DNA from: Kyrpidia spormannii
Lineage (GTDB): Bacteria; Bacillota; Bacilli; Kyrpidiales; Kyrpidiaceae
Assembly (NCBI RefSeq): GCF_002804065.1
Contig: NZ_CP024955.1
Span: forward strand, 1,550,001-1,614,000
Reading direction: 5' to 3'
Length of the DNA stretch: 64,000 nt
Shown: positions 1 to 64,000 of the stretch, piece after piece
Numbering within the stretch: position 1 is the stretch's first letter
Layout: every line of letters starts with the position of its first letter
Translations under genes and position numbers: made by a program
Notes under the pieces: generated by a model
What the model saw: only the letters and a program-made list of their open reading frames with translations
The model's database searches: none
What the model was told of the DNA's origin: nothing

Positions 1-60
1 GGAGATTGCACCATTTCTGTGGGTGTGCCGGAAAGCCTGCGCGTGCGGATCGAATCCTGA
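1..60 (+). CDS. C-terminal end of an unidentified protein (partial)
   Basis: An open frame enters from the left edge and stops with TGA at 58-60, giving about 19 residues ending LRVRIES. The stop lies 15 bases before the qcrA start, which fits a gene in the same operon. In Bacillus the gene before qcrA is ypiF (DUF2487), so that is a positional guess only. Too little is present to name a family. Confidence 0.45.
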   Translation, partial: GDCTISVGVPESLRVRIES

Positions 61-75
61 GGAGGTTCGAGAAGC

Positions 76-621
76 ATGCGGGATGAAGCTGTGCACTCGC
101 ACCGGGGCCGAGAGTGGACCCGGCGCCAGTTCCTGACCTATGCCCTGGGGGGGACGGGTGCGTTCATCGGGGCCTCGATTCTCGCTCCGCTGGTGACGTT
201 TTCCCTCGATCCCTTGCGCAGAAGCACTGGTTCCCGATTCGTGGAGGTCGGTAGCATCGGGGAATTTAACCAGGATTTGCCGAAACAGATTCATTTTAAG
301 GTAGCCCAGGCGGATGGCTGGATCCAGGGGGAGGCGACAATGACGGCCTGGGTGATCCTCAAAGGGCAAGAAGTTTTGGCCATGTCCCCGAGGTGCACCC
401 ACTTAGGGTGCCAAGTAAACGGGACGGTGGATGCCGCAGGCAATCCGGTCCCTTCCACCGACGGCCAGTGGTGGTTTCACTGCCCGTGTCACGGCGGCCG
501 CTATACAAAATACGGGATCAACGATCCTACGACGCCGCCCCAGAGACCTCTCGACGTATATGAGGTTAAAGTGGACAATGGGAAGGTCTTGTTGGGACCT
601 ATCCATCAGAGGACGGTGTAA
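76..621 (+). CDS. qcrA: Menaquinol:cytochrome c reductase, Rieske iron-sulfur subunit
   Basis: This is the 2Fe-2S subunit of the bc-type complex, moving electrons from menaquinol to the c-type heme of QcrC on the outer membrane face. The 181 residues show a twin-arginine-like start (TRRQFL near 15-20), one membrane segment at about 22-45, and a Rieske domain with CTHLGC at 107-112 and CPCHGG at 136-141, which hold the cluster Cys and His ligands. A GAGGAGG ribosome site precedes the ATG. It heads qcrABC, with three bases before qcrB. Length and order match the Bacillus operon. Confidence 0.97.
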   Translation: MRDEAVHSHRGREWTRRQFLTYALGGTGAFIGASILAPLVTFSLDPLRRSTGSRFVEVGSIGEFNQDLPKQIHFKVAQADGWIQGEATMTAWVILKGQEVLAMSPRCTHLGCQVNGTVDAAGNPVPSTDGQWWFHCPCHGGRYTKYGINDPTTPPQRPLDVYEVKVDNGKVLLGPIHQRTV

Positions 622-624
622 TGC

Positions 625-1296
625 ATGTTCGAAAAGCTGTATGACTGGATCGACGAGCGCCTAAACGTGACGCCGATTTGGCGGGACATCGCCGATTACG
701 ACGTACCGGCTCACGTCAATCCGGCGAACAAGATGTCAGCGTTCGTGTATTGCTTTGGCGGACTCACCTTTCTGATCATCGTAACCCAGATCCTGTCTGG
801 AATGTTTCTGGCCATGTACTATGTGCCCGATATCGTCAACGCGTACAAGAGTGTCGATTACATAACCAACGACGTCCTCCTCGGCAATATTGTGCGCGGC
901 ATGCACTTCTGGGGCGCCAGCCTCGTGATTATCATGATGTTCCTGCACATGCTCCGGGTGTTCTTCACCGGATCCTACAAAGCGCCGCGGGAACTGAACT
1001 GGATCGTCGGCGTCCTGATTTTTCTCGTGGTGATGATGTTTGGGTTCACCGGTTATCTGCTTCCCTGGGACCAAAAGGCGTATTGGGCGACGGCGGTCGG
1101 TACCAACATCGCCTCTACTGTCCCGATTCTAGGGCCGTATATCCGGACGCTTTTGGTGGGGGGCGACACCCTCGGCGCGTTGACGTTGACGCGGTTCTTT
1201 GCGATTCACGTGTTTTTCCTCCCGGCGTTCTTGCTGATCCTGTTGGCGGCCCATTTTTACATGATCCGTAAACAGGGGATTTCCGGTCCGCTATAA
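625..1296 (+). CDS. qcrB: Menaquinol:cytochrome c reductase, cytochrome b subunit
   Basis: This is the membrane diheme cytochrome b (b6-type) of the Qcr complex, where menaquinol is oxidised and electrons cross the membrane. The 223 residues hold about four hydrophobic segments with the expected heme His residues (for example HFWGASLV and FLHMLR, and HVFFLPAF late in the protein), plus the PRELNW loop. The length is that of the split b6 form, with the remaining helices in QcrC. It starts three bases after qcrA and is followed by qcrC, so the three are co-transcribed. Confidence 0.97.
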   Translation: MFEKLYDWIDERLNVTPIWRDIADYDVPAHVNPANKMSAFVYCFGGLTFLIIVTQILSGMFLAMYYVPDIVNAYKSVDYITNDVLLGNIVRGMHFWGASLVIIMMFLHMLRVFFTGSYKAPRELNWIVGVLIFLVVMMFGFTGYLLPWDQKAYWATAVGTNIASTVPILGPYIRTLLVGGDTLGALTLTRFFAIHVFFLPAFLLILLAAHFYMIRKQGISGPL

Positions 1297-1338
1297 TGAG
1301 TGGCGCGGCGGGGGATTGCAAAGAAGGAGGTCTCAGAT

Positions 1339-2118
1339 ATGGCAGAGAATTATCGGGAACGCATCCCGGGAACCCCCAGATTTAAGCGCGACAAAGACAT
1401 TCCCACGGGGACGGAGCCCTTTTTTCCGAACTTCCTCCTCAAGGAATGGATTGTCGGCGCCATGTTCATCGTTGCTTTCATCCTCTGGGTGGTGTTTAAC
1501 CCGGTGGGGTTGGAGAAGGTGGCGAATCCCGAGGATACCTCGTATATCCCGGTTCCCGACTGGTATTTTCTATTTCTGTACCAACTATTAAAATATTTTC
1601 CCGGCAAATATGTGGTGATGGGTACGGTGGTGATCCCCGCCATTGCGACCATCGGCTTGTTGTTGCTACCTTGGCTGGACCGGAGAAAAACCCGCCGGCC
1701 GTTCCAGCGGCCCATCACCACAGCAACGATGGTGTTGACGGTATTTTTCATGATCTGGCTTACATACGTAGCTGAAGCGGAGCATCAAGCGGAGTTGGCG
1801 AAACAAGGACCCCAAGCCCAGACGCCGGGCAGCCAATCCGGCGGTACGGCGGGTCCCTTAGTCGATCCCAACGATCCCGGTGCCCAGATCTTCTCCCAGA
1901 GTTGCGCCAGCTGTCACGGAGCGAATCTCGAAGGAGCTGTAGGGCCAAAATTGCTGGGAATCGGCAATAAGATGAACGAGACCCAACTGGTGGATTACAT
2001 CAATAACCCGAAACCGGTGGCGGGTTATCCACAGATCATGCCGCCAAAGGGTGGCTTGCAGTCGGACGATCAGGTCAAGCAGGTCGCAGCGTGGCTGGCG
2101 AAACAAAAGCAGAAGTAA
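1339..2118 (+). CDS. qcrC: Menaquinol:cytochrome c reductase, subunit IV / cytochrome c fusion
   Basis: This is the third Qcr subunit: an N-terminal subunit-IV-like part with three hydrophobic segments fused to a C-terminal cytochrome c domain. The heme site is CASCH, and a Met in IMPPKGG is the likely sixth ligand. The 259 residues fit Bacillus QcrC. I chose the ATG at 1339 because AAGGAGG lies 8-14 bases upstream; a longer frame begins at 1300 but lacks such a site. The last 79 residues are nearly the same as those of the cytochrome c at 48151-48558. A terminator follows directly. Confidence 0.95.
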   Translation: MAENYRERIPGTPRFKRDKDIPTGTEPFFPNFLLKEWIVGAMFIVAFILWVVFNPVGLEKVANPEDTSYIPVPDWYFLFLYQLLKYFPGKYVVMGTVVIPAIATIGLLLLPWLDRRKTRRPFQRPITTATMVLTVFFMIWLTYVAEAEHQAELAKQGPQAQTPGSQSGGTAGPLVDPNDPGAQIFSQSCASCHGANLEGAVGPKLLGIGNKMNETQLVDYINNPKPVAGYPQIMPPKGGLQSDDQVKQVAAWLAKQKQK

Positions 2119-2172
2119 TGGCAGGTGCAGTCAGGAGGCTCGGTCGGCGCCGCCCAGGGCAAAAGGTATGAA

Positions 2173-2197
2173 GGTCCGGCGTCCGCCGGGCCTTTTT
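2173..2197 (+). terminator. Intrinsic terminator after qcrABC
   Basis: GGTCCGGCG pairs with CGCCGGGCC (one G-T pair), followed by TTTTT. It lies between the convergent qcrC and YitT-family genes. Confidence 0.8.
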
Positions 2198-2200
2198 GTG

Positions 2201-3028
2201 TCAGCGGGTGAATCCTTCGCCGAGCACGTCGTGGACGTTGTTGACGACGACGAACGCTTCGGGGTCTACACTTTTCACAATCCGGTGCAATCGGATGACT
2301 TCATCTCGGTTGACCACCGTATAAATCATGGTTCGGTGGGTTCCAGTGAAGCCGCCGACTGAAGGGATCAGGGTGGTGCCGCGTTCGAGTTCCCGATGAA
2401 TCCGCTTAGCGATCTCGTCACTGTGGTTTGAAATAATGGTGGCGGCCCGGGCGGCGGATACGCCTTCCAGGACGAAGTCCACGACCCTGGCGGAAACGAA
2501 AAGGGCGACGAGGGAGTACATCGCTGTTTGCCGACCAATGAGGGCGGCGATCATGGCGATGACCACCAGGTCGATGGAAAAAAGAACTTTCCCCATGCTG
2601 ATTCCCCAAAAATGCTTGACAACCCGGGCAATAACATCGGCGCCCCCGGTGGTGGCACCGAAGCGAAAGACGATCCCCAGGCCGATCCCCGAGAGTACGC
2701 CTCCGTACAGGGCGGCGAGGAGCTTATCATCCACCGGGGTTTGAAGTCCTTTGGTGAGTTCTGAAAAAATCGAAACCGCGGCCACCCCCCAAAGGGTTTT
2801 GAGGACGAATTCCCGGCCGAACAACCTTCCCCCCAGCCACAGCAGTGGGCCGTTGAGGAGAAAAAACGTCACCCCCACCGGGATGTGAAAGAGGTACCAG
2901 CCGATCACGGCCAAACCGACGAACCCGCCTTCGGAAAGGTGGTTGGCGATGAGAAAGTTATTGAGTCCGATGGAGAAGATCAGTGCCCCCGCGGCGATGC
3001 CGGCAAACTTGAACGTCATTGCTTGCAT
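2201..3028 (-). CDS. YitT family membrane protein with C-terminal DUF2179 domain
   Basis: The 275-residue protein has five or six hydrophobic segments in its first two thirds (with LNNFLIANHLSEGGFVGLA and a GATTGGADVIA loop). A soluble C-terminal domain follows, with GGFTGTHRTMIYTVV and a DPEAFVVV stretch typical of DUF2179. The family is common in Bacillales (YpjC/YitT) and its substrate is not known. I placed the start at the ATG at 3028; the frame stays open further upstream into a low-complexity stretch that does not look like protein. In B. subtilis a member of this family also sits near qcrABC and dapB. It runs on the minus strand downstream of the YkvI-like gene. Confidence 0.9.
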   Translation of the reverse strand: MQAMTFKFAGIAAGALIFSIGLNNFLIANHLSEGGFVGLAVIGWYLFHIPVGVTFFLLNGPLLWLGGRLFGREFVLKTLWGVAAVSIFSELTKGLQTPVDDKLLAALYGGVLSGIGLGIVFRFGATTGGADVIARVVKHFWGISMGKVLFSIDLVVIAMIAALIGRQTAMYSLVALFVSARVVDFVLEGVSAARAATIISNHSDEIAKRIHRELERGTTLIPSVGGFTGTHRTMIYTVVNRDEVIRLHRIVKSVDPEAFVVVNNVHDVLGEGFTR

Positions 3029-3113
3029 ACTCGTCTCACCCGGGATCAGCGTATCACAGCGGGAGGGGGCCTCACAAGGGCGCCGGTTTCCGGGCGTCAG
3101 GGGGTGTGATCCC

Positions 3114-4154
3114 TCAGGAATTGGGCAATCGCCTCGGCCAGAGGAGGAGGAACAGGAGCAGGAGACTGACATAGCCAAAGAAGGGGTACAAGGCGTGCAC
3201 GAGATTCGAAAATCCAACGCGGCTGACGAAAAAGGCTGCCACCAGCAAAAGCACAGCGATGGTTCCGGGGTGGATCCGCCGTCCCAAATCTTGTACCAGG
3301 TGGATCAGTCCAAACACGTTGGCGATGAGGGTGGAGTAGATCTCACCCCAGAGGACCGCGATGAAAAATGCGTGGACCCCGGGGTGCAGCTCACTGGCCA
3401 ATCGCCCCATGGGCAACTCCAGATCCGCGATGCCCGGCCAGTATCGTGACAAGGCGGCGTTGGCGCACAGGAGCATAAACCCCATCCCCACCGCGCCGAT
3501 CCACGCGCCGGCCCGAAGGACCCGGGGATCCCGGATTTGTCGCCCTAAAGGAATAAAGACTGAGGCGGACAGGCCGATGTTAAAAGCGGCGTAAGATACG
3601 GCGGAGGTCGCTGAAGACCAGGGCGACAGCGGGATCAGGTCAAAAGCAATGGAGCGGGGGCCGAAGTGATGGAAGGAGATCCATGCGCTGGTGAGCATCA
3701 TCAGGGGAACGATGATATCGTTCGCTTTCATGATGCCGCCGAGACCAAATAACACCGTCAAGTAGCACAGAACGGCAGTGACGATGACGCCCAGGGAAAA
3801 AGGCAGCCGAAGGCGCTCCTCAAAAAGGGCGCCGGCCCCGGCCAGCATTGCCACTGTTACGCCGAACAACATGAGCCCCATGGTCGCATCCACCACCGGG
3901 GCGATTCGGGGGCCGAGGAGATGAAGGGTCAAGCTTCGGGAGGAACGGCCGTCCAGGGCGGCCCCAAGGAGTAGAATCCGGCTGCCCACGACGCCGAACA
4001 GGACCATTGCCAATGCGATGGCTGCGTAAGACGCCTTCCCAAAACGAGTAAAAAATGCAAGGATTTCTTGTCCCGAAGCAAATCCGGCACCTACGATGGT
4101 GCCCATAAAGGTAAACCCCACACTCAGGGCCATTCGCCATTGTGTTCTGTTCAT
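3114..4154 (-). CDS. YkvI-type membrane transporter
   Basis: The 346-residue protein is almost wholly hydrophobic, with about ten predicted membrane segments. Its N-terminal signature GTIVGAGFASGQEILAFF resembles the YkvI family, distant relatives of amino-acid/sodium symporters with a LeuT-like fold. The glycine-rich break in the first helix (GAGFASGQE) is the usual substrate and ion site of that fold. The substrate is unknown. The start at 4154 follows AAGGAGCT. It probably forms a minus-strand pair with the YitT gene 85 bases downstream. The family call rests on motif memory, not a search. Confidence 0.75.
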   Translation of the reverse strand: MNRTQWRMALSVGFTFMGTIVGAGFASGQEILAFFTRFGKASYAAIALAMVLFGVVGSRILLLGAALDGRSSRSLTLHLLGPRIAPVVDATMGLMLFGVTVAMLAGAGALFEERLRLPFSLGVIVTAVLCYLTVLFGLGGIMKANDIIVPLMMLTSAWISFHHFGPRSIAFDLIPLSPWSSATSAVSYAAFNIGLSASVFIPLGRQIRDPRVLRAGAWIGAVGMGFMLLCANAALSRYWPGIADLELPMGRLASELHPGVHAFFIAVLWGEIYSTLIANVFGLIHLVQDLGRRIHPGTIAVLLLVAAFFVSRVGFSNLVHALYPFFGYVSLLLLFLLLWPRRLPNS

Positions 4155-4287
4155 GGGACAGCTCCTTCGATGGTAAGTCCGCACGTCCGTCTGGACAACG
4201 CCCTACTTCACTTTATGGGCCGAGCTCGGTTGGCATGACCGGGCATAAGCGGGTTGCCTGTCCCAATATGTTTGTAGAGAGGGAGGG

Positions 4288-5067
4288 ATGAGAGTGACTG
4301 GCATGGAGGCCGTGATTCTCGGGGCGATTCAGGGTTTGACCGAATTTCTGCCGATCAGCAGTTCCGGACATCTGGTGCTGGCTCATCGGGTCCTCGGTGT
4401 GGAGGAGGACAACCTGACCTTCGACATCTGGCTTCACGTGGGAACTCTGCTCGCGGTGCTGATCGCGTACCGGAAGGATTTACGAAGCTTATTGGCACAT
4501 CCGACGTCCCTGGTGTGGAAATGGTTGATCATTGGAACGATTCCCACCGGAGTGTTGGGGTACCTGCTCCACGATCCCGTGGAAAGCCTCTTTCAAAGCG
4601 GGTCTTCCCTGCCCTGGGAATTTGCTATCACGGGCATTGTGTTGTACTTGGCGGAATCTTTGCCCCGGGGCAACAAGCGGATCGAAAACCTGCGAACTTC
4701 GGACGCCCTGTGGGTGGGGGTGTGCCAGGGGCTTGCCGTCATGCCGGCCTTGTCCAGATCCGGGCTGACCTTGGCCGGAGCCCTTTGGCGGGGAATGGAT
4801 CGGACTGAGGCGGCAAAATACTCCTTTTTGTTATCTGTTCCCGCCATTGCCGGGGCGGCTCTCCAGCAGTGGGTGAGCAGCTCGGCGGGGGGGCACGCGC
4901 CCGGCTTGCCGGAGGTGCTGGGGGCAGGAACAGCCGCCATCGCGGGATACCTGGCGATTTTCTGGATGCTTAAAATTCTCGCCACCCGATCGCTTAAACC
5001 CTTTGCCTGGTATGTGTGGATTCTCGGGGCGGTGGTCCTCGCTCTGCAGTGGAACGGCCGCTTGTGA
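4288..5067 (+). CDS. uppP: Undecaprenyl-diphosphate phosphatase
   Basis: This membrane enzyme removes a phosphate from undecaprenyl diphosphate so that the lipid carrier for peptidoglycan can be reused. The 259 residues contain both family motifs: EFLPISSSGHLVL near the N-terminus and PALSRSGLTLAG in the middle, with about eight membrane segments. The ATG at 4288 sits very close to GGGAGGG; a GTG at 4294 has better spacing, so the start may be two codons later. It stands alone between divergent and convergent neighbours and ends at a strong hairpin. Confidence 0.95.
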   Translation: MRVTGMEAVILGAIQGLTEFLPISSSGHLVLAHRVLGVEEDNLTFDIWLHVGTLLAVLIAYRKDLRSLLAHPTSLVWKWLIIGTIPTGVLGYLLHDPVESLFQSGSSLPWEFAITGIVLYLAESLPRGNKRIENLRTSDALWVGVCQGLAVMPALSRSGLTLAGALWRGMDRTEAAKYSFLLSVPAIAGAALQQWVSSSAGGHAPGLPEVLGAGTAAIAGYLAIFWMLKILATRSLKPFAWYVWILGAVVLALQWNGRL

Positions 5068-5070
5068 CAA

Positions 5071-5119
5071 AAAAAGCTGCGGGTTGGCACGGCCATCCCC
5101 GCGGCTTTTTATTTTTATT
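5071..5119. terminator. Terminator between convergent uppP and ylbJ
   Basis: An A-run and GCTGCGGG pair across a 14-base loop with CCCGCGGC and a run of T. A-rich and T-rich flanks suit termination in both directions. It overlaps the last codons of ylbJ. Confidence 0.78.
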
Positions 5120-6371
5120 TGATACGCGCAGTCCAGAGAACGACCCGAATCCGCCGAAGCAAATCGATCAACAAGGAGAGGGCGATGGCGGCCGCAATCA
5201 GGAGAACCCAGAGGGCGATAGATTCCAATGACAACTGGAGGGTGTCCCTGGCACTGCCGGAAGTGCGGAGGAAGGCGGGAAGTACGGGGTTCGATTCCGC
5301 GGCGGCGGTTCGGCCGACGCCCATCTGCCAGAACACCGCTGTGAACAAAGCGGCCAAACCGGCGTGGAGTCCCCGGGCGGCAAAATACGGCCCGATGCGG
5401 ATATCGGTACCTGTGACCACGCTGGCGACCTGGGCGTGAACCGAAAAGCCGCTCCAGGCAATAATGGCGCTGGCCATCACCAGTTGGTCGATGAGCGGCG
5501 CTTTGGCAGCCGCCACCTGAGCCGTTCCGATATCGATTTCGAACAGTCCGCTGAGCGCCGGGCCCACGAGACCCGGGTCGATACCGAGCAAGGCGAGAAG
5601 ACCTCGAATGGGCAAAGCCAGAATTGCCGTCAGCTGAGCTAGTTTCATCACTTCCAAAAGAACGGAGAAGAAAATAATGAATCCGCAAATCATCAGCAGG
5701 GTGCGTATGGAGTCATTCACCGCGTCGCCGAGCAACTGTCCCAACGGTCGGCCGTCTTCTTTGCGGGCGCGCATCAGTTCCTGAAATGCCCGTCGAAACA
5801 ATTTGCCCTTGGCGGGTTCGATTTGCCGCGGTCCGAGACGCTCCTCCCGCAATCCGTAGAATTTAAAGGATACGCCCACCAGAAAAGAGGCGACGTAATG
5901 AGCCAAGGCGATGAGGACGCCGACGGCGGGTTTGTGGAACATGCCGACGGCTACGGCGCCGAACATAAACAGGGGATCCGCCGTGTTGGTGAAGGCGAGG
6001 AGGCGCTCCCCTTCGACTCGGCTGCACATGCCGGTCTTCCGAAATTTTGCGGTAATGACCGCGTCCATCGGATAACCTGCGGCCAACCCCATGGAGAGGG
6101 CGAAGGCTCCCACCCCTGGAACGCTGAACAGCGGTCGCATGAGGGGTTCAAGAAGCACCCCTAGGGCGTGGACGACGCCAAGGCCTAACATGACTTCGGA
6201 CAGGATGAAAAATGGGAGAAGGGAGGGGAAGACAACGTCCCAGAAAATTTTCATGCCATGTACACCGGCGTTGAATCCCTGTTCCGGGTACACGACAAGG
6301 GCCAGGGTTAAAGCGATCACCACGATGGCCAGGATGATCGTTAGGGTTCGATTGGGAGACCATTTACCCAT
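5115..6371 (-). CDS. ylbJ: Sporulation integral membrane protein YlbJ
   Basis: The 418-residue protein has about eight or nine membrane segments and two nucleoside-recognition (Gate) type repeats, visible as MGLAAGYPMDAVITAKF and as LSGLFEIDIGTAQVA. These fit the YlbJ family, which in B. subtilis is made in the mother cell and affects spore cortex formation. Length and the N-terminal pattern (KIFWDVVFPSLLPFFI) agree. It is divergent from the mazG-dapB group. Its biochemical role is not known; relatives carry nucleosides or concentrative substrates. Confidence 0.87.
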   Translation of the reverse strand: MGKWSPNRTLTIILAIVVIALTLALVVYPEQGFNAGVHGMKIFWDVVFPSLLPFFILSEVMLGLGVVHALGVLLEPLMRPLFSVPGVGAFALSMGLAAGYPMDAVITAKFRKTGMCSRVEGERLLAFTNTADPLFMFGAVAVGMFHKPAVGVLIALAHYVASFLVGVSFKFYGLREERLGPRQIEPAKGKLFRRAFQELMRARKEDGRPLGQLLGDAVNDSIRTLLMICGFIIFFSVLLEVMKLAQLTAILALPIRGLLALLGIDPGLVGPALSGLFEIDIGTAQVAAAKAPLIDQLVMASAIIAWSGFSVHAQVASVVTGTDIRIGPYFAARGLHAGLAALFTAVFWQMGVGRTAAAESNPVLPAFLRTSGSARDTLQLSLESIALWVLLIAAAIALSLLIDLLRRIRVVLWTARIK

Positions 6372-6517
6372 ACGCGCAACTCACTCCTTCGACCGGCGTC
6401 CTCAACCATCATTCATATGAGGCCGTTGTCCGAATATGAGCCGGGCCCTGGGCAAAGGGAGAGAGCCTGTGGTACCCTCGAGGGAGACAAGCTTATCGAT
6501 GGAAGGAGCGAGGCGGC

Positions 6518-6877
6518 TTGGCCGGGATGACCCTGCGGGAGATGCAGGAGGATGTGGATCGGTACATATCGCAGTATCAAGAAGGGTATTTTCATCCGAT
6601 GACTTTAGTGGTTCGGTTGGCGGAAGAGTTAGGGGAGTTGGCCCGGGAGGTCAATCACCGGTTTGGGCAAAAGCCCAAAAAACCCGGGGAGGCCGATGGC
6701 AGTGTGGCTTTGGAGCTCGGGGATATCTTGTTTGTCGTGACCTGTTTGGCGAATTCGCTTCAGATCGATCTGGAGGAAGTCCACAGAGCGGTGATGGAAA
6801 AATTTCGGACCCGGGACAAAGATCGGTGGACCCCTGTGGATCGGGGGACGGCGGAATCGGAGGGGATGGCGCAATGA
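6518..6877 (+). CDS. MazG-like nucleotide pyrophosphohydrolase (YpjD type)
   Basis: This is a small (119 aa) all-alpha NTP pyrophosphatase of the MazG superfamily. The metal site is recognisable as LAEELGELAREV (an EExxE-type helix) and LELGDILFVVTCLAN (ExxD). Such enzymes hydrolyse unwanted nucleoside triphosphates to monophosphate and diphosphate. I kept the TTG start because GGAAGGAG lies nine bases upstream; the ATG at 6527 is too far from it. The stop overlaps the dapB start (ATGA), as in the Bacillus ypjD-dapB pair. Confidence 0.87.
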   Translation: MAGMTLREMQEDVDRYISQYQEGYFHPMTLVVRLAEELGELAREVNHRFGQKPKKPGEADGSVALELGDILFVVTCLANSLQIDLEEVHRAVMEKFRTRDKDRWTPVDRGTAESEGMAQ

Positions 6878-7677
6878 CCGAAGGAGAGATTCGGGTGGTG
6901 GTATCCGGGGCTACGGGAAAAATGGGGCGGGAAGTGATCCGCACGATGGTGGCTGAGACCGGCTTGCGTTTGGTGGGAGCGGTGGCCTCCCGGGCCCGGG
7001 AGGACGCCGGGGTGGCGGCGGGTATGGAACCCCTGGGGATCCCGGTGTCGGCGAATCTACGCGAGACGCTCGTGAGCGCGGAACCGGACGTGCTGGTGGA
7101 TTTTACAACTCCCGATGCGGTGGAGCGTCACGTTCAGGAGGCTTTGGAACTCGGGGTTCGTCCCGTGGTGGGGACGAGTGGCGTCACCCGGGAGCAGGTG
7201 CAGCGCTGGGATGGGTTGTGCCGAGAGAGGGGCGTGGGGGGCATTGTCGCGCCGAACTTTGCCGTGGGCGCGGTGTTGATGATGCGGTTTGTCCGGGAGG
7301 CGGCCCGGTATCTTCACCACGTAGAGATTATAGAAATGCACCACGACGGGAAGTTAGATGCCCCGTCGGGCACGGCGGTGAAGACGGCGGAGGAGCTGGT
7401 GGAAGCCGGGCTCGATTTGTCGTCCGGCAGGCCGGATGAGCGGGAGCTTTTCCCCGGTGCCCGGGGGGCGGCCATCGGGGGGGTGAGGGTCCATTCGGTG
7501 CGTTTACCGGGGCTCGTGGCGCACCAGGAGGTGATCCTCGGAGGGCCGGGGCAGATCTTGACGGTGCGGCACGATTCCTTGGATCGGGTCTCCTTTATGC
7601 CCGGGGTGGTACTGGCGGTGCGGGGTGTGATGGGTTATGTAGGAATGATGTATGGGCTGGAACAATTGCTCGGCTGA
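6874..7677 (+). CDS. dapB: 4-hydroxy-tetrahydrodipicolinate reductase
   Basis: The enzyme makes tetrahydrodipicolinate with NAD(P)H in the lysine and diaminopimelate pathway, which also feeds dipicolinate for spores. The 267 residues show the nucleotide-binding GATGKMG at 12-18 and the catalytic stretch EMHHDGKLDAPSGTA at 154-168 (His156/His157 and Lys160). The ATG at 6874 overlaps the mazG stop by four bases, so the frame that stays open from 6436 is read-through of an unused upstream region. The cca gene follows closely. Confidence 0.97.
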   Translation: MTEGEIRVVVSGATGKMGREVIRTMVAETGLRLVGAVASRAREDAGVAAGMEPLGIPVSANLRETLVSAEPDVLVDFTTPDAVERHVQEALELGVRPVVGTSGVTREQVQRWDGLCRERGVGGIVAPNFAVGAVLMMRFVREAARYLHHVEIIEMHHDGKLDAPSGTAVKTAEELVEAGLDLSSGRPDERELFPGARGAAIGGVRVHSVRLPGLVAHQEVILGGPGQILTVRHDSLDRVSFMPGVVLAVRGVMGYVGMMYGLEQLLG

Positions 7678-7747
7678 AGAAAAGCTGGGAGGCGGCCAGG
7701 GATCTGGGGAAAGCCTCGGCGAGGCCGGGATCCGGGGAGGAAAGGAC

Positions 7748-9016
7748 ATGCAGTCCGTGGCGGGGATCCGGGTATGGCGGGCGGCGGAGGAGGTGATCGC
7801 CGCCTTGACCGACGCTGGATGGGAAGCGGTTTACGTCGGGGGCGGAGTGCGGGATCTTTTGCTCGGACGGGGGGCCAAGGATGTGGACATCGCCACAGCC
7901 GCTCCGCCCGAGGCTGTCATGAAGGTTTTCCCGGAAGCGGTTCCGACGGGTTTGGCTTTTGGGACAGTGACCATTCCCCGACAGGGCATTGGCGTAGAAG
8001 TGACGACCTACCGCCGGGAAGGCGGGTATCGGGATCGGCGACGGCCGTCCCAGGTGGAGTATACACCAAAACTTGAAGAGGATTTGGGTCGCCGGGATTT
8101 CACGATTAACGCCATGGCGATGAGTCGGGGGTTTCGCCTGATCGATCCCTTTGGCGGCCTCGAAGATCTATTGGCCGGACAGATCCGTGCGGTGGGAGAT
8201 CCTGCCCAGCGTTTTGCCGAAGACGCCCTTCGCATGGTCCGGGCCCTGCGGTTGGCGGCAGAGTTGTCTTTCGATCTCGATCCTTCGGTGGTTTTGGCCC
8301 TGAACAAACAGGTGAAGGACGTTCGCTATGTCGCGGTGGAACGGGTGCTGGGGGAGTGGCGGCGCCTGGTGGTGGGTGACGTGGACAAGGTGGCCCGGGA
8401 GTTGGCGGCGTGCGGCTTTCTGGAGTGGTGGACGGGAATGCCGGTGGGTCGGGATCGGGGTCTCCAGGTCGCGGCGGTGTGGGGTCGGGCGTGCCGCCGA
8501 CTCCCCCGGGATTCGGCCCTTCGGACGGGGGTGCTGCTGTGGATGTTGGGCTGCACCCGGCAACATGCGGCCGCGATGACAAAGGCTTGGAGAGCGAGCC
8601 GCCTGTTTCAACGGGATGTGATCACGTGGTGGGAAGCGTGCCATTTTGATCCCCTTCGGGCGGAGCCCGGGGATTGGGCCCGGTGGCTGTACCACCTCGG
8701 GCGGGAGCGAGCGGAGATGGGATTGCGGGTGGTGCAGGCGGTTCGGGGATACGGGGAAGAAGAAGAGATGGCGAGCCGGGAGGCGTTTCGCCGGGCTGTA
8801 GAGGCGCAGCCCCTTTGGGACCGCCGGGATTTCGCAACGGAATTCGAGACATTGTGCCGAGCGGCTCACATCCCCCCTGGTCCGCTGTGGGGGGAGGCCG
8901 AGCGGGCTTTGCGAGAAGCTCTGTTGAACGGTCAGGTGGCGAATGACCCCCGGGCCCTCGGGGAGTACCTCGCACATTGGGTCCGGGGGCGCCGGAAGAT
9001 GGAGGGTGGGCAGTGA
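7748..9016 (+). CDS. cca: CCA tRNA nucleotidyltransferase
   Basis: It adds or repairs the 3'-CCA end of tRNAs. The 422 residues begin with a polymerase beta-type head: GGGVRDLLLG at 31-40 and the metal-binding DVD at 45-47. The tRNA-processing stretch RRDFTINAMAM and the PFGG/RFAEDALRMVRALRLAAEL region follow, as in class II enzymes. The ATG at 7748 has GGAGGAAAGG in front. The stop overlaps birA's GTG (GTGA). Position between dapB and birA is the same as for papS/cca in Bacillus, although mgsA and the glycosyltransferase usually found between are absent. Confidence 0.94.
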   Translation: MQSVAGIRVWRAAEEVIAALTDAGWEAVYVGGGVRDLLLGRGAKDVDIATAAPPEAVMKVFPEAVPTGLAFGTVTIPRQGIGVEVTTYRREGGYRDRRRPSQVEYTPKLEEDLGRRDFTINAMAMSRGFRLIDPFGGLEDLLAGQIRAVGDPAQRFAEDALRMVRALRLAAELSFDLDPSVVLALNKQVKDVRYVAVERVLGEWRRLVVGDVDKVARELAACGFLEWWTGMPVGRDRGLQVAAVWGRACRRLPRDSALRTGVLLWMLGCTRQHAAAMTKAWRASRLFQRDVITWWEACHFDPLRAEPGDWARWLYHLGRERAEMGLRVVQAVRGYGEEEEMASREAFRRAVEAQPLWDRRDFATEFETLCRAAHIPPGPLWGEAERALREALLNGQVANDPRALGEYLAHWVRGRRKMEGGQ

Positions 9017-9999
9017 CGGAGATTCGCGGGGAGATTTTGCAGGCATTACGCCAGGCCGGGGACCGCTTTGTTTCCGGCGAAGAGCTTGGCCAGCGATTCG
9101 GCATCTCTCGCACCGCAGTCTGGAAACACATTCAGGCGCTACAGGGAGTCGGATATCCGATCGAGGCGGTTCGCAACAGGGGCTACAGATTGCGGGAAGA
9201 AGGAGAGGAGCTCCGGCCGGAGGCGATTCAGGCGGGGTTGGCGACGAACGTTTTCGGGCGGCACATGACGGTCTTGGAAACGGTGGATTCCACCAACCGC
9301 TACGCTTTCGCCGAGGCGGAGGGCGGGGCCCCGGAAGGCTATACGGTGCTGGCCGAGCGGCAAACGGCCGGGAGGGGCCGACGAGGACGTCCATGGTTTT
9401 CTCCCCCAGGCCATGGCATCTGGATGTCCGTCGTTCTGAGGCCGACTTTTCCAGTTTTTCGAGCCCCTCAGTTGACCTTGATGGCAGCGGTGTCCGTCGC
9501 CGAAGTGATTCGGGAAAGGGCGGGGGTATCCGTGGGAATCAAATGGCCCAATGATCTTCTTTTGCCGGACGGGAGGAAGGTGTGCGGAATCCTGAGCGAA
9601 ATGAGCGCCGAAGCCGAGGAGATCCGGTTTATCGTACTCGGCATTGGAGTAAACGTCTTCGGCCGGGTGGAAGATTTTCCACCAGAACTGCGAGGGGTAG
9701 CCGGGTCCCTCGCAGAGCCTGGCAGCCCGATCTCCCGGACGGCGCTCATCCAAGGACTTCTGGGGCGGCTGGAGACGGATTATCGGATTTACCAAAATGA
9801 AGGTTTTCGTGCTTTTCGCGAAAGATGGGAGAGGCTGAACGTTTCCCTCGGCCGGAGAATCGCCGTGCAGACACAGTCCGGGCAAAAAATTGGCTGGGCC
9901 CGGCGCATTGACGATGACGGGGCGTTGTGGGTGGAGACCGATGAAGGGCACCTGGAGAAGATTATCAGCGCAGAAGTGATTTTTGATCCCGGATCGTAG
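9013..9999 (+). CDS. birA: Biotin-protein ligase and biotin operon repressor
   Basis: This bifunctional protein attaches biotin to carboxylases and represses biotin genes as biotinyl-AMP dimer. The 328 residues start with a winged helix (residues about 5-65, GISRTAVWKHIQALQ), then the ligase core with AERQTAGRGRRGRPW as the adenylate loop and KWPNDLLL, and a small C-terminal SH3-like domain. The GTG start at 9013 overlaps the cca stop and follows GGAGGGTGGG. The final gene before a leader region of about 250 bases that precedes panB. Confidence 0.95.
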   Translation: MTEIRGEILQALRQAGDRFVSGEELGQRFGISRTAVWKHIQALQGVGYPIEAVRNRGYRLREEGEELRPEAIQAGLATNVFGRHMTVLETVDSTNRYAFAEAEGGAPEGYTVLAERQTAGRGRRGRPWFSPPGHGIWMSVVLRPTFPVFRAPQLTLMAAVSVAEVIRERAGVSVGIKWPNDLLLPDGRKVCGILSEMSAEAEEIRFIVLGIGVNVFGRVEDFPPELRGVAGSLAEPGSPISRTALIQGLLGRLETDYRIYQNEGFRAFRERWERLNVSLGRRIAVQTQSGQKIGWARRIDDDGALWVETDEGHLEKIISAEVIFDPGS

Positions 10000-10006
10000 G
10001 AGCATA

Positions 10007-10246
10007 TAGATTTCCTCGTTGTAAACCGGTATACTGGGTGTGGAAAGGCGGCACCCCAAAGGGCTGTACTTTCCCGGTGCAATGGTGTGTTCTGAATAAT
10101 CTGCTCTGAGCCGTGAGACGGACCGAGACAGATGAAAGTGTCAAAGGCATTCCCGATCCACGACCTTTCGCGCCCTCGGCCGAAAGGTTTTTTTATGGAG
10201 GTGTTCCGGGGGATCCGTCGGCGGCCGGAGGTGAGGAGGAACAGGT
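10007..10246 (+). promoter_or_regulatory. Leader of panBCD with possible promoter
   Basis: A TATACT at 10030-10035 with a weak TAGATT 17 bases before it could be a promoter. The following 210 bases hold a hairpin (GCACC 10051-10055 with GGTGC 10076-10080, AAAG/CTTT inside), a small CCGT/ACGG hairpin and then an intrinsic terminator. A conserved 'pan' RNA motif is known before pantothenate genes in Firmicutes; whether this leader matches it was not tested. The region codes no convincing protein. Confidence 0.45.
10163..10194 (+). terminator. Terminator or attenuator upstream of panB
   Basis: ACCTTTCG pairs with CGAAAGGT across a ten-base loop and is followed by seven T. It may simply end birA transcripts, or act as an attenuator of panBCD, whose start codon is only about 50 bases downstream. 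Confidence 0.75.
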
Positions 10247-11065
10247 ATGGAAGGTTTGGCCATGGCATTTCGCAAACGCAAAGGCGGTGTTCCCCTGGTG
10301 ATGGTGACAGCTTATGACTACCCGACAGCCCGGGTGGCGGAGGAGGCCGGTGTCGATGCCGTCCTGGTGGGCGATTCTCTCGGCATGACAGTGCTGGGGT
10401 ATACGTCCACCATTCCGGTGACAATGGACGATATGGTTCACCACGCCCGGGCGGTGAGGCGGGGGCTGCAAAATACGCTTTTGGTGGTGGACATGCCTTT
10501 TTTGGCCCACCGGCTGAGCCTGGAAGAGACGCTGCGCAATGCCGGGCGCCTGCTGCAGGAAGGTGGGGCAGACGCGGTGAAGCTCGAGGGCGGACGTGAA
10601 GTGACGGATCGGGTGGCCGCCCTGACCGAGGCGGGCATTCCCGTCATGGGCCATATTGGACTGACTCCCCAATCGGTGCAGCAGCTAGGTGGGTATAAAG
10701 TGCAGGGCAGGGAGCCGGCGGCCGCGGAAAAGCTGCTCGAGGATGGCCGGCGTCTGGAGGAGGCGGGATGCTTTTCGTTAGTGGTGGAAGGCGTCCCCGA
10801 GGGACTCGGGGCTAAAATTAGCCGGGCCCTCTCCATACCGGTGATCGGGATCGGAGCGGGGGCGTACTGCGACGGACAGGTATTGGTGATTCATGATCTG
10901 TTGGGGTGGTCCTACGGGCCGAAACCGAAGTTTGTGAAGCGCTACGCTCATTTTGCCGAAGCGGCAGTGGGGGCTGTGCGTCAGTATGCGACAGAAGTTC
11001 GGGAAAGGCAGTTTCCGGATCCCGCCCACGTCTACGATCCCGAAAGCGGGGCGACGGTCAGGTGA
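10247..11065 (+). CDS. panB: 3-methyl-2-oxobutanoate hydroxymethyltransferase
   Basis: First committed step of pantothenate synthesis: it transfers a hydroxymethyl group from methylene-tetrahydrofolate to ketoisovalerate. The 272 residues contain VTAYDYPTARVAEEAG, LVGDSLGMTVLGY (metal-binding Asp), the VKLEGG motif and GIGAG near the end, all typical. The ATG follows GAGGAGGAACAGGT. Its last codons overlap the panC start, so translation of panB, panC and panD is probably coupled. The ATG at 10262 is an alternative start. Confidence 0.97.
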   Translation: MEGLAMAFRKRKGGVPLVMVTAYDYPTARVAEEAGVDAVLVGDSLGMTVLGYTSTIPVTMDDMVHHARAVRRGLQNTLLVVDMPFLAHRLSLEETLRNAGRLLQEGGADAVKLEGGREVTDRVAALTEAGIPVMGHIGLTPQSVQQLGGYKVQGREPAAAEKLLEDGRRLEEAGCFSLVVEGVPEGLGAKISRALSIPVIGIGAGAYCDGQVLVIHDLLGWSYGPKPKFVKRYAHFAEAAVGAVRQYATEVRERQFPDPAHVYDPESGATVR

Positions 11066-11943
11066 AGGTGGCGGAGTCTGTTTCAGAAGTGAGGACCTGG
11101 GTGAATCAGCGGCGGGGCGAAGGGAGAACCATTGGGCTGGTGCCCACCATGGGATTTCTGCACGATGGCCACTTGTCCCTGGTGAAACAGGCGAAGGCGG
11201 CCGGCCACGCGGTGGTGATGAGCATCTTTGTCAACCCGCTGCAGTTCGGACCCGGGGAAGATTATGATCGCTACCCAAGGGACATGGCCCGGGACCGGGC
11301 GCTGGCTGAGGGGACCGGGGTGGATCTTTTATTCACACCTTCCGTGGAGGAAATGTACCCCCGCGCTTTGCAGGTGACCCTTCGGGTGGGGGATTTGGCC
11401 AACCGATTGTGCGGACTGTCGCGCCCTGGGCACTTTGACGGCGTGGCGACCGTAGTTGCGAAATTGTTTCACATTGTTGAGCCGGACGAAGCCTTTTTCG
11501 GGGAAAAGGATTATCAGCAACTGAGGATCATCCAGACCATGGTGGAGGATTTGAATCTGCCGGTCAAGGTCATCGGTTGTCCCACGGTCCGGGAAGCCGA
11601 CGGCTTGGCCATGAGTTCGCGCAACCGGTATTTGAGCCCGGAGGAGCGTCGGAGAGCGGCCGTTTTATCCAGGGCTTTGTTCGATGCCGCCCGTCGTTGC
11701 CGGGAAGGGACGACCCGGGCTGCTGAACTGGTGCAATCCGTGACGCAGCAATTGTCGTCGGCTGGGCTGGAAGTGGAGTACGTCTCCGCGGTGCGCGAGG
11801 AAGATCTCGGGCAGGTGGATCAGATCGATGAACCATGTCGGCTCTTGGCGGCGGTCCGGGTAGGTGACACCCGCCTGATCGACAATGTGGCTTTGGAGGC
11901 CGGGAAGGGGATGAAGCATGTTGCGGCATATGTTGATCGGTAA
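11062..11943 (+). CDS. panC: Pantothenate synthetase
   Basis: It joins pantoate and beta-alanine using ATP. The 293 residues show the nucleotidyl-transferase signature [12 protein letters not shown] (HIGH-like), [18 protein letters not shown] for pantoate binding, FGEKDYQQ and the KMSKS-like stretch MSSRNRYLS. The GTG start at 11062 overlaps the panB stop by four bases; the upstream open frame is panB in another frame. The 3' end overlaps panD by 26 bases. Confidence 0.97.
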
Positions 11944-12313
11944 ACTTCACCGAGCCCGGGTGACCGAAGCGAATTTGAACTATGTGGGGAGCATCACCAT
12001 CGATGAGGATTTAATGGACGCGGCGGGAATCCTTCCGGGAGAGAGGGTCCAAGTGGTCAACAACCACAACGGAGCCCGTTTGGAGACTTATGTCATTCCA
12101 GGTCCCCGAGGCCAGGGAGATATCTGCCTGAACGGTGCCGCCGCTAGGTGGGCCCAACCCGGGGATGTGGTGATTATCATGGCGTACGGATGGATGGACG
12201 AACAAGAGGCAGCTCGGCACCGGCCGAAGGTTGTCGTTTTGGACGAGGAGAACCGGGTGTTGGGGCGGATCGCCGAAGAGGCGGGCGGGGAAATACCGGT
12301 GAAGTTTGGATAA
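11918..12313 (+). CDS. panD: Aspartate 1-decarboxylase precursor
   Basis: It makes beta-alanine for pantothenate. The 131-residue proenzyme cuts itself between Gly24 and Ser25 (NYVGSITID) to create the pyruvoyl group; that site and the downstream NGAAAR and [10 protein letters not shown] stretches are intact. Length is normal. The start lies inside the end of panC, completing panBCD in the same order as in Bacillus. Confidence 0.96.
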
Positions 12314-12328
12314 GGACTCGGATAAATT

Positions 12329-12380
12329 CCTCCCCCCGGGCGACACTAAGGTTTACGGAACCATGGTCACCCGGGGGAGG
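12329..12380 (+). promoter_or_regulatory. Hairpin covering the ribosome site of the TPR gene
   Basis: CCTCCCCCCGGG (12329-12340) can pair with CCCGGGGGAGG (12370-12380), with an inner GGTT/AACC pair. The right arm contains GGGGGAGG, the ribosome site for the ATG at 12388. No T-run follows, so translation control is as plausible as termination after panD. Confidence 0.5.
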
Positions 12381-12387
12381 GTTTGTG

Positions 12388-13695
12388 ATGTCCGAGTCTT
12401 TTTCGGAACTCTTTGATGAATTAGGGCGCATCGAACAACGTTTGTCCGATGAGGGGCCGGGTCCAGAGTTGGTCGAGGAACTCGGGGCTCTCCGGGCCCA
12501 GGCGGACGAGTGGATGGAAAACTGGCTCGTTTTGGAAGATCGGATTGCCGAGCTCTGCGAACGGTTTGGTCTCGATCTGGATCTCGATTCCAGCCCGATC
12601 AACCACGAGAACGTCCCTTCGAATGTGGCACCGGAGACAGGACCCATTTCACCCGCACCGTACCCCCCTAAGCCGGAGGGGAGCGACGGGATTTCCATGG
12701 TTTGGCACATCCCACCTCACTTGGACAGCGAGGCTCTCGTGCGCACTTTCCGCAAGGGAATCGGGTTTTTTGATCTATGGATGTACCAGGAGGCTGCGGA
12801 AGAACTGGAGAAAGTGCTCAAGCAGACCGGGGATTTTCCCGTGGCGCGACTGTACCTCGCCCTCGCTTACATCGCTCGGGGGAGGGGTCGCGAAGCAGAG
12901 CCTCACTTGCAAATCCTGCTCTCCACAGAACAAAGTCCTTGGATCCTAACGAGCGTCCGTCACGCCCGAGCTCATGTGTATGCCGAGCAAGGGCGGTGGC
13001 GGGAAGCGGCCGAGGATCTGGTTCTGGCGGTGGAAGGAGGCCGGGGAGTCCCGATCCTTCATTACAATCTGGCTGTGGCCTTGATTCGCGTGGGCGATTG
13101 GGAGAGGGCCATTGAGGAACTGATCAATGTGTTGGAAGTGGATTCCCGAGACGAAGAGGCGTGGTTGGTGGGAATCGCCGTTCTAAAACGGTTGGGGAGA
13201 TTCCGCTTAGCGATCTCCTGGGCTCTTCACGGATATCGGTTGTTGCCGGATTCCTGGAGAATTGGAAAAGAGTTGGCGATCCTGTTGGACTACTTTGGTC
13301 GCTTGGAAGAAGCTGCCCGCATATGGAAGCGTTTGTTGCGGCTTCAACCCCGGGATCCGGATTTGTGGAGCGGTTGGGGGTGGACCCGCTGGCGCCAAGG
13401 GGACCGACTCAGCGCCCGGGGGGCTTGGAAAAAAGCTGCCTCCCTGGACGGAAAAGCGGGTCAGGTTTTGCTGTACTTGGGCTGGGCTGCCCTGGAAGTC
13501 GGGGACCGGATCGGAGCCTGGCGATACCTGGAACGAGCGGAACAAGATGAGACGGTGAAAAATGCGGCCCATGCTGCGATGGGGTGGATCGCAAAGGCCA
13601 AAGGCCAGGGGGCGGGTTCTCTGAGTTGTCGGAACGAGCCGGCGGAAGTCGGCCCACAGGAGCTGGACAGTAAACCCAGTGGACACGGGTATTAA
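12388..13695 (+). CDS. Tetratricopeptide repeat protein of unknown role
   Basis: The 435-residue protein begins with an acidic coiled-coil-like segment (about 1-65) and a Pro-rich linker. From about residue 110 it is a row of TPR-like helix pairs (for example YQEAAEELEKVLKQTGDFPVA and DWERAIEELINVLEVDSRDE). There is no signal peptide or catalytic motif. TPRs hold protein partners; which ones is not indicated. It takes the position that dinG holds after panD in B. subtilis. GGGGGAGG precedes the ATG but can be buried in a hairpin. Confidence 0.85.
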   Translation: MSESFSELFDELGRIEQRLSDEGPGPELVEELGALRAQADEWMENWLVLEDRIAELCERFGLDLDLDSSPINHENVPSNVAPETGPISPAPYPPKPEGSDGISMVWHIPPHLDSEALVRTFRKGIGFFDLWMYQEAAEELEKVLKQTGDFPVARLYLALAYIARGRGREAEPHLQILLSTEQSPWILTSVRHARAHVYAEQGRWREAAEDLVLAVEGGRGVPILHYNLAVALIRVGDWERAIEELINVLEVDSRDEEAWLVGIAVLKRLGRFRLAISWALHGYRLLPDSWRIGKELAILLDYFGRLEEAARIWKRLLRLQPRDPDLWSGWGWTRWRQGDRLSARGAWKKAASLDGKAGQVLLYLGWAALEVGDRIGAWRYLERAEQDETVKNAAHAAMGWIAKAKGQGAGSLSCRNEPAEVGPQELDSKPSGHGY

Positions 13696-13733
13696 CAGAA
13701 TATATATTATGTAAACCAAACCGATTCGAACGG

Positions 13734-13797
13734 CGGTGGGGCTTTACCCCCACCGGTTCAATCTGCTCATTCCAGATCTCGGAGCTTGTGATACAAT
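13734..13797 (+). promoter_or_regulatory. Hairpin and possible promoter upstream of rex
   Basis: CGGTGGGG and CCCCACCG form a hairpin at 13734-13755 without a T-run. Downstream, TTGTGATACAAT contains a TACAAT (13792-13797) with a TG element, a plausible -10; the -35 (ATTCCA) is poor. TTGTG and CACAA half-sites flank this box but are 11 bases apart instead of the 8 expected of a Rex operator, so self-regulation is only a suggestion. Confidence 0.35.
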
Positions 13798-13834
13798 AAA
13801 GCACAAAACTGCTCAATATATCGGAGGGAAAGAC

Positions 13835-14464
13835 GTGTTGCAAGGGAAGACTCCGGTTGTATCCCAAGCAGTCGTCAGGAGATTGCCAATTTATTTGCGT
13901 TATTTGCAACAATTGCAGGCTCGTGAAGTGGATACGGTGTCTTCCCAGGAAATGGGCCGGGACCTTGATATCAATCCCGCTCAGATCCGCAAAGATCTCG
14001 CATATTTCGGCGAGTTTGGACGGAAGGGCATCGGTTATCACGTTCCTTATTTGATTGAGAAGATTCGCCAGATCCTAAAGTTGGATCGCAACCTCCCGGT
14101 GGCTTTGGTGGGCGCCGGACATCTTGGAATTGCTTTGAGTAATTATAGCCGACTCCGGCGGAGTGAGCTTGCTATTGCTGCGATTTTTGACAAAGACCCC
14201 CGCAAGATCGGCCTGGCGGTGGCGGGGCTGACCGTTCAGGGGATGGACGATTTTGAAACCCGGGTTCGAGAGCAAGGGATTCGGATCGGGATCGTGGCGG
14301 TTCCTGCGCCGGAAGCCCAGGCTGTGGCAAACCGCATGGTGGAGGCCGGTATTGTGGGCATTCTGAATTTTGCACCCGCAACATTGCGCACTCCTCCCAC
14401 GGTACATGTGCGCTATTCAGACGTGACCAGTGAGCTTCAAGCTCTCGCATATTATGTTCGTTGA
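13835..14464 (+). CDS. rex: Redox-sensing transcriptional repressor Rex
   Basis: Rex senses the NADH/NAD+ ratio and represses respiratory and fermentative genes when NADH is low. The 209 residues have an N-terminal winged helix (VSSQEMGRDLDINPAQIRKDLAYFGEFGRKGIGY) and a Rossmann domain (VALVGAGHLGIALSNY), then the C-terminal swap helix. The GTG start at 13835 lies after TCGGAGGG; the open frame upstream is non-coding. It stands before the ligD genes; the qcr operon in this window is a typical kind of Rex target. Confidence 0.95.
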   Translation: MLQGKTPVVSQAVVRRLPIYLRYLQQLQAREVDTVSSQEMGRDLDINPAQIRKDLAYFGEFGRKGIGYHVPYLIEKIRQILKLDRNLPVALVGAGHLGIALSNYSRLRRSELAIAAIFDKDPRKIGLAVAGLTVQGMDDFETRVREQGIRIGIVAVPAPEAQAVANRMVEAGIVGILNFAPATLRTPPTVHVRYSDVTSELQALAYYVR

Positions 14465-14541
14465 GCCATATGTTTCTAGGCATGGCTGGGTGCCTGTCGG
14501 CGAGACTAAAAGCAAGGAATCGCCGACGAGGTGAGGGGCAG

Positions 14542-15438
14542 GTGGCCTGGATCAAGCCGATGGAACCGGTTCACAGGACGCGGGTGGAGGAGAAAGGATA
14601 CTGGGCACAAGTGAAGTTCGATGGGGTTCGTCTCATGGCCGCCAGCCGAGAGGGCCGGGTCATCCTCTATAACCGCAAGGGGTGCGATCGAACCGCCCAT
14701 TATCCGGAACTACAAAGCATGAAAGAGATTGCACAGGATTTTTACCTCGATGGGGAATTGATCGCCCCGGACGGTTCGGGTCGGCCGGATTTTCCGACTT
14801 TGATCCGCCGGGACCTGGCGGATCCCCGACGGGCGGCTGGCTTGGCGCCGGTGATTCCGATTCAGTACATCCCTTTTGATGTCCTGGGATGGGAAGGTCA
14901 ATGGCTGTTGGACCGACCCATTGAAGAGAGGTTTGAATATTTAAGAAATATTCCCGCGTCACCATGGGTGGTTCCGGCTCAGGCGTGGCTGAACGGGGCA
15001 GAGCTTCTGTGGGCCGAGGTGAAGCAAAGGGAATTGGAAGGCATCGTCGTGAAACGAGAGGGCAGTCCGTATGTGCCCGGCCGGGCATCCCCCTTGTGGC
15101 AAAAGGTGAAACATCGGCGAACCCTGCGGGTTTGGGTAGGGGGAGTGGTGATCCGCGAGGGACAGGTGCGCAGTCTTTGTATCGGACGCAAAGACGAGCA
15201 AGGCCGGTTGTATTACATCGGCAACGTAGGCTCCGGGCTGGCGGCCTTGGACGCCGATGTGGTGATCCAGGGATCCCGGCATCTGTGGCGCAAGGATTCC
15301 CCTTTTGTGAACCAAAAGGATCTTCCGGGGATTATTTTTTGGGAGCCGGAGCTTCAGGCGGACGTCGAGTATGCAGAATGGACCCCGGAAGGGCGGCTGC
15401 GTCAACCCTCCTTAAAGGGGTTTGTGTCGGGTCACTGA
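14542..15438 (+). CDS. ligD: LigD ligase domain protein (ATP-dependent DNA ligase)
   Basis: This is the ATP-dependent ligase part of bacterial non-homologous end joining. The nucleotidyl-lysine motif KFDGVR is at about 25-30, followed by LDGELIAPD, EGIVVKREGSPY and the WQKVKHRR motif V, then an OB-fold region. I chose the GTG at 14542, preceded by GAGGTGAGGGG; a TTG at 14461 and an ATG at 14470 are in the same frame. B. subtilis LigD has ligase then polymerase in one chain; here a single TGA (15436-15438) ends the ligase part and the polymerase part continues in the same frame. No Ku gene is in the window. Confidence 0.9.
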   Translation: MAWIKPMEPVHRTRVEEKGYWAQVKFDGVRLMAASREGRVILYNRKGCDRTAHYPELQSMKEIAQDFYLDGELIAPDGSGRPDFPTLIRRDLADPRRAAGLAPVIPIQYIPFDVLGWEGQWLLDRPIEERFEYLRNIPASPWVVPAQAWLNGAELLWAEVKQRELEGIVVKREGSPYVPGRASPLWQKVKHRRTLRVWVGGVVIREGQVRSLCIGRKDEQGRLYYIGNVGSGLAALDADVVIQGSRHLWRKDSPFVNQKDLPGIIFWEPELQADVEYAEWTPEGRLRQPSLKGFVSGH

Positions 15439-15468
15439 CTCAAGGAGATCTGTACAGATGTTGAGAAG

Positions 15469-16362
15469 GTGTGGTGGACGGGCGTGAAAACGGTTCTGCC
15501 TCAAAACCTGGGCAAGGTTCTGTGGCCCGGTGTGTTCACCAAAGGGGACCTTCTCGAATATTTGGCGACCGTGGGAACTGTTATGATCCCGCACCTCAAG
15601 GATCGGCCGGTCACGGTCATTCGCTACCCGGATGGAATTGAAGAAGAAGGTTTTTTTCAGAAACATCCTCCCCCCGGAACACCGGACTGGGTGACGCGGG
15701 TAACGATAGGGGAAGGGGAGGCCATCGTTATCGACCGCCTGGAAACGTTGCTATGGCTGGGGCAGCTCGGTGCGATCGAATACCACGTGACCTTTAGCCG
15801 GTTCCCCGCCGTAGACCGGCCGACTTATTTGGTGTTTGATTTGGACCCGAGTGTGGAAGGATTTGCCGCCGTCTGCCGGGTGGCCTTGATGATCCGGGAT
15901 GTTCTAACCCGGCTCGGGCTCCCATCGTACCCCAAGACCTCCGGAGCCACGGGAATTCAAGTATACGTTCCCATCCACGGGTCCGTCACTTTTGAGCAGA
16001 CACGGCCACTGATGAGAACCATTGCCAAGTACTGCGAACACCGGGCCCCAGAGTTGATCACGACAGAACGTCGGGTGCGAGCACGGGGGAATCGAGTGTA
16101 TATCGACTATCTTCAACACGCGCCGAACAAGACATTGATCGCTCCGTATTCCCCCCGGGCCGTACCGACTGCGGCAGTTTCTGCCCCTCTTCAGTGGGAA
16201 GAGGTAGAACGAGGGATGGCACCCGAAAACTGGACAATCGCGACCATGGCCAAACGGCTACAAAAAATGGGAGATTTATTCGCCCCGGTTCTCGATCCTG
16301 GAGTGGATATTCGGCCGTTGCTCCAACATTTAGACGAGTTATCATCAAAAAGAAGTCCTTGA
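15469..16362 (+). CDS. ligD: LigD polymerase domain protein (primase-polymerase)
   Basis: This matches the LigD polymerase (Prim-Pol) domain that fills ends during end joining. LGKVLWPGVFTKGDLLEYL opens the domain, FDLDPS carries the two metal-binding Asp, and SGATGIQVYVPI and DYLQHAPNKT follow; the length (about 297 aa) is that of a full domain. The GTG at 15469 is a possible start, but its ribosome site is unconvincing, and the frame is open back to the ligase stop. It may therefore be an in-frame continuation of the ligase gene after one UGA, not an independent gene. Confidence 0.85.
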   Translation: MWWTGVKTVLPQNLGKVLWPGVFTKGDLLEYLATVGTVMIPHLKDRPVTVIRYPDGIEEEGFFQKHPPPGTPDWVTRVTIGEGEAIVIDRLETLLWLGQLGAIEYHVTFSRFPAVDRPTYLVFDLDPSVEGFAAVCRVALMIRDVLTRLGLPSYPKTSGATGIQVYVPIHGSVTFEQTRPLMRTIAKYCEHRAPELITTERRVRARGNRVYIDYLQHAPNKTLIAPYSPRAVPTAAVSAPLQWEEVERGMAPENWTIATMAKRLQKMGDLFAPVLDPGVDIRPLLQHLDELSSKRSP

Positions 16363-16388
16363 CAAACCTCGTCACTCCTGCATACAAA
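16359..16388 (+). promoter_or_regulatory. Promoter for the GH130 gene
   Basis: TTGACA (16359-16364), an 18-base spacer and TACAAA (16383-16388). It lies at the very end of the LigD polymerase gene, 40 bases before the GH130 start. Confidence 0.55.
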
Positions 16389-16428
16389 TGATAGGTGAAA
16401 CAGAGATGGGAGTGGAAGCTGAGGGGCG

Positions 16429-17325
16429 ATGGCGATGAAGCTCGAACGCCTGACCAAAGAACCGGTGCTCAAACCGAATCCCCATCATGACTGGGAACGG
16501 TCGGCGGTGTTTAACTGCGCGGTGGTGGTGGACCGAGGGCTGATTCATCTCATTTATCGTGCCACAGACCTGCCCTGTCATCAAAAATATGGGGATTACG
16601 TTTCTCGTCTCGGTTATGCGGTCAGCCGGGATGGACTGGCATTTTGGCGGTTCGACCGACCCATTTTGGATCCTCAAGAGGGGCAAGAGCAGCGCGGGCT
16701 GGAAGATCCGAGGATCGTCAAGCTCGATGATCGATTTTACATGATGTACACCGGGTATGGCGGGCGTTTTCCAGGGGATTATCGCATCTGCCTCGCCACT
16801 TCCCGGAATCTCATTGATTGGGAGCGCCACGGGGTGGTACTTGATGAGCCCAATAAAGACGCTTCCTTGTTTCCCGAGCGCATCGGTGGCCGTTATGTGA
16901 TGCTGCACCGGCGTTTTCCGGATATCTGGCTGGCCTTTTCGGACGACATGGTTCACTGGACGGATCATGTCTCGATCCTATCTCCGATTTCACATACCTG
17001 GGAATCGGCCCGATTGGGCGTCGCGGGCCCGCCCATCAAAACGGTTCATGGATGGCTCCTGGTGTACCATGCGGCGGATGACCAAAACGTTTATCGACTG
17101 GGGGCGGCGTTGTTGGATTTAAAAGATCCGACCCGGGTGATTGCCCGCCAGGACGGCCCCCTTCTTGAACCGGAGTTGGATTGGGAATGCAGGGGATGGA
17201 TACCGAATGTGGTATTTAGCTGTGGCCACGCCGAGATGCCGGATGACTACTATTTCTATTACGGCGGAGCGGATACGGTGATCGGGGTTGCGAAATTGGC
17301 GAAGAAGGACGTCCGCTTTTCGTGA
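16429..17325 (+). CDS. GH130-family glycoside phosphorylase-like protein
   Basis: A five-bladed beta-propeller protein of the GH130 type, which usually cleaves beta-mannosides with phosphate. Repeating blade motifs are visible: GLEDPRIVKLDDRFYMMYTGYG, and later blades with GWLLVYHAAD and YYFYYGGADTVIGVA. The 298-residue length matches small bacterial members. The ATG at 16429 follows GAGGGGCG. No sugar transporter or mannosidase is next to it, so the substrate cannot be inferred from context. It ends in a hairpin that overlaps its stop codon. Confidence 0.85.
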   Translation: MAMKLERLTKEPVLKPNPHHDWERSAVFNCAVVVDRGLIHLIYRATDLPCHQKYGDYVSRLGYAVSRDGLAFWRFDRPILDPQEGQEQRGLEDPRIVKLDDRFYMMYTGYGGRFPGDYRICLATSRNLIDWERHGVVLDEPNKDASLFPERIGGRYVMLHRRFPDIWLAFSDDMVHWTDHVSILSPISHTWESARLGVAGPPIKTVHGWLLVYHAADDQNVYRLGAALLDLKDPTRVIARQDGPLLEPELDWECRGWIPNVVFSCGHAEMPDDYYFYYGGADTVIGVAKLAKKDVRFS

Positions 17326-17344
17326 GGGACGTCCTTGACTTTTA
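17305..17344 (+). terminator. Terminator overlapping the end of the GH130 gene
   Basis: AAGGACGTCC pairs with GGACGTCCTT over a 12-base loop that contains the stop codon, followed by GACTTTT. Confidence 0.6.
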
Positions 17345-17363
17345 TAGGTGGCCTTGATTAAAT
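17335..17363 (+). promoter_or_regulatory. Possible promoter for mtnA
   Basis: TTGACT (17335-17340), 17 bases, TTAAAT (17358-17363), 42 bases before the mtnA start. The leader is too short for an S-box riboswitch. Confidence 0.4.
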
Positions 17364-17404
17364 GTGTTCGACAGGCGGATCTGATCGGCGATGCCCATAG
17401 ATAG

Positions 17405-18448
17405 GTGGGACCGGGGTTGCGAGCATTGGGATGGAATGACGGAGAACTGTTGATTCTCGATCAAACCCGCTTGCCGCTCGAGGAACGCTGGGTGCACTGT
17501 CGCACCGTCGAAGAAGTGGCGGAAGCGATTGAAAGGATGCGGGTTCGAGGGGCGCCGGCAATCGGAGTGGCGGCGGCGTTCGGCGTGGTGCTGGGGGCAC
17601 AAAGGGCCGTGGAACAAGGTCGCAGGATCTCGGCAGCGGTTCGCGAGGCGGTGGCGCGGCTCGCCGCCACCCGGCCGACGGCTGTCAATCTTTTTTGGGC
17701 CCTGAGCCGCATGGAGAAAGTGGCCGAGGTGGCCGGGGAAGGCCGAGAGGCCGTGGCTCGGCTTGAGCGCGAGGCCGAAGCGGTCATGCGTGAGGACGAG
17801 CGGGTGAATCGAAGGATTGGCCGCTGGGGGGCGGAGTTGATCCCCCAACGGGCCCGTATTCTGACGCATTGTAACACCGGAGCTTTGGCGACGGCCGCCT
17901 ACGGAACAGCTTTGGGGGTAATTCGGGCCGCCCGAGAAGAGGGAAAAGAGGTCCAGGTTTGGGTGGACGAAACGAGACCCTTTTTTCAGGGCGCCCGGCT
18001 GACGGCTTATGAGTTAGTCCAAGAAGGAATTGAAGGGACGATCATTACGGACTCCACGGCGGCAGCCCTCATGGCAAAAGGCTGGGTGGATCTCGTGATT
18101 GTGGGGGCCGACAGGGTGGCGGCCAACGGTGACGTCGCGAATAAGATCGGGACTTACGGGTTGGCAATCGCGGCCCGGTATCATGGGATCCCCTTTTATG
18201 TCGCTGCCCCGACGTCGACTTTCGACGGGTCACTAGCCGATGGACGGGCCATCCCCATCGAGGAGCGGAATCCGGATGAAGTCCTTCAGGTGGCTGGAGT
18301 CCGCATGGCTCCGCCAGGGGCGTCGGCTTTGCACTTGGCTTTCGATGTGACCCCGCATTCGTTAATAGACGCACTGATCACAGAAAAGGGAGTGCTTCGT
18401 CCACCCATTCCTGATGCCGTTCAAGGCTTGTTGCGGGGCGGAACGTGA
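17405..18448 (+). CDS. mtnA: S-methyl-5-thioribose-1-phosphate isomerase
   Basis: It converts methylthioribose 1-phosphate to methylthioribulose 1-phosphate in methionine salvage. The 347 residues contain RMRVRGAPAIGVAAA, LTHCNTGALATA (catalytic Cys) and GADRVAANGDVANKIGTY (catalytic Asp), with the C-terminal Rossmann-like part. The GTG start at 17405 has no clear ribosome site; a TTG at 17417 is an alternative. Other salvage enzymes (mtnK, mtnW, mtnX) are not nearby, but mtaD follows immediately. Confidence 0.95.
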   Translation: MGPGLRALGWNDGELLILDQTRLPLEERWVHCRTVEEVAEAIERMRVRGAPAIGVAAAFGVVLGAQRAVEQGRRISAAVREAVARLAATRPTAVNLFWALSRMEKVAEVAGEGREAVARLEREAEAVMREDERVNRRIGRWGAELIPQRARILTHCNTGALATAAYGTALGVIRAAREEGKEVQVWVDETRPFFQGARLTAYELVQEGIEGTIITDSTAAALMAKGWVDLVIVGADRVAANGDVANKIGTYGLAIAARYHGIPFYVAAPTSTFDGSLADGRAIPIEERNPDEVLQVAGVRMAPPGASALHLAFDVTPHSLIDALITEKGVLRPPIPDAVQGLLRGGT

Positions 18449-18520
18449 TAGATATTTGAACAGCGATGGGCGTACAATGGTGGTGAACGGTACGCCGGGC
18501 ATCGGTGACAAAGGGGTGGA

Positions 18521-19819
18521 ATGGTGGTGCGCACCCGGATCATAGGCGGGGTGGTGATCCCCGTCACGGAATCGGGATTGTGGTATGAGAATGGGCACGT
18601 GGTGGTGGAGGATGGGCGAATTGTAGCTGTCGGCCCTGGGGAGGGTTCTCCGGTGCCGGGGGAGGCAGTGGTAAACGCGGCGGGGAAGTACGTTTTGCCA
18701 GGCTTTGTGAATGCTCACGGTCACGCCGCCATGGCGTTGTTGCGGGGTTATGCGGATGACTTGCCCCTCATGGACTGGCTCCAGAAAAAGGTGTGGCCCA
18801 TCGAGGATCGATTGACGGGGGAAGACATCTACTGGGGGACCATGTTGGCACTGTTGGAGATGATTGAGGGCGGAATTACCACTTTTGCGGACATGTATTT
18901 TCATATGGATCGAGTGGCGGAGGCCGTGGCCCAAGCCGGGGTTCGGGGGGTGTTATCCCGGGGAATTATCGGGACCGGTCCCGATGAAGGTCGGGGAGCC
19001 ATCCGGGAAAGCCGGGAGTTTGCAAGCCGCTGGCACGGGGCTGAGGGAGGGCGGATCACCGTGACGCTGGGTCCCCATGCTCCCTACACGTGTCCTCCGG
19101 CGGTGTTGCGCCAGGTCGCCGAAGTATCGGCGGAACTGGGTGTCGGGATCCAAATTCACCTTTCTGAGACCCGTTCGGAAGTGGAGCAGATCGCGGCCTC
19201 CCATGGAAAATCCCCGGTGGACGTATGTGCGGAAGCCGGTCTTTTCGAGCGGCCCACCGTGGTGGCCCATGCCGTGCATCTGACGGAGGCGGACATCGAC
19301 CTTATGGCGCGCTTTGATGTCCGGGTGGCCCACAACCCGGGTTCGAATCTAAAATTGGGGAGCGGTGTGGCTCCTTTGCCGAAGTTGTTACAACGAGGCG
19401 TTGTGGTGGGACTGGGGACGGATGGGGCGGCGAGCAACAACAATCTCGATCTCCTGGAAGAAATCCGTTTGGCGGCGTTGATACATAAGGGGGTCGGGGA
19501 AGATCCGATTGCGGTGGACGCAGATACCGCTCTCGCCTTGGGGACCCGGGAAGGGGCTCGGGCGCTATTTCTGGAAGAGGGTGCGGGCACCTTGGCACCC
19601 GGCGCGCCGGCCGATCTGATCTTCATGGACGGGTCCGGCCCCCATCTGTTGCCGCTGTACAATCCTATCAGCCAGGTCGTCTACGCGGCCAAGTCCGGGG
19701 ATGTCACAGATGTGATGTGCGACGGCCGTTGGCTGTTGCGCGACCGCCAGCATCAAACCTTGGACCGGGATAAAATCCTGTTTCATGTAAGTCGGATTGT
19801 TGAAGGATTTACCCGCTGA
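18521..19819 (+). CDS. mtaD: 5-methylthioadenosine / S-adenosylhomocysteine deaminase
   Basis: An amidohydrolase of the TRZ/ATZ type that deaminates methylthioadenosine or S-adenosylhomocysteine. The metal site is visible as NAHGHAAM (HxH, about residue 66-70), IQIHLSETRSE, AHAVHLTEADI and GTDGAASNNNLD. The 432-residue length is normal. Its position right after mtnA supports methylthioadenosine as the substrate. The ATG follows AAAGGGG. Broader adenosine deamination remains possible for this family. Confidence 0.93.
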   Translation: MVVRTRIIGGVVIPVTESGLWYENGHVVVEDGRIVAVGPGEGSPVPGEAVVNAAGKYVLPGFVNAHGHAAMALLRGYADDLPLMDWLQKKVWPIEDRLTGEDIYWGTMLALLEMIEGGITTFADMYFHMDRVAEAVAQAGVRGVLSRGIIGTGPDEGRGAIRESREFASRWHGAEGGRITVTLGPHAPYTCPPAVLRQVAEVSAELGVGIQIHLSETRSEVEQIAASHGKSPVDVCAEAGLFERPTVVAHAVHLTEADIDLMARFDVRVAHNPGSNLKLGSGVAPLPKLLQRGVVVGLGTDGAASNNNLDLLEEIRLAALIHKGVGEDPIAVDADTALALGTREGARALFLEEGAGTLAPGAPADLIFMDGSGPHLLPLYNPISQVVYAAKSGDVTDVMCDGRWLLRDRQHQTLDRDKILFHVSRIVEGFTR

Positions 19820-20160
19820 AGGACGGGGGCCGGACCGCTTGTGGCGGCCCGGTTGAACCCGCGGGTCATACGCGATCGGAACGATGGGGGTGTGCGGTGC
19901 CCGGCACCGGGGGCCGGAGGCTGACCTCGAAGATCGAGGACCACCCGTGATAAATCGGGTGTAACGACAACGTGTCAAAGGCGTCCGGTGTTCCCTCTTG
20001 TGAGGATTCCCGGGTCGCCGGAGGGGCGCCACTCGGCTCAGAGGACGGAACGGGTGATTGGACCACTTCTTCATCCCCCCTCCCGGTGGGTTTAGTATCA
20101 CTCGTTGGGACGCGGATATGTCGATTTTGATTTCCAGGCTTGGATGGTGAGGCGGAAAGC
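19820..20160 (+). other. 341-base gap with several hairpins between mtaD and ypmA
   Basis: No convincing reading frame on either strand. Stable local hairpins follow each other: GGTGC/GCACC near 19897, CCTCG/CGAGG near 19925, CACCCG/CGGGTG at about 19942-19961, and a long TCCGG/CCGGA arm pair at about 19984-20022 with an inner CCTC/GAGG. It could be a non-coding RNA, a processed 3' tail or a remnant of the dinG region. No known RNA family core was recognised. Confidence 0.35.
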
Positions 20161-20334
20161 ATGGGGGATCAAGACCAACTGAAGGTGATCGGGGTGTTTC
20201 GCACCGAGGGGGGCGAGGAACTGTATAAATTCGTGGATTTTCTCAACCGCACCCTTAAGGAGCGCGGACTGGTGTTCGGCATGGCCCGGGGGGATCACCC
20301 GGGACAATTCGTCATCACGGTGTATGAGACGTGA
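20161..20334 (+). CDS. ypmA: YpmA family protein (DUF4264)
   Basis: A 57-residue protein with the pattern VIGVFRTEGGEELYKFVDFLNRTLK and a C-terminal HPGQFVITVYET, matching the short YpmA/DUF4264 family of Bacillales, whose role is unknown. The ATG at 20161 follows GGTGAGGCGG. Its stop overlaps the ypmB GTG (GTGA), the same pair order as in B. subtilis. Confidence 0.85.
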   Translation: MGDQDQLKVIGVFRTEGGEELYKFVDFLNRTLKERGLVFGMARGDHPGQFVITVYET

Positions 20335-20861
20335 AACGCTCGGTTGTGGTGATTCTGGCCTTGGGGATTGTCGCAGCCGGGGCGATCGGGAGCGGTCTGT
20401 GGTATGCGGAGCGGCAGTCCCTGGCTGCCAAGCCCGACGTGCACGCCGCAGGGGACATGTTGGTGAAAAGAGGACTTCTTTCTCGAATTGATCGCGTGGA
20501 TTATTATTCGGCGGGTCCGGTCTTTTACGTGTATACCGGCGTTGACGACAGCGGTCGGGTGGCCTACGTCTGGGTTCAAGGCGGGCAGCCGGTGATGAAG
20601 CAATACGCCAACGACGGGCTGAGTGCGACCCAGGCGATGCGAGCTGCCGCAGCGGCCCAACCGCCTTTGGTGCAGTTGATCCATGCGGTGCCTGGCCTGA
20701 CGGAGCCGGGAGCTTCTGGACCGGGGGATCCGCCTGGAACCAGCTCCCAGCGACGGGTGCTCTGGGAATTGTTCGGCCTGACCCGCCAAGGGGCCTACGA
20801 GTACGTTTATGTGGATTTTTATACTGGAGCCGTGGTGCGGACCTATTTGTTGGAATCGTAG
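20331..20861 (+). CDS. ypmB: YpmB/TseB family membrane-anchored protein (DUF5590)
   Basis: The 176-residue protein has one N-terminal membrane anchor (about 5-23) and an outside domain with two cystatin-like beta parts, including GPVFYVYTGVDDSGRVAYVWVQGG. TseB (YpmB) in B. subtilis was linked to cell-wall elongation and to the penicillin-binding protein PBP2A. A Gly/Pro-rich insert at about 120-140 is unusual. The GTG overlaps ypmA. aspB and asnS, which follow in B. subtilis, are absent here; two other membrane genes take their place. Confidence 0.85.
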   Translation: MKRSVVVILALGIVAAGAIGSGLWYAERQSLAAKPDVHAAGDMLVKRGLLSRIDRVDYYSAGPVFYVYTGVDDSGRVAYVWVQGGQPVMKQYANDGLSATQAMRAAAAAQPPLVQLIHAVPGLTEPGASGPGDPPGTSSQRRVLWELFGLTRQGAYEYVYVDFYTGAVVRTYLLES

Positions 20862-20895
20862 AAAGCCGCGATCACAGGGACTGGAATGTAACGAA

Positions 20896-20930
20896 TTGGT
20901 AATGAAGCGGCGGGCTAAATATGATATACT
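20896..20930 (+). promoter_or_regulatory. Possible promoter before the 20997 gene
   Basis: TTGGTA (20896-20901), 18 bases, TATGAT (20920-20925), overlapping a second TATACT. The stretch 20880-20990 is distinctly A+T-rich for this window. Confidence 0.45.
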
Positions 20931-20996
20931 AATTGGGCATACTGTTTATGTTAACTATGTTGATTTCCAGGAACCCATCATGAGGGAGACGGCTGA

Positions 20997-21536
20997 ATGT
21001 CGAGATTTCGCTTTCTTGTGGCCGGCCTTGCTTTTGTCGTGACCCTCGGGATCTTTATTACCGGGTGGAATCTGTACCGAACCTACGGATTGATTCGACC
21101 CGTTGAACAGCAGGTGCAAGAAATTCCGGGGGTGGAGCAGGTGACGGTGTTGCTGGAGGGGAAGGGGGCCGTGGTTCGGGTGACCTTGGGAGCGGTGGAC
21201 GATTTAAAGTCCACGTACCGGGCGATCGAACAGACGGCGACAGATCGTCTCGGAGTTCAGACGACGGTGGAGGTGCGGGGTCATTCTAGCCCGGCCTTGG
21301 ACCGTTGGTGGGACGAGCAACAGCCCCTCCTGTACGAAGATCTCGAAAAATCGAGTTTTCGGGACCTGGTAAAGGCCCTTGAGGATAGTGCGGCCAGGCG
21401 TCATTATCAGTGCCGGGTCACGATGGACGCGAACCGCATTTATGTGCAGGTCAGTGATCAGCGGTCGTTCCTCTATCAGGTGGTGCCGTACCGAATGATG
21501 GGCACCGCTCTCCCGTCTACGGTGCAAAAGGGGTGA
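20997..21536 (+). CDS. Unknown single-pass membrane protein
   Basis: The 179-residue protein has one N-terminal membrane helix (about 7-27, FLVAGLAFVVTLGIFITGWNLY). The outside part contains two beta-alpha-beta-like halves (IPGVEQVTVLLEGKGAVVRVTL and ARRHYQCRVTMDANRIYVQV), which could be small sensory or partner-binding domains. I do not recognise a family. The ATG follows GAGGGAGACGGCTGA. It lies nine bases before the FtsH-like gene in one operon, so a role as adaptor or substrate of that protease is a reasonable inference, without direct evidence. Confidence 0.75.
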   Translation: MSRFRFLVAGLAFVVTLGIFITGWNLYRTYGLIRPVEQQVQEIPGVEQVTVLLEGKGAVVRVTLGAVDDLKSTYRAIEQTATDRLGVQTTVEVRGHSSPALDRWWDEQQPLLYEDLEKSSFRDLVKALEDSAARRHYQCRVTMDANRIYVQVSDQRSFLYQVVPYRMMGTALPSTVQKG

Positions 21537-21545
21537 GGGACATTG

Positions 21546-23027
21546 GTGGAAATCGCGATTGGGGCGGGCGTTGCCTTTCTTCTCTTTCTCGGGTATTTGG
21601 GCGTGAATGTGCTGCCCATCATTCTGTTGGGCGTGTTTCTCAGTGTGGCGTATTTGCTGTGGGATCGGCGTGGGCCTACCGCCGCAGGACGGGTGGAGGC
21701 CCCGGTGCGGCATACTGTGAATTTTGATGAGATCGGCGGTCAGGAGCACGCGAAACGGGAACTGATGGAGGCTTTGGATTTTCTTCGCTACCGGGACAAG
21801 ATCCGACAACTGGGAATTCGCCCCCTTAAGGGAATTCTGCTCACCGGTCCGCCAGGAACAGGAAAAACTTTGATGGCCAAGGCAGCGGCCACTTATACCG
21901 ATTCGTCCTTTGTGTCCGCCTCCGGAAGTGAGTTCGTAGAAATGTACGTGGGTGTAGGGGCACAACGGGTTCGGGATCTGTTCCGGCGGGCCCGGCAGTC
22001 GGCGCGAAAGGAAGGAAAGGATAGCGCCATTGTGTTTATCGACGAAATCGATGTGATCGGGGGTCGGCGAGGAAATCACAGCCACCAGGAGTATGACCAG
22101 ACCCTGAATCAACTGCTCACGGAGATGGACGGGATGCAAACGACGGCCCACCCTTTGGTCTTGGTCATGGCGGCCACCAACCGGGTGGATATTCTCGATC
22201 CCGCTTTGCTTCGGCCCGGGCGGTTTGACCGGATCATCAAGGTCGACATGCCCGATAAAGAAGGACGCTTGCATATTCTCCGGATTCAGACGCGCAATAA
22301 GCCCCTCGCTAAGTCGGTGGACCTCGAACAGGTGGCCCGGGAGACCTTCGGGTTCAGCGGGGCCCAGTTGGAAAGTTTGGCCAATGAGGCGGCGATCATG
22401 GCATTGCGAGAAGGGCGGGATGAGGTGGAACAGCGCCATTTTCGCGATGCCGTAGACAAAGTGTTAATGGGGGAAAGAACGGGACGCATTCCCAGCCGAG
22501 AGGAATTGGTCCGGGTGTCGGTACACGAATTGGGACATGCCATCGTCAGTGAAACGGTGCGGCCGGGCTCGGTGTCCCACATCACCATTTCTCCCCGGGG
22601 AAATGCTCTGGGTTATGTGCGTCAGGTGCCGGAAGGAGATACGTATCTGTATACGAAGGATCAACTGGATGGACAGATCATGGTGGCCCTCGCCGGGGCG
22701 GTGGCGGAGGAATTGGTGTACGGAAACCGCAGTACTGGGGCGCAAAACGACTTCGAGCAGGCCTCCCGATTGGCAAGAACCGAAGTGGAGTGCGGGTTGT
22801 CCGGACTGGGGATCGTGGATGCCGAGAATTTGCCCCAGAACCTGCTGGATGAGGAAGTTCGCCGGATTTTGGCGGAAAGGGAACAAAAGACCCGGGAGAT
22901 TCTAAAGACCTATCGAACGATCCTGGAAGAGATGAGCACAGTCCTGGTTCAGGAGGAAAACTTGGACGGAGAGCTGTTCCGGCGACGTTTGTCCGAGGTA
23001 AAAGGGAATCTGTCGAATGTCGGCTGA
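21546..23027 (+). CDS. Short FtsH-like AAA+ membrane metalloprotease
   Basis: It resembles FtsH: two N-terminal hydrophobic segments (about 3-40), an AAA+ domain with Walker A GPPGTGKT (about 102-109), Walker B VFIDEID, the DPALLRPGRFDR second region of homology, and an M41 peptidase domain with HELGH (about 328-332) and the third ligand Asp in GAQNDFEQASR. At 493 residues it is about 100 shorter than FtsH and lacks its extracytoplasmic domain between the helices. The active site is intact, so it should be an ATP-driven protease. GTG 21546 and TTG 21543 are both possible starts. Confidence 0.88.
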   Translation: MEIAIGAGVAFLLFLGYLGVNVLPIILLGVFLSVAYLLWDRRGPTAAGRVEAPVRHTVNFDEIGGQEHAKRELMEALDFLRYRDKIRQLGIRPLKGILLTGPPGTGKTLMAKAAATYTDSSFVSASGSEFVEMYVGVGAQRVRDLFRRARQSARKEGKDSAIVFIDEIDVIGGRRGNHSHQEYDQTLNQLLTEMDGMQTTAHPLVLVMAATNRVDILDPALLRPGRFDRIIKVDMPDKEGRLHILRIQTRNKPLAKSVDLEQVARETFGFSGAQLESLANEAAIMALREGRDEVEQRHFRDAVDKVLMGERTGRIPSREELVRVSVHELGHAIVSETVRPGSVSHITISPRGNALGYVRQVPEGDTYLYTKDQLDGQIMVALAGAVAEELVYGNRSTGAQNDFEQASRLARTEVECGLSGLGIVDAENLPQNLLDEEVRRILAEREQKTREILKTYRTILEEMSTVLVQEENLDGELFRRRLSEVKGNLSNVG

Positions 23028-23035
23028 CATCTGGC

Positions 23036-23071
23036 GGGCGCCGGGAGAAATGGGAGGACGGGCGCCCTTTC
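23036..23071 (+). terminator. Terminator after the FtsH-like gene
   Basis: GGGCGCC (23036-23042) pairs with GGCGCCC (23061-23067), followed by TTT. The T-run is short. Confidence 0.55.
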
Positions 23072-23202
23072 GACAGAATTCGTCAACGTAGGCCGCGTTC
23101 GGAGGCCGCCAGTCCTCCGGGACGACTTTGCAGTCCCCCTTCCTTCGTCGTATGCTGAAGTGGCGACGAGTGTGCGGCGGAACAAAGAGGGGGTCAAGCA
23201 GC

Positions 23203-24000
23203 GTGTCACAAAGCGGTGATCCAACAGGGGTAGGAGCTGTCGCTCGGTTGCTCCAAGAGTCGGCAATGGCTATCCCCGTTTATCTACTGGCGTGGTACAA
23301 AGAGATCGGCATGTACGACCAAGAGCTGGCGCTCATCCTGCACCTGGTCTACATGAAGGAGCGGGAGAACACGATATTTCCCACTTATGCGGAACTCGCC
23401 AGGCGCATGACCGCCACGGAGGACGAGATCGCCGGGATGGTGCAGCGGTTGATCGGTCACGGTCTGTTGGATCTGCAGCACCGTCTGGACGAGCATACCG
23501 GTACGTGGCAGGACAGTTATGACCTGTCGCCGCTCTTTATGCGCCTGGCTCGCTTGTGGCTGGAGCGCCATGTCGAGCAGTTGCCCCGGCCGTGGGCGAC
23601 GGCGGATGTGGCCAGCCGATTGTTCCGGCTGTTTGAGGAGGAGTTCGGGCGCCCGTTGTCTGCGATCGAAATTGAACAATTGATCCAGTGGATCGATCAG
23701 GACGCTTACCCGGAATGGATGATTCAGGAGGCCTTGAGGGAGGCGGTGTTGTCGGGGACGCTGAGTCTGCGCTACATTGACCGGATCCTTTTAGAGTGGC
23801 AGAAAAAAAACATACGCTCACCCCGGGATTTGCATCTGCATCGCCAGCAGTTTCAACAGCGCCGGCGCCCCGGGAGAGAAGGGGGCAAGGCGGCGCGAAA
23901 AGCGGAACCGGGATTCGGCCCGGGGGCAGACAGCAATCAGTCGAAATACGAGGCGTTTTACAAGCTGTATAAACGAGATACCCATGATTCCACTCCGTAG
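23203..24000 (+). CDS. dnaD: DnaD family primosome protein
   Basis: DnaD helps load the replicative helicase during initiation and restart in Gram-positives. The 265 residues have an N-terminal winged helix (about 30-110, with TYAELARRMTATEDEIAGMVQRLIGHGLL) and a C-terminal DnaB_2/DnaD domain with YPEWMIQEALREAV and YIDRILLEW, then a basic tail. I chose the GTG at 23203 after AGAGGGGGTC; an earlier in-frame start at 23128 covers non-coding-looking sequence. nth, which usually follows, is missing; the accessory nitrogen-fixation region begins instead. Confidence 0.88.
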   Translation: MSQSGDPTGVGAVARLLQESAMAIPVYLLAWYKEIGMYDQELALILHLVYMKERENTIFPTYAELARRMTATEDEIAGMVQRLIGHGLLDLQHRLDEHTGTWQDSYDLSPLFMRLARLWLERHVEQLPRPWATADVASRLFRLFEEEFGRPLSAIEIEQLIQWIDQDAYPEWMIQEALREAVLSGTLSLRYIDRILLEWQKKNIRSPRDLHLHRQQFQQRRRPGREGGKAARKAEPGFGPGADSNQSKYEAFYKLYKRDTHDSTP

Positions 24001-24019
24001 GGATGATGGGAAGAAACGA

Positions 24020-24045
24020 GGCGGCCGAAGGGCCGCTACTTTTTT
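24020..24045 (+). terminator. Intrinsic terminator after dnaD
   Basis: GCGGCC pairs with GGCCGC over a GAAG loop, followed by TACTTTTTT. The rest of the gap to the ferredoxin gene (to 24208) shows no gene. Confidence 0.8.
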
Positions 24046-24208
24046 ATGCGGAATCGGAACGGGCGACAGGTGACGGCAGGTTGCCCCTGCCCGTGCCCTT
24101 TCGCCCGCTCCCCGCTCCTTATGCCCTTGTCCGAGAGCCGGCTATGGCTGCACGGCAGTCCCTCATCCCAAGGCCCGCCAGACCCTCTTGGTGCTGCCCA
24201 ATGACCCC

Positions 24209-24445
24209 TTACTTCTTAAAGAAATCCCGATTCTTTTGGATGAACTCTTTCTGATCATCCGGAACGAAGTCCTCTTGATAAATCGCCGAGACCGGGCAGA
24301 CCGGCTCACAGGCTCCACAGTCAATGCAGGTGTCGGGATCGATGTAATATTGATCTTCCCCTTCGTGGATGGCGTCCACCGGACAAACCTCCACGCACTC
24401 GGCGGCCTTTTCGTCGATGCAAGGTGATGTGATGACGAATGCCAA
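24209..24445 (-). CDS. Ferredoxin with two iron-sulfur clusters (7Fe or 8Fe)
   Basis: A 78-residue electron carrier. The N-terminal half has SPCIDEKAAECVEVCPVDAI, with Cys spacing like the 3Fe-4S side of seven-iron ferredoxins, and the second half CIDCGACEPVCPVSAI carries a standard 4Fe-4S motif. The TTG start at 24445 has GGAGGG seven bases upstream; the frame open from 24478 lacks a ribosome site. Similar proteins are general ferredoxins (FdxA/Fer type). Its position at the edge of the nif region makes electron supply to nitrogenase possible but not shown. Confidence 0.88.
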   Translation of the reverse strand: MAFVITSPCIDEKAAECVEVCPVDAIHEGEDQYYIDPDTCIDCGACEPVCPVSAIYQEDFVPDDQKEFIQKNRDFFKK

Positions 24446-24483
24446 CGCTGTTCCCTCCTGATCTATAGTGGACTGCAACCTTC

Positions 24484-24512
24484 ATTATAGCAAAATGGGA
24501 CTGAATATCGAC
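24484..24512 (-). promoter_or_regulatory. Possible ferredoxin promoter
   Basis: On the minus strand TATAAT (24484-24489) with a weak GTCGAT 17 bases upstream. The TATAAT is perfect; the -35 is not. Confidence 0.4.
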
Positions 24513-24612
24513 GGGTTTCCTCTGTATTATCGCGCGGGGTTTGCAGAAACATGTACCCATGCCCTCGCTGAGGAAGACTGCCGAACGGTAGCACAAAAAT
24601 TCACCGGGACCC

Positions 24613-24682
24613 TTGAATATCTCCGAATTGTTGAAGTATAATTACGGCGATGCTATTATTGGTAGCCATGATGCTAGGAATA
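24613..24682 (+). promoter_or_regulatory. Promoter and palindromic operator of the mod operon
   Basis: TTGAAT (24613-24618), 18 bases, TATAAT (24637-24642). From 24657 to 24682 lies an inverted repeat with arms TATTGGTAGC and GCTAGGAATA around CATGAT; eight of ten positions pair and the two exceptions are symmetric. Placed just after the -10, it would overlap the transcription start, a usual repressor position. Confidence 0.6.
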
Positions 24683-24710
24683 GTTGCATCGAAGGGAGGG
24701 GAGGGAAAAG

Positions 24711-25889
24711 GTGAGGGAAAGGGAACGTTGGGATTTGGAGCGGGTGGGACGCCGAATTTCTGAGCGGCGTAAAGCCTTGGGGTGGAGCCAGGAATTCCTT
24801 GCGGACCGGCTCGGGGTGAGCCGCCAGTTCATCGGCGCGCTGGAAGCGGGGCGAAGCTGGCCCTCTGTGCCCGTGGCCCTGGAGTTGGCCAGGGTTCTGG
24901 GCACGAGTGTGGAGGCATTGTTTGATCCCCAGGAGGCGGGGGATATCGTGTGGGGCGATCCGGAGGTTCGGGCAACTGTGGGAACCCGGGTGCGGTTCGC
25001 CCGGGTCGATGAACGTGTCGTGGCCTATCCCCTTTACGGGAGAGAGGCCGCGTCTTCGGCGGACGGCACCATCAGTCCGGCGGGCCGGGCGGAGGCGTTT
25101 TCTCCGGAGTGGGTGGAGGCGGCGGACCACACTGTGGCCGTAGCGGGGTGTGATCCGGCATTAACCGTGCTCCGGGATTGGGTGGCCCATCGCGGTCGCC
25201 CGCTCAGGGTGGCGACTTTGCCCTGGGGGAGCGAGCCTTCGATGCAAGCGCTTATCGGGGGTCGCGTGCATGTGGCGGGCGCCCACGGGACCGGGAATCT
25301 CCTTTCCTTGCCGGGCATGCAGGATGAGGTCGGTTTACCGGGAGGAGGGTTGGATGCGGGATCGGCCGAAGCTCACAGAGGCGAGTTACGAACAACACGT
25401 CAGTGGGCCCGGATTCGATTTGCAGCCTGGGAGGTTGGGATTGCAGTATTACCCGGTAATCCTCGCGGGGTGAAAGGGCTGGAGGACTTGTTCCGACCGG
25501 AGCTGCGCTGGGTGCGGCGGCCGGCGGGAACTGCTGTGGCACGGGTATACGCCCGGGTGACAGAGGATCGGCGGGAGCCGGTGACCTGGACGGCGGCGGT
25601 CGCAGAAGACCACCTCCGGGTGGCGGAAATGATCTTCTTCGGGATGGCCGATGCCGGTCTCACCACCTCCTTTGCGGCTCACGTCTTCGGACTTTCCTTC
25701 GTCCCCGTGGAGGTCCACCATTTCGATTTACTTGTACCTCGGCCGAGGCTGCGGGACCCACTGATCGGCGTTCTCGTCGATGTGTTGCGCAGTGGCGGGT
25801 TCCGCCAGCAGATGGAAGCGTTGTGGGGATATGATGTCTCCCACTTGGGAGACATGGATGAAATGGAGGCAGGGGAGGAACGTCCATGA
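24711..25889 (+). CDS. XRE-type regulator with a periplasmic-binding-protein-like sensor domain
   Basis: A 392-residue one-component regulator: an N-terminal Cro/C1 helix-turn-helix (about 10-70, LGWSQEFLADRLGVSRQFIGALEAGR) joined to a domain resembling type 2 substrate-binding proteins (VAVAGCDPALTVLRDW near 135, ASYEQ-free but with GIAVLPGNPRGVKGLEDL and HFDLLVPRPRL later), like the PBP-like domain found with molybdate genes. The GTG at 24711 has a strong AGGGGAGGG site. Its stop overlaps modA by four bases, so it should control, or respond to, molybdate transport. Ligand identity is inference. Confidence 0.82.
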   Translation: MRERERWDLERVGRRISERRKALGWSQEFLADRLGVSRQFIGALEAGRSWPSVPVALELARVLGTSVEALFDPQEAGDIVWGDPEVRATVGTRVRFARVDERVVAYPLYGREAASSADGTISPAGRAEAFSPEWVEAADHTVAVAGCDPALTVLRDWVAHRGRPLRVATLPWGSEPSMQALIGGRVHVAGAHGTGNLLSLPGMQDEVGLPGGGLDAGSAEAHRGELRTTRQWARIRFAAWEVGIAVLPGNPRGVKGLEDLFRPELRWVRRPAGTAVARVYARVTEDRREPVTWTAAVAEDHLRVAEMIFFGMADAGLTTSFAAHVFGLSFVPVEVHHFDLLVPRPRLRDPLIGVLVDVLRSGGFRQQMEALWGYDVSHLGDMDEMEAGEERP

Positions 25890-26728
25890 TGAGAATTGGC
25901 AGAGGGGGCATTCGCCTTGTCTTAGGGGTGCTTCTCCTCTTAGGATGGGTCGGTGTAGCCGGGTGCGGTTCGGCGCAACCGGCTGGCAGTTCCGCGGGTT
26001 CGGCGGAGAGCGGTTCGAACCAGGCCGCAGCTCTCAACGTCTTTGCCGCGGCTTCGTTGACGGCGGCGTTTCAAGATATCGGAAAGCGCTTCGAAGAACT
26101 TCATCCCGGCACCCGGGTTCACTTCAACTTCGGGGGCAGCCCCACGCTGTTGACCCAGATTGCCCAAGGGGCGCCGGCGGACGTGTTCGCGAGCGCAGAC
26201 ATGGCGAACATGGAAAAAGCCAAGAGCAAGGGCTTGGTGCAGGGGGACAAAATCTTCGCCAAGAATTCTTTGGTCTTGATCACGCCAAAATCAAATCCTG
26301 CCGGTATCCATCAGTATCAAGATCTCACCAAAGCCAAACGTGTTGTTTTGGGTGTAAAAGATCTGCCTGCCGGGAGTTATGGCCGCCAATCTTTACAAAA
26401 AGCGGATAAGGTATACGGGCCGGGATTTTCCAATGCGGTGCTTGGGCACGTCGTTTCTGAAGAGACGGATGTCAAACAAATCGTGAACAAGATTGCCCTC
26501 GGGGAGGGGGACGCGGCTTTTGTGTACGCCACAGATGTCGATGGGTCGGCGGGCTCCAAGGTCCAGATTATCCCGGTACCGAACCCGGTGAACGTGACGG
26601 CCACTTACCCCATGGCGGTGGTGACCCGGTCTGCCCACCCGGATCTGGCCGGTGAATTTGTCAATTTTGTCTTGTCGAAAGAAGGACAGGCCAGTCTGCA
26701 AAACCATCATTTTCTTCCGGCCTCATAA
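25886..26728 (+). CDS. modA: Molybdate-binding lipoprotein
   Basis: The extracellular binding protein of the molybdate/tungstate ABC importer. The 280 residues start with a lipoprotein signal (VLLLLGWVGVAGCG, Cys about 27), a Ser/Gly-rich linker and a ModA domain: AAASLTAAFQDIGKRFE, NFGGSPTLLTQIAQGAPADVFASAD and PAGSYGRQSLQ. The conserved Ser residues for the oxyanion are present. It overlaps the regulator upstream and is followed by modB, giving molybdenum supply for nitrogenase. Confidence 0.95.
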   Translation: MMRIGRGGIRLVLGVLLLLGWVGVAGCGSAQPAGSSAGSAESGSNQAAALNVFAAASLTAAFQDIGKRFEELHPGTRVHFNFGGSPTLLTQIAQGAPADVFASADMANMEKAKSKGLVQGDKIFAKNSLVLITPKSNPAGIHQYQDLTKAKRVVLGVKDLPAGSYGRQSLQKADKVYGPGFSNAVLGHVVSEETDVKQIVNKIALGEGDAAFVYATDVDGSAGSKVQIIPVPNPVNVTATYPMAVVTRSAHPDLAGEFVNFVLSKEGQASLQNHHFLPAS

Positions 26729-26763
26729 CGCGATGGAGTGCGAAAAGGGGAGGGGGGCAAGGG

Positions 26764-27651
26764 ATGAAATTCAGTCCATTCATGTCGAGCGGTTCGGCTC
26801 CACAAGGGCCGGACTCCCAGTTGCGCGCCTCCCCGGACGGTGGGGAGAAACGACGCTGGAACCCGCAGCTTATCTCTTCTCTCACCGCAGTCCAGAGCAG
26901 TTTTGGTCTCGTCCTGGTCTTGTTCTTATTCCTTCCGGTCCTGAGCCTGTTTCTTTCTGTGACGCCTTCCCGGTTTGTGTCCGCCTTGGGGCAGGAGGTG
27001 GTCAGGGACGCTTTAGGGCTAAGTTTCCGCACCAGCGTGATCGCCCTGTTTCTCGTAGTGCTCTTTGGTACTCCCTTGGCGCATCGTCTGGCGACGGGAA
27101 GGAAGTTTTTCGGCCAGGCCATAGTGGAGGCTTTGTTGCAACTGCCTTGGATTACACCGCCTGCCGTGGCGGGGTTGGCCTTGCTCATGGCCTTTGGCCG
27201 GGAGGGCCTTGTCGGCAGACTGCTGGCAGACTGGGGAATCGCACTGCCTTTTACCACCGCGGCTGTAGTGGTGGCCCAGGCTTTTGAGGGATCGGCCTTC
27301 TATGTACAGAGCGCCCGGCAGGCCTTCACCGGAGTGGATCGGCAGCTGGCGGAGGTGTCTCGAACTTTGGGGGCGGGGCCTTGGAGGACTTGGCTGCGTC
27401 TGGAGTTGCCCATGGCGCTGCCGGGTTTGGTCGCCGGGGCGGCGATGGCCTGGGCCCGGGCTTTGGGCGAGTTCGGGGCCACGATGCTATTCGCTGGCAA
27501 TATGCAAGGATTGACGCAGACGATGCCATTGGCGATCTATACGGTGATGGAGAAAGACATGGACGCGGCGGTGGCGATGGCGATCGTTCTGGTCATCGTG
27601 GGCTTCGGGTTGTTGTGGATGTTGTTTCGGTTGGGACAGCGAATGGCCTGA
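26764..27651 (+). CDS. modB: Molybdate ABC transporter permease
   Basis: The membrane subunit of the molybdate importer. The 295 residues contain about five or six membrane helices and the EAA-type coupling loop (EVSRTLGAGPWRTWLRLELPMALPGLVAG). An unusually long hydrophilic N-terminal tail of about 45 residues precedes the first helix; internal starts might remove it. Length is otherwise typical. It lies between modA and modC in one operon. Confidence 0.93.
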   Translation: MKFSPFMSSGSAPQGPDSQLRASPDGGEKRRWNPQLISSLTAVQSSFGLVLVLFLFLPVLSLFLSVTPSRFVSALGQEVVRDALGLSFRTSVIALFLVVLFGTPLAHRLATGRKFFGQAIVEALLQLPWITPPAVAGLALLMAFGREGLVGRLLADWGIALPFTTAAVVVAQAFEGSAFYVQSARQAFTGVDRQLAEVSRTLGAGPWRTWLRLELPMALPGLVAGAAMAWARALGEFGATMLFAGNMQGLTQTMPLAIYTVMEKDMDAAVAMAIVLVIVGFGLLWMLFRLGQRMA

Positions 27652-27699
27652 CGGGGGATCGGGGAACCCAGATTGCCCGGAGACAGGGGAGGGACGACG

Positions 27700-28404
27700 A
27701 TGTTGGAATTCGAATTGGAGATGCCGTTGGCCTCCTTTACGCTCCACGCGGAGGGGCGGGTGGATCCCGGGATCACGGCCGTCCTCGGGCCGAGCGGGGC
27801 GGGGAAAAGCACGTTGCTGCAATGTTTAGCGGGTCTGGCTCACCCGGTTTCGGGGCGCATTCGCTTGGGAGAGCGGATTCTGTATTCTTCGAACGGGCGG
27901 ATTTTCGTCCCACCCGAACACCGGGGAGTGGGCTATGTTCCTCAGCAGTACGCCCTTTTTCCCAAAATGACAGTGTTTCGCAATGTCGAATACGGGCTTC
28001 GAGCCCGGCGGGTCCCCAAGGCCCGGCGAGAGGTGAAGGTGGAAGAGATACTTCGCAGGCTGGGCATCGGACATCTGGCCAGGCGCCTCCCGGCTCACCT
28101 GTCCGGCGGGGAGGCCCAGAGGGTCGCCCTGGCCCGGGCACTGGTCATCGATCCCGATTATATCTTGTTGGATGAACCTTTGGCAGCCCTGGATCCAGAG
28201 ACCCGGGAGGCGGTTCGGAAGTTCCTTCGCGGCGTGTTGAGTGATGCGTCTTGCCCCGTCTTGTTGGTTACTCACGATGTGGAAGACGTGCGCCGGCTGG
28301 CGGACCGGGTGATGGTGATCCATGAAGGGCGAATCATTTTTTATGGTGGGGTTGAACAATGGGAGAGGCAGGGGATCCCTGCCTCTACCCGCCGAGTGGA
28401 GTGA
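27700..28404 (+). CDS. modC: Molybdate-type ABC transporter ATPase, short form
   Basis: The ATPase that drives molybdate import. Walker A GPSGAGKST, a Q-loop at YVPQQYALFP, signature LSGGEAQRVALARAL, Walker B ILLDEP and the switch His in LLVTHDVEDV are all present. At 234 residues it stops after the ATPase domain and lacks the C-terminal molybdate-binding (MOP/TOBE) domain of the usual 350-residue ModC. I chose the ATG at 27700, with GGGAGGGACG in front; a TTG at 27673 is possible. Confidence 0.9.
   Translation: MLEFELEMPLASFTLHAEGRVDPGITAVLGPSGAGKSTLLQCLAGLAHPVSGRIRLGERILYSSNGRIFVPPEHRGVGYVPQQYALFPKMTVFRNVEYGLRARRVPKARREVKVEEILRRLGIGHLARRLPAHLSGGEAQRVALARALVIDPDYILLDEPLAALDPETREAVRKFLRGVLSDASCPVLLVTHDVEDVRRLADRVMVIHEGRIIFYGGVEQWERQGIPASTRRVE
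28364..28386. terminator. Perfect hairpin between convergent modC and small ORF
   Basis: AGAGGCAGGG and CCCTGCCTCT pair perfectly over GAT, inside the last codons of modC. There is no T-run on either side, so it may stop or protect transcripts of the convergent genes less efficiently than a classical terminator. Confidence 0.4.
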
Positions 28405-28417
28405 GCACAGAGAGGGG

Positions 28418-28555
28418 TTACCGCCGCCGGGGCGGGAACCACGCCGTTTTGAGAATACGCAGGTTCAGGGCGATGAATCGGATGAACTGCACGATCTTGC
28501 ATTTTCGCAGGAAGAGGGTTCGTCGTGTCGGTTTCATGGTTTTGATCAGTTCCAT
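28418..28555 (-). CDS. 45-residue basic small protein downstream of sqr
   Basis: On the minus strand an ATG at 28555 follows AAGGAGA by about eight bases and opens a 45-codon frame ending TAA. The product is very basic (Arg/Lys in about one third of positions), starts MELIKTMK, and has an amphipathic middle (KIVQFIRFIALNLRIL). It begins 36 bases after the sqr stop, so it is probably in the same transcript. I know no family; a membrane-surface or nucleic-acid-binding peptide are both possible. Confidence 0.55.
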   Translation of the reverse strand: MELIKTMKPTRRTLFLRKCKIVQFIRFIALNLRILKTAWFPPRRR

Positions 28556-28591
28556 GGTTGCCCGTCTCCTTTCGGGGTGGGCCGACCTTTG

Positions 28592-30013
28592 TTATTCGGG
28601 AATCAGGCTCCATCCCGGATTTCCTTTCATTTTATAGAGAAACAGGGTATGAAGAGTCCGCTTGATCCAGGCGCCGGCCAAACCGATTTCCATGACACTC
28701 ACGTCCAGGTCCCGACCGTATTCCGGGTAGCGCTTGTAATCGGGAACCACCGGATACATCACGATGGAGGCCGCCGACCCGTCCCACAGGGATTTGCCGA
28801 TGGAAGCGATGCAGGCCCCGGGCATCTCGGCCATTGATTCGTGATGGGAAGGTTCCTTGCCCCGGATGAGGTCGATGACGTTCTCGGCCGCCACCCGGCC
28901 GATGATGCCCGACGCCATTCCCGTGCGCGGCGGTGAGGCGGTGATCTGAACGCCGTTGCGATTGACATAGGGCTTTGAGATCGGTCCGGGAGGGGCAAAG
29001 GCGATGCCGGCGGCGAAGACATTCTTGTACAAGGGCGACTGATACGTGCCAGGCCAATCGTCGGCGGTGACTTCGGCGGGGTTCTTGCCGTAGTTCCCGT
29101 CGACTAACATGAATCCGCCGGGATTGGTCATCTTCGCTGTGATGTCTTGGCCGTCTTTGTCGATATATTTGACCTTGGTCCCCTGAAACTGGGGGATCAG
29201 CATGGCAAAATCGTATTCCGTTTCTCCTTGTTCTCCTTCGTAATTCTCCCAGTAAACTTTCCCCTTCTCCACGTGGGTGACCGCGGTTTGCACCTGGTAG
29301 TAAATTTCTTGTTCAGCAAATAGCGAGCGGGCGAAGGTTTCCGAGTCCATGATGTAGCCGTATTTTCGGGCGGTGATTCCGCCTACGCCCAGATCCCCCA
29401 GCTTGGGTTCATTGCTGATCCACATGATCTTCGCTTTATCACGCAAACCCCGTTTGACCAAGTCATTGTGAATGTTCGTGATATACTCCAGTGCCGCGCC
29501 CTGACAGGTGGCGGTCCCGTGGCCCGTCCCCACCAGAATCTTGACCCGATCGCCTTTCTCCATCCGCTGCACCGTCTCGAGGTAGGCGTCCCGGGCGAGC
29601 TTGGCATGATGAATGTTGCAAATAGACTGGGTGGTGCCCTGGTCCGGTCCCAATCCCGGGGTACCTTCAAAATTAAGGTGGGGGCCGGTGGCATTGATCA
29701 GGTAATCATAAGGGACTTTCTCGAGGTTTCCCTCCTTGTCTTCGGTTAGCACGTACTGTTCGTCGGGATGGATCTCCCGCGCCCAGGCTTGAAGAAAATG
29801 GATGCCGTGCTTGTCGTACATGGGCGCGAGTTCAAACATTGTTTTCTCGGGAGCCATCCGTCCAATGCCCACCCAAACCAGGGAAGGGATATACGTGAAC
29901 CGCGGCCATGGGCTGACCACGGTGACGTCGTGTTCGTGGCCCAGTTCTTTTTTGAGGTACAATGCGGCCGTTTGACCCGAGAACCCCGCGCCGAGGATCA
30001 CGACTTTGGCCAT
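28592..30013 (-). CDS. sqr: Sulfide:quinone oxidoreductase family flavoprotein
   Basis: A 473-residue FAD enzyme of the SQR/NDH-2 type, which oxidises sulfide and passes electrons to quinone at the membrane. GAGFSGQTAALYL at 8-20 is the FAD site. The protein has only three Cys, at 132, 170 and 401, as expected of the catalytic set, although their spacing differs from the best studied enzymes. GTGHGTATCQGAA surrounds the middle Cys. A hydrophobic C-terminus (about 435-465) could anchor it to the membrane. It is divergent from nifB across 340 bases. A related flavoprotein with another electron donor is an alternative. Confidence 0.82.
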   Translation of the reverse strand: MAKVVILGAGFSGQTAALYLKKELGHEHDVTVVSPWPRFTYIPSLVWVGIGRMAPEKTMFELAPMYDKHGIHFLQAWAREIHPDEQYVLTEDKEGNLEKVPYDYLINATGPHLNFEGTPGLGPDQGTTQSICNIHHAKLARDAYLETVQRMEKGDRVKILVGTGHGTATCQGAALEYITNIHNDLVKRGLRDKAKIMWISNEPKLGDLGVGGITARKYGYIMDSETFARSLFAEQEIYYQVQTAVTHVEKGKVYWENYEGEQGETEYDFAMLIPQFQGTKVKYIDKDGQDITAKMTNPGGFMLVDGNYGKNPAEVTADDWPGTYQSPLYKNVFAAGIAFAPPGPISKPYVNRNGVQITASPPRTGMASGIIGRVAAENVIDLIRGKEPSHHESMAEMPGACIASIGKSLWDGSAASIVMYPVVPDYKRYPEYGRDLDVSVMEIGLAGAWIKRTLHTLFLYKMKGNPGWSLIPE

Positions 30014-30353
30014 GTTGAACGCCTCCTCTCCTATTGTCGTCTGTGATGTATCCTCTCGGGCAGCAACAACGTTTTTACATCAACTTGATGATAGCCTCTG
30101 GCAGTGGCAAAAGAAATCAGGGATTATCCCCATTTTTGTGTCGTCTCCAGCAAAAATCTCATCCGCCACGCCGGGAGACAGAGCCGTGGCGGAAGGAAAT
30201 TGGCATGTTTTCCTACAATCATGGTCCTCTGGTGCGATCGTACTGTAAGTCTGATCATAAGCCAATAAAAACGTAAGGATTTTTCCCGATATAGTAATTA
30301 TAATTAACGTGAACATAACACTAGGTGTGGAAAAGACCAATCTCAGGGGAGTG
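30014..30353. promoter_or_regulatory. Divergent control region between sqr and nifB
   Basis: No gene. For sqr (minus strand) TTGGCT (30260-30265), 17 bases, TACGAT (30237-30242) is a fair promoter. Downstream in its leader TCCGCCACG (30162-30170) pairs perfectly with CGTGGCGGA (30185-30193); five bases later come five T on the minus strand, like an attenuator. Palindromes CATCAACTTGATG (30078-30090) and GGGATTATCCC (30120-30130) may bind regulators. For nifB, TATAAT is at 30299-30304. Confidence 0.5.
30293..30309 (+). promoter_or_regulatory. GlnR/TnrA-like site over the nifB -10 region
   Basis: AGTAATTATAATTAACG is a near palindrome. Against the Bacillus GlnR/TnrA consensus TGTNA-N7-TNACA it matches six of eight fixed positions; the outermost two differ. 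It covers the TATAAT, so a bound regulator would block transcription. Confidence 0.45.
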
Positions 30354-31805
30354 ATGACGTTGAAAGGGTGCGAAAGGGTGGGGAGCTCAGTCTCGGCAAC
30401 CTGCGGCGTGGAAGGGAGCGCGTCCCGGGGGAGATCGGTGGAAGGGCTGTCTGAATCGATAATCGAGAAAGTTAAACGCCACCCGTGTTACAGCGAGGAA
30501 GCTCACCACTTTTTCGCCCGGATGCACGTGGCGGTGGCTCCGGCGTGCAATATTCAGTGCAAATATTGCAACAGGAAATACGATTGTATGAACGAAAGCC
30601 GGCCGGGTGTCACCAGTGAACTTCTTACTCCGGAAGAGGCGACGCAAAAAGTATTGGCGGTGGGATCGGTCATCCGCAATACCACCGTCGTGGGCATTGC
30701 AGGACCCGGGGATCCTCTGGCGAATCCCCGACAGACGTTCCGCACCTTCGAGTTGATCCGCCAAGCGGCGCCGGACATGAAGTTGTGTCTCAGTACCAAC
30801 GGTCTGGCGCTCCCCGACCACGTGGACACCATCCGAGAGCTGGGGATCGACCACGTGACCATCACCATTAATGCTGTAGATCCTGAAGTGGGCCAGCATA
30901 TCTATCGATACGTAACCTGGCAGGGCAAGTTGTTGACAGGTATTGAGGCGGCCCGGCTTCTGTTGGAGCGGCAGATGGAGGGCATGAGGGAACTGGTGAA
31001 AGCCGGAATTCTCATTAAAGTTAACTCTGTGTTAATTCCGGGTTTGAACGATGTCCATATGGCGGACATTTCCGCGGAGGTCAGGAAACGCGGAGCTTTT
31101 CTGCACAACATTATGCCGTTGATCATCGCTGACGGGTCCGATTTTCAAAAAGAAGGCCGCAGGGCGGCACTGCCGGAGGATGTGGCAGCGGCCCAGGAAC
31201 GGAGTGGCGCCGGTGATCGTCTCATGCGCCACTGCCGGCAATGCCGGGCGGATGCTGTCGGGCTGTTGGGAGAAGACCTCAGCGGCGAATTTACAAAGGA
31301 AAAATTCCGTCAGATGTCTGCTCAATATGATCCGGAACAACGTAAAAAACTGCACATGGAGCTGGATCGCCGGATTGAAAGGATGTCCGCCGCACGCAGG
31401 GCAGCGGCTGCCAATTTGCGGATTTCCAGAACGGATGAATTTCTGCCGTTTCGGGTGGCGGTGTCCACCTCCGGAGGGAACAAGGTGAATCTGCACTTCG
31501 GTCATACCAAGGAATTTCAAATTTATGAAGTCTCGCCTACGGGGCTCAAGTTTCTCACGGCTCGCAAAGTCGGGAATTATTGTTCGGGCATCGAAACCTG
31601 TGGGGAAGGAGAAGGGCGGATCGACGAGATCGCTCGCATGATTGCAGATTGCCGATATGTGTTGTGTACCCGAATCGGGCCCGGGCCGAAGTCGGCTCTG
31701 GAAGAGATGGGGATTCAGGTGGTTACGGGCTACGGGCCGGTGGAACAAGAGCTCTTTCGGTTGGCCGATCTGCATGCCCAGGATCAGGTTGGGATAGAAG
31801 CGTAG
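30354..31805 (+). CDS. nifB: Nitrogenase cofactor biosynthesis protein NifB
   Basis: A radical SAM enzyme that builds the 8Fe-9S-C core (NifB-co) of FeMo-cofactor. The 483 residues contain the SAM cluster motif CNIQCKYC at about 65-72, then GIAGPGDPLANP and further conserved Cys (HCRQCRADAVG). A C-terminal NifX/NafY-like domain follows (from about 375, LHFGHTKEFQIYEV). The start is uncertain: ATG 30354 is close to GGGGAG, and TTG 30360 has better spacing; a GTG at 30309 is also in frame. It heads the nif cluster. Confidence 0.95.
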   Translation: MTLKGCERVGSSVSATCGVEGSASRGRSVEGLSESIIEKVKRHPCYSEEAHHFFARMHVAVAPACNIQCKYCNRKYDCMNESRPGVTSELLTPEEATQKVLAVGSVIRNTTVVGIAGPGDPLANPRQTFRTFELIRQAAPDMKLCLSTNGLALPDHVDTIRELGIDHVTITINAVDPEVGQHIYRYVTWQGKLLTGIEAARLLLERQMEGMRELVKAGILIKVNSVLIPGLNDVHMADISAEVRKRGAFLHNIMPLIIADGSDFQKEGRRAALPEDVAAAQERSGAGDRLMRHCRQCRADAVGLLGEDLSGEFTKEKFRQMSAQYDPEQRKKLHMELDRRIERMSAARRAAAANLRISRTDEFLPFRVAVSTSGGNKVNLHFGHTKEFQIYEVSPTGLKFLTARKVGNYCSGIETCGEGEGRIDEIARMIADCRYVLCTRIGPGPKSALEEMGIQVVTGYGPVEQELFRLADLHAQDQVGIEA

Positions 31806-31867
31806 CATGCGGCGGCCTGTTGAAGGGGTGCCGGGTGACGGCCATAGGGGAAAGGCGGGGTTGTATC

Positions 31868-33043
31868 GTGAGAGTGTACTTCTGCGACTCTACATTGCGC
31901 GACGGAGAACAGGCCCCGGGAGTCGCTTTTCGCCGGGCGGAAAAAATCGCCCTGGCACAGCTTTTAGATGAAGTGGGGGTCGACGAAATTGAGGTGGGCG
32001 TCCCCGCCATGGGCGGACGGGAGGAAGAGGACCTGGCAGAATTGATCTCTCTGCCCATCAGAGCGCGGCGGGTGGCTTGGAACCGGATCAGGTGGGAGGA
32101 TATTGCCGCTTCCCTTCGATGCGGGGCCTCCCGCCTCCATATGGCTATGCCGGTCTCCGATGTCATGCTGCACAAAAAACTGTCCGTGTCCCGGGAGGAA
32201 GCCCTGTTTCAGCTCCTGGCGGTCGTCGAGGAAGCTTGTTCAAGGGACAGCCAGATTTCGGTGGGGTTTGAAGACGCCTCCCGGGCCGACCCCCTGTTTT
32301 TGTCCCGGGTAGTCAGGGCCCTGGAGCCCTACCCCATCCTTCGATTTCGGGTGGCCGACACCTTGGGAGTGCTGACTCCCTTTTCGACCCGGGAGTTGAT
32401 TTTGCGGTTGAAAGACGCAGGGGCGAAAAGCCTTGAGTTTCACGGCCACAACGACTTGGGATTGGCAGTGGCCAATACCCTGGCGGCTGTAGAAGCCGGG
32501 GCTGATTGGGTGGGCACCACCGTGCTCGGGTTGGGGGAGAGGGCGGGTAATGCGGCTTTTGAGGTGGTGGCTGTGGCCGTCCGGCGGTTGTTGGGCAAAG
32601 AGGTGCACATCCGGCTGCCTCTGTTGCGCCGCCTGGCCGAACAGGTGTCCGCAGCATCCGGGATGCACATCCCCCTCCAGGCCCCGGTGGTGGGTGACCG
32701 AGTATTCACCCACGAGTCGGGCATTCACGTCGATGGCGTACTCAAATCCCCGGAAACCTACGAACCCTACCCTCCGGAGTGGGTCGGGCGGGCGCACTCG
32801 GTGGTGTTCGGGAAACATTCGGGACGAAATGGGCTGCGCCGAATTCTGGAAGGGCGCGGGTACCTCCCCACCGCCGACCAACTCGACGCTCTTCTTGAGG
32901 AAATCCGCCTTCTGGCCGTCGTCCAAAAGCGATTTCTCAGCGAAGAGGCAGTGTGCCGGTTATACCGCGAACTGTGCAAGTCTTCCAAGGACGGGCAAGC
33001 GGTGGCCGACCGGCTTCGGAATGAAGAAAAAACGGCCGGGTGA
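31868..33043 (+). CDS. nifV: Homocitrate synthase NifV
   Basis: It condenses acetyl-CoA and 2-oxoglutarate to homocitrate, the organic ligand of FeMo-cofactor. The 391 residues show CDSTLRDGEQAPGVAF at the start (metal and keto-acid binding), FHGHNDLGLAVANTL and GLGERAGNAAFE, and a C-terminal part typical of NifV, not of isopropylmalate synthase. I chose the GTG at 31868, before which lies AAAGGCGGGG; the long frame upstream overlaps nifB. Position second in the cluster, right after nifB, is unusual; in Paenibacillus nifV is the last gene. Confidence 0.93.
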   Translation: MRVYFCDSTLRDGEQAPGVAFRRAEKIALAQLLDEVGVDEIEVGVPAMGGREEEDLAELISLPIRARRVAWNRIRWEDIAASLRCGASRLHMAMPVSDVMLHKKLSVSREEALFQLLAVVEEACSRDSQISVGFEDASRADPLFLSRVVRALEPYPILRFRVADTLGVLTPFSTRELILRLKDAGAKSLEFHGHNDLGLAVANTLAAVEAGADWVGTTVLGLGERAGNAAFEVVAVAVRRLLGKEVHIRLPLLRRLAEQVSAASGMHIPLQAPVVGDRVFTHESGIHVDGVLKSPETYEPYPPEWVGRAHSVVFGKHSGRNGLRRILEGRGYLPTADQLDALLEEIRLLAVVQKRFLSEEAVCRLYRELCKSSKDGQAVADRLRNEEKTAG

Positions 33044-33069
33044 ACCCGGGCGGAAGGAGCGTGACGACG

Positions 33070-34236
33070 ATGTCGGAAACGTCGGTATTCTATTATCTCG
33101 ACTATGCGGCGACCACGCCTCCCTCCGATTCGGCGATCCAGAGAATGACACAGGTTATGGAATCTTACTGGGGCAACCCCTCTTCCCAGCACGGGCGAGG
33201 TGCCCTGGCGCGAAAGATCGTCGAGGAAGCCCGGGAAGAGGTGGCGGGCTGGTTGTCCTGTCGCCCCTCTGAAGTGATCTTTACATCTGGCGGAACCGAG
33301 TCTAACCAATTGGCCCTGTGGGGGACGGTGTCGGGAATGCGGGCCCGGGAGGCGTACCCTCGGCGGCGACAGATTTTGCTGTCAGCCGTCGAGCACCACT
33401 CGGTCATCGCCTGTGCGGCTGCCCTCCGCCAACAAGGGTATGAGGTGCAGTTTCTCCCGGTGGACCGCCAGGGCCGGGTATCCCCCGATGTGTTGGCGCA
33501 AGCCCTGTCTGAGTACACGTTTTTGGTCAGTGTGCAGTGGGTGAACAGCGAGGTGGGAACCGTTCAACCGATCAAGGAGTTGGCACGCCTTTCCCGAGAG
33601 GCGGGGGCGCTGTTTCACACAGATGCCGTCGCGGCCGCGTCAGTCTTCGATGTCGCCGCCGCGTGTTCGGAGGTTGACCTTCTGTCGATTTCTGGCCACA
33701 AAGTGTACGGCCCCCAAGGGACAGGGATCCTCTTTCTGAGGCGGGGCACGCCGTTCCGATTTCCTTTTGGTCCTGGGAGGCAAGAGCGCGGGAGACGGCC
33801 GGGCACCGAGAATGTCCCGGGGATTGCGGGGTTGGCGGAAGCCGTTCGGGGACTTCGAAGAGAATACCAACTCAGGGGTGTGCACCTGGAACAGACGCGG
33901 AGACGCCTATGGTCGGCCCTGAAAATCCGCAAACTCGGGCTGGTGCGCTTCACTCCCCAGCAGGAGAGCCATCCCGGCATCCTGGCGGTGGGGGTTCCCG
34001 GCGAAAATGGGGACGGGCTGGTGGTCGCTTTGAGTCAGAGGGGCCTACAGGTGTCCTCGGGATCCGCCTGCCGCTCCGGGGAAGGGCAACCCTCCCCGGT
34101 GCTCCTGGCGATGGGGTTCCCGGAAGATGCGGCGATGGGCATGATTCGCTTCAGTTTCGGACAGGAGCTATCTAGTCACGCTGTAGAGGATATCGCAGAA
34201 CGATTTGCAGCCACTTTGCACGCCGTTCGGGTTTAA
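33070..34236 (+). CDS. nifS: Cysteine desulfurase (NifS type)
   Basis: A pyridoxal-phosphate enzyme that takes sulfur from cysteine for Fe-S cluster assembly. The 388 residues have LDYAATTPP near the N-terminus, the PLP region EHHSVIACA and HTDAVAA, the PLP lysine in SGHKVYGPQGTG, and the active-site Cys in SSGSACRSGEG. The ATG at 33070 is chosen from GGAAGGAGC; GTG 33040 and 33061 are in frame. No nifU is in the window, so the scaffold is presumably a general one (for example SufU). Context in the nif cluster supports the name. Confidence 0.92.
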   Translation: MSETSVFYYLDYAATTPPSDSAIQRMTQVMESYWGNPSSQHGRGALARKIVEEAREEVAGWLSCRPSEVIFTSGGTESNQLALWGTVSGMRAREAYPRRRQILLSAVEHHSVIACAAALRQQGYEVQFLPVDRQGRVSPDVLAQALSEYTFLVSVQWVNSEVGTVQPIKELARLSREAGALFHTDAVAAASVFDVAAACSEVDLLSISGHKVYGPQGTGILFLRRGTPFRFPFGPGRQERGRRPGTENVPGIAGLAEAVRGLRREYQLRGVHLEQTRRRLWSALKIRKLGLVRFTPQQESHPGILAVGVPGENGDGLVVALSQRGLQVSSGSACRSGEGQPSPVLLAMGFPEDAAMGMIRFSFGQELSSHAVEDIAERFAATLHAVRV

Positions 34237-34282
34237 CCCTGTCCTTCTTCGGTTCATCTCTGCGGAAGCGAGGGTGACGGTC

Positions 34283-35035
34283 GTGAATGTGGGATTGCTG
34301 AGCGCGAGAGGTCTTCTCACCCGGATTGTAACAGCAGTGGCAGAGGAAGACGGGCACATGGTGTTCAACAGCCGGTATTGGTCCGTCTTTGAAAAGAGTG
34401 CCCGAAACGGCTTGTTTGATTTGTTGATTTTTGACTGTCCGGGGACATGTCCTTTTCCGGACATCCGCTGCCTGATCTTGACCCGATCGAAAAAAATTCC
34501 CACCGTGGTCATCGGGCCCTCCCGGGAGTCCCGGATGGGGAAGCATCTGAACCGGCAAGGCTCGCAGGTACTGCCCGATCCGTTTTATCCGCAGGAGCTT
34601 CTCGATATGGTTCGTCACGTCGCGGAAAACGTCAAAGTTGTCCCCCCGTCCTGCCGACCCTCCCCGGATACTTCTCATGCGATGGGCGTGCAGGGCACGT
34701 TGGTGGAACTGTCCCCCGGGCTGCTCCTCGACAAGTCTTTCCGGTGCCTCTGGTCGGGCGGGTTGCGGATCGATCTCTCTCCCCGGGAGTACCGGTTGAT
34801 GGAATGCCTCCTGGCGCGAGAGGGCCAAGTCGTGGATTATGACACGTTGTTGACGGAGATTTGGGGTGCCGACAAGGGGGGATACGACGGTCTGTACGTG
34901 GTGGTCCGCTCCTTGAGAAAAAAATTGCATGTACATCCTGGTCGGGCCTGTACGATTGAGAACAAGTATGGCCACGGCTATCTGTTCAGTCGATCGGTCT
35001 TGGAACGAGAGAACTGCCATTCTTCAGGCACGTGA
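34283..35035 (+). CDS. OmpR/PhoB-type winged-helix regulator inside the nif cluster
   Basis: The 250-residue protein ends in a PhoB-type winged helix (about 165-245: LSPREYRLMECLLAREGQVVDYDTLLTEIWG, VVVRSLRKKLH, GHGYLF). Its first 120 residues look like a receiver domain that has lost clear signature residues, although DLLIFDCPG could carry a phosphate-accepting Asp. No histidine kinase is near. I chose the GTG at 34283 after GAGGGTG; GTG 34274 is also possible. It lies between nifS and nifH, so control of the nif genes is likely. I know no standard nif regulator of this type. Confidence 0.8.
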   Translation: MNVGLLSARGLLTRIVTAVAEEDGHMVFNSRYWSVFEKSARNGLFDLLIFDCPGTCPFPDIRCLILTRSKKIPTVVIGPSRESRMGKHLNRQGSQVLPDPFYPQELLDMVRHVAENVKVVPPSCRPSPDTSHAMGVQGTLVELSPGLLLDKSFRCLWSGGLRIDLSPREYRLMECLLAREGQVVDYDTLLTEIWGADKGGYDGLYVVVRSLRKKLHVHPGRACTIENKYGHGYLFSRSVLERENCHSSGT

Positions 35036-35057
35036 TTGTTTGCACAAGGATAGAAAT

Positions 35058-35095
35058 CTGACAAAACAGGTTCTCATATGTAATGATATATAACG
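35058..35095 (+). promoter_or_regulatory. nifH promoter region with GlnR/TnrA-like site
   Basis: TGTAATGATATATAACG (35079-35095) fits TGTNA-N7-TNACA except for the last base. CTGACA (35058-35063) lies before it and could be a -35, with TAATGA 17 bases later inside the site. The nifH start is 65 bases downstream. No sigma-54 promoter was seen. Confidence 0.55.
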
Positions 35096-35105
35096 ACTAT
35101 GGTGA

Positions 35106-36071
<966 letters not shown>

Positions 36072-36121
36072 CGATGCGGGCCATATGGAGCTAAAGGCGC
36101 AGGGGAAAGGGGGCGCGGAGT

Positions 36122-37561
36122 GTGAGCAGTGGAACAACGATTGAAGAAAAGCGCAAAATCGTCGACGAAGTGCTGACGGTTTATCCAAAGAAAACGCGGG
36201 AAGAGCGAGCCAAGCACATCGGTGTCAGTGATCCGGAAGATGCGGGATCCTGTGCCGTGGCCAATAATGTGAAGTCGCGCCCTGGCGTCATGACCATTCG
36301 CGGGTGTGCTTATGCGGGATCCAAAGGGGTTGTATGGGGCCCGGTCAAAGATGTGATCCACATTTCTCACGGCCCAGTCGGCTGCGGTCAATACAGCTGG
36401 TGGTCCCGAAGGAATTATTACAACGGGATCCTGGGCGTGACATCCTTTGTCAGCATGCAGTTCACCAGCGATTTTCAAGAACGGGATGTGGTGTTTGGCG
36501 GCGACAAAAAATTGACAAAGATGATCCAGGATCTCGATCGACTGTTCCCGCTGAACAAGGGCATTACGATCCAGTCTGAATGTCCCATCGGCCTGATCGG
36601 CGACGATATCGAGGCTGTGGCCCGGGAGACCTCCGCCCAGATCGGGAAGCCCGTGGTCCCCGTGCGCTGCGAAGGATTTCGTGGAGTGAGCCAGTCTCTC
36701 GGACACCACATCGCAAACGATTCGATTCGCGACTGGGTGCTCGGTTCCCGGGATATTCCCGATGAAGGAACGCCCTACGATGTGGCGGTGATCGGAGATT
36801 ACAACATTGGCGGCGACGCGTGGTCGACGCTCAAAATTTTCCGGGAAATGGGTCTGCGGGTGGTGGCATTGTGGTCCGGGGACGGGACGATGCAGGAGTT
36901 GGCTCATACTCCCAGGGCAAAATTGAATCTCATCCACTGTTATCGGTCGATGAACTATATTTGCCGCCACATGGAGGAAAAATACGGCATCCCGTGGGTG
37001 GAGTACAACTTCTTTGGGCCGACCAAGATCAAGGAAAGTATGCGAAAAATCGCTTCGTATTTCGACGATAAGATCCAGGAGCAGACGGAAAAAGTGATTG
37101 AAGCCTATGAACCGATGATGCAAGCGACCATCGAGAAATACCGTCCTCGTTTGGAAGGCAAAAAAGTCATGTTACTGGTGGGCGGCCTCCGGCCCAGGCA
37201 TACGATCGGTGCTTACGAAGACCTGGGGATGGAAGTGGTGGCCACCGGGTATGAGTTCGCCCATGAAGACGATTACGAGCGGACGGCCCGGGAGGTTCAG
37301 GAAGCCACCATCATCTACGACGATCCCACCGCCTACGAGTTGGAACAATTCGCTTCACGCCTGGATATCGATCTCGTGGGGTCGGGCATCAAGGAAAAGT
37401 ACGTTTATCACAAAATGGGCCTGCCCTTCCGTCAAATGCATTCCTGGGATTACAGCGGTCCGTACCATGGATTTGACGGTTTCCCGGTTTTTGCGAGGGA
37501 CATGGACATGGCGATCAACAATCCCAGCTGGGATCTCATCCAAACGCCCTTTGAGTCGTGA
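36122..37561 (+). CDS. nifD: Nitrogenase molybdenum-iron protein alpha chain
   Basis: It holds FeMo-cofactor. P-cluster Cys are at 62, 88 and 154 ([21 protein letters not shown]); the cofactor ligands are Cys273 ([11 protein letters not shown]) and His440 ([12 protein letters not shown]); Gln191 and His195 near homocitrate are kept. The pattern is of the molybdenum type, not vanadium or iron-only. GTG start at 36122 with GGGGGCGCGGAG upstream. 479 residues, normal length. nifK starts 11 bases later. Confidence 0.98.
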
Positions 37562-37572
37562 GGTGATCGAAA

Positions 37573-39144
37573 ATGCACGAAGATAAGGCGGCCCAGGAAC
37601 GTTCAGCCGCCGGGGGAGTTCCCCCGGCGGGAACGGGCACAGTGGCGGTGCGGGATCATAACACCCTGTTCAGTTGCGAGGACTACCGGCAACTGTTCGA
37701 GGACAAAAAGTATTTTGAAGATGCAACCCCCGAGGAGCGCGTCAAAGAAGTTTTGGAATGGACGAAGAGTTGGGAATATCGGGAGCTGAATCTTGAGCGA
37801 AAGGATTTTCTCATTAACCCGGCAAAGGCGTGCCAGCCTCTGGGGGGAATCTTGGCGGCGTTTGGTTTTCGCAACACTTTGCCCTTGGTGCACGGCTCCC
37901 AGGGATGCGTGGCGTACTTTCGAAGCCATTTTTCCAGGCACTATAAAGAGCCCTTTCCCGCCGTTTCGTCTTCCATGACGGAAGACGCAGCGGTGTTCGG
38001 CGGGATGAAAAATCTGCGGGAAGCGCTGCAAAACGCGTTGGCTCTCTATCGCCCGGACATGATCGCCATCTGTACCACTTGTATGGCAGAAGTGATCGGT
38101 GATGATTTGGGGTCGTTTATTCAGGACTTCCGGGAAGAGGGGGTGATCTCCGAAGACCTGCCGCTGCCCTGGGCCAATACGCCGAGTTTTGTGGGCTCTC
38201 ACATCATCGGGTACGACAACATGATGAGGGCGATTCTGGCCGACCAAGCGAAAGGAAAACGGGACGAGACCAGTGAGCGGATCAATATTATACCCGGCTT
38301 TGACACGTATACCGGAAATCTCCGGGAAATCAAGCGTCTGCTGGACCTCATGGAGGTTCCCTACACGCTCCTGGGAGATACGTCGGACGCCCTGGATTCT
38401 CCGGCCCTTGGAGAATACCACATGTATCCCGGCGGGACGCCGCTACCGGAGCTGCGAAATGCTGCGAGGGCCAGAGCGACCATTGCCCTCCAACGATACA
38501 GCACCCGTCGGACGATGCAACTGGTCAGCAGCCGCTGGAAACAGGAGGCGGTGGTCAGTTCTCCCATCGGGGTTCGGGGTACGGATGCCTTTTTGCAGAC
38601 GGTGAGCCGGCTGACCGGAAAACGGGTGCCGAAACAGATTCAAGAAGAGCGGGGGCGCGTGGTGGATGCCATGCTCGATTCCCACGCGTACACCCACGGG
38701 CGGCGGGTGGCCTTGATCGGGGATCCGGATATGTTGCTGGGTGTGACGGCGTTCTTGTTGGAGGTGGGTGCAGAACCGGTTCACATCGTGTGTACCAACG
38801 GGGACAACGATTTTAAGGAAGAGATGGAGAGTCTTTTAGCCGGGAGTCCTTACGGCCAGTCCGCCAAAGTGTGGGTCGGGTACGATATGTGGCACCTTCG
38901 CTCTCTCGTTTTCACAGAACCCGTGGATTTGTTAATTGGCAATTCCTATCTCAAGCTGATCTCAAGAGAGGCCGATATTCCGCTCGTGCGCGTCGGGTTT
39001 CCGATCTTTGACCGGCATCATCTGCACCGAAATCCCATCGTCGGGTATCGGGGGGCCTTGAATCTGCTGCAGATGATCGTGAACACCGTCCTGGAAGAGT
39101 TGGACCGCAAGGCCCCGGCCCACAGTTTTGACGTAATCCGCTGA
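37573..39144 (+). CDS. nifK: Nitrogenase molybdenum-iron protein beta chain
   Basis: Partner of NifD in the alpha2-beta2 MoFe protein. Its P-cluster Cys are at 87 (PAKACQPLG), 112 (HGSQGCVAYF) and 170 (ICTTCMAEVIGDD). The 523 residues have the long N-terminal extension that wraps the alpha chain, rich in Ala and Gly in the first 25. The ATG at 37573 follows GTGAGGTGATCG. nifE begins 33 bases after the stop. Confidence 0.98.
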   Translation: MHEDKAAQERSAAGGVPPAGTGTVAVRDHNTLFSCEDYRQLFEDKKYFEDATPEERVKEVLEWTKSWEYRELNLERKDFLINPAKACQPLGGILAAFGFRNTLPLVHGSQGCVAYFRSHFSRHYKEPFPAVSSSMTEDAAVFGGMKNLREALQNALALYRPDMIAICTTCMAEVIGDDLGSFIQDFREEGVISEDLPLPWANTPSFVGSHIIGYDNMMRAILADQAKGKRDETSERINIIPGFDTYTGNLREIKRLLDLMEVPYTLLGDTSDALDSPALGEYHMYPGGTPLPELRNAARARATIALQRYSTRRTMQLVSSRWKQEAVVSSPIGVRGTDAFLQTVSRLTGKRVPKQIQEERGRVVDAMLDSHAYTHGRRVALIGDPDMLLGVTAFLLEVGAEPVHIVCTNGDNDFKEEMESLLAGSPYGQSAKVWVGYDMWHLRSLVFTEPVDLLIGNSYLKLISREADIPLVRVGFPIFDRHHLHRNPIVGYRGALNLLQMIVNTVLEELDRKAPAHSFDVIR

Positions 39145-39177
39145 AGACCGACATCTTCGCCGGGGGGAGGGAGAGGG

Positions 39178-40581
39178 ATGAAACCGCTTCACGAGATTTT
39201 TGATCAGCCGGCTTGTGAGCACAACCGGGCGAAGGGGAAAAAGCGCAATGCCGGCTGTCCCAAGCCCGAACCGGGCAGCGCCATGGGAGGGTGCGCCTTT
39301 GACGGCGCGCAAATCACCCTTTTGCCCATCGCCGATGTCTTGCACTTGGTTCACGGGCCGTCCGCCTGCCTGGCCAACAGCTGGGAGGCCCGGGGCAGCC
39401 TGAGCGCAGGCCCGGAGATGACCTGGAGAGGGTTCATGACCGATCTGTCGGAACAAGAGATCATTTTCGGCGGGGAGAAAAAACTCGAGGCGGCCATTCA
39501 CGAAGCGGTTCGCAAGTTTGCGCCCCCGGCGGTCTTTGTATACAGTACCTGCGTGACGGCGCTGATCGGAGAGGACTTGGAAGCGGTGTGCGCCAAAGCG
39601 TCCCGGGAGCTCGATCTCCCGGTGGTCCCGGTGAACAGCCCCGGTTTTATTGGAAGCAAGAATCTCGGCAATCGCATGGCGGGGGAAGCGCTGTTGGAGT
39701 ATGTGATCGGCACCCGGGAGCCGGAGGTTTCCACGCCGTATGACGTCAATCTCGTGGGGGAATATAACATCGCCGGAGAACTCTGGCAGGTGAAGCCGCT
39801 TTTTGAGGAAGCGGGGATCCGGATTCTCGCCTCTATCACCGGCGACGGGCGGTTTGGGGACATCCGCACTGCCCACCGGGCCAAAGCGACAATGGTGGTC
39901 TGCGGCCGGGCCCTGATCAACCTGGCCCAGGGGTTGTTGGATCGCTATGGAATCCCGTATTTTGAAGGCTCCTTCTATGGGATTCGGGAAACCGGGGAGG
40001 CGCTCCGCAATTTCGGGAGGATTCTCGGCGGTGAGGTTCCTGAACGGGTGGAGGCCTTGATCAAGCGGGAAGAAGCGAGGCTAGACCATGACCTGCGGCC
40101 GTACCGGGAGATTTTGAAGGGGAAAAAAGCGCTGCTGTACACGGGTGGGGTAAAATCCTGGGCGTTTATTTCTGCTCTTCAGGATTTGGGGATGGAAGTG
40201 GTGGCCACATCCAGCCGGAAAAGTACGATGGACGATGTGGCGAAGATGAAAAGTCTCCTCGGCGAGAGTGGCGTGATCATGGAAGAAGGTGGCCCCAAGG
40301 TGATTTTGAAGACCATGCGGGAACGCGGGGCCCATATCCTCCTGGCCGGGGGGCGCAATCAGTATACGGCTGTGAAGGGAAGGGTACCGTTTATCGATGT
40401 GAATCAAGAGCGCCACCGTCCCTACGCGGGTTACGAGGGGATGCGCCGGCTCGCCCAGGATCTCGCGTTGGAGTTGACCCACCCGGTGTACCGTCAAATT
40501 GCCGAGGGAGACGGGCGGTTCGGCAAGGGCGGCATGGAGGCGGAATCGGCTGCGGAGGAATGGGCGATATGCAAGGTTTGA
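39178..40581 (+). CDS. nifE: FeMo-cofactor assembly scaffold NifE
   Basis: With NifN it forms the NifD/NifK-like scaffold on which NifB-co becomes FeMo-cofactor. The 467 residues show the conserved Cys sites GGCAFDGA, HGPSACLANSWE and YSTCVTALIGEDL, and a NifD-like fold with GEYNIAGELWQVKPLFEEAG. An N-terminal Cys-rich entry (CEHNRAKGKKRNAGCP) is usual for NifE. The ATG follows GGGAGGGAGAGGG. The 3' end overlaps nifN by 13 bases. Confidence 0.97.
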   Translation: MKPLHEIFDQPACEHNRAKGKKRNAGCPKPEPGSAMGGCAFDGAQITLLPIADVLHLVHGPSACLANSWEARGSLSAGPEMTWRGFMTDLSEQEIIFGGEKKLEAAIHEAVRKFAPPAVFVYSTCVTALIGEDLEAVCAKASRELDLPVVPVNSPGFIGSKNLGNRMAGEALLEYVIGTREPEVSTPYDVNLVGEYNIAGELWQVKPLFEEAGIRILASITGDGRFGDIRTAHRAKATMVVCGRALINLAQGLLDRYGIPYFEGSFYGIRETGEALRNFGRILGGEVPERVEALIKREEARLDHDLRPYREILKGKKALLYTGGVKSWAFISALQDLGMEVVATSSRKSTMDDVAKMKSLLGESGVIMEEGGPKVILKTMRERGAHILLAGGRNQYTAVKGRVPFIDVNQERHRPYAGYEGMRRLAQDLALELTHPVYRQIAEGDGRFGKGGMEAESAAEEWAICKV

Positions 40582-41897
40582 GTCCAGGACAGGCGAAGAA
40601 AAAGCCGCTGTCCATCGACCCCCTGAAAATGAGCGCCCCCCTGGGAGCGGCGCTGGTGTTTCTCGGCATGGACCGGGCGGTGCCCATCTTGCACGGGTCT
40701 CAGGGGTGTGCAGCTTTTGCAAAAAATGTGCTCACCCGGCATTTTCGGGAGCCGATTCCCCTGGGGACAACGGCACTGTCCCAGGAGACGGTGATTCTCG
40801 GAGCCCAGGATGCGGTCTTTAAAGCTCTGGACAATACGATTCGCAAACAAAACCCTTCGGTGATCGGCATGATCACCACCGCACTGACGGAAACCTCGGG
40901 GGACGACGTGGAAGGCGCGGTGATCGAATACGGAGTCAGCCGCCCGGGCGGTCCGCCGGTGGTCGTGGTGCACGCGCCGGATTTTCGCGGAGGACTCAGT
41001 ACGGGGTACCGCGCGGCGGTGGAAGCGGTGGTAAAGGCATGTGTCCCGCCCCGGGGAGACGGACAGCCTTGGATACCCGGACAGGTCAATTTGATTTTTG
41101 GGCCGGGCTATGGGCCGGGAGATGTGGAGGAGGTTAAGAACATGGTGGCGGCGATGGGGCTTTCGCCCCTCGCTCTGCCGGATCTCTCCACGTCCATGGA
41201 CGGACATTTGGGCGATGGCGAGCTGGACGGACTGGACGGGGGGACTTCGTTGTCCGACCTGGCCCGGATGAGTTGGTCGGCGTATACGTTCTCTTTTGGC
41301 CGCACCGCCCAGCGGGCAGGGGAGGACGTGGCGGCCCGGGCCAAGGGCAGGCATGTGAATATCCCGCATCTCAACACTCTGGACGCGGTGGACGATTTCT
41401 TGGAGTTGCTGTTGCGAATTGGCGGCGGCAAGGTCCCTGAGTCGATGCGGATCCAGCGGGATCGCCTGATGGACCGCATGCTTGATGTGCACGCGCTATT
41501 TTCGGGGATCCGGGTGGTGCTCGCAGGAGAACCCGATTGGCTCTGCATGACCGAAGCGGCCTTTGTCGGGATGGGGGCGTCGGTGGTCGCCGCCGTGGCG
41601 GCGGACGATCCGAAGGCCTTTGGGTATTCAGCATGGTGGCCAGAGGGGGATTACGGGGATTTGGAAGAGTGTGTGGCCCGTTGGGAAGGATGTTCGGTGG
41701 ATCTTTGGGTGAGCAATTCCCACGGCGCCAGGGTTGCCCGGAGGACGGGGGTGCCGTTTCTTTCCGGCGGTTTGCCGGTATGGGACCGACTCGGAGTTCC
41801 AAATGAAGCATCGGTGGGGTATCGAGGGCTGTGGGAGTGGCTCGCCCGGGTCGGTTCCCGGTTGATGCAGAGGGAAGAAGTGCATCCGAGCGAGTGA
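40569..41897 (+). CDS. nifN: FeMo-cofactor assembly scaffold NifN
   Basis: Partner of NifE, related to NifK. HGSQGCAAFAKN, TTALTETSGDDVEG and SVGYRGLWEW mark the family. I chose the ATG at 40569 because GGAGGA lies eight bases upstream; ATG 40560 touches that site. The start lies inside nifE, so translation is probably coupled. 442 residues, normal length; NifB-type domain fusion is absent. Confidence 0.96.
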   Translation: MQGLSPGQAKKKPLSIDPLKMSAPLGAALVFLGMDRAVPILHGSQGCAAFAKNVLTRHFREPIPLGTTALSQETVILGAQDAVFKALDNTIRKQNPSVIGMITTALTETSGDDVEGAVIEYGVSRPGGPPVVVVHAPDFRGGLSTGYRAAVEAVVKACVPPRGDGQPWIPGQVNLIFGPGYGPGDVEEVKNMVAAMGLSPLALPDLSTSMDGHLGDGELDGLDGGTSLSDLARMSWSAYTFSFGRTAQRAGEDVAARAKGRHVNIPHLNTLDAVDDFLELLLRIGGGKVPESMRIQRDRLMDRMLDVHALFSGIRVVLAGEPDWLCMTEAAFVGMGASVVAAVAADDPKAFGYSAWWPEGDYGDLEECVARWEGCSVDLWVSNSHGARVARRTGVPFLSGGLPVWDRLGVPNEASVGYRGLWEWLARVGSRLMQREEVHPSE

Positions 41898-41941
41898 TGC
41901 CTGGGTCAGAGGGCATAACGGGTCTTTTGGGGGTGATGGAC

Positions 41942-42328
41942 GTGAAAGTGGCTTTTGCCACCGAGGATGGCGTGACGGTCAATTGTCATTTTGGCCATGC
42001 ACAGTCTTTTGATATTTACGAAATCGGCACGGAGGGTTCGCGGTTTTTGGAAAGGCGGATGATCGAAGACGGGGAGGAGGAGGTGCAGCGAATCGATGGA
42101 CGGATCGAGGCCATCCGGGATTGCGCAATCCTCTATGTCAACGCCATCGGGGCGGCGGCGGCAGCCCGGGTGACCCGGGCACGGATTCACCCGGTCAAGG
42201 TGCGGGAAGGCGAGCCCTTGGTGTCGATCCTCGCAGACATGCACCGGGTTCTCACCCACAACCCTCCGCCTTGGTTGCGGAAAATCCTGATGAGTGAAGC
42301 CGGTGCTGCGAATTCGTCCGGTCCGTGA
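41942..42328 (+). CDS. nifX: Nitrogen fixation protein NifX
   Basis: A small carrier of NifB-co or FeMo-cofactor precursor between NifB and NifEN. Its 128 residues begin (M)KVAFATEDGVTVNCHFGHAQSFDIYEI, the NifX/NafY core, with the binding-pocket His in HFGHA. I placed the start at the GTG at 41942, which has GGGGGTGAT just upstream and gives the usual N-terminus; ATG 41936 and ATG 41897 are in frame. It resembles the last 110 residues of NifB. Confidence 0.93.
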   Translation: MKVAFATEDGVTVNCHFGHAQSFDIYEIGTEGSRFLERRMIEDGEEEVQRIDGRIEAIRDCAILYVNAIGAAAAARVTRARIHPVKVREGEPLVSILADMHRVLTHNPPPWLRKILMSEAGAANSSGP

Positions 42329-42435
42329 GCATTCAAGAGTGAAGCCTTCGTTGCCCGCGTCCAGGAGGAGAAGCCCCTTTATCCACGCGGGGAACGGGTG
42401 TAGCGGCACGCGGCGAGGAGGAAGGAGGACGGAGT

Positions 42436-42906
42436 GTGGCGGTGGTGAGAGAGCAGCGGGGCTCATTTGTGACGGAATTGGCTCGGTTGGTTCGAGCCCG
42501 GGACACGTACGGGGTACTGGACGGGAAGCCCGATGCGGATATTCTGCAAGATTATGTGCGAAAAGGCGGGAAAAGGGATCTGATGGCAGAATTGGCGTTG
42601 GAGACGACGGACGCGGTTCGCCAGAGGGTGCATCTGTTTTATGAGGCCGTGGCCAGCCGGTTGGAGCGATTGATCGAGAATGGCCAGGTGATCAATGTAG
42701 CCATGGAGTTGGATCCCGAGGGATTCGGCCAAGTCGTGCTCTACACCGATTGGTTTGTCGTGTGGAGCGAAGGGTTGAGGGATGTCCCGCGAAGGTACCT
42801 GTTTGACAATCTGGACCAGTTAGAAGCTTTGGGGCAGTCCATCGTGAAGGAGGGGTTGGCGCGATGGGAGACGTGCTCGAAGATCGCTCATCTGTTACCG
42901 TCCTGA
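42436..42906 (+). CDS. NifX-associated nitrogen fixation protein (DUF269)
   Basis: A 156-residue helical protein with FVTELARLVRARDTYGVLDGK near the start and the EGFGQVVLYTDWFVVWSEGLRDVPRRYLFDNLDQL core, which fits DUF269, found beside nifX in many diazotrophs and thought to help in cofactor maturation. The GTG at 42436 follows GGAAGGAGGACGG. Its end overlaps hesA by 43 bases. The 107 bases before it show no gene. Confidence 0.9.
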   Translation: MAVVREQRGSFVTELARLVRARDTYGVLDGKPDADILQDYVRKGGKRDLMAELALETTDAVRQRVHLFYEAVASRLERLIENGQVINVAMELDPEGFGQVVLYTDWFVVWSEGLRDVPRRYLFDNLDQLEALGQSIVKEGLARWETCSKIAHLLPS

Positions 42907-43667
42907 CGTCGTCCTCTTCCCGATACGCCCGTCAGTTGCCCTTGATCGGTGAAGACGGCCAACAAAGGTTGAAGGAGAGTACGGTGCTCGTGGCGGGGAT
43001 CGGGGGGCTCGGGGGCGCCTGCGCCTTGTATCTGGCGGCCGCCGGGGTTGGACATCTCATTCTCCTGCACGATGGCGTGGTCCAGTTGCCCGATCTGAAT
43101 CGGCAGACCTTGATGAATTGGGAAAGCCTCGGCCGGCCGAGGGTGGAGGAGGCAGAGAAAACGCTGAGAGCCTTTGACCCCGACTTGAAAGTGACGACCA
43201 TTCAGGGCAAGGTCGGGGAGGTGAGTCTCGACCCCTGGTTGAAACAGGCCGATCTGGTCATCGATGCCCGGTACGATATGGAAGAACGGTTTAAACTCAA
43301 CGAACTTTGTGTCCGCCAGGGCGTGCCCATGATGGAAGCGGCCATGTACGGGTGGGAGATTTTCCTGTTTTGGGTCATTCCCAAACTCGGACCGTGTTTG
43401 GAGTGCCTTCATGCGAGGGACGCAGCCGAGGCGTGGCAGCCCCTTGGGTTTCCGGTGCTGGGCGCGGTAGCCGGGGCAGCCGGAGCCATGGCGGCTTCCG
43501 AAGCTGTCAAATGGATCACACAAAAGCGGGTGGCGGGCGGGGGGAGAGGGCTCTCTATGGGAACGCTGTTCTCCTTGCATCTACTCTATATGGATACCCA
43601 CGCGATCCAGGTGGCCAGAAACCCCCATTGCCCGGTATGCGGGGACCGGCCTCATGTGCGGGTCTAG
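42864..43667 (+). CDS. hesA: HesA/MoeB/ThiF family protein
   Basis: An E1-like adenylating enzyme, here of the HesA type that accompanies nif genes in cyanobacteria and Paenibacillus. The 267 residues have the ATP site GIGGLGGACALYLAAAG, the DLNRQTLM motif, and zinc-binding CxxC pairs (PCLECLH and CPVCGD). Substrate and exact role in nitrogen fixation are unsettled; a part in sulfur transfer or molybdenum handling has been proposed. Translation is probably coupled to DUF269. Confidence 0.9.
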   Translation: MGDVLEDRSSVTVLTSSSSRYARQLPLIGEDGQQRLKESTVLVAGIGGLGGACALYLAAAGVGHLILLHDGVVQLPDLNRQTLMNWESLGRPRVEEAEKTLRAFDPDLKVTTIQGKVGEVSLDPWLKQADLVIDARYDMEERFKLNELCVRQGVPMMEAAMYGWEIFLFWVIPKLGPCLECLHARDAAEAWQPLGFPVLGAVAGAAGAMAASEAVKWITQKRVAGGGRGLSMGTLFSLHLLYMDTHAIQVARNPHCPVCGDRPHVRV

Positions 43668-43700
43668 GCCTCAAGGCGCGGCCCAAACAGAAGGACTAAA

Positions 43701-43808
43701 ATGGACACCTCGTTGTGGCCGCGGTTCTGCCCCTTAGACGCCCGCAGGTACCCCACACGTGGAAGGTACCAAGTTTCAGCTGAAGGCAAAGGTGGGAGGA
43801 CGCCATGA
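43701..43808 (+). CDS. 35-residue small ORF between hesA and nifW
   Basis: ATG at 43701 with AGAAGGA five bases upstream opens 35 codons; the TGA overlaps the nifW start in an ATGA. The product is basic and aromatic (MDTSLWPRFCPLDARRYP near its start) with one Cys. Good ribosome site and stop-start overlap suggest it is translated, either as a real small protein or as a coupling leader for nifW. It does not resemble NifT/FixU. I recognise no family. Confidence 0.5.
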   Translation: MDTSLWPRFCPLDARRYPTRGRYQVSAEGKGGRTP

Positions 43809-44149
43809 AGACCGAAGAGGAGTTTTTGCAGCTGACAGACGCCGAGGACTATTTTGCCTTTTTTGATGTGGCCTACGACCGGAATGTACTTGGGGCGAAG
43901 CGACTGCACATCCTTCGGCGATACGGGGAGCTTCTCAACGAGATGGGGAAGGAGTGTGCGGCGCTTTGCTGGGAAGAAAGGTGGCCGGTGTACCGGGAAG
44001 CATTGATCCGGGCTTACCGGGAACTCCAGATGCGCACCCCCCAGGAGGCGGGGCTTTTTTCGGTGTTCAAAGATGCCCAGGCCGGGACCGGTTGCGCCGG
44101 CTGCTCTCAGATGTGCTCCACTTCCTCGGTAAATGCGTGTTATCGGTAG
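43805..44149 (+). CDS. nifW: Nitrogenase-stabilising protein NifW
   Basis: NifW helps protect or mature the MoFe protein. The 114 residues carry the family core DAEDYFAFFDVAYDRNVLGAKRLHILRRYGELL. After it comes a Cys-containing tail with four Cys (CAGCSQMC and a final NACYR), unlike proteobacterial NifW. GTGGGAGGACGCC precedes the ATG. Length is normal. Confidence 0.9.
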   Translation: MKTEEEFLQLTDAEDYFAFFDVAYDRNVLGAKRLHILRRYGELLNEMGKECAALCWEERWPVYREALIRAYRELQMRTPQEAGLFSVFKDAQAGTGCAGCSQMCSTSSVNACYR

Positions 44150-44246
44150 ACGCCAGGGGCAGGCCCCATGAACTCCGTCCACCGCTGGGAACACATTCGA
44201 TGACGGCAATCACACGCCGGTCCTGTGAAAGGGAGTGGGATGGAAC

Positions 44247-44501
44247 ATGGGATCGGTTTTGAATTTGGAAGACGTCGTGGAATGCGTAAGGGATATCCGG
44301 AATGACGGGACGTACCCCATGGAGTCCCGGGGAGCGATCCTCGCCCGGCGCGGCGACCGCGGCGTGGTGGTGGACCGGGGATGGTTTTTGCAGGATCGAC
44401 TCGTTTATGCGGTTTATTTTTTATCCACCGGACGCATCGTCGGGTGCCTGGAGTCGGAGTTGAAGAAAATCGATGCTGTCGACGAGTCAGCCCAAACATG
44501 A
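44247..44501 (+). CDS. nifZ: NifZ family protein
   Basis: NifZ acts in maturation of the P-clusters of the MoFe protein. The 84 residues show RDIRNDGTYP, LARRGDRGVVVDRGWFLQD and VYFLSTGRIVGCLESEL, the NifZ domain. The ATG at 44247 follows AAAGGGAG at 11 bases; a GTG at 44235 is in frame. Last gene of the cluster. The 97 bases before it hold only very short frames. Confidence 0.87.
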   Translation: MGSVLNLEDVVECVRDIRNDGTYPMESRGAILARRGDRGVVVDRGWFLQDRLVYAVYFLSTGRIVGCLESELKKIDAVDESAQT

Positions 44502-44508
44502 AGAACGG

Positions 44509-44550
44509 CGCGCCGCCGGCCTCGCCTGAAGGAAGGGGATGGGCGGCGCG
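44509..44550 (+). terminator. GC-rich hairpin at the end of the nif cluster
   Basis: CGCGCCGCC (44509-44517) pairs with GGCGGCGCG (44542-44550); the 3' side continues TCATTATGTTTTG, a poor T-run. Probable terminator. Confidence 0.5.
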
Positions 44551-44691
44551 TCATTATGTTTTGATGAAAATGTGGTATAGATCTCGGTGAAACAGTTTTC
44601 TGAATAAATACGCAGACCCCATATTTGGGGGATTTAAAGGTTGCGACGTATTCAGTTGTTCGGTATAACGGACCAAGAGGGGGGAGTTGAG

Positions 44692-44949
44692 TTGAAAATA
44701 TTTATACGCATAGCCCACGCAATTCTATCGGTACTTAGCGCTTCGCTGTTTACCGGGTGTTCAACAATCAAAGAGCCCCGGCCTCAGCCGACGTTCACGC
44801 CGTTGCCCTCTCATCCATCTTTCGTAGTCGTGACAAAATATGATATCCACTCACCTACGGTCAGTGCGAAAAAAGTGACGGATCCAAATATGGTTCGGCA
44901 TATCGTTAGTGAGATCGACCAGAGCGGGCTGTACATTGCTTCACGATGA
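44692..44949 (+). CDS. Small lipoprotein of unknown function
   Basis: An 85-residue product starting at TTG 44692, preceded by GAGGGGGGAG. A signal with lipobox LFTGC puts the Cys at about 23, followed by a Pro-rich linker and a short acidic/basic domain. Base composition is richer in A+T than the neighbouring nif genes. The stop overlaps the next ATG. It may be the first part of a two-piece or frameshifted gene together with the next ORF. I know no family. Confidence 0.6.
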   Translation: MKIFIRIAHAILSVLSASLFTGCSTIKEPRPQPTFTPLPSHPSFVVVTKYDIHSPTVSAKKVTDPNMVRHIVSEIDQSGLYIASR

Positions 44950-45314
44950 TGCTGCATGACGTACCCGCGGTCGTCAATCTCTTAGGCGGGCCTCAAGCGT
45001 GGGTGGACTGGGAGCAGACGGTCCAGAACGCGGAATGGAAGCTGACCGTTTCCCCGGACCAACGACCGGGAAAATACGGCCGGTATGATCTTCAAGTCCA
45101 GTATACGGGTCACGAGGCTATTCACGGTGTCACGGTGACTTTCGATAACTCTTTAACAGTCTCTTCAGGCGCCGGCGCCAATTCCCCGGTTGTGCTGAAA
45201 TTACCGGACCTCGTTTTCCCGCTGGAAACAAGGTCAGTGCCGGTCAATGTAACCTGGGTGAAAGGTCAAACAACCGAATCTGCCGCGTTTACGCTTCACC
45301 CGAAAAATGGGTGA
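44946..45314 (+). CDS. Unknown beta-rich protein
   Basis: A 122-residue frame that overlaps the lipoprotein by ATGA. The sequence looks like a beta-sandwich (WKLTVSPDQRPGKYG, YDLQVQYTGHEAIHGVTVTF, VPVNVTWVKGQ) and has no signal of its own. As a separate protein it would stay in the cytoplasm, which is odd for such a domain; a frameshift splitting one lipoprotein of about 205 residues is a good alternative. Confidence 0.5.
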   Translation: MMLHDVPAVVNLLGGPQAWVDWEQTVQNAEWKLTVSPDQRPGKYGRYDLQVQYTGHEAIHGVTVTFDNSLTVSSGAGANSPVVLKLPDLVFPLETRSVPVNVTWVKGQTTESAAFTLHPKNG

Positions 45315-45352
45315 AAGACCTTGAAACGTATTGCCCCGCTTTTTTAGTTTAC

Positions 45353-45366
45353 ATAATGTACATTAT
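45353..45366. promoter_or_regulatory. 14-base perfect palindrome
   Basis: ATAATGTACATTAT lies 39 bases after the unknown beta-rich gene and about 200 before the DsbA-family gene, next to a T-run (CGCTTTTTTAG). It could be an operator. Nothing else in 45315-45570 looks like a plus-strand gene. Confidence 0.3.
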
Positions 45367-45395
45367 CGGACTCAAAATGGGCCTTCAAAAAAGCC

Positions 45396-45590
45396 TCACC
45401 TTTCCCTCCCCCGCTGGATCAATAGCCAGAGAACAAGGATTGCCAATCCGGTTGTTATTGTCGGGCAACTGCGCTCCATCTTGCCACCCGTCCGCAATTT
45501 GGGTAAAGTGAAGCTATCGAGAAGAAAGTGCCCTAAGTATACCCGGGGCATAGCCAGAAACGGGGGTGCGATGTTCACCATGCGAATCAC
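45396..45590 (-). pseudogene. Possible remnant of a YdjM-like membrane hydrolase
   Basis: On the minus strand a 64-codon frame contains YLGHFLLDSFT, reminiscent of the metal-site helix of YdjM-type membrane hydrolases, and ends in a hydrophobic LAILVLWLL. It is far shorter than the family (about 170 residues or more). It could also be chance. Confidence 0.2.
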
Positions 45591-46176
45591 TTCTTATTTC
45601 GATTATAATTGCGTGTTTTGTTATATCGGTCGATATCGTCTGCGGGAGGCCGCAAACAGGGCCGGTGTGTCCATCGAATGGGTGGCCTGGGCAATGCCCG
45701 AGGATGCTTCTCCCCCGCCAAAACCGGATGACTACCGGGAGGGCGTGAAGCGCTATGTCCAGGCGGCTTCTGAAGATTTGGGCCTCGACATCCGCCTCAT
45801 GAGGGCAGTTGACACCCAAGATGCCCTCACCGGTATGTATTACGCCCGGGAACAGGGCGTTGAGGAGCCGTATCACCAGCAGGTCTTTGATGCCCGGTTT
45901 TTGAAAGGATTGGATGTGTCGGACCGCAAAGTTCTGACAGAATGTGCCGAAGCCGCCGGGCTGTCCGGGGATGGCTATTTGAATGCTTTAGATCATGAGA
46001 AGTATCGCATACAGTTACAGGCGGATTTCCAGCGCGCGGCACATGCGCGAATCTGGACCATCCCGGTTTATGAAGCGGATCACCGCCGGTTGGAGGTTCA
46101 TCACTTTGATCAGTTGCCCACCGCCGATGGGCTGACCGAATGGATCCAACTCATCGGAACGAAAGCGGAAGGTTGA
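45571..46176 (+). CDS. DsbA-family (FrnE-like) thioredoxin-fold protein
   Basis: The 201-residue protein starts with a beta strand and the redox motif FDYNCVFCYIG (CVFC), then a helical insertion and a final thioredoxin half ending in HFDQLPTADGL, as in cytoplasmic FrnE-like DsbA proteins. It lacks a signal peptide. The usual cis-Pro loop appears as TIPVYE (normally GVPTF), a less typical sequence. The ATG at 45571 follows GGGGGTGCG closely; 45580 is an alternative. The function is likely thiol-disulfide exchange or glutathione-type transfer. Confidence 0.82.
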   Translation: MFTMRITSYFDYNCVFCYIGRYRLREAANRAGVSIEWVAWAMPEDASPPPKPDDYREGVKRYVQAASEDLGLDIRLMRAVDTQDALTGMYYAREQGVEEPYHQQVFDARFLKGLDVSDRKVLTECAEAAGLSGDGYLNALDHEKYRIQLQADFQRAAHARIWTIPVYEADHRRLEVHHFDQLPTADGLTEWIQLIGTKAEG

Positions 46177-46237
46177 TTTTGTCAGCGGCGTCCGCGCCTT
46201 TGGCGCTCAACGGCCCCTAGATACCGATTCGGGTTCT

Positions 46238-46648
46238 TCATTGCGAGGCGGGCAAGTGAAGAATCATGCCCGGATAAAGGGTGCCCTCCCTCGTCAAGTG
46301 GTTGAGCTGGCGCAACTGATAGATCCACTCCCTCACATCCACATCGGGTCCCGCATACTGTGACGCGATGCTCCATAGGGTGTCGCCTTCGTATACCATG
46401 ATGGTTCTGTCCTCTCCCTCTTCGGCCCTGGGATGGTGGTGCAGCAAAACTCCTCCCGCTGTCCCCAGCCCCATGACAACAAGAAGCCCCGTCACAAACA
46501 CGGCCCGATTCCACGCCCGGTTTGCCCGCGCCAATCTGCCCCGGTGGCGGCTTGGGTAGGCTCGCACCCCGGCCTTCCGTTGATCCACCCTGAAACGGAT
46601 CGCTTGCGCCTTCTCGTTTTCGGCCGATCTCCTCAGAGGCGTACCCAT
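46238..46648 (-). CDS. yneA: LysM-domain cell division suppressor, YneA-like
   Basis: The 136-residue protein has a basic N-terminus, one membrane helix (about 49-68) and a C-terminal LysM domain (MVYEGDTLWSIASQYAG to YPGMILHLPA). In B. subtilis YneA is made during the SOS response and delays division; its gene is divergent from lexA, as here. Two SOS-like boxes lie 117-158 bases upstream. Confidence 0.85.
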   Translation of the reverse strand: MGTPLRRSAENEKAQAIRFRVDQRKAGVRAYPSRHRGRLARANRAWNRAVFVTGLLVVMGLGTAGGVLLHHHPRAEEGEDRTIMVYEGDTLWSIASQYAGPDVDVREWIYQLRQLNHLTREGTLYPGMILHLPASQ

Positions 46649-46764
46649 CCCCTCGCCCCCCTCTCCCTAGGTATCTGTTGTCTCTGTCAGCATATTGGGA
46701 CGACAATCGCCCAGAGAGCCAGCTCGTCCCCTCATCTCTATGCTTCGAATGCGGCAGCGAGAAC

Positions 46765-46778
46765 GAAACGAATGTTCG
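46765..46778. promoter_or_regulatory. SOS (LexA) box 1
   Basis: GAAACGAATGTTCG compared with the Bacillus box CGAACRNRYGTTYC: the AACRNRYGTT core is complete and the outer bases partly differ. Confidence 0.5.
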
Positions 46779-46792
46779 TATTTAGTGTAGAT

Positions 46793-46806
46793 GGAACAAA
46801 CGTTTG
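46793..46806. promoter_or_regulatory. SOS (LexA) box 2
   Basis: GGAACAAACGTTTG agrees with CGAACRNRYGTTYC except at the two ends. Together with box 1 it should control yneA, and it was probably also the lexA operator before the insertion of foreign DNA between them. Confidence 0.65.
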
Positions 46807-46963
46807 TGTCAAGGGTTTTCGAATCATGTCGGGAAGAGAATAAGGCGCGGCATTCAGGTGTTCTCTGACTCTCGATAATCTGTCAGATCAAGGAGACAGG
46901 ACCGCTCCTTTTTTCGGCAAATATACGTTTGTTTTCTTGGCAGATTGGGTGTATCATAGAAAC

Positions 46964-47430
46964 ATGAAAATTCTCAAGCCCTTTTACTGTCGACTGGAAC
47001 CGACAAGAGAACAGGCCCAGTGTCTCACTCGATACCGGGAATGTGCGCGGTTTGTCTGGAACAAGGCGCTCACTTTGCAGAAGAGGCGGCTGAAAGCCGG
47101 GTACCCCCTGTTGTCGTATGGAGAGTTGGCCAGACTCCTGACGCTGTGGAGGCACAGCGAGGAATACGGGTTTTTGGCCAGTGCACCCGTACATCCCTTG
47201 CAACGCGCTGGCATCGATTCACCGGCCGATGGTTCGGGACGGGGTTCCTGGAACGAAGGCGCTTGACCCGCGATTATCCGTCTCGACGGTGTGCAGGTAC
47301 GGGAGAGCAGCGCTTTGATGGTGGGAGACCCGGAAACAGAACGGATCTTCCTCCGAAGATCGTGGGACAGCTGAGAGATGGGCGCCGTGACTCTGTAAAG
47401 CTCATGCCCCAAAAGGTGAGCGTTGGTTCC
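46964..47430 (+). pseudogene. Decayed TnpB (IS200/IS605 OrfB) fragment
   Basis: The frame from ATG 46964 starts like TnpB: MKILKPFYCRLEPTREQAQ, then ARFVWNKAL and YGELARLLTLWR. After about 85 codons (around LASAPVHPLQR) the family pattern is lost; traces (ERIFLRR) continue in other frames to about 47370, with stops. So this is only the N-terminal part of a frameshifted transposon protein; its HUH transposase partner, RuvC-like catalytic domain and right end are missing. Confidence 0.65.
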
Positions 47431-47484
47431 GAGTCCAGTTTGCGAGATCCGTGCAGGATCCACCCATGAGAAGAGGTGATGTTC

Positions 47485-48093
47485 GTGAAATTGTCAAGAA
47501 GGCAGCAGGATATCCTCGATTTCATCAAGAAAGAAGTGAGAGAGAAAGGCTATCCTCCTTCCGTTCGGGAGATCGGCGAGGCAGTGAACTTGTCTTCCAG
47601 TGCCACCGTCCATCGTCACTTGGGTCGGCTAGAGCAGATGGGGTACATCCGCCGGGATCCGACGAAACCCAGAGCCATTGAAATTCTGGAGGAGGATGCA
47701 CAAACGGTCGGGCCGGTCACCATGGCTCCAGTGGTGGGCCGGGTTACCGCGGGGTTGCCGATCACCGCTGTCGAAAACATCGAAGATTATTTTCCCCTCC
47801 CTGCGTCTTGGACCGGGGGAGACCCCGTCTTCTTGCTCCGAGTGGTCGGCGACAGCATGATTGAGGCCGGGATTTTTGACGGGGACTTGGTGGTGGTTCG
47901 CCAGCAACCCACCGCCGAAAACGGCGATATTGTTGTGGCGATGACAGATGAAGGCGAAGCCACGGTGAAGCGATTCTACCAGGAGAAAGATCGCATTCGC
48001 CTTCAGCCGGAGAATTCCACCATGGCCCCACTCTATTACAAGAATGTGACAATTCTCGGCCTCGTGATCGGTCTCTACCGTTCGATTCGATGA
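47485..48093 (+). CDS. lexA: SOS repressor LexA
   Basis: It represses DNA-damage genes until it cuts itself on RecA filaments. The 202 residues have the winged helix ([36 protein letters not shown]), the Ala89-Gly90 cleavage site in VTAGLPITA, Ser124 in GDSMIEAG and Lys162 in ATVKRF. I chose the GTG at 47485, following AGAGGTGAT; GTG 47476 and ATG 47479 are in frame. No good SOS box lies in the 200 bases before it; the nearest are about 680 bases away beyond the TnpB remnant. Confidence 0.95.
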
Positions 48094-48150
48094 AGTAGTA
48101 GAATGAAGAGAGATGGTTTCAGCTCAGTCTAAGAACAGGAGGACGTCAGT

Positions 48151-48558
48151 GTGAAGAGATGGCAAGGCATGACTCTGGCTGCCCTACCGGTGGTTCTCGG
48201 CCTCGTTTTTATCATCGGAGTATTTGCCAACTGGTTCCCCATTCAAACGGGACGGTCGACCGAGGCCACGGCGAGCGGTTCGGGGTCAGGGGGTAGCTCC
48301 GGACCCGTTGATACGAGCGACCCGGGCGCACAGATTTTCTCTCAATCCTGCGCGAGTTGCCACGGAGCGAATTTGGAAGGTCAGACTGGGCCCAAGCTTC
48401 TTGGCATCGGGAGCAAGATGAACGAGGCGCAACTGGTGGAGTATATCAACAATCCGAAGCCGGTAGCCGGTTATCCACCGATTATGCCTCCCAAGGGCGG
48501 ACTCCAGTCCGATGACCAAGTCAAGCAAGTGGCTGCATGGTTGGCGAAGCAAAAGTAA
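48151..48558 (+). CDS. Membrane-anchored cytochrome c, twin of the QcrC heme domain
   Basis: A 135-residue small cytochrome c: N-terminal membrane anchor (about 8-27), Gly/Ser-rich linker (40-55) and one heme domain with CASCH at 67-71 and axial Met about 112 (IMPPKGG). From DPGAQ to the end, 79 residues, it differs from QcrC at only six positions by my count. The DNA has many silent changes. It probably carries electrons from the Qcr complex to a terminal oxidase, as cytochrome c-550/c-551 do. The GTG follows AGGAGGACG. Confidence 0.93.
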   Translation: MKRWQGMTLAALPVVLGLVFIIGVFANWFPIQTGRSTEATASGSGSGGSSGPVDTSDPGAQIFSQSCASCHGANLEGQTGPKLLGIGSKMNEAQLVEYINNPKPVAGYPPIMPPKGGLQSDDQVKQVAAWLAKQK

Positions 48559-48581
48559 CGCAGAACTTCATCAACAGGCAA

Positions 48582-48613
48582 CAACCCCTGCAGAGTGCTG
48601 CAGGGGTTGTTTA
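48582..48613 (+). terminator. Intrinsic terminator after the cytochrome c gene
   Basis: CAACCCCTGCAG pairs perfectly with CTGCAGGGGTTG over AGTG, followed by TTTAAT. It separates this gene from convergent glnA. Confidence 0.8.
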
Positions 48614-48671
48614 ATCCATCGGCTCGCCTCCTTTAGGGCGAGCTTCCACGTCTTTTGTTTTACGGCACCGA

Positions 48672-50012
48672 TCAATACAGGTTCAAGTACTGGTCCCGCT
48701 CCCAGGGATGGACGGCGGTGCGGAACATATCCCACTCAATCAATTTCGCCTCGACAAAATGTGTAAACGCGTGTTCCCCCAGGGCATTGACGATGACTTC
48801 ATCCCGGCTCAGCTCATCCAGAGCTTCTTTCAAACTGGCAGGCAGCGTCAAAATCCCAGCCTGCACGCGTTCGCTTTCCGTCATAACGTAAATGTTGCGA
48901 TTGACCGGCTCCGGCAAGGGCATGCGGTTGCGGATTCCATCCAGTCCCGCAGCCAGCATGGCCGCCAAGGCGAGGTACGGATTGGCCGACGGGTCTGGGC
49001 TGCGCACTTCGATCCGGGTGCTCAAGCCCCGGGAAGCGGGCACTCGCACCAAGGGACTCCGATTCTGGAAGGACCACGCGATGTAAACCGGCGCCTCGTA
49101 TCCTGGCACCAAACGCTTGTAAGAGTTCACCGTAGGGTTGGCGATGGCGGTGAACGCCCGAGCATGGGCGAGGATTCCGGCCAGGTACTGTTTCGCCGTT
49201 TCACTCAAGCCAAACTCGTCCCGTTCATCGTAGAACGCATTCTCGCTCCCCTGGAACAGGGATTGATGGGTGTGCATGCCGGATCCGTTAATCCCGAACA
49301 CCGGTTTTGGCATGAAGGTGGCGTGCAGACCGAGCTGCCGGGCGATCGTCTTGACCACCAACTTAAAGGTCATGATATTGTCCGCCGCCGATACGGCATC
49401 GGCATATTTAAAATCGATTTCATGCTGGCCAGGCGCCACCTCGTGATGGGAGGCCTCGATTTCAAAGCCCATCTGTTCCAAGGCCAATACGATCTCCCGG
49501 CGGCAGTTTTCCCCCAAGTCTACCGGAGCCAGATCAAAGTATCCCCCTTGATCGTTCACTTCGGTGGTGGGATTTCCGGACTCGTCCATCTTAAATAAGA
49601 AAAACTCCGGTTCCGGCCCGACGTTCATGGTGGAGAAACCCATGTCCTGGGCTTGGCGCAGGACTCGTTTGAGAATTCCCCGGGGATCTCCGGGGAAGGG
49701 AGTGCCGTCCGGAAGGTAAATATCGCAAATCAGCCGGGCCACTCGCCCTCCGTCTCCCCCGATCCAGGGAAATATTAGCCAAGTGTTGAGATCCGGATAC
49801 AAATACATGTCCGATTCCTCGATGCGGACGAAACCTTCGATCGAAGAACCGTCGAACATGATCTTGTTGTCCAGGGCTTTGGGCAACTGACTCACCGGGA
49901 TTTCGACGTTTTTGATAATACCGAGCAAGTCAGTAAATTGGAGGCGAATATAACGGACGTTCTCTTCTTTGACCATTCGCATAATGTCTTCACGTGTGTA
50001 CTGGCGTGGCAT
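48672..50012 (-). CDS. glnA: Glutamine synthetase, type I
   Basis: It makes glutamine from glutamate, ammonia and ATP, assimilating fixed nitrogen. The 446 residues show [37 protein letters not shown] and [13 protein letters not shown]. The length is that of the GSI-alpha form of Firmicutes, which is regulated by feedback and by binding GlnR instead of adenylylation. It lies 77 bases after glnR on the minus strand, with a terminator-like hairpin between. Confidence 0.98.
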
Positions 50013-50044
50013 CGATGGACTCCTTTCTTCTCTTCACAGATATG

Positions 50045-50081
50045 TAACAAAACGATTCCCCGCCCTCTGACAGGGAATCGT
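50045..50081 (-). terminator. Hairpin with T-run between glnR and glnA
   Basis: On the minus strand ACGATTCCC pairs with GGGAATCGT across a 12-base loop, then TTTTGTT. It has the form of an intrinsic terminator inside the glnRA transcript and could reduce or regulate read-through to glnA. Confidence 0.7.
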
Positions 50082-50089
50082 CTCGCTCT

Positions 50090-50509
50090 TTAACGGAAAA
50101 ACCGGGAGAGCTCGCCTTGGATCAGCGACGCCGGCCTACCCGGTCGCTCCAATTGGGCGATGAGCTCTTTTTTCAGCAACTCGTGCAAGTCCCGGTCCGT
50201 GAGGTTGCGATTCCCTTCCACCGCAAGTCGCTCTTCCTTCGGAAGGTCTTCGACATCAGTGGGTTTTTCGGCCGGTCCCAAGGCCTTTTTAATCCCCGCG
50301 ATATTCAGACCTTGATCGATCAGTTTCTTGATCTCGAGCAGGCGTTCGACGTCCCGGAAAGAAAAAAGGCGCTGATTGCCCTTGGTGCGAATGGGTTGAA
50401 TCAATCCCTGCTGTTCGTAATACCGAATCTGCCGAGCGCTCAACTCGGTCAACTTCTGTACGATCCCGATGGGAAAGAGGGCCAAATTGCGCCGCACATC
50501 ATCTGACAT
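50090..50509 (-). CDS. glnR: MerR-family nitrogen regulator GlnR
   Basis: GlnR represses glnRA and other genes when nitrogen is plentiful, activated by feedback-inhibited glutamine synthetase. The 139-residue protein has a MerR winged helix (FPIGIVQKLTELSARQIRYYEQQGLI, then NQRLFSFRDVERLLEIKKLI) and a C-terminal tail of about 50 residues, where GlnR binds glutamine synthetase. Gene order glnR-glnA is as in Bacillus. Two GlnR-like sites lie just upstream of its promoter. Confidence 0.95.
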   Translation of the reverse strand: MSDDVRRNLALFPIGIVQKLTELSARQIRYYEQQGLIQPIRTKGNQRLFSFRDVERLLEIKKLIDQGLNIAGIKKALGPAEKPTDVEDLPKEERLAVEGNRNLTDRDLHELLKKELIAQLERPGRPASLIQGELSRFFR

Positions 50510-50593
50510 ACGCGATCATCCCCTTTGGCTTCCGATACTGATCACCACTGATCACGGGGTTCACGGACGGGGAATGCACTCATTTTCCTATTC

Positions 50594-50623
50594 ATTATAC
50601 CCCCAGGGGCGCAAAGTTGTCAA
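50594..50623 (-). promoter_or_regulatory. glnRA promoter
   Basis: On the minus strand TTGACA (50618-50623), 18 bases, TATAAT (50594-50599), both perfect hexamers, 85 bases upstream of glnR. Confidence 0.75.
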
Positions 50624-50628
50624 CTCGA

Positions 50629-50661
50629 TGTGAGTTAACGTAACTGTTAGGCCCGCTCACT
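50629..50661. promoter_or_regulatory. Two tandem GlnR/TnrA-like operators upstream of glnR
   Basis: TGTGAGTTAACGTAACT (50629-50645) and TGTTAGGCCCGCTCACT (50645-50661) each match TGTNA-N7-TNACA except at the last base. They share one base, are 16 bases apart centre to centre, and lie just upstream of the -35. The second covers the end of ynbB. B. subtilis glnRA also has two operators. Confidence 0.6.
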
Positions 50662-51999
50662 TTTAGGGAGAAAGCCGGAGGAACGCAAGGCCTGAGCCGC
50701 ATGCAGATAAGCAAGTTTACCGTGTTCGTAGGTTAAACCACCCTGGACAAAAACCCGGTACGGGGGGCGCATCGGGGCATCCGCAGACAGTTCCAGGGAT
50801 CCGCCTTGGACGAAGGTCCCCGCGGCCATGACCACTGGGTCGGGATACCCGGGCATGGCCCAGGGCTCGGGGACGACGTAGGAATCCACCGGAGATGCGG
50901 ACTGGATGGCCTGGCAGAACGTCAGCACGGCCTCCGCCGAGGGCAGATCGAACTGCTGGACCAGATCGCTTCGGGGATCATTCCACCGGGGCCGGGTTGG
51001 AAAGCCCAAAGTTTCAAAAAGGGCGGCACCGAACACCGCGGATTGCAGCGCCTGGGAAACCACGTGAGGGGCGAGGAAAAATCCCTGGTAAAACAGGCGC
51101 CATTCCACGCCCGTCGGCCCGGCCTCTTCCCCCACTCCCGGGGCTGTCAAGCGGCAAGCGGCCGCATGGACGAGATCTTTTCGCCCGACCACGTACCCGC
51201 CGGTGGGCGCCAATCCCCCTCCAGGATTTTTGATCAACGAGCCCGCGGCCAAGTCTGCCCCAACTTCAGTGGGTTCCCGGGTTTCGGTGAACTCTCCGTA
51301 GCAGTTGTCCACGAGAACCACCGCATCCGCTTGGATTTTCTTGACCAAGGAGATGGCCTGTTCGAGCTCGTCCACCGAAAGCGCCCGGCGACCCGAATAA
51401 CCCCCGGAGCGCTGCAACACCACCATACGAACGGGGGCCGCGGACAGTACCTTCTCTAACGCTTCCAGGTCCACCCGGTTATCCGATGTCAAATCCACCT
51501 GTGTATAGGTTATCCCCCACTCCAGCAATGTACCCTCACTTTGACCGGTTTCCTCCCCGATCACGGTGCGCAACGTGTCATACGGCTCTCCGGTTGCATA
51601 GACCAACCGATCCCCGGGGCGAAGAACGCCATACAGTGCCAGGGCCAGCGCATGGGTCCCGGACACGATCTGAGGGCGCACCAAAGCGGCCTCCGCCCCG
51701 AAGACCCGGGCATAAATGCCATCGAGGATTTCGCGACCCCGGTCGTTGTACCCATATCCCGTCGATCCCCGCAGGTGCACATCGGCGACGCGGTAGTGCC
51801 GAAAGGCTTCCAGTACCCGCTCTTGATTCATCATGGCCGTGCGTTCAATGGCGCGGCGGCGCCGGGCAATCCGGTCTTCGATTGCTTCTGCGATCCGCGT
51901 GAAATCCTCCTGGCGATCGCTGTGTGGACCTTCTGTGTGAATGGTGCTCACCTCATTGCTGATAACGCGGCCCGTGAACTCCGCAATTCCGGGCCCCAT
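50647..51999 (-). CDS. ynbB: Methionine gamma-lyase family protein (YnbB, 'aluminium resistance')
   Basis: A PLP-dependent protein of the Cys/Met metabolism fold. STGYGYNDRGREILD, RPQIVSGTHALALAL, VDNCYGEFTE and SLIKNPGGGLAPTGGYVVG (PLP lysine) mark the YnbB group, located next to glnRA in Bacillus. Its true reaction is not established. The start is uncertain: ATG 51999 is used here, GTG 51951 is possible, and the frame is open to 52056. About 450 residues, slightly longer than YnbB. Confidence 0.85.
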   Translation of the reverse strand: MGPGIAEFTGRVISNEVSTIHTEGPHSDRQEDFTRIAEAIEDRIARRRRAIERTAMMNQERVLEAFRHYRVADVHLRGSTGYGYNDRGREILDGIYARVFGAEAALVRPQIVSGTHALALALYGVLRPGDRLVYATGEPYDTLRTVIGEETGQSEGTLLEWGITYTQVDLTSDNRVDLEALEKVLSAAPVRMVVLQRSGGYSGRRALSVDELEQAISLVKKIQADAVVLVDNCYGEFTETREPTEVGADLAAGSLIKNPGGGLAPTGGYVVGRKDLVHAAACRLTAPGVGEEAGPTGVEWRLFYQGFFLAPHVVSQALQSAVFGAALFETLGFPTRPRWNDPRSDLVQQFDLPSAEAVLTFCQAIQSASPVDSYVVPEPWAMPGYPDPVVMAAGTFVQGGSLELSADAPMRPPYRVFVQGGLTYEHGKLAYLHAAQALRSSGFLPKSERA

Positions 52000-52052
52000 G
52001 TTCCGGATTCTATCATAAACGGGTGACGAGGTGTCTTCGCATTTCGCGCCCG

Positions 52053-52670
52053 TCAAGCGGAATGTTTACAGACCTCTCGCAGCCATTGTACCACCGGTGT
52101 AAAGCCCGTGCGATAAAGAGACGACACCACGAAGATCGGAATATCTTCCCCGTGTTTCAGAAGCATCTCCGCCGCCCGGGCCGCGCCAGGCAAGTCGATT
52201 TTGTTCCCGATGACGACGTAATGGGACGTTTGCCTGCCCACTTCCATCAGCGTACGATCGACATCACTCAGTTGAAAGCCCTGGGCCGCGGTGCGCCCGA
52301 GGTCGACGACGTGAAACCAGATCCTGCTCTCCGACAGACACCGAAGAGACTCTCCCATATGTTGTCGAAGTTGTGTGTCGGGATGGATATCCGCCACCAA
52401 ACCCGCCGTATCGACAAGCCGCAATTTGATCCAAGGGTGCCAGCGCCGTACCGCGGCGTCCACCCATTGCGGTTCTTGGGTCTTGTGCCGCCCGAAGGCG
52501 CACAGCCGCCGGCGGGCTTCTTCCGCGGCTAACCGCTCCTTGACGGTGCGTCCCTGCTGATCCATCCGGCGAATGGGCAGCTTGCGGCCGGCGAGCAGAG
52601 CCCCCAGTTGTAGCCAGAACATGGTTTTTCCAGCGGCAGTGATGCCGACCACCGTCCCCTGTATCCTCAC
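52053..52670 (-). CDS. Small GTPase-like protein coupled to spoVK
   Basis: The 205-residue protein has G1 GITAAGKT (about 8-15), G3 DTAG and G4 GNKID, a complete P-loop GTPase pattern, and a Ser-rich VVSSLYRTG in place of G5. It starts at GTG 52670, overlapping the spoVK stop by four bases. In B. subtilis, hflX (ynbA) lies in this place, but this protein lacks the HflX N-terminal domain. It may work together with the AAA protein. No family name is secure. Confidence 0.75.
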   Translation of the reverse strand: MRIQGTVVGITAAGKTMFWLQLGALLAGRKLPIRRMDQQGRTVKERLAAEEARRRLCAFGRHKTQEPQWVDAAVRRWHPWIKLRLVDTAGLVADIHPDTQLRQHMGESLRCLSESRIWFHVVDLGRTAAQGFQLSDVDRTLMEVGRQTSHYVVIGNKIDLPGAARAAEMLLKHGEDIPIFVVSSLYRTGFTPVVQWLREVCKHSA

Positions 52671-53740
52671 CTCTCCCCCACCTCCCAGGTGAAATCCTCG
52701 GCCTGAAGAGTCATCAACGCCTCCCGGTCCGGGATTCCTTCTCGGAGGAGGCGGCGGGCCTGGCGGCGCTGGGCGCGTTCTAACACGTTGCGGACCAGGC
52801 GGGCGTTGCCAAAGCGGGCGTTGCCAAAACACGTTCCGACGGCGGTTTGTTCGCTCAACCAGGCGCTGAGCCGGCGCCGGGCGTCAGGAGAGAGCCGATA
52901 CTCCCGTTCGGCCAACATGCGGTCGGCGATGGCGAGAAGTTCGTCGGCCGAGTAATCGTCGAAATGCAATTGGATCGGAAACCTGGAAGGGAGCCCAGGA
53001 TTCAGGCGTAAGAATGCCTCCATTTCCCGAGGGTATCCGGCGAGCACCACGACCAGGTCAGTCCGGTTGTCCTCCGCGGCCTTCACCAGCGTGTCGACCG
53101 CCTCTCGGCCAAAATCTTTAGAGCCTCCCCGGCCCAGGGAATAGGCTTCATCCACGAACAGTACCCCTCCCAGGGCGCGCTGGATTTGTTCCCGGGTCTT
53201 TTGGGCCGTGTGGCCGATATACTCACCCACTAAGTCGGCGCGCTCTACCTCGACCAGTTGTCCCTTGCTGAGGATTCCGAAACGATGCAGCCATTTGGCC
53301 ATAAACCTGGCCATGGTCGTTTTTCCCGTCCCGGGATTGCCCTGGAAAATCATGTGCCAGACCACGGGTTCCGCCTTGAGGTTCAGCTCCTCCCGGCGCC
53401 TTTGAATTTCGGCGAAAGCAAAGGCCTCGTGAAGGACATTTTTGAGGCGGTGAAGGCCGATAAACCGGTTTAACTCGTCGAGCATCTCGCGGAAAAGATC
53501 TTCGTAGGAATCCGCTGATGTCCTCTTGGCCCCGTCTTCCGCAGTTTTCACCGTTTGAAGCCGGGAATGCCCCAGGTCGACGACCTGTGTCGTCGATTTG
53601 GCCGGCCGAAAGTGCTCAGGGGTACGGGACGGGAACGCATAGAGCTGTCGCAGGGCTTCGGCAAGCGCCAACTCCCCCTGGACATACCGATGAAGGATTC
53701 GTTCCGCGGCAGGACTCGGTCGTTTTCCCGTCTTGTTCAC
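52667..53740 (-). CDS. spoVK: Stage V sporulation protein K-like AAA ATPase
   Basis: A CbxX/CfxQ-type AAA+ protein: Walker A QGNPGTGKTTMARFMA, Walker B VLFVDEAYSLGRGG, sensor VVVLAGYPREMEAFL and the Arg-finger-like GLPSRFPIQLHF. SpoVK is made in the mother cell late in sporulation; its target is unknown. The 357 residues include a longer N-terminal region (about 75) than usual. Near the C-terminus the family's GNAR motif is doubled in tandem (FGNARFGNAR), apparently by a 15-base duplication. Confidence 0.9.
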   Translation of the reverse strand: MNKTGKRPSPAAERILHRYVQGELALAEALRQLYAFPSRTPEHFRPAKSTTQVVDLGHSRLQTVKTAEDGAKRTSADSYEDLFREMLDELNRFIGLHRLKNVLHEAFAFAEIQRRREELNLKAEPVVWHMIFQGNPGTGKTTMARFMAKWLHRFGILSKGQLVEVERADLVGEYIGHTAQKTREQIQRALGGVLFVDEAYSLGRGGSKDFGREAVDTLVKAAEDNRTDLVVVLAGYPREMEAFLRLNPGLPSRFPIQLHFDDYSADELLAIADRMLAEREYRLSPDARRRLSAWLSEQTAVGTCFGNARFGNARLVRNVLERAQRRQARRLLREGIPDREALMTLQAEDFTWEVGER

Positions 53741-53856
53741 GGCAACTCCTCCTCGCGCGTGTTGCTGCAGTGTATGCGCGAGGCTGGAGATGGGTGAATG
53801 CCTAGATCCACCGTCGCGGACCGCGGACGGAAGTCGGAAGAGGATCCGACAGCAGG

Positions 53857-54645
53857 TCAGTCTGACATGTCGAAATCTCGTTCTTCCCCGTAGCCCAGAA
53901 TCACTACCCGGGTATGGGGGTCATCCTGCAGGAGTTCGGCGAGCTCCTCGTCCCGGCCCATCATCGCGTTAACCGCCGGCACATTTTGCACCAGGTTCTG
54001 CCACACGTCCTTCCGGGCGGCAGTTGCTTCCGTCGGAAACGTGTGGCTCGGTATGACGTATCGGACCCGCAAAAGGTTTCGCACCGCATAGGCGGCCTCT
54101 CTCGGTCCCATCGTAAAATGCCCGGATGCAGAAAGAATGGCGATTTTCGGTTCGTATAAATCCTGGATGAGCTTCATGTCCATTGTAATCGCGGTGTCAC
54201 CGGAATGATAGACTGTATGATCACCGGTGAATTCCAACACGTAGCCGGCTGACTCTCCAGCGTAAATTGGGTTCCCTTCCGTTTCTCGGTAAGACGAGGT
54301 ATGGCGAGCCGGAACCATTGTTGCCGTTACACCCTCCAACGCCACACTGCCTCCAAGATTAATCGGGTAAACGTTCTGAAATCCTTCCCGTATCAAAATC
54401 ATCCCGAGTTCATATTGGCACACCACAAGTACTTCGGGGTTTGCCTGCTTTAGTAACGACAATCCGCTCACGTGGTCGAAGTGACCATGCGTGAGTAAGA
54501 CGCCATCGACACTTTGCAAGAATTCCGTTTGTGTGTACTTCTCCGGGCAACCCGGATTCAAATCGAAGAACGGATCAATGAGATACCGCTTTCCGCCTCG
54601 TGTAGCGAAGGCATACATCGCGTGGCCAAGACGCAAGATTTTCAT
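53857..54645 (-). CDS. Metal-dependent hydrolase of the metallo-beta-lactamase fold (UPF0173)
   Basis: The 262 residues contain the metal motif LLTHGHFDHVSG, then HSGDTA and SHTFPTE, typical of UPF0173 (YtkL-like) hydrolases with unknown substrate. The ATG at 54645 follows AGGAGGGGTGG; the open frame upstream is non-coding. It is a separate unit from the hmgA group, because a terminator lies between. The 116 bases between it and spoVK hold no gene. Confidence 0.88.
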   Translation of the reverse strand: MKILRLGHAMYAFATRGGKRYLIDPFFDLNPGCPEKYTQTEFLQSVDGVLLTHGHFDHVSGLSLLKQANPEVLVVCQYELGMILIREGFQNVYPINLGGSVALEGVTATMVPARHTSSYRETEGNPIYAGESAGYVLEFTGDHTVYHSGDTAITMDMKLIQDLYEPKIAILSASGHFTMGPREAAYAVRNLLRVRYVIPSHTFPTEATAARKDVWQNLVQNVPAVNAMMGRDEELAELLQDDPHTRVVILGYGEERDFDMSD

Positions 54646-54692
54646 AACCACCCCTCCTAAAACGCAGTTGATCTGTTCATTTATGATTAGAG

Positions 54693-54716
54693 CAAAAAGC
54701 GGGGTATAACCCCGCT
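54693..54716 (-). terminator. Intrinsic terminator after hmgA
   Basis: On the minus strand AGCGGGGT pairs with ACCCCGCT over three bases, followed by TTTTT. Confidence 0.82.
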
Positions 54717-54740
54717 GGAGCAAGATGGTCGGACGTCTTC

Positions 54741-55898
54741 TCAGGCCAACCAGCTGAAGGGATAGCCTGAATCTTCGCATTCCCGGGCATGCGTAGAGAC
54801 GGTCAATGGCCGGAAGGTGTCGACCATGACTGCCAGCTCGTTCGTTTCCCGCTGACCAATACTCGCCTCGATTTTTCCGGGTTGGGGTCCGTGAACCACC
54901 CCCCGGGGATGGAGTGTTAGGGATCCGGGTTCAATGCCTTTACGGCTCATGAATTCGCCGTGCACATAATACAACACCTCGTCCGAGTCGATGTTGCTGT
55001 GATAATACGGCGCCGGAATGGCCTCGGGGTGAAAGTCGTACAGTCGAGGGACAAATGAACAGACCACAAAGCCCGGCCCTTGAAATGTCTGATGAACCGG
55101 TGGCGGAAGATGGATTTTCCCTACTCGTGGTTCGAAGTCTTCAATGTGGAATGCCCAAGGGTACACATAGCCGTCCCAGCCGACAACGTCCAAAGGATGA
55201 TGGGGTACCACAGCGCGGAAAATCTTCCCTTTCTGCCGAATGCGGATCTCGTGATCCCTCTGCTCATCATGGGTCACCAACCGATCCGGCACCCGGATAT
55301 CCCTTTCGCAGAAGGGTGCGTCTTCCATAAACTGCCCGTATTGATTCAAGTACCTCGACGGAGGTGCGATGGGACCCTTGGCCTCGATCACATAATGTAC
55401 GTTATCGCCCTCGCCCAAGTTGAGCCGATACGTGGTGCCGACAGGAATGACCAGATAGTCTCCGGGGCCGAATCGCAACTCCCCGAATACGGATTCCAGC
55501 ACCCCGGTGCCCTGGTGAACAAAGATCAGTTCATCGCCTTCGGCATTCCGGTAGAAATAGTTCATCGGCTCGGTGGGCTTCGCCAGGCAAATTCGTACAT
55601 CATCGTTGAACAACAGAGGTAGCCTGCTTGCAACCGGATCCCCCGATGGTTTCAGCGCCGACGTTCGAAAATGGCGGTGGTGTCCGGGCTGATCGCTGCC
55701 CTCTTCATCCATCGGGACTTGGCCAATCATCTCATAATCTCTCGCTGCCGATGGTGTGTGCAGATGATAGAGAATCGATTGAATCCCCGAAAATCCCTGG
55801 GTGCCAAACACCTCTTCGAGGTACAGACCTCCTTTGGGATTGCGAAACTGGATGTGGCGTTTCTTCGGCACAATACCGAGTTTGTGATAAAAGGGCAT
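54741..55898 (-). CDS. hmgA: Homogentisate 1,2-dioxygenase
   Basis: A cupin-fold iron dioxygenase that opens the ring of homogentisate to maleylacetoacetate. The C-terminal half holds the iron site: PYYHSNIDSDEVLYYV (His and Glu) and LHPRGVVHGPQ (His). The 385 residues are the shorter bacterial form (COG3508). The ATG at 55898 follows AAAGGGGAGAG; GTG 55901 is in frame. It stands with an FAH-family hydrolase, which fits the last step of the same pathway. Confidence 0.9.
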   Translation of the reverse strand: MPFYHKLGIVPKKRHIQFRNPKGGLYLEEVFGTQGFSGIQSILYHLHTPSAARDYEMIGQVPMDEEGSDQPGHHRHFRTSALKPSGDPVASRLPLLFNDDVRICLAKPTEPMNYFYRNAEGDELIFVHQGTGVLESVFGELRFGPGDYLVIPVGTTYRLNLGEGDNVHYVIEAKGPIAPPSRYLNQYGQFMEDAPFCERDIRVPDRLVTHDEQRDHEIRIRQKGKIFRAVVPHHPLDVVGWDGYVYPWAFHIEDFEPRVGKIHLPPPVHQTFQGPGFVVCSFVPRLYDFHPEAIPAPYYHSNIDSDEVLYYVHGEFMSRKGIEPGSLTLHPRGVVHGPQPGKIEASIGQRETNELAVMVDTFRPLTVSTHARECEDSGYPFSWLA

Positions 55899-55935
55899 CA
55901 CGGCTCTCCCCTTTTCCTTTCATTTCAATCAACCG

Positions 55936-56949
55936 TCATTCAACAACGGTGTTACTCAGCGACCCCAGTCCGGTAATTGTCAACATTACGGTGTCCCCCA
56001 CTTGCAGCCACGGATGCGTTTCTGGACCCAGTTCCAGGATGCATCCAGAGCCTACAGTGCCCGATCCGATCAGTTCTCCGGGCTCCAGGCGCACGCCCTG
56101 CGAGGCCCGAGAAATCATTTGCGGAAACGTGAAGTAAATATCTTTCAAATTCCCTTTTGAGTAGACTTCCCCGTTGACCGTGGCTGTCATTTCCAAATCA
56201 TAGCGATCGCCGATTCGGTATGGTTCGAGCTCATCGGGGGTGACTAACCACGGGCCTAGAGACGTAGCAAAATCTTTCCCTTTGGCCGGACCCAGCCCCA
56301 CCTTCATCTCCGCCCGCTGGACGTCTCTGGCGCTCCAATCGTTGAGAATCATGTAGCCCGCGATCATGGATTCGGCTTCTTCCGGAGATACGTCGATCCC
56401 CCCTTTCCCCAGGACGCAGGCCGTCTCCAGTTCATAGTCCAGCATGGTTGTATAAGGCGGACGCCGAACGGGTTCTCCCGGCCCGAGTAAGGTATTCGGA
56501 TTGGAGAAGTAAAAGACAGGGAATTCGTACCACTCCGGAACGACGTCCAGACCCCGACGAGCCCGGGCGTTTCGCACGTGCTCTTCAAACGCGTAAAAAT
56601 CGCGAAATGTCGAAGGTTGCACCGGAGGGCCGAGGTGGACGGTGTCCGCAGAATGCAAAAGCGGTCCAAGGAACTGATGCGCCTGCTCTCCCGGTTCCGC
56701 TTGCGCCCCCCAGTTTGCCATGCGTTCCCGCATGAGGGTGTCGATCGTCCGGATCATCGGCAGCCACAGGTCCCAACGTTGGAGCACCTGATACATGGTT
56801 TTCGGAAAGATGGTCGGGGAAATATCCACAATACCTTCCTCCCTGCCCCAGTAAAGGGACAACTCCATGTCCACCACCCACCGGTCTGATAGTATCCACC
56901 CGGGCCGGAGGGGGGCAAAATGAGCCGTTTGATAGGAGACAAACTTCAC
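55936..56949 (-). CDS. Fumarylacetoacetate hydrolase family protein
   Basis: The C-terminal FAH domain (from about 110) shows DFYAFEEHVRNARARRG, the metal-binding DYELETACVLGKGG, LNDWSARDVQ, KGKDFATSLGPWLVT and the final GSGTVGSGCILELG. In this cluster it most likely splits fumarylacetoacetate or maleylacetoacetate. The 337-residue length fits. The ATG overlaps the flavin reductase stop by four bases. Confidence 0.88.
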   Translation of the reverse strand: MKFVSYQTAHFAPLRPGWILSDRWVVDMELSLYWGREEGIVDISPTIFPKTMYQVLQRWDLWLPMIRTIDTLMRERMANWGAQAEPGEQAHQFLGPLLHSADTVHLGPPVQPSTFRDFYAFEEHVRNARARRGLDVVPEWYEFPVFYFSNPNTLLGPGEPVRRPPYTTMLDYELETACVLGKGGIDVSPEEAESMIAGYMILNDWSARDVQRAEMKVGLGPAKGKDFATSLGPWLVTPDELEPYRIGDRYDLEMTATVNGEVYSKGNLKDIYFTFPQMISRASQGVRLEPGELIGSGTVGSGCILELGPETHPWLQVGDTVMLTITGLGSLSNTVVE

Positions 56950-57578
56950 CGGGCTTTACCTCCTTCACCAGCCTGCGGGGGAGTCGGCCGCACCAGCGAG
57001 AAAATCGATTCCACCCGGCAATAGTCAGCGCCAGCAAGGCGTCCCACGGGATCAAATCGGTGCAGGTCGATTTTTCCGTCCCGATACAGCGCATCGTCGA
57101 CAAAGAGGTGGATCACTTCCCCCACGATCAAATCGGCATTCGGACCGCGCCCCAAGGGAATCATGGTTTCCAATCGACACTCCATGCGGATTCGGGCCTT
57201 TGCAATCCCCGGCACGTTGATTTTTCGGCTCGGGACGAGATCGATTCCCACCACCTCCACCTCGCTGACGTTCGGCGGGTAGTCCGCGGAGCAGGCGTTG
57301 GCCACGGCGACGAGATCCCGGTGTACGGCATTGACCACGAACTCTCCGGTCTCTGAAATGTTGCGCGCGCTATCTTTCATGACCCCGCCCCGCCGCATGA
57401 TCGAAAGGGTGATCATGGGCGGATCCGAGGCTGCCACGTTGAAAAAGCTGAACGGTGCCGCGTTGACCAAGCCGTCTCTTCCCCTGGTGGTCACGAATGC
57501 GATCGGGCGGGGCAGCACCGCTCCGATCAGGAGCTTGTAATTGTGTTGGCGATCGAACCTCGCGGGATCCAGTTCCAT
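56946..57578 (-). CDS. Flavin reductase family protein
   Basis: The 210-residue protein has the FMN-binding split-barrel pattern (LIGAVLPRPIAFVTTRG, NAAPFSFFNVAASDPPMI, ETGEFVVNAV). Such proteins supply reduced flavin to a partner monooxygenase. The luciferase-like gene upstream in the operon is a natural partner. The start at ATG 57578 follows AGGAGGTG; GTG 57581 is in frame. Confidence 0.87.
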   Translation of the reverse strand: MELDPARFDRQHNYKLLIGAVLPRPIAFVTTRGRDGLVNAAPFSFFNVAASDPPMITLSIMRRGGVMKDSARNISETGEFVVNAVHRDLVAVANACSADYPPNVSEVEVVGIDLVPSRKINVPGIAKARIRMECRLETMIPLGRGPNADLIVGEVIHLFVDDALYRDGKIDLHRFDPVGRLAGADYCRVESIFSLVRPTPPQAGEGGKAR

Positions 57579-57604
57579 CACTGCACCTCCTCCTGCACGG
57601 TCTT

Positions 57605-58600
57605 CTAACGCAGGGCAGGAATGACGTGCTTTGCGAACAATTCGAGGGATTGCATGACTTTTCGATGTTCCAGGGCGCCGAAATTCATGAGGGCCATAAA
57701 GTGGTTTACCCCAATTGCCCGATAGCGCTGAATCTGTTCAACGACTTCATCGGGGCTGCCGAAGATCGCCTGTTCCCTGGCCCGCAAATCTTCGTACTGG
57801 ATGTTCTTTCCGTATTTGCGGGTGCGCAAATACAGATTGATGGCTTCTTTTGCGTTAGCTTCTGCTTCGGCCAGGGATGGCGCGACATGGACATGAAAGG
57901 CCACCGGAAGTTCCAATTGCTCGGGGTCTCCGTGTCCATGGGATCGAAAATGTTCTTTGTACGTCCGAATGACCTCGGCCAGCTCTTCCCGGGAATTGCT
58001 GTTCACGTACGCGATGCCCATGATCCGGTGTCCCATGCGAGCGATGTGTTTGACTCCCTCTTGGCGAAGAGATGCCACCCACAATTCCGGGTGCGGACGT
58101 TGAACCGGGACCACGTTTAACCGGATCTCCGGATATTGGAAATAAGGCCCCTCATGGGAGAAAGTCTCCCCTCTCCATGCTTTCAGCAGCACATCCAGTG
58201 CATCGTTGAACCGCAGCGCCTTGTCTCCCATCGGTACCTTGAACCCGTGGAACTCATGAGTCAGATATCCGCTTCCCAGGCCCATGTTCAAGCGTCCCCC
58301 GGACAGGACATCCACCACCGCATAATCTTCGGCGACTTGAACCGGATCCCGCAGCGGCAGGACGGATACCGCCACTCCCAATCGGATCCGATCGGTCATT
58401 TTGGCAGCAGCAGCTAGGAGGACGGGCGGCGAGGGGCTGACCCCGTACTCGGAAAAATGGTGTTCCGCATACCAGACGCCATCAAATCCTAGCTGCTCCG
58501 CCTGCATGGTTTGTTCCAAAACCTCGTCGAAAAATTGACCCGCCGACCGGGGAACAAGTTCCGAATAGTTGTCAAAGACGGTAAACAAACTGAACTTCAC
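57605..58600 (-). CDS. Luciferase-like flavin-dependent monooxygenase
   Basis: The 331-residue TIM-barrel protein fits the LLM class: EQAEQLGFDGVWYAEHHF-type pattern near 38-50, TDRIRLGVAVSVLPLRDPVQVAEDYAVVDVLSGGRL and RPHPELWVAS. These enzymes use reduced FMN or F420. The GTG at 58600 follows GGAGGGATCACT; the open frame upstream reads through a terminator. Substrate is unknown; a hydroxylation feeding homogentisate is an inference from context. Confidence 0.87.
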   Translation of the reverse strand: MKFSLFTVFDNYSELVPRSAGQFFDEVLEQTMQAEQLGFDGVWYAEHHFSEYGVSPSPPVLLAAAAKMTDRIRLGVAVSVLPLRDPVQVAEDYAVVDVLSGGRLNMGLGSGYLTHEFHGFKVPMGDKALRFNDALDVLLKAWRGETFSHEGPYFQYPEIRLNVVPVQRPHPELWVASLRQEGVKHIARMGHRIMGIAYVNSNSREELAEVIRTYKEHFRSHGHGDPEQLELPVAFHVHVAPSLAEAEANAKEAINLYLRTRKYGKNIQYEDLRAREQAIFGSPDEVVEQIQRYRAIGVNHFMALMNFGALEHRKVMQSLELFAKHVIPALR

Positions 58601-58654
58601 AGTGATCCCTCCCGAATCGCGGACAAAAGTCTGCGAGATCTTCATTTTTATCGA

Positions 58655-58693
58655 CAAAAAAGCACAGCCTTGTCTGAACATCCATGGCTGCGC
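58655..58693 (-). terminator. Intrinsic terminator between the liv operon and the monooxygenase gene
   Basis: On the minus strand GCGCAGCC pairs with GGCTGTGC (one G-T pair) over 16 bases, then TTTTTT. Two more hairpins lie before it: a ACCCCGACC-type pair near 58700-58725 and AGATCGCCG/CGGCGACTT at about 58750-58772. Confidence 0.75.
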
Positions 58694-58779
58694 CCGACCC
58701 ACTTCCCGAGGTCGGGGTGTTCCCCCTTCCCCCGTGGGTAGACAGCTTAAGATCGCCGGCTTCGGCGACTTCATTTCGT

Positions 58780-60330
58780 TTATAGGCCGATTTCCATCGG
58801 TCGTGCATTATAGAGGTGGAGAATCTCCTTTTCCCCGAATTCATCCGGTAAGCCCTCAAAACGAACGGTTCCCCGATCAAGGGCGACGACCCGGTCCGCG
58901 ATAGACAGCGCCGCTCGGGCATTCTGCTCGACCAAAAGGACGGTTGTCCCTTGGTCCGCTAGTCGACGCAGGGCTTCAAACAGTTGCTCCACAAGCTTTT
59001 CCGCCAATCCTAAAGATGGTTCGTCTAGCATCAGCAACACGGGCTCGGCCATCAGACCTCTGCCAACGGCCAACATCTGTTGTTCCCCTCCACTCAAGGT
59101 GCCTGCCAGTTGTTCTCTTCGTTCCTTCAATCGAGGGAACAGCGCGTATATCTTCTCACATCGTTGCATCACCTCCTTCGGCGGCAAACCCAGCGATCTC
59201 ATAAATGCAACTTCTACATAAGCGCCAAGCATTAAGTTTTCTTCTACAGTCATGGTCGGGAACAAGCCACGCCGTTCGGGAACCAGGGTGATTCCTAAAC
59301 GGTGCACCGACTCCGGAGCAAGACCGGTAATCAACATGTTCCGAAACTGAACCTGCCCTTGATGAGGACGAAACTGACCCGCCAAGGTACCTAAGAGCGT
59401 GGATTTCCCGGCTCCATTTGGGCCGATGATAGCGACCAATTCACTTTGACCGATCCTCAGGCTCACCCCATTCAGTGCACGCACCGTGCCCCGGGAGGTG
59501 TGAAGATCTTGGGCGGTCAACAGAGGTTCTTTTTGTTGTAAACTACGTTCAATCGTTCGATTGAAATAGGGCTCCTTTTCTGTGCCTACATACGCCTTAA
59601 TGAACTTCGGGTCCTTTTGCACCTCTTCCGGGGCTCCGTAACAAATTTGCTCGCCGAATTCGAGAACCACCACTTTGTGAGCCACTTTCATGACGCTACC
59701 CAGGTCATGTTCAATCCAAATCACGGCGATACCTTGACGACTGATGTCGACCAACAGTTCCAGTAGTCGTTCACGTTCGCTCTGATTCAATCCGGAAGCC
59801 GGCTCGTCTAAAAGCAGTAACTTTGGTTTCTGGCTTAGGGCGCGCGCCAGTTCCACCAATCGCTGCTGCCCGAACGATAACTCCCTGGCCGGTATATCGG
59901 CTAGCGACTCTAACTCGAAGTGTTGAAGAGTTGATCGGGCATCAGATTCGGCTCGACGACTGATTCCCCTTCCACCTGTGAGAAGGGCCTTCCAGAATTT
60001 TACCTTGCGGAATGAAGCGATCCCGATCTGGACATTCTGAAGTACCGTAAGTTCTGAAAATAGATTGATGTTCTGAAAGGTACGGCCAACGCCGAGCTCG
60101 GCAATTCGATGCGGTGGCATATTTATGAGCGATTGGCCGTTGAACAAGATCTCACCCTCGTCGGGTCGAGTAAGCCCGGTAATACAATTAAATAGGGTGG
60201 ATTTGCCGGAGCCGTTTGGTCCGATCACCGCGATGATTTCCCCATGGTTTACCTCGAAACTGCACTTGCGAAGGGCGTAAATCCCGCCATATCGCTTGGT
60301 CAGGTTCTCGGCCACGAGTATCGGCGCCAC
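58780..60330 (-). CDS. Fused LivG-LivF ABC transporter ATPases
   Basis: Two branched-chain-amino-acid-type ATPases in one 516-residue chain. The LivG half (1 to about 255) has GPNGSGKST near 37-45, LSFGQQRLVELARAL and LLLLDEP. A linker to about 270 leads to the LivF half with GPNGAGKST, LSGGEQQMLAVGRGL and LMLDEPSLGL. Normally these are separate genes, livG and livF. It overlaps livM by 31 bases. The transporter may import an aromatic or other small acid instead of amino acids. Confidence 0.92.
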   Translation of the reverse strand: MAPILVAENLTKRYGGIYALRKCSFEVNHGEIIAVIGPNGSGKSTLFNCITGLTRPDEGEILFNGQSLINMPPHRIAELGVGRTFQNINLFSELTVLQNVQIGIASFRKVKFWKALLTGGRGISRRAESDARSTLQHFELESLADIPARELSFGQQRLVELARALSQKPKLLLLDEPASGLNQSERERLLELLVDISRQGIAVIWIEHDLGSVMKVAHKVVVLEFGEQICYGAPEEVQKDPKFIKAYVGTEKEPYFNRTIERSLQQKEPLLTAQDLHTSRGTVRALNGVSLRIGQSELVAIIGPNGAGKSTLLGTLAGQFRPHQGQVQFRNMLITGLAPESVHRLGITLVPERRGLFPTMTVEENLMLGAYVEVAFMRSLGLPPKEVMQRCEKIYALFPRLKERREQLAGTLSGGEQQMLAVGRGLMAEPVLLMLDEPSLGLAEKLVEQLFEALRRLADQGTTVLLVEQNARAALSIADRVVALDRGTVRFEGLPDEFGEKEILHLYNARPMEIGL

Positions 60331-61295
60331 GGTTTACCTTCCCCCCTTACGATCTTTGCTTTGGCCGGAAGAGACATGACCCCGCTAGGCAGAAACAGAA
60401 TAACCACCAGCAGAAGCACCCCGAAGATCAGCGTTTCCAACGGTCCCACAGCATCCGTGCCGAACATCGGCATGACGCTGCGCAAGGCTTCGGTTAGACC
60501 GGTCAGAACCAATGCACCAATAATCGGTCCCCATATTGAGAGAGGGCCGCCCACGACGGCCATGAGAAGAAAGAGGATCGATTGCTTAAAACTAAACAAC
60601 TCTGGACTGACGAAGGTCATGTAGTGAGCGTAGAGGGCTCCGGACAAAGCCGCTAGGACACCACTGGCCACGAAGGCCTGGACCTTGAATCGTCCGACAT
60701 CCACTCCGGTCGCGGACGCTGCGGTACTACTATCCCTGGTAGCCTGAAGGGTGCGCCCCCACGGCGAATGGAGGAGGTTCCAAATCAATACCATGACAAG
60801 CCCGAGGATTCCCCACACCAGATAATACATTCGCAGGTCCGAATCGATCACCCAAGACCCCAGAGATAGGTGAGGAATTCCGCTGAGTCCGGAGGCTCCA
60901 CCAGTCCACCACGATTCTTCGACAAAAATGAGATTCATGATCATTCCGGCCCCAAGAGTGACAAGGGTCAGATAATGACCGGCCAGGCGCCTGGTCAACC
61001 AACCGAGTAGAAAGGCGACAATGCCTGCAACCGCCAAACCCGACATGAGCGCCAAAATTGTCGGAAACCCGTGCTTCAAGGACAGGAATGCGGAAACATA
61101 AGCACCAATCCCCCAAAAGGCTGCCTGGGCCAAGGATACCAGTCCTGCATGGCCGATCAGTAGAGAAAGACCCAGGATGCAGATGGCATATAGCCCGGTC
61201 AACAACATGATTTGTGTCCAAAACGGACCCACGATCCACGGACAGACCACAACGATCACGGGAACGAGCGCCAGGTACACAGACTTTCGTCGCAT
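60300..61295 (-). CDS. livM: Branched-chain amino acid-type ABC permease LivM
   Basis: The 331-residue permease has about nine or ten membrane helices and the LivM signature GLSLLIGHAGLVSLAQAAFWGIGAY near 45-70, with the coupling loop GRTLQATRDSSTAASATGVDV. The ATG at 61295 follows GAGAGGAAG. It pairs with LivH upstream. Confidence 0.92.
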   Translation of the reverse strand: MRRKSVYLALVPVIVVVCPWIVGPFWTQIMLLTGLYAICILGLSLLIGHAGLVSLAQAAFWGIGAYVSAFLSLKHGFPTILALMSGLAVAGIVAFLLGWLTRRLAGHYLTLVTLGAGMIMNLIFVEESWWTGGASGLSGIPHLSLGSWVIDSDLRMYYLVWGILGLVMVLIWNLLHSPWGRTLQATRDSSTAASATGVDVGRFKVQAFVASGVLAALSGALYAHYMTFVSPELFSFKQSILFLLMAVVGGPLSIWGPIIGALVLTGLTEALRSVMPMFGTDAVGPLETLIFGVLLLVVILFLPSGVMSLPAKAKIVRGEGKPWRRYSWPRT

Positions 61296-61346
61296 GGGAT
61301 TCTTCCTCTCTTTTTGACACCTCAAAGCATCATGGCTTACACGCTT

Positions 61347-62216
61347 TCACACGCGATCGGCGCTCTTGCCAAACAAACCGTTCGGTCGCCACAGAAGAAT
61401 CACGATTAACACAACGAAGGCGATGGCCTCTTTATAGGCCGACGAAACAAAACCGGCGCCCACCGATTCGAGGAGACCGAGAATAAAAGCACCGGCAACC
61501 GCACCAGGGACGTCAGAAAGTCCTCCGACCACCGCGGCAACAAATCCTTTCAGGCCCAAAGTAAGCCCCATATCATACGAAACCAGTGTCACCGGGGCGA
61601 TCACTGCACCGCCAAGTCCCGCAACGGACGCTCCGATGATAAAACTGAATGTGGCCATTGATCGGGCAGAGATACCCAGCAATCTCGCCGAGTCACGGTT
61701 TAACATGACAGCTCGGAGAGCGGCACCGGCGTAACTTTTCTCAAAGAAAAAGTACAGAAGTACGAACAGTACGGCCACGGCAACGAGAATGACCACGTCC
61801 TGCCGCGGAACGGCTCCGCCCATGAGATGATACGGTTGCCCGGGGAGAAACGGGGGGACAGCCCGGGGTTGACTCCCCATCAACAGTTGTCCCACAGACT
61901 GCAGCACGATGGACAGTCCGATCGTAGCAATGATCTGAACCGTTTCCGCCTGATCGCGAAGTCTGTCTAAAAAAACACGGTGCAACACCCCTCCGACGAT
62001 CGCCGCCACCACGATCGCGCCGAGAAGAGCCAGCCATGTCGGCAATCCGATTGCGAAAAACATTGCCAACGACAGTGCGCCGACGGTGGCAAAATCACCT
62101 TGCGCGAAGTTGATAAGCCCGCAGACTTTAAAAACAGTCACAAACCCCACAGCAATCAGCGCGTAAATGCCGCCCAATGCCAAGCCGGAAAGGACAAGTT
62201 GGAGCGTGTCTGCCAT
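61347..62216 (-). CDS. livH: Branched-chain amino acid-type ABC permease LivH
   Basis: The 289-residue permease begins LQLVLSGLALGGIYALIAVGF, has FAQGDFATVGAL and the coupling loop ALRAVMLNRDSARLLGI, and about eight membrane helices, as in LivH. It starts 18 bases after the truncated binding-protein gene, in one operon. The ATG at 62216 is chosen; the frame is open to 62252. Confidence 0.92.
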   Translation of the reverse strand: MADTLQLVLSGLALGGIYALIAVGFVTVFKVCGLINFAQGDFATVGALSLAMFFAIGLPTWLALLGAIVVAAIVGGVLHRVFLDRLRDQAETVQIIATIGLSIVLQSVGQLLMGSQPRAVPPFLPGQPYHLMGGAVPRQDVVILVAVAVLFVLLYFFFEKSYAGAALRAVMLNRDSARLLGISARSMATFSFIIGASVAGLGGAVIAPVTLVSYDMGLTLGLKGFVAAVVGGLSDVPGAVAGAFILGLLESVGAGFVSSAYKEAIAFVVLIVILLWRPNGLFGKSADRV

Positions 62217-62233
62217 ATCCGTCACCCTTCGAT

Positions 62234-62920
62234 TTACTGCGCGATAACCCACCGACCGTTGCGGAACTGAAGCATGGTCAAATCTTTATCGGTTAACCCG
62301 ACATGATCCTGGGGACTCAGGTGGAAAATCCCCGTTATTCCCACGACTCCATTTAAGTGTTCAATAGCATCCCGAAGTGAATCGCGAGTCACTTCGCCTT
62401 TGATGGTCTTCAATGCCTCGATGATAAGCAGGGTTGCATCGTACGCCATTCCATCGATCGGGCTCGCGTCGATATTGTATTTCGATTTATACGACTGTGC
62501 ATACGACTGGAGCACTTTCTTCTGCGGATCACTGTCCAGCAATTGATCGATCACCCAAATTTTGCTCTGGGGCTGATAAACACCTTCAGCAGCATCGGTT
62601 CCCGCCAACTCCACGAACTTGTTCGATCCCGCTCCGGAGCTGAAGAATATCGGGGTATTAAGCCCGAGTTCATGGTATCCCTTTAACACCAGTGACGCCG
62701 CAGGGGGGATCGCCCAGACCACTAGCGCATCTGGGGAGGCATTTTTTACGGATGTCAGTTGCGGCTTCATGTCGGTATCCGTCGCGCCGAACCGTTCAGA
62801 GGCTACAATCTGTATTCCATAGGATTGAGCTGTCTTTACGAATTCACTCTTTCCGCTGTCGCCGTAGGCGTTGTTCACCGACAAAAAGCCCACCCGGGTC
62901 CATCCTTTTTGTTTTAAGTA
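62234..62920 (-). pseudogene. ABC transporter substrate-binding protein, N-terminus lost to an insertion sequence
   Basis: The frame reads like the second half of a LivK-type periplasmic binding protein (YLKQKGWTRVGFLSVNNAYG, then SPDALVVWAIPPAA and PIDGMAYDATLLIIEAL). About 230 residues remain of a usual 380-400; the signal peptide and first lobe are missing. The codons upstream of about 62920 belong to the insertion sequence. A frame open to 62959 would use a start inside the element but gives no export signal, so the transporter is probably inactive. Confidence 0.85.
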
Positions 62921-64000
62921 GGGTCTGCTGAACGAATCACGGATCGGCGAATACGGCAAGGGGGCCTAACCGCAAGAGCCATCCGAAAAATGTGTACAAA
63001 AGAATGCGCAGCCGGCGCTCCAGATTCATCACCAACAGCTGCAAGGCGATGACCGTCTCGCTGGTGGTCCGCAGGCGTGCTCGAATCAAGCCAAGCCCGT
63101 ACAAACGCTTGCCTTCGCCGAACTTCCCTTCAATGGCATTGCGTTCGGCAGCGTCCTGCCGTTCCAGCCGTGCCTGCACTGCACGGTCCGCCTGCGACGG
63201 ACGGCCCAAGGGAGGACCGCTCAGGCGAATCCCGCGTTGCTTGCAGTAACGCAGATTCTCTCGATTTCGGTAGGCCTTATCGGCCAACACAGCCTCCGGA
63301 TAGCAGCCGTACCGGTCTCGGTAGGCTTCGACCGCGGCCTGCAAGGTATGACCTTCATGGAAGCCGTCCCACCCGAGGTGTTCGATCCGTGCGTACCCAT
63401 CCACCAGGCTGATCATCACTTTTGCGCCAAACTCCACATTCGCACGAGCCTTGCCACGGACGATGGGACGGACATGAGGTTGTGAGATGCTGACGATTCG
63501 GTCGTCGATTCGCCGGGCTCGCTTCCGGTACATCTCTTCCTGCTGACGGTACAATTCGTGAATGACCAACAGATCATGGTATTGTCGCCGGCTGAGCGCT
63601 TCCAGACCCACTTCGTCTCTCAGGGAGGCCAGGATCCTGAGATCCCGCGCCACAAAACGCAGTTGCTTCCCAATGGCCTTACGCAGTGCCCGTGGGCTGA
63701 CCCGGCGCTGTTTGGCCACCGCCAGATATGCCTTTCGTGCTTTCCATCGATAAGTGCGCGGCTTACGTCGGCCTGGCCGGCGCGCGGCATGCAAGACGTC
63801 AATCATGGCTTCCAGTTTCTCACGTGCCTCGTTCAACAGCGTGAGATCGGTGGGATAGGCAATGTCGGCCGGGGCACACGTGGCATCAAGCAACAGCTTG
63901 CCATGGTTCGAAGGCGTTTCTGGATCCGTCTGCGTCTTTGCAAGGTCGTCCGGCTGAGCCGATCCGGCTCCACCGTGATTGTCCAAGTCCGGATCGTTCG
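62921..64000 (-). mobile_element. IS5-type insertion sequence (right part cut by the window edge)
   Basis: The element starts near 62921, where livK homology stops; GGGTCTGCTGAACGAATCAC is the probable terminal inverted repeat. It holds one transposase gene on the minus strand and continues past 64000. The other end and the target duplication are not visible. Confidence 0.78.
62937..64000 (-). CDS. DDE transposase, IS5-like (N-terminus outside the window)
   Basis: About 354 codons are present and the frame stays open to the edge. DDE-like residues are seen in KLLLDATCAPADIAYPTD, in VLADKAYRNRENLRYC and in NAIEGKFGEGKRLYGLG. The usual N-terminal DUF772-type domain would lie further right. The stop at 62937 is 16 bases from the inner end of the element. 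Pro/Arg-rich N-terminal spacer (GRRKPRTYRWKARKAYL) is as in this IS group. Confidence 0.88.
   Translation of the reverse strand, partial: NDPDLDNHGGAGSAQPDDLAKTQTDPETPSNHGKLLLDATCAPADIAYPTDLTLLNEAREKLEAMIDVLHAARRPGRRKPRTYRWKARKAYLAVAKQRRVSPRALRKAIGKQLRFVARDLRILASLRDEVGLEALSRRQYHDLLVIHELYRQQEEMYRKRARRIDDRIVSISQPHVRPIVRGKARANVEFGAKVMISLVDGYARIEHLGWDGFHEGHTLQAAVEAYRDRYGCYPEAVLADKAYRNRENLRYCKQRGIRLSGPPLGRPSQADRAVQARLERQDAAERNAIEGKFGEGKRLYGLGLIRARLRTTSETVIALQLLVMNLERRLRILLYTFFGWLLRLGPLAVFADP

Follow-up and report, generated by a model that had tools for sequence, protein, structure and literature searches.

The open reading frame at 34283..35035 (+ strand), labeled REG here together with its product, encodes an orphan, atypical regulator of the OmpR/PhoB family with 250 amino acids, as judged from its translation, its Trans_reg_C domain, and its orthologues. 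It lies in the window, by which we mean the whole stretch of 64,000 nucleotides of Kyrpidia spormannii DNA analyzed (C1:1550001-1614000 of G000, a genome of 3.35 Mb in a single contig). REG occurs solely inside the nif clusters of a few Bacilli and, since it is confined in this way, it is probably an undescribed nitrogen-fixation switch. REG belongs among the atypical orphan response regulators, a class already known; what is new is its tie to nif. That REG regulates nif is very likely. The best overall explanation is that REG is a transcription factor specific to nif and independent of phosphorylation, which works together with GlnR at the promoters of nifB and nifH, and we hold this reading as a whole with moderate confidence.

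In Bacilli, nif control is thought to rest on GlnR. Diazotrophic Paenibacilli do without NifA, and the atypical orphan OmpR/PhoB regulators discussed below are not known to be tied to nif. The literature searched on nif clusters with OmpR-type regulators, and on Kyrpidia with nif, holds no report of such a regulator. Within K. spormannii, strain FAVT5 uses N2, in tests under low oxygen of no more than 5%; strain EA-1 carries nif genes and shows no growth on N2 (PMC7248562).

The REG gene, its neighbors, and its distribution

The gene runs from a GTG at 34283 to a TGA at 35035. It starts 46 nt past a nifS-like cysteine desulfurase gene (33040..34236, + strand; best match TIGR03402 NifS, E 9.8e-100, under the equivalog cut-off) and ends 124 nt short of nifH (35160..36071, + strand; TIGR01287, over the cut-off). 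Upstream on the same strand are the ORFs of nifB (30309..31805; TIGR01290, 591 bits; the true start is probably further downstream) and of nifV (31580..33043, with homology from near 31870; TIGR02660, E 2.5e-133, slightly below the cut-off). The original prediction, made from the letters alone, had placed the ORF between nifS and nifH, and both its position and its neighbors are verified. It had missed a GlnR encoded in the window (50090..50509, - strand; translation and PF13411), upstream of and adjoining glnA (48672..50012, - strand), as well as a GlnR-type box at the nifH promoter. This GlnR is of the MerR type, and an OmpR-type GlnR could be ruled out here. No protein of the genome scores over the TIGR01817 cut-off for NifA; the only matches are to the shared sigma54-activator domain.

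Other genes around nif deserve mention. At 24684-28404, next to nif, an HTH/PBP-like regulator is followed by a solute-binding protein, a permease, and an ABC ATPase; together they are probably an operon for molybdate uptake that has a regulator of its own. Downstream of hesA, two small adjoining ORFs (44641-45314) have no Pfam match, one of them with a lipoprotein-like start, and they are followed at 45331-46176 by a DsbA-like protein with a thioredoxin fold.

REG is a real gene, since it is 60% and 50% identical to its orthologues and diverges by codon position as coding sequences do (0.34/0.24/0.62). Between G000 and G003, dN is 0.313 for the N-terminal domain and 0.313 for the DNA-binding domain. 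Such equal and slow divergence of the two domains means that the receiver is under selection and is not decaying.

Orthologues were searched in 61 relatives, 398 genomes of the class, and 398 genomes of the phylum. Across these, full-length REG is present only in G000, G003 (60% identity), and G004 (50%), which span two genera of one family plus one further family. No other full-length copy is found in the 395 other class genomes (E<=1e-25) or the 397 other phylum genomes (E<=1e-20). A plasmid search gave no match at E 1e-15. In contigs, the single sequence gave zero relatives, and an alignment of three rows recovered the known MAG (L035) and, apart from it, only two response regulators of the ordinary kind.

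In all three genomes, REG is directly upstream of nifH and downstream of nifB-nifV-(nifS), and the order nifB-V-(S)-REG-[promoter]-nifHDKEN is conserved; in Paenibacillus-type nif clusters, nifB immediately precedes nifH. The suggestion of a possible new nif regulator thus survives the comparison of orthologue contexts, with none outside nif clusters. REG is absent from 14 of the 17 class genomes with nifH over the cut-off. In a NifH tree, the REG-bearing clusters branch beside the Paenibacillus-type nif clade and, with midpoint rooting, do not form one clade.

Two genomes of the same genus, G001 and G002, have neither nifH nor REG. Identity of G001 to the window is 95% as far as 30313, a stretch that takes in the nifB promoter with its composite element (see below). 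Past this break the sequence is unrelated and carries genes for integrase and for transposases of the IS type (L068, G001:C1:1680000-1699000), and the main match to the right flank of the window is found some 30 kb beyond. With the left flank kept and followed by unrelated sequence, nif and REG were most likely lost together.

The nifH and nifB promoters

The nifH promoter contains a GlnR-type box, TGTAATGATATATAACG (35079..35095, + strand), with one mismatch to the GlnR consensus TGTNAN7TNACA. It resembles site II of P. polymyxa, TGTAAGGGAATATAACG, which binds GlnR there; consensus and site are both from PMC6191146. Boxes of this type are present at nif promoters of all three REG genomes, with perfect consensus matches at G004 nifH and G003 nifB. 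It is almost certain that GlnR, too, acts at the nifH promoter, so that REG is not the sole regulator of nif. At nifB of the window, the box is half lost: in G000 and in G004, the second half of the palindrome is gone while AGGATT is kept, which suggests that another protein may use part of the box.

Upstream of the nifH box is a second element, TCTGA (35057..35061, + strand), a candidate half-site for REG identified by promoter alignment. The same alignment gives at nifB the composite TCTGA-N17-CGTAAGGAT (30250..30280, + strand). TCTGA precedes the box by exactly 22 bp at both nifH and nifB of G000 and of G003, and G004 nifH has TCTTA. In G004 nifB, the composite matches poorly and the register was set by the match of AGGATT and the -10. 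The composite at offset -22 scores 4.67 of 5, a value that none of the 20,000 column permutations or the 69 rotations reaches. In whole-genome searches, the sole matches of WCTKA-N17-YRTMAKGAT in G000 and G003 are those at nifB and nifH; in G004 it matches at nifH plus two chance-level places, and in G001 at the nifB remnant alone; the reversed pattern has no match in G000 or G003. As the pattern was built from these same promoters, the informative part is the absence of other matches. A search for further targets with two mismatches allowed returned mainly background. The limitation of the composite to these two promoters lends support to the idea of the original prediction that REG may act at the nifH promoter.

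A putative -10 is found 27 bp past the start of the box in all nifH and nifB promoters: TATCAT at 35106..35111 for nifH and TATAAT at 30299..30304 for nifB in the window (both + strand). At the -35 position, none of the nifB or nifH promoters has a TTGACA-like hexamer. The CTGACA of the nifH promoter was considered as a plain -35 and rejected, being not conserved in the nifB promoters and without a properly spaced -10 in all.

We would put the TCTGA-containing element as the REG site at close to an even chance. TCTGA could belong to another factor, for example as an extra GlnR half-site, the site of an Fnr-like protein, or a contact made by RNA polymerase, with REG binding elsewhere, such as at the AGGAT half-box; this is quite possible, if short of an even chance. 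TCTGA is one base off the GlnR half-site TGTNA, and nifB promoters with a broken GlnR palindrome still have AGGAT. On the other hand, no second GlnR half follows TCTGA, and GlnR-only nif promoters lack the element: 12 nifB upstream regions of REG-less Bacilli have no TCTGA-type element 22 bp before the GlnR box. Two observations from REG-less genomes can be recorded. Upstream of nifB in G080 (L063), GGAATTCTAAAACGG directly precedes a perfect GlnR box; it resembles GGAATTCTTATTAAAACGG of G004 and is about one helical turn closer, by chance or as a remnant. Upstream of nifB in Paenibacillus-type genomes (L056-L067), a conserved AAACGGAAACATGATA-like motif immediately precedes the upstream GlnR box in the majority of these nif promoters, as a second element there.

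As to the sign of regulation, we lean toward REG being an activator, and the lack of a TTGACA-like hexamer at -35 makes this probable. That REG would instead be a repressor, closing nifB and nifH in response to oxygen or to a shortage of clusters, appears rather unlikely: a REG bound to the AGGAT half-box would indeed overlie the -35 position, but promoters that all lack a consensus -35 favor a need for activation.

It is distinctly unlikely that GlnR alone controls nif, with REG regulating other genes or riding in the operon as a lineage-specific accessory. The glnR gene is present, its boxes are found at the nif promoters of the three genomes, and GlnR by itself serves as both activator and repressor of nif in Paenibacillus, as seen in P. 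polymyxa (PMC6191146); an extra activator is thus not required in principle. Against this, REG is linked to nifH in 3/3 genomes across families with its two domains equally constrained, and the promoters carry an extra element that is missing from GlnR-only nif promoters. Further, a box over the -35 suits repression and would leave activation unexplained.

A receiver domain with a degenerate active site

The original prediction had described REG as a PhoB-type winged helix with a degenerate receiver and no kinase partner, and these features are borne out. The OmpR/PhoB winged-helix DNA-binding domain covers residues 162-235 (34766..34987, + strand; PF00486 Trans_reg_C, 57.1 bits vs. a cut-off of 26.2, E 1.9e-15) and is the sole Pfam match of REG; SaeR is among its fold matches (TMt 0.85). 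The N-terminal 126 residues searched alone against Pfam match no family even at E 10. By profile alignment and structural modeling, residues 1-118 (34283..34636, + strand) are a degenerate receiver domain. With hhalign, the N-termini of the three orthologues align over about the whole domain with eight canonical receivers (probability 92%, E 5e-7). An AlphaFold model from 24 rows (mean pLDDT 81), the check proposed with the prediction, has a receiver-like (βα)5 fold of ten alternating strands and helices, and superposes on the KdpE receiver with Z 17.9 and an rmsd of 1.9 over 114 residues. The 24 rows included canonical response regulators, which bias the model, so that hhalign is the more independent test of the fold. 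Modeling with two rows gave a poor result (pLDDT 47), which was set aside. In the lists of fold matches, missing families were not counted as evidence.

Canonical phosphorylated response regulators have an active site formed by an acidic pair, an Asp, a Thr/Ser, and a Lys, from which REG departs at most positions. In alignments with canonical response regulators, S7 and A8 (codons 34301..34306, + strand) replace the Mg2+-binding acidic pair, and D99 (34577..34579, + strand) replaces the conserved lysine in a column where 22 canonical proteins have K in 21 and R in 1. Both substitutions are common to the three orthologues, where the Thr/Ser position, 78, is G or S. The sole active-site residue left is D51, present in all three orthologues and aligned with the phosphoacceptor in 22/22 canonical relatives. 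From receiver chemistry, the loss of the acidic pair and of the lysine makes canonical phosphorylation unlikely, and REG likely works independently of phosphorylation. No HATPase_c match exists in the 64-kb window, and many HATPase proteins are encoded elsewhere in the genome. REG has the two marks of an atypical orphan response regulator: its phosphorylation site is degenerate, and no partner kinase is encoded close by.

An ordinary two-component regulator, with D51 phosphorylated by a small phosphodonor or by a histidine kinase encoded at a distance, would account for the aspartate kept in 3/3 orthologues in line with all 22 canonical phosphoacceptors and could draw on the HATPase proteins elsewhere in the genome, but it is very unlikely given S7/A8 and D99 in 3/3, a loop after D51 that is two residues shorter than in canonical receivers and bears cysteines, and a window without a kinase.

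Codons 51-63 (34433..34471, + strand) read D-C-P-G-x-C-P-F-x3-R-C, in which the D is Asp51, with C52, C56, and C63 at the position of the phosphorylation loop. In canonical receivers this stretch reads D-x-x-x-P-x-x-D-G, and the 22 canonical response regulators compared have no Cys in these three columns. A fourth cysteine, C245, is in the C-terminal tail (35015..35017, + strand). All four are invariant in the three REG proteins, an invariance that with only three orthologues is suggestive rather than strong. Conserved cysteines thus occur in both the receiver and the DNA-binding part, as in HP1021-like proteins. REG matches no known metal-site signature. The four cysteines suggest that the receiver became a redox or metal/iron-sulfur sensor. 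Sensing through cysteines is a tentative proposal, somewhat below an even chance, and the fuller version, in which the former receiver serves nif alone as a redox sensor or as an iron-sulfur sensor with cysteine ligands and GlnR adds nitrogen control at the same promoter, is unlikely to hold in all its parts.

Proposed role and comparison with known systems

In the proposed mechanism, REG would be the last gene of a nifB-nifV-(nifS)-REG operon. Its product would bind the composite at the promoters of nifB (its own operon) and nifH (nifHDKEN...), adjoining the GlnR box and overlapping it in part, with no need for phosphorylation, and would aid RNA polymerase where the -35 is poor. GlnR would supply the nitrogen signal, with repression under nitrogen excess, and the cysteines of REG would couple promoter control to redox or cluster status. 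Nitrogenase would then be made only under reducing conditions or with an adequate supply of clusters. Encoded by the cofactor operon (nifBVS), REG would let nifHDKEN be switched on only if the cell is reducing and cluster assembly is working. If true, this adds a new type of nif regulator and one more example of a receiver remodeled into another kind of sensor. A kinase-free regulator dedicated to nif, with a defined candidate operator, would make oxygen or cluster-supply sensing directly testable in Kyrpidia-like thermophiles.

REG resembles HP1021, HP1043, CosR, RitR, and ChxR, in which a receiver fold and a DNA-binding domain are kept, the phosphorylation residues are lost, and there is no kinase partner; the structures of RitR, CosR, and HP1043 are among its fold matches. 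Unlike the HP1021-type orphans, REG retains D51 while losing the acidic pair and the lysine. HP1021 and RitR work through cysteines, and HP1021 is a precedent for a response regulator acting as a redox switch (PMC8266642). Among the relatives aligned here, the D-C-P-G-x-C-P-F...R-C motif is present in REG only.

The actinobacterial GlnR of OmpR type is a nitrogen regulator of the OmpR family that works without a kinase. The GlnR of M. tuberculosis is a fold match to REG; for actinobacterial GlnR (8hig), the sequence similarity is limited to the winged helix (profile positions 153-239) and the gene context differs. The best sequence match among solved structures is RpaA, from receiver α5 through the winged helix (E 3.9e-12). 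Cyanobacterial RpaA/RpaB carry regulatory thiols and are another precedent for a redox switch (PMC9321951) but, unlike REG, have intact phosphorylation motifs and genes not linked to nif.

For nif control itself, a close system is that of Paenibacillus, with a box of the same MerR-type GlnR kind. There, a single nifBHDKENX-hesA-nifV operon has two GlnR sites around its promoter and no REG, whereas in the window nifH has its own promoter, with one box over the -35 and the TCTGA element.
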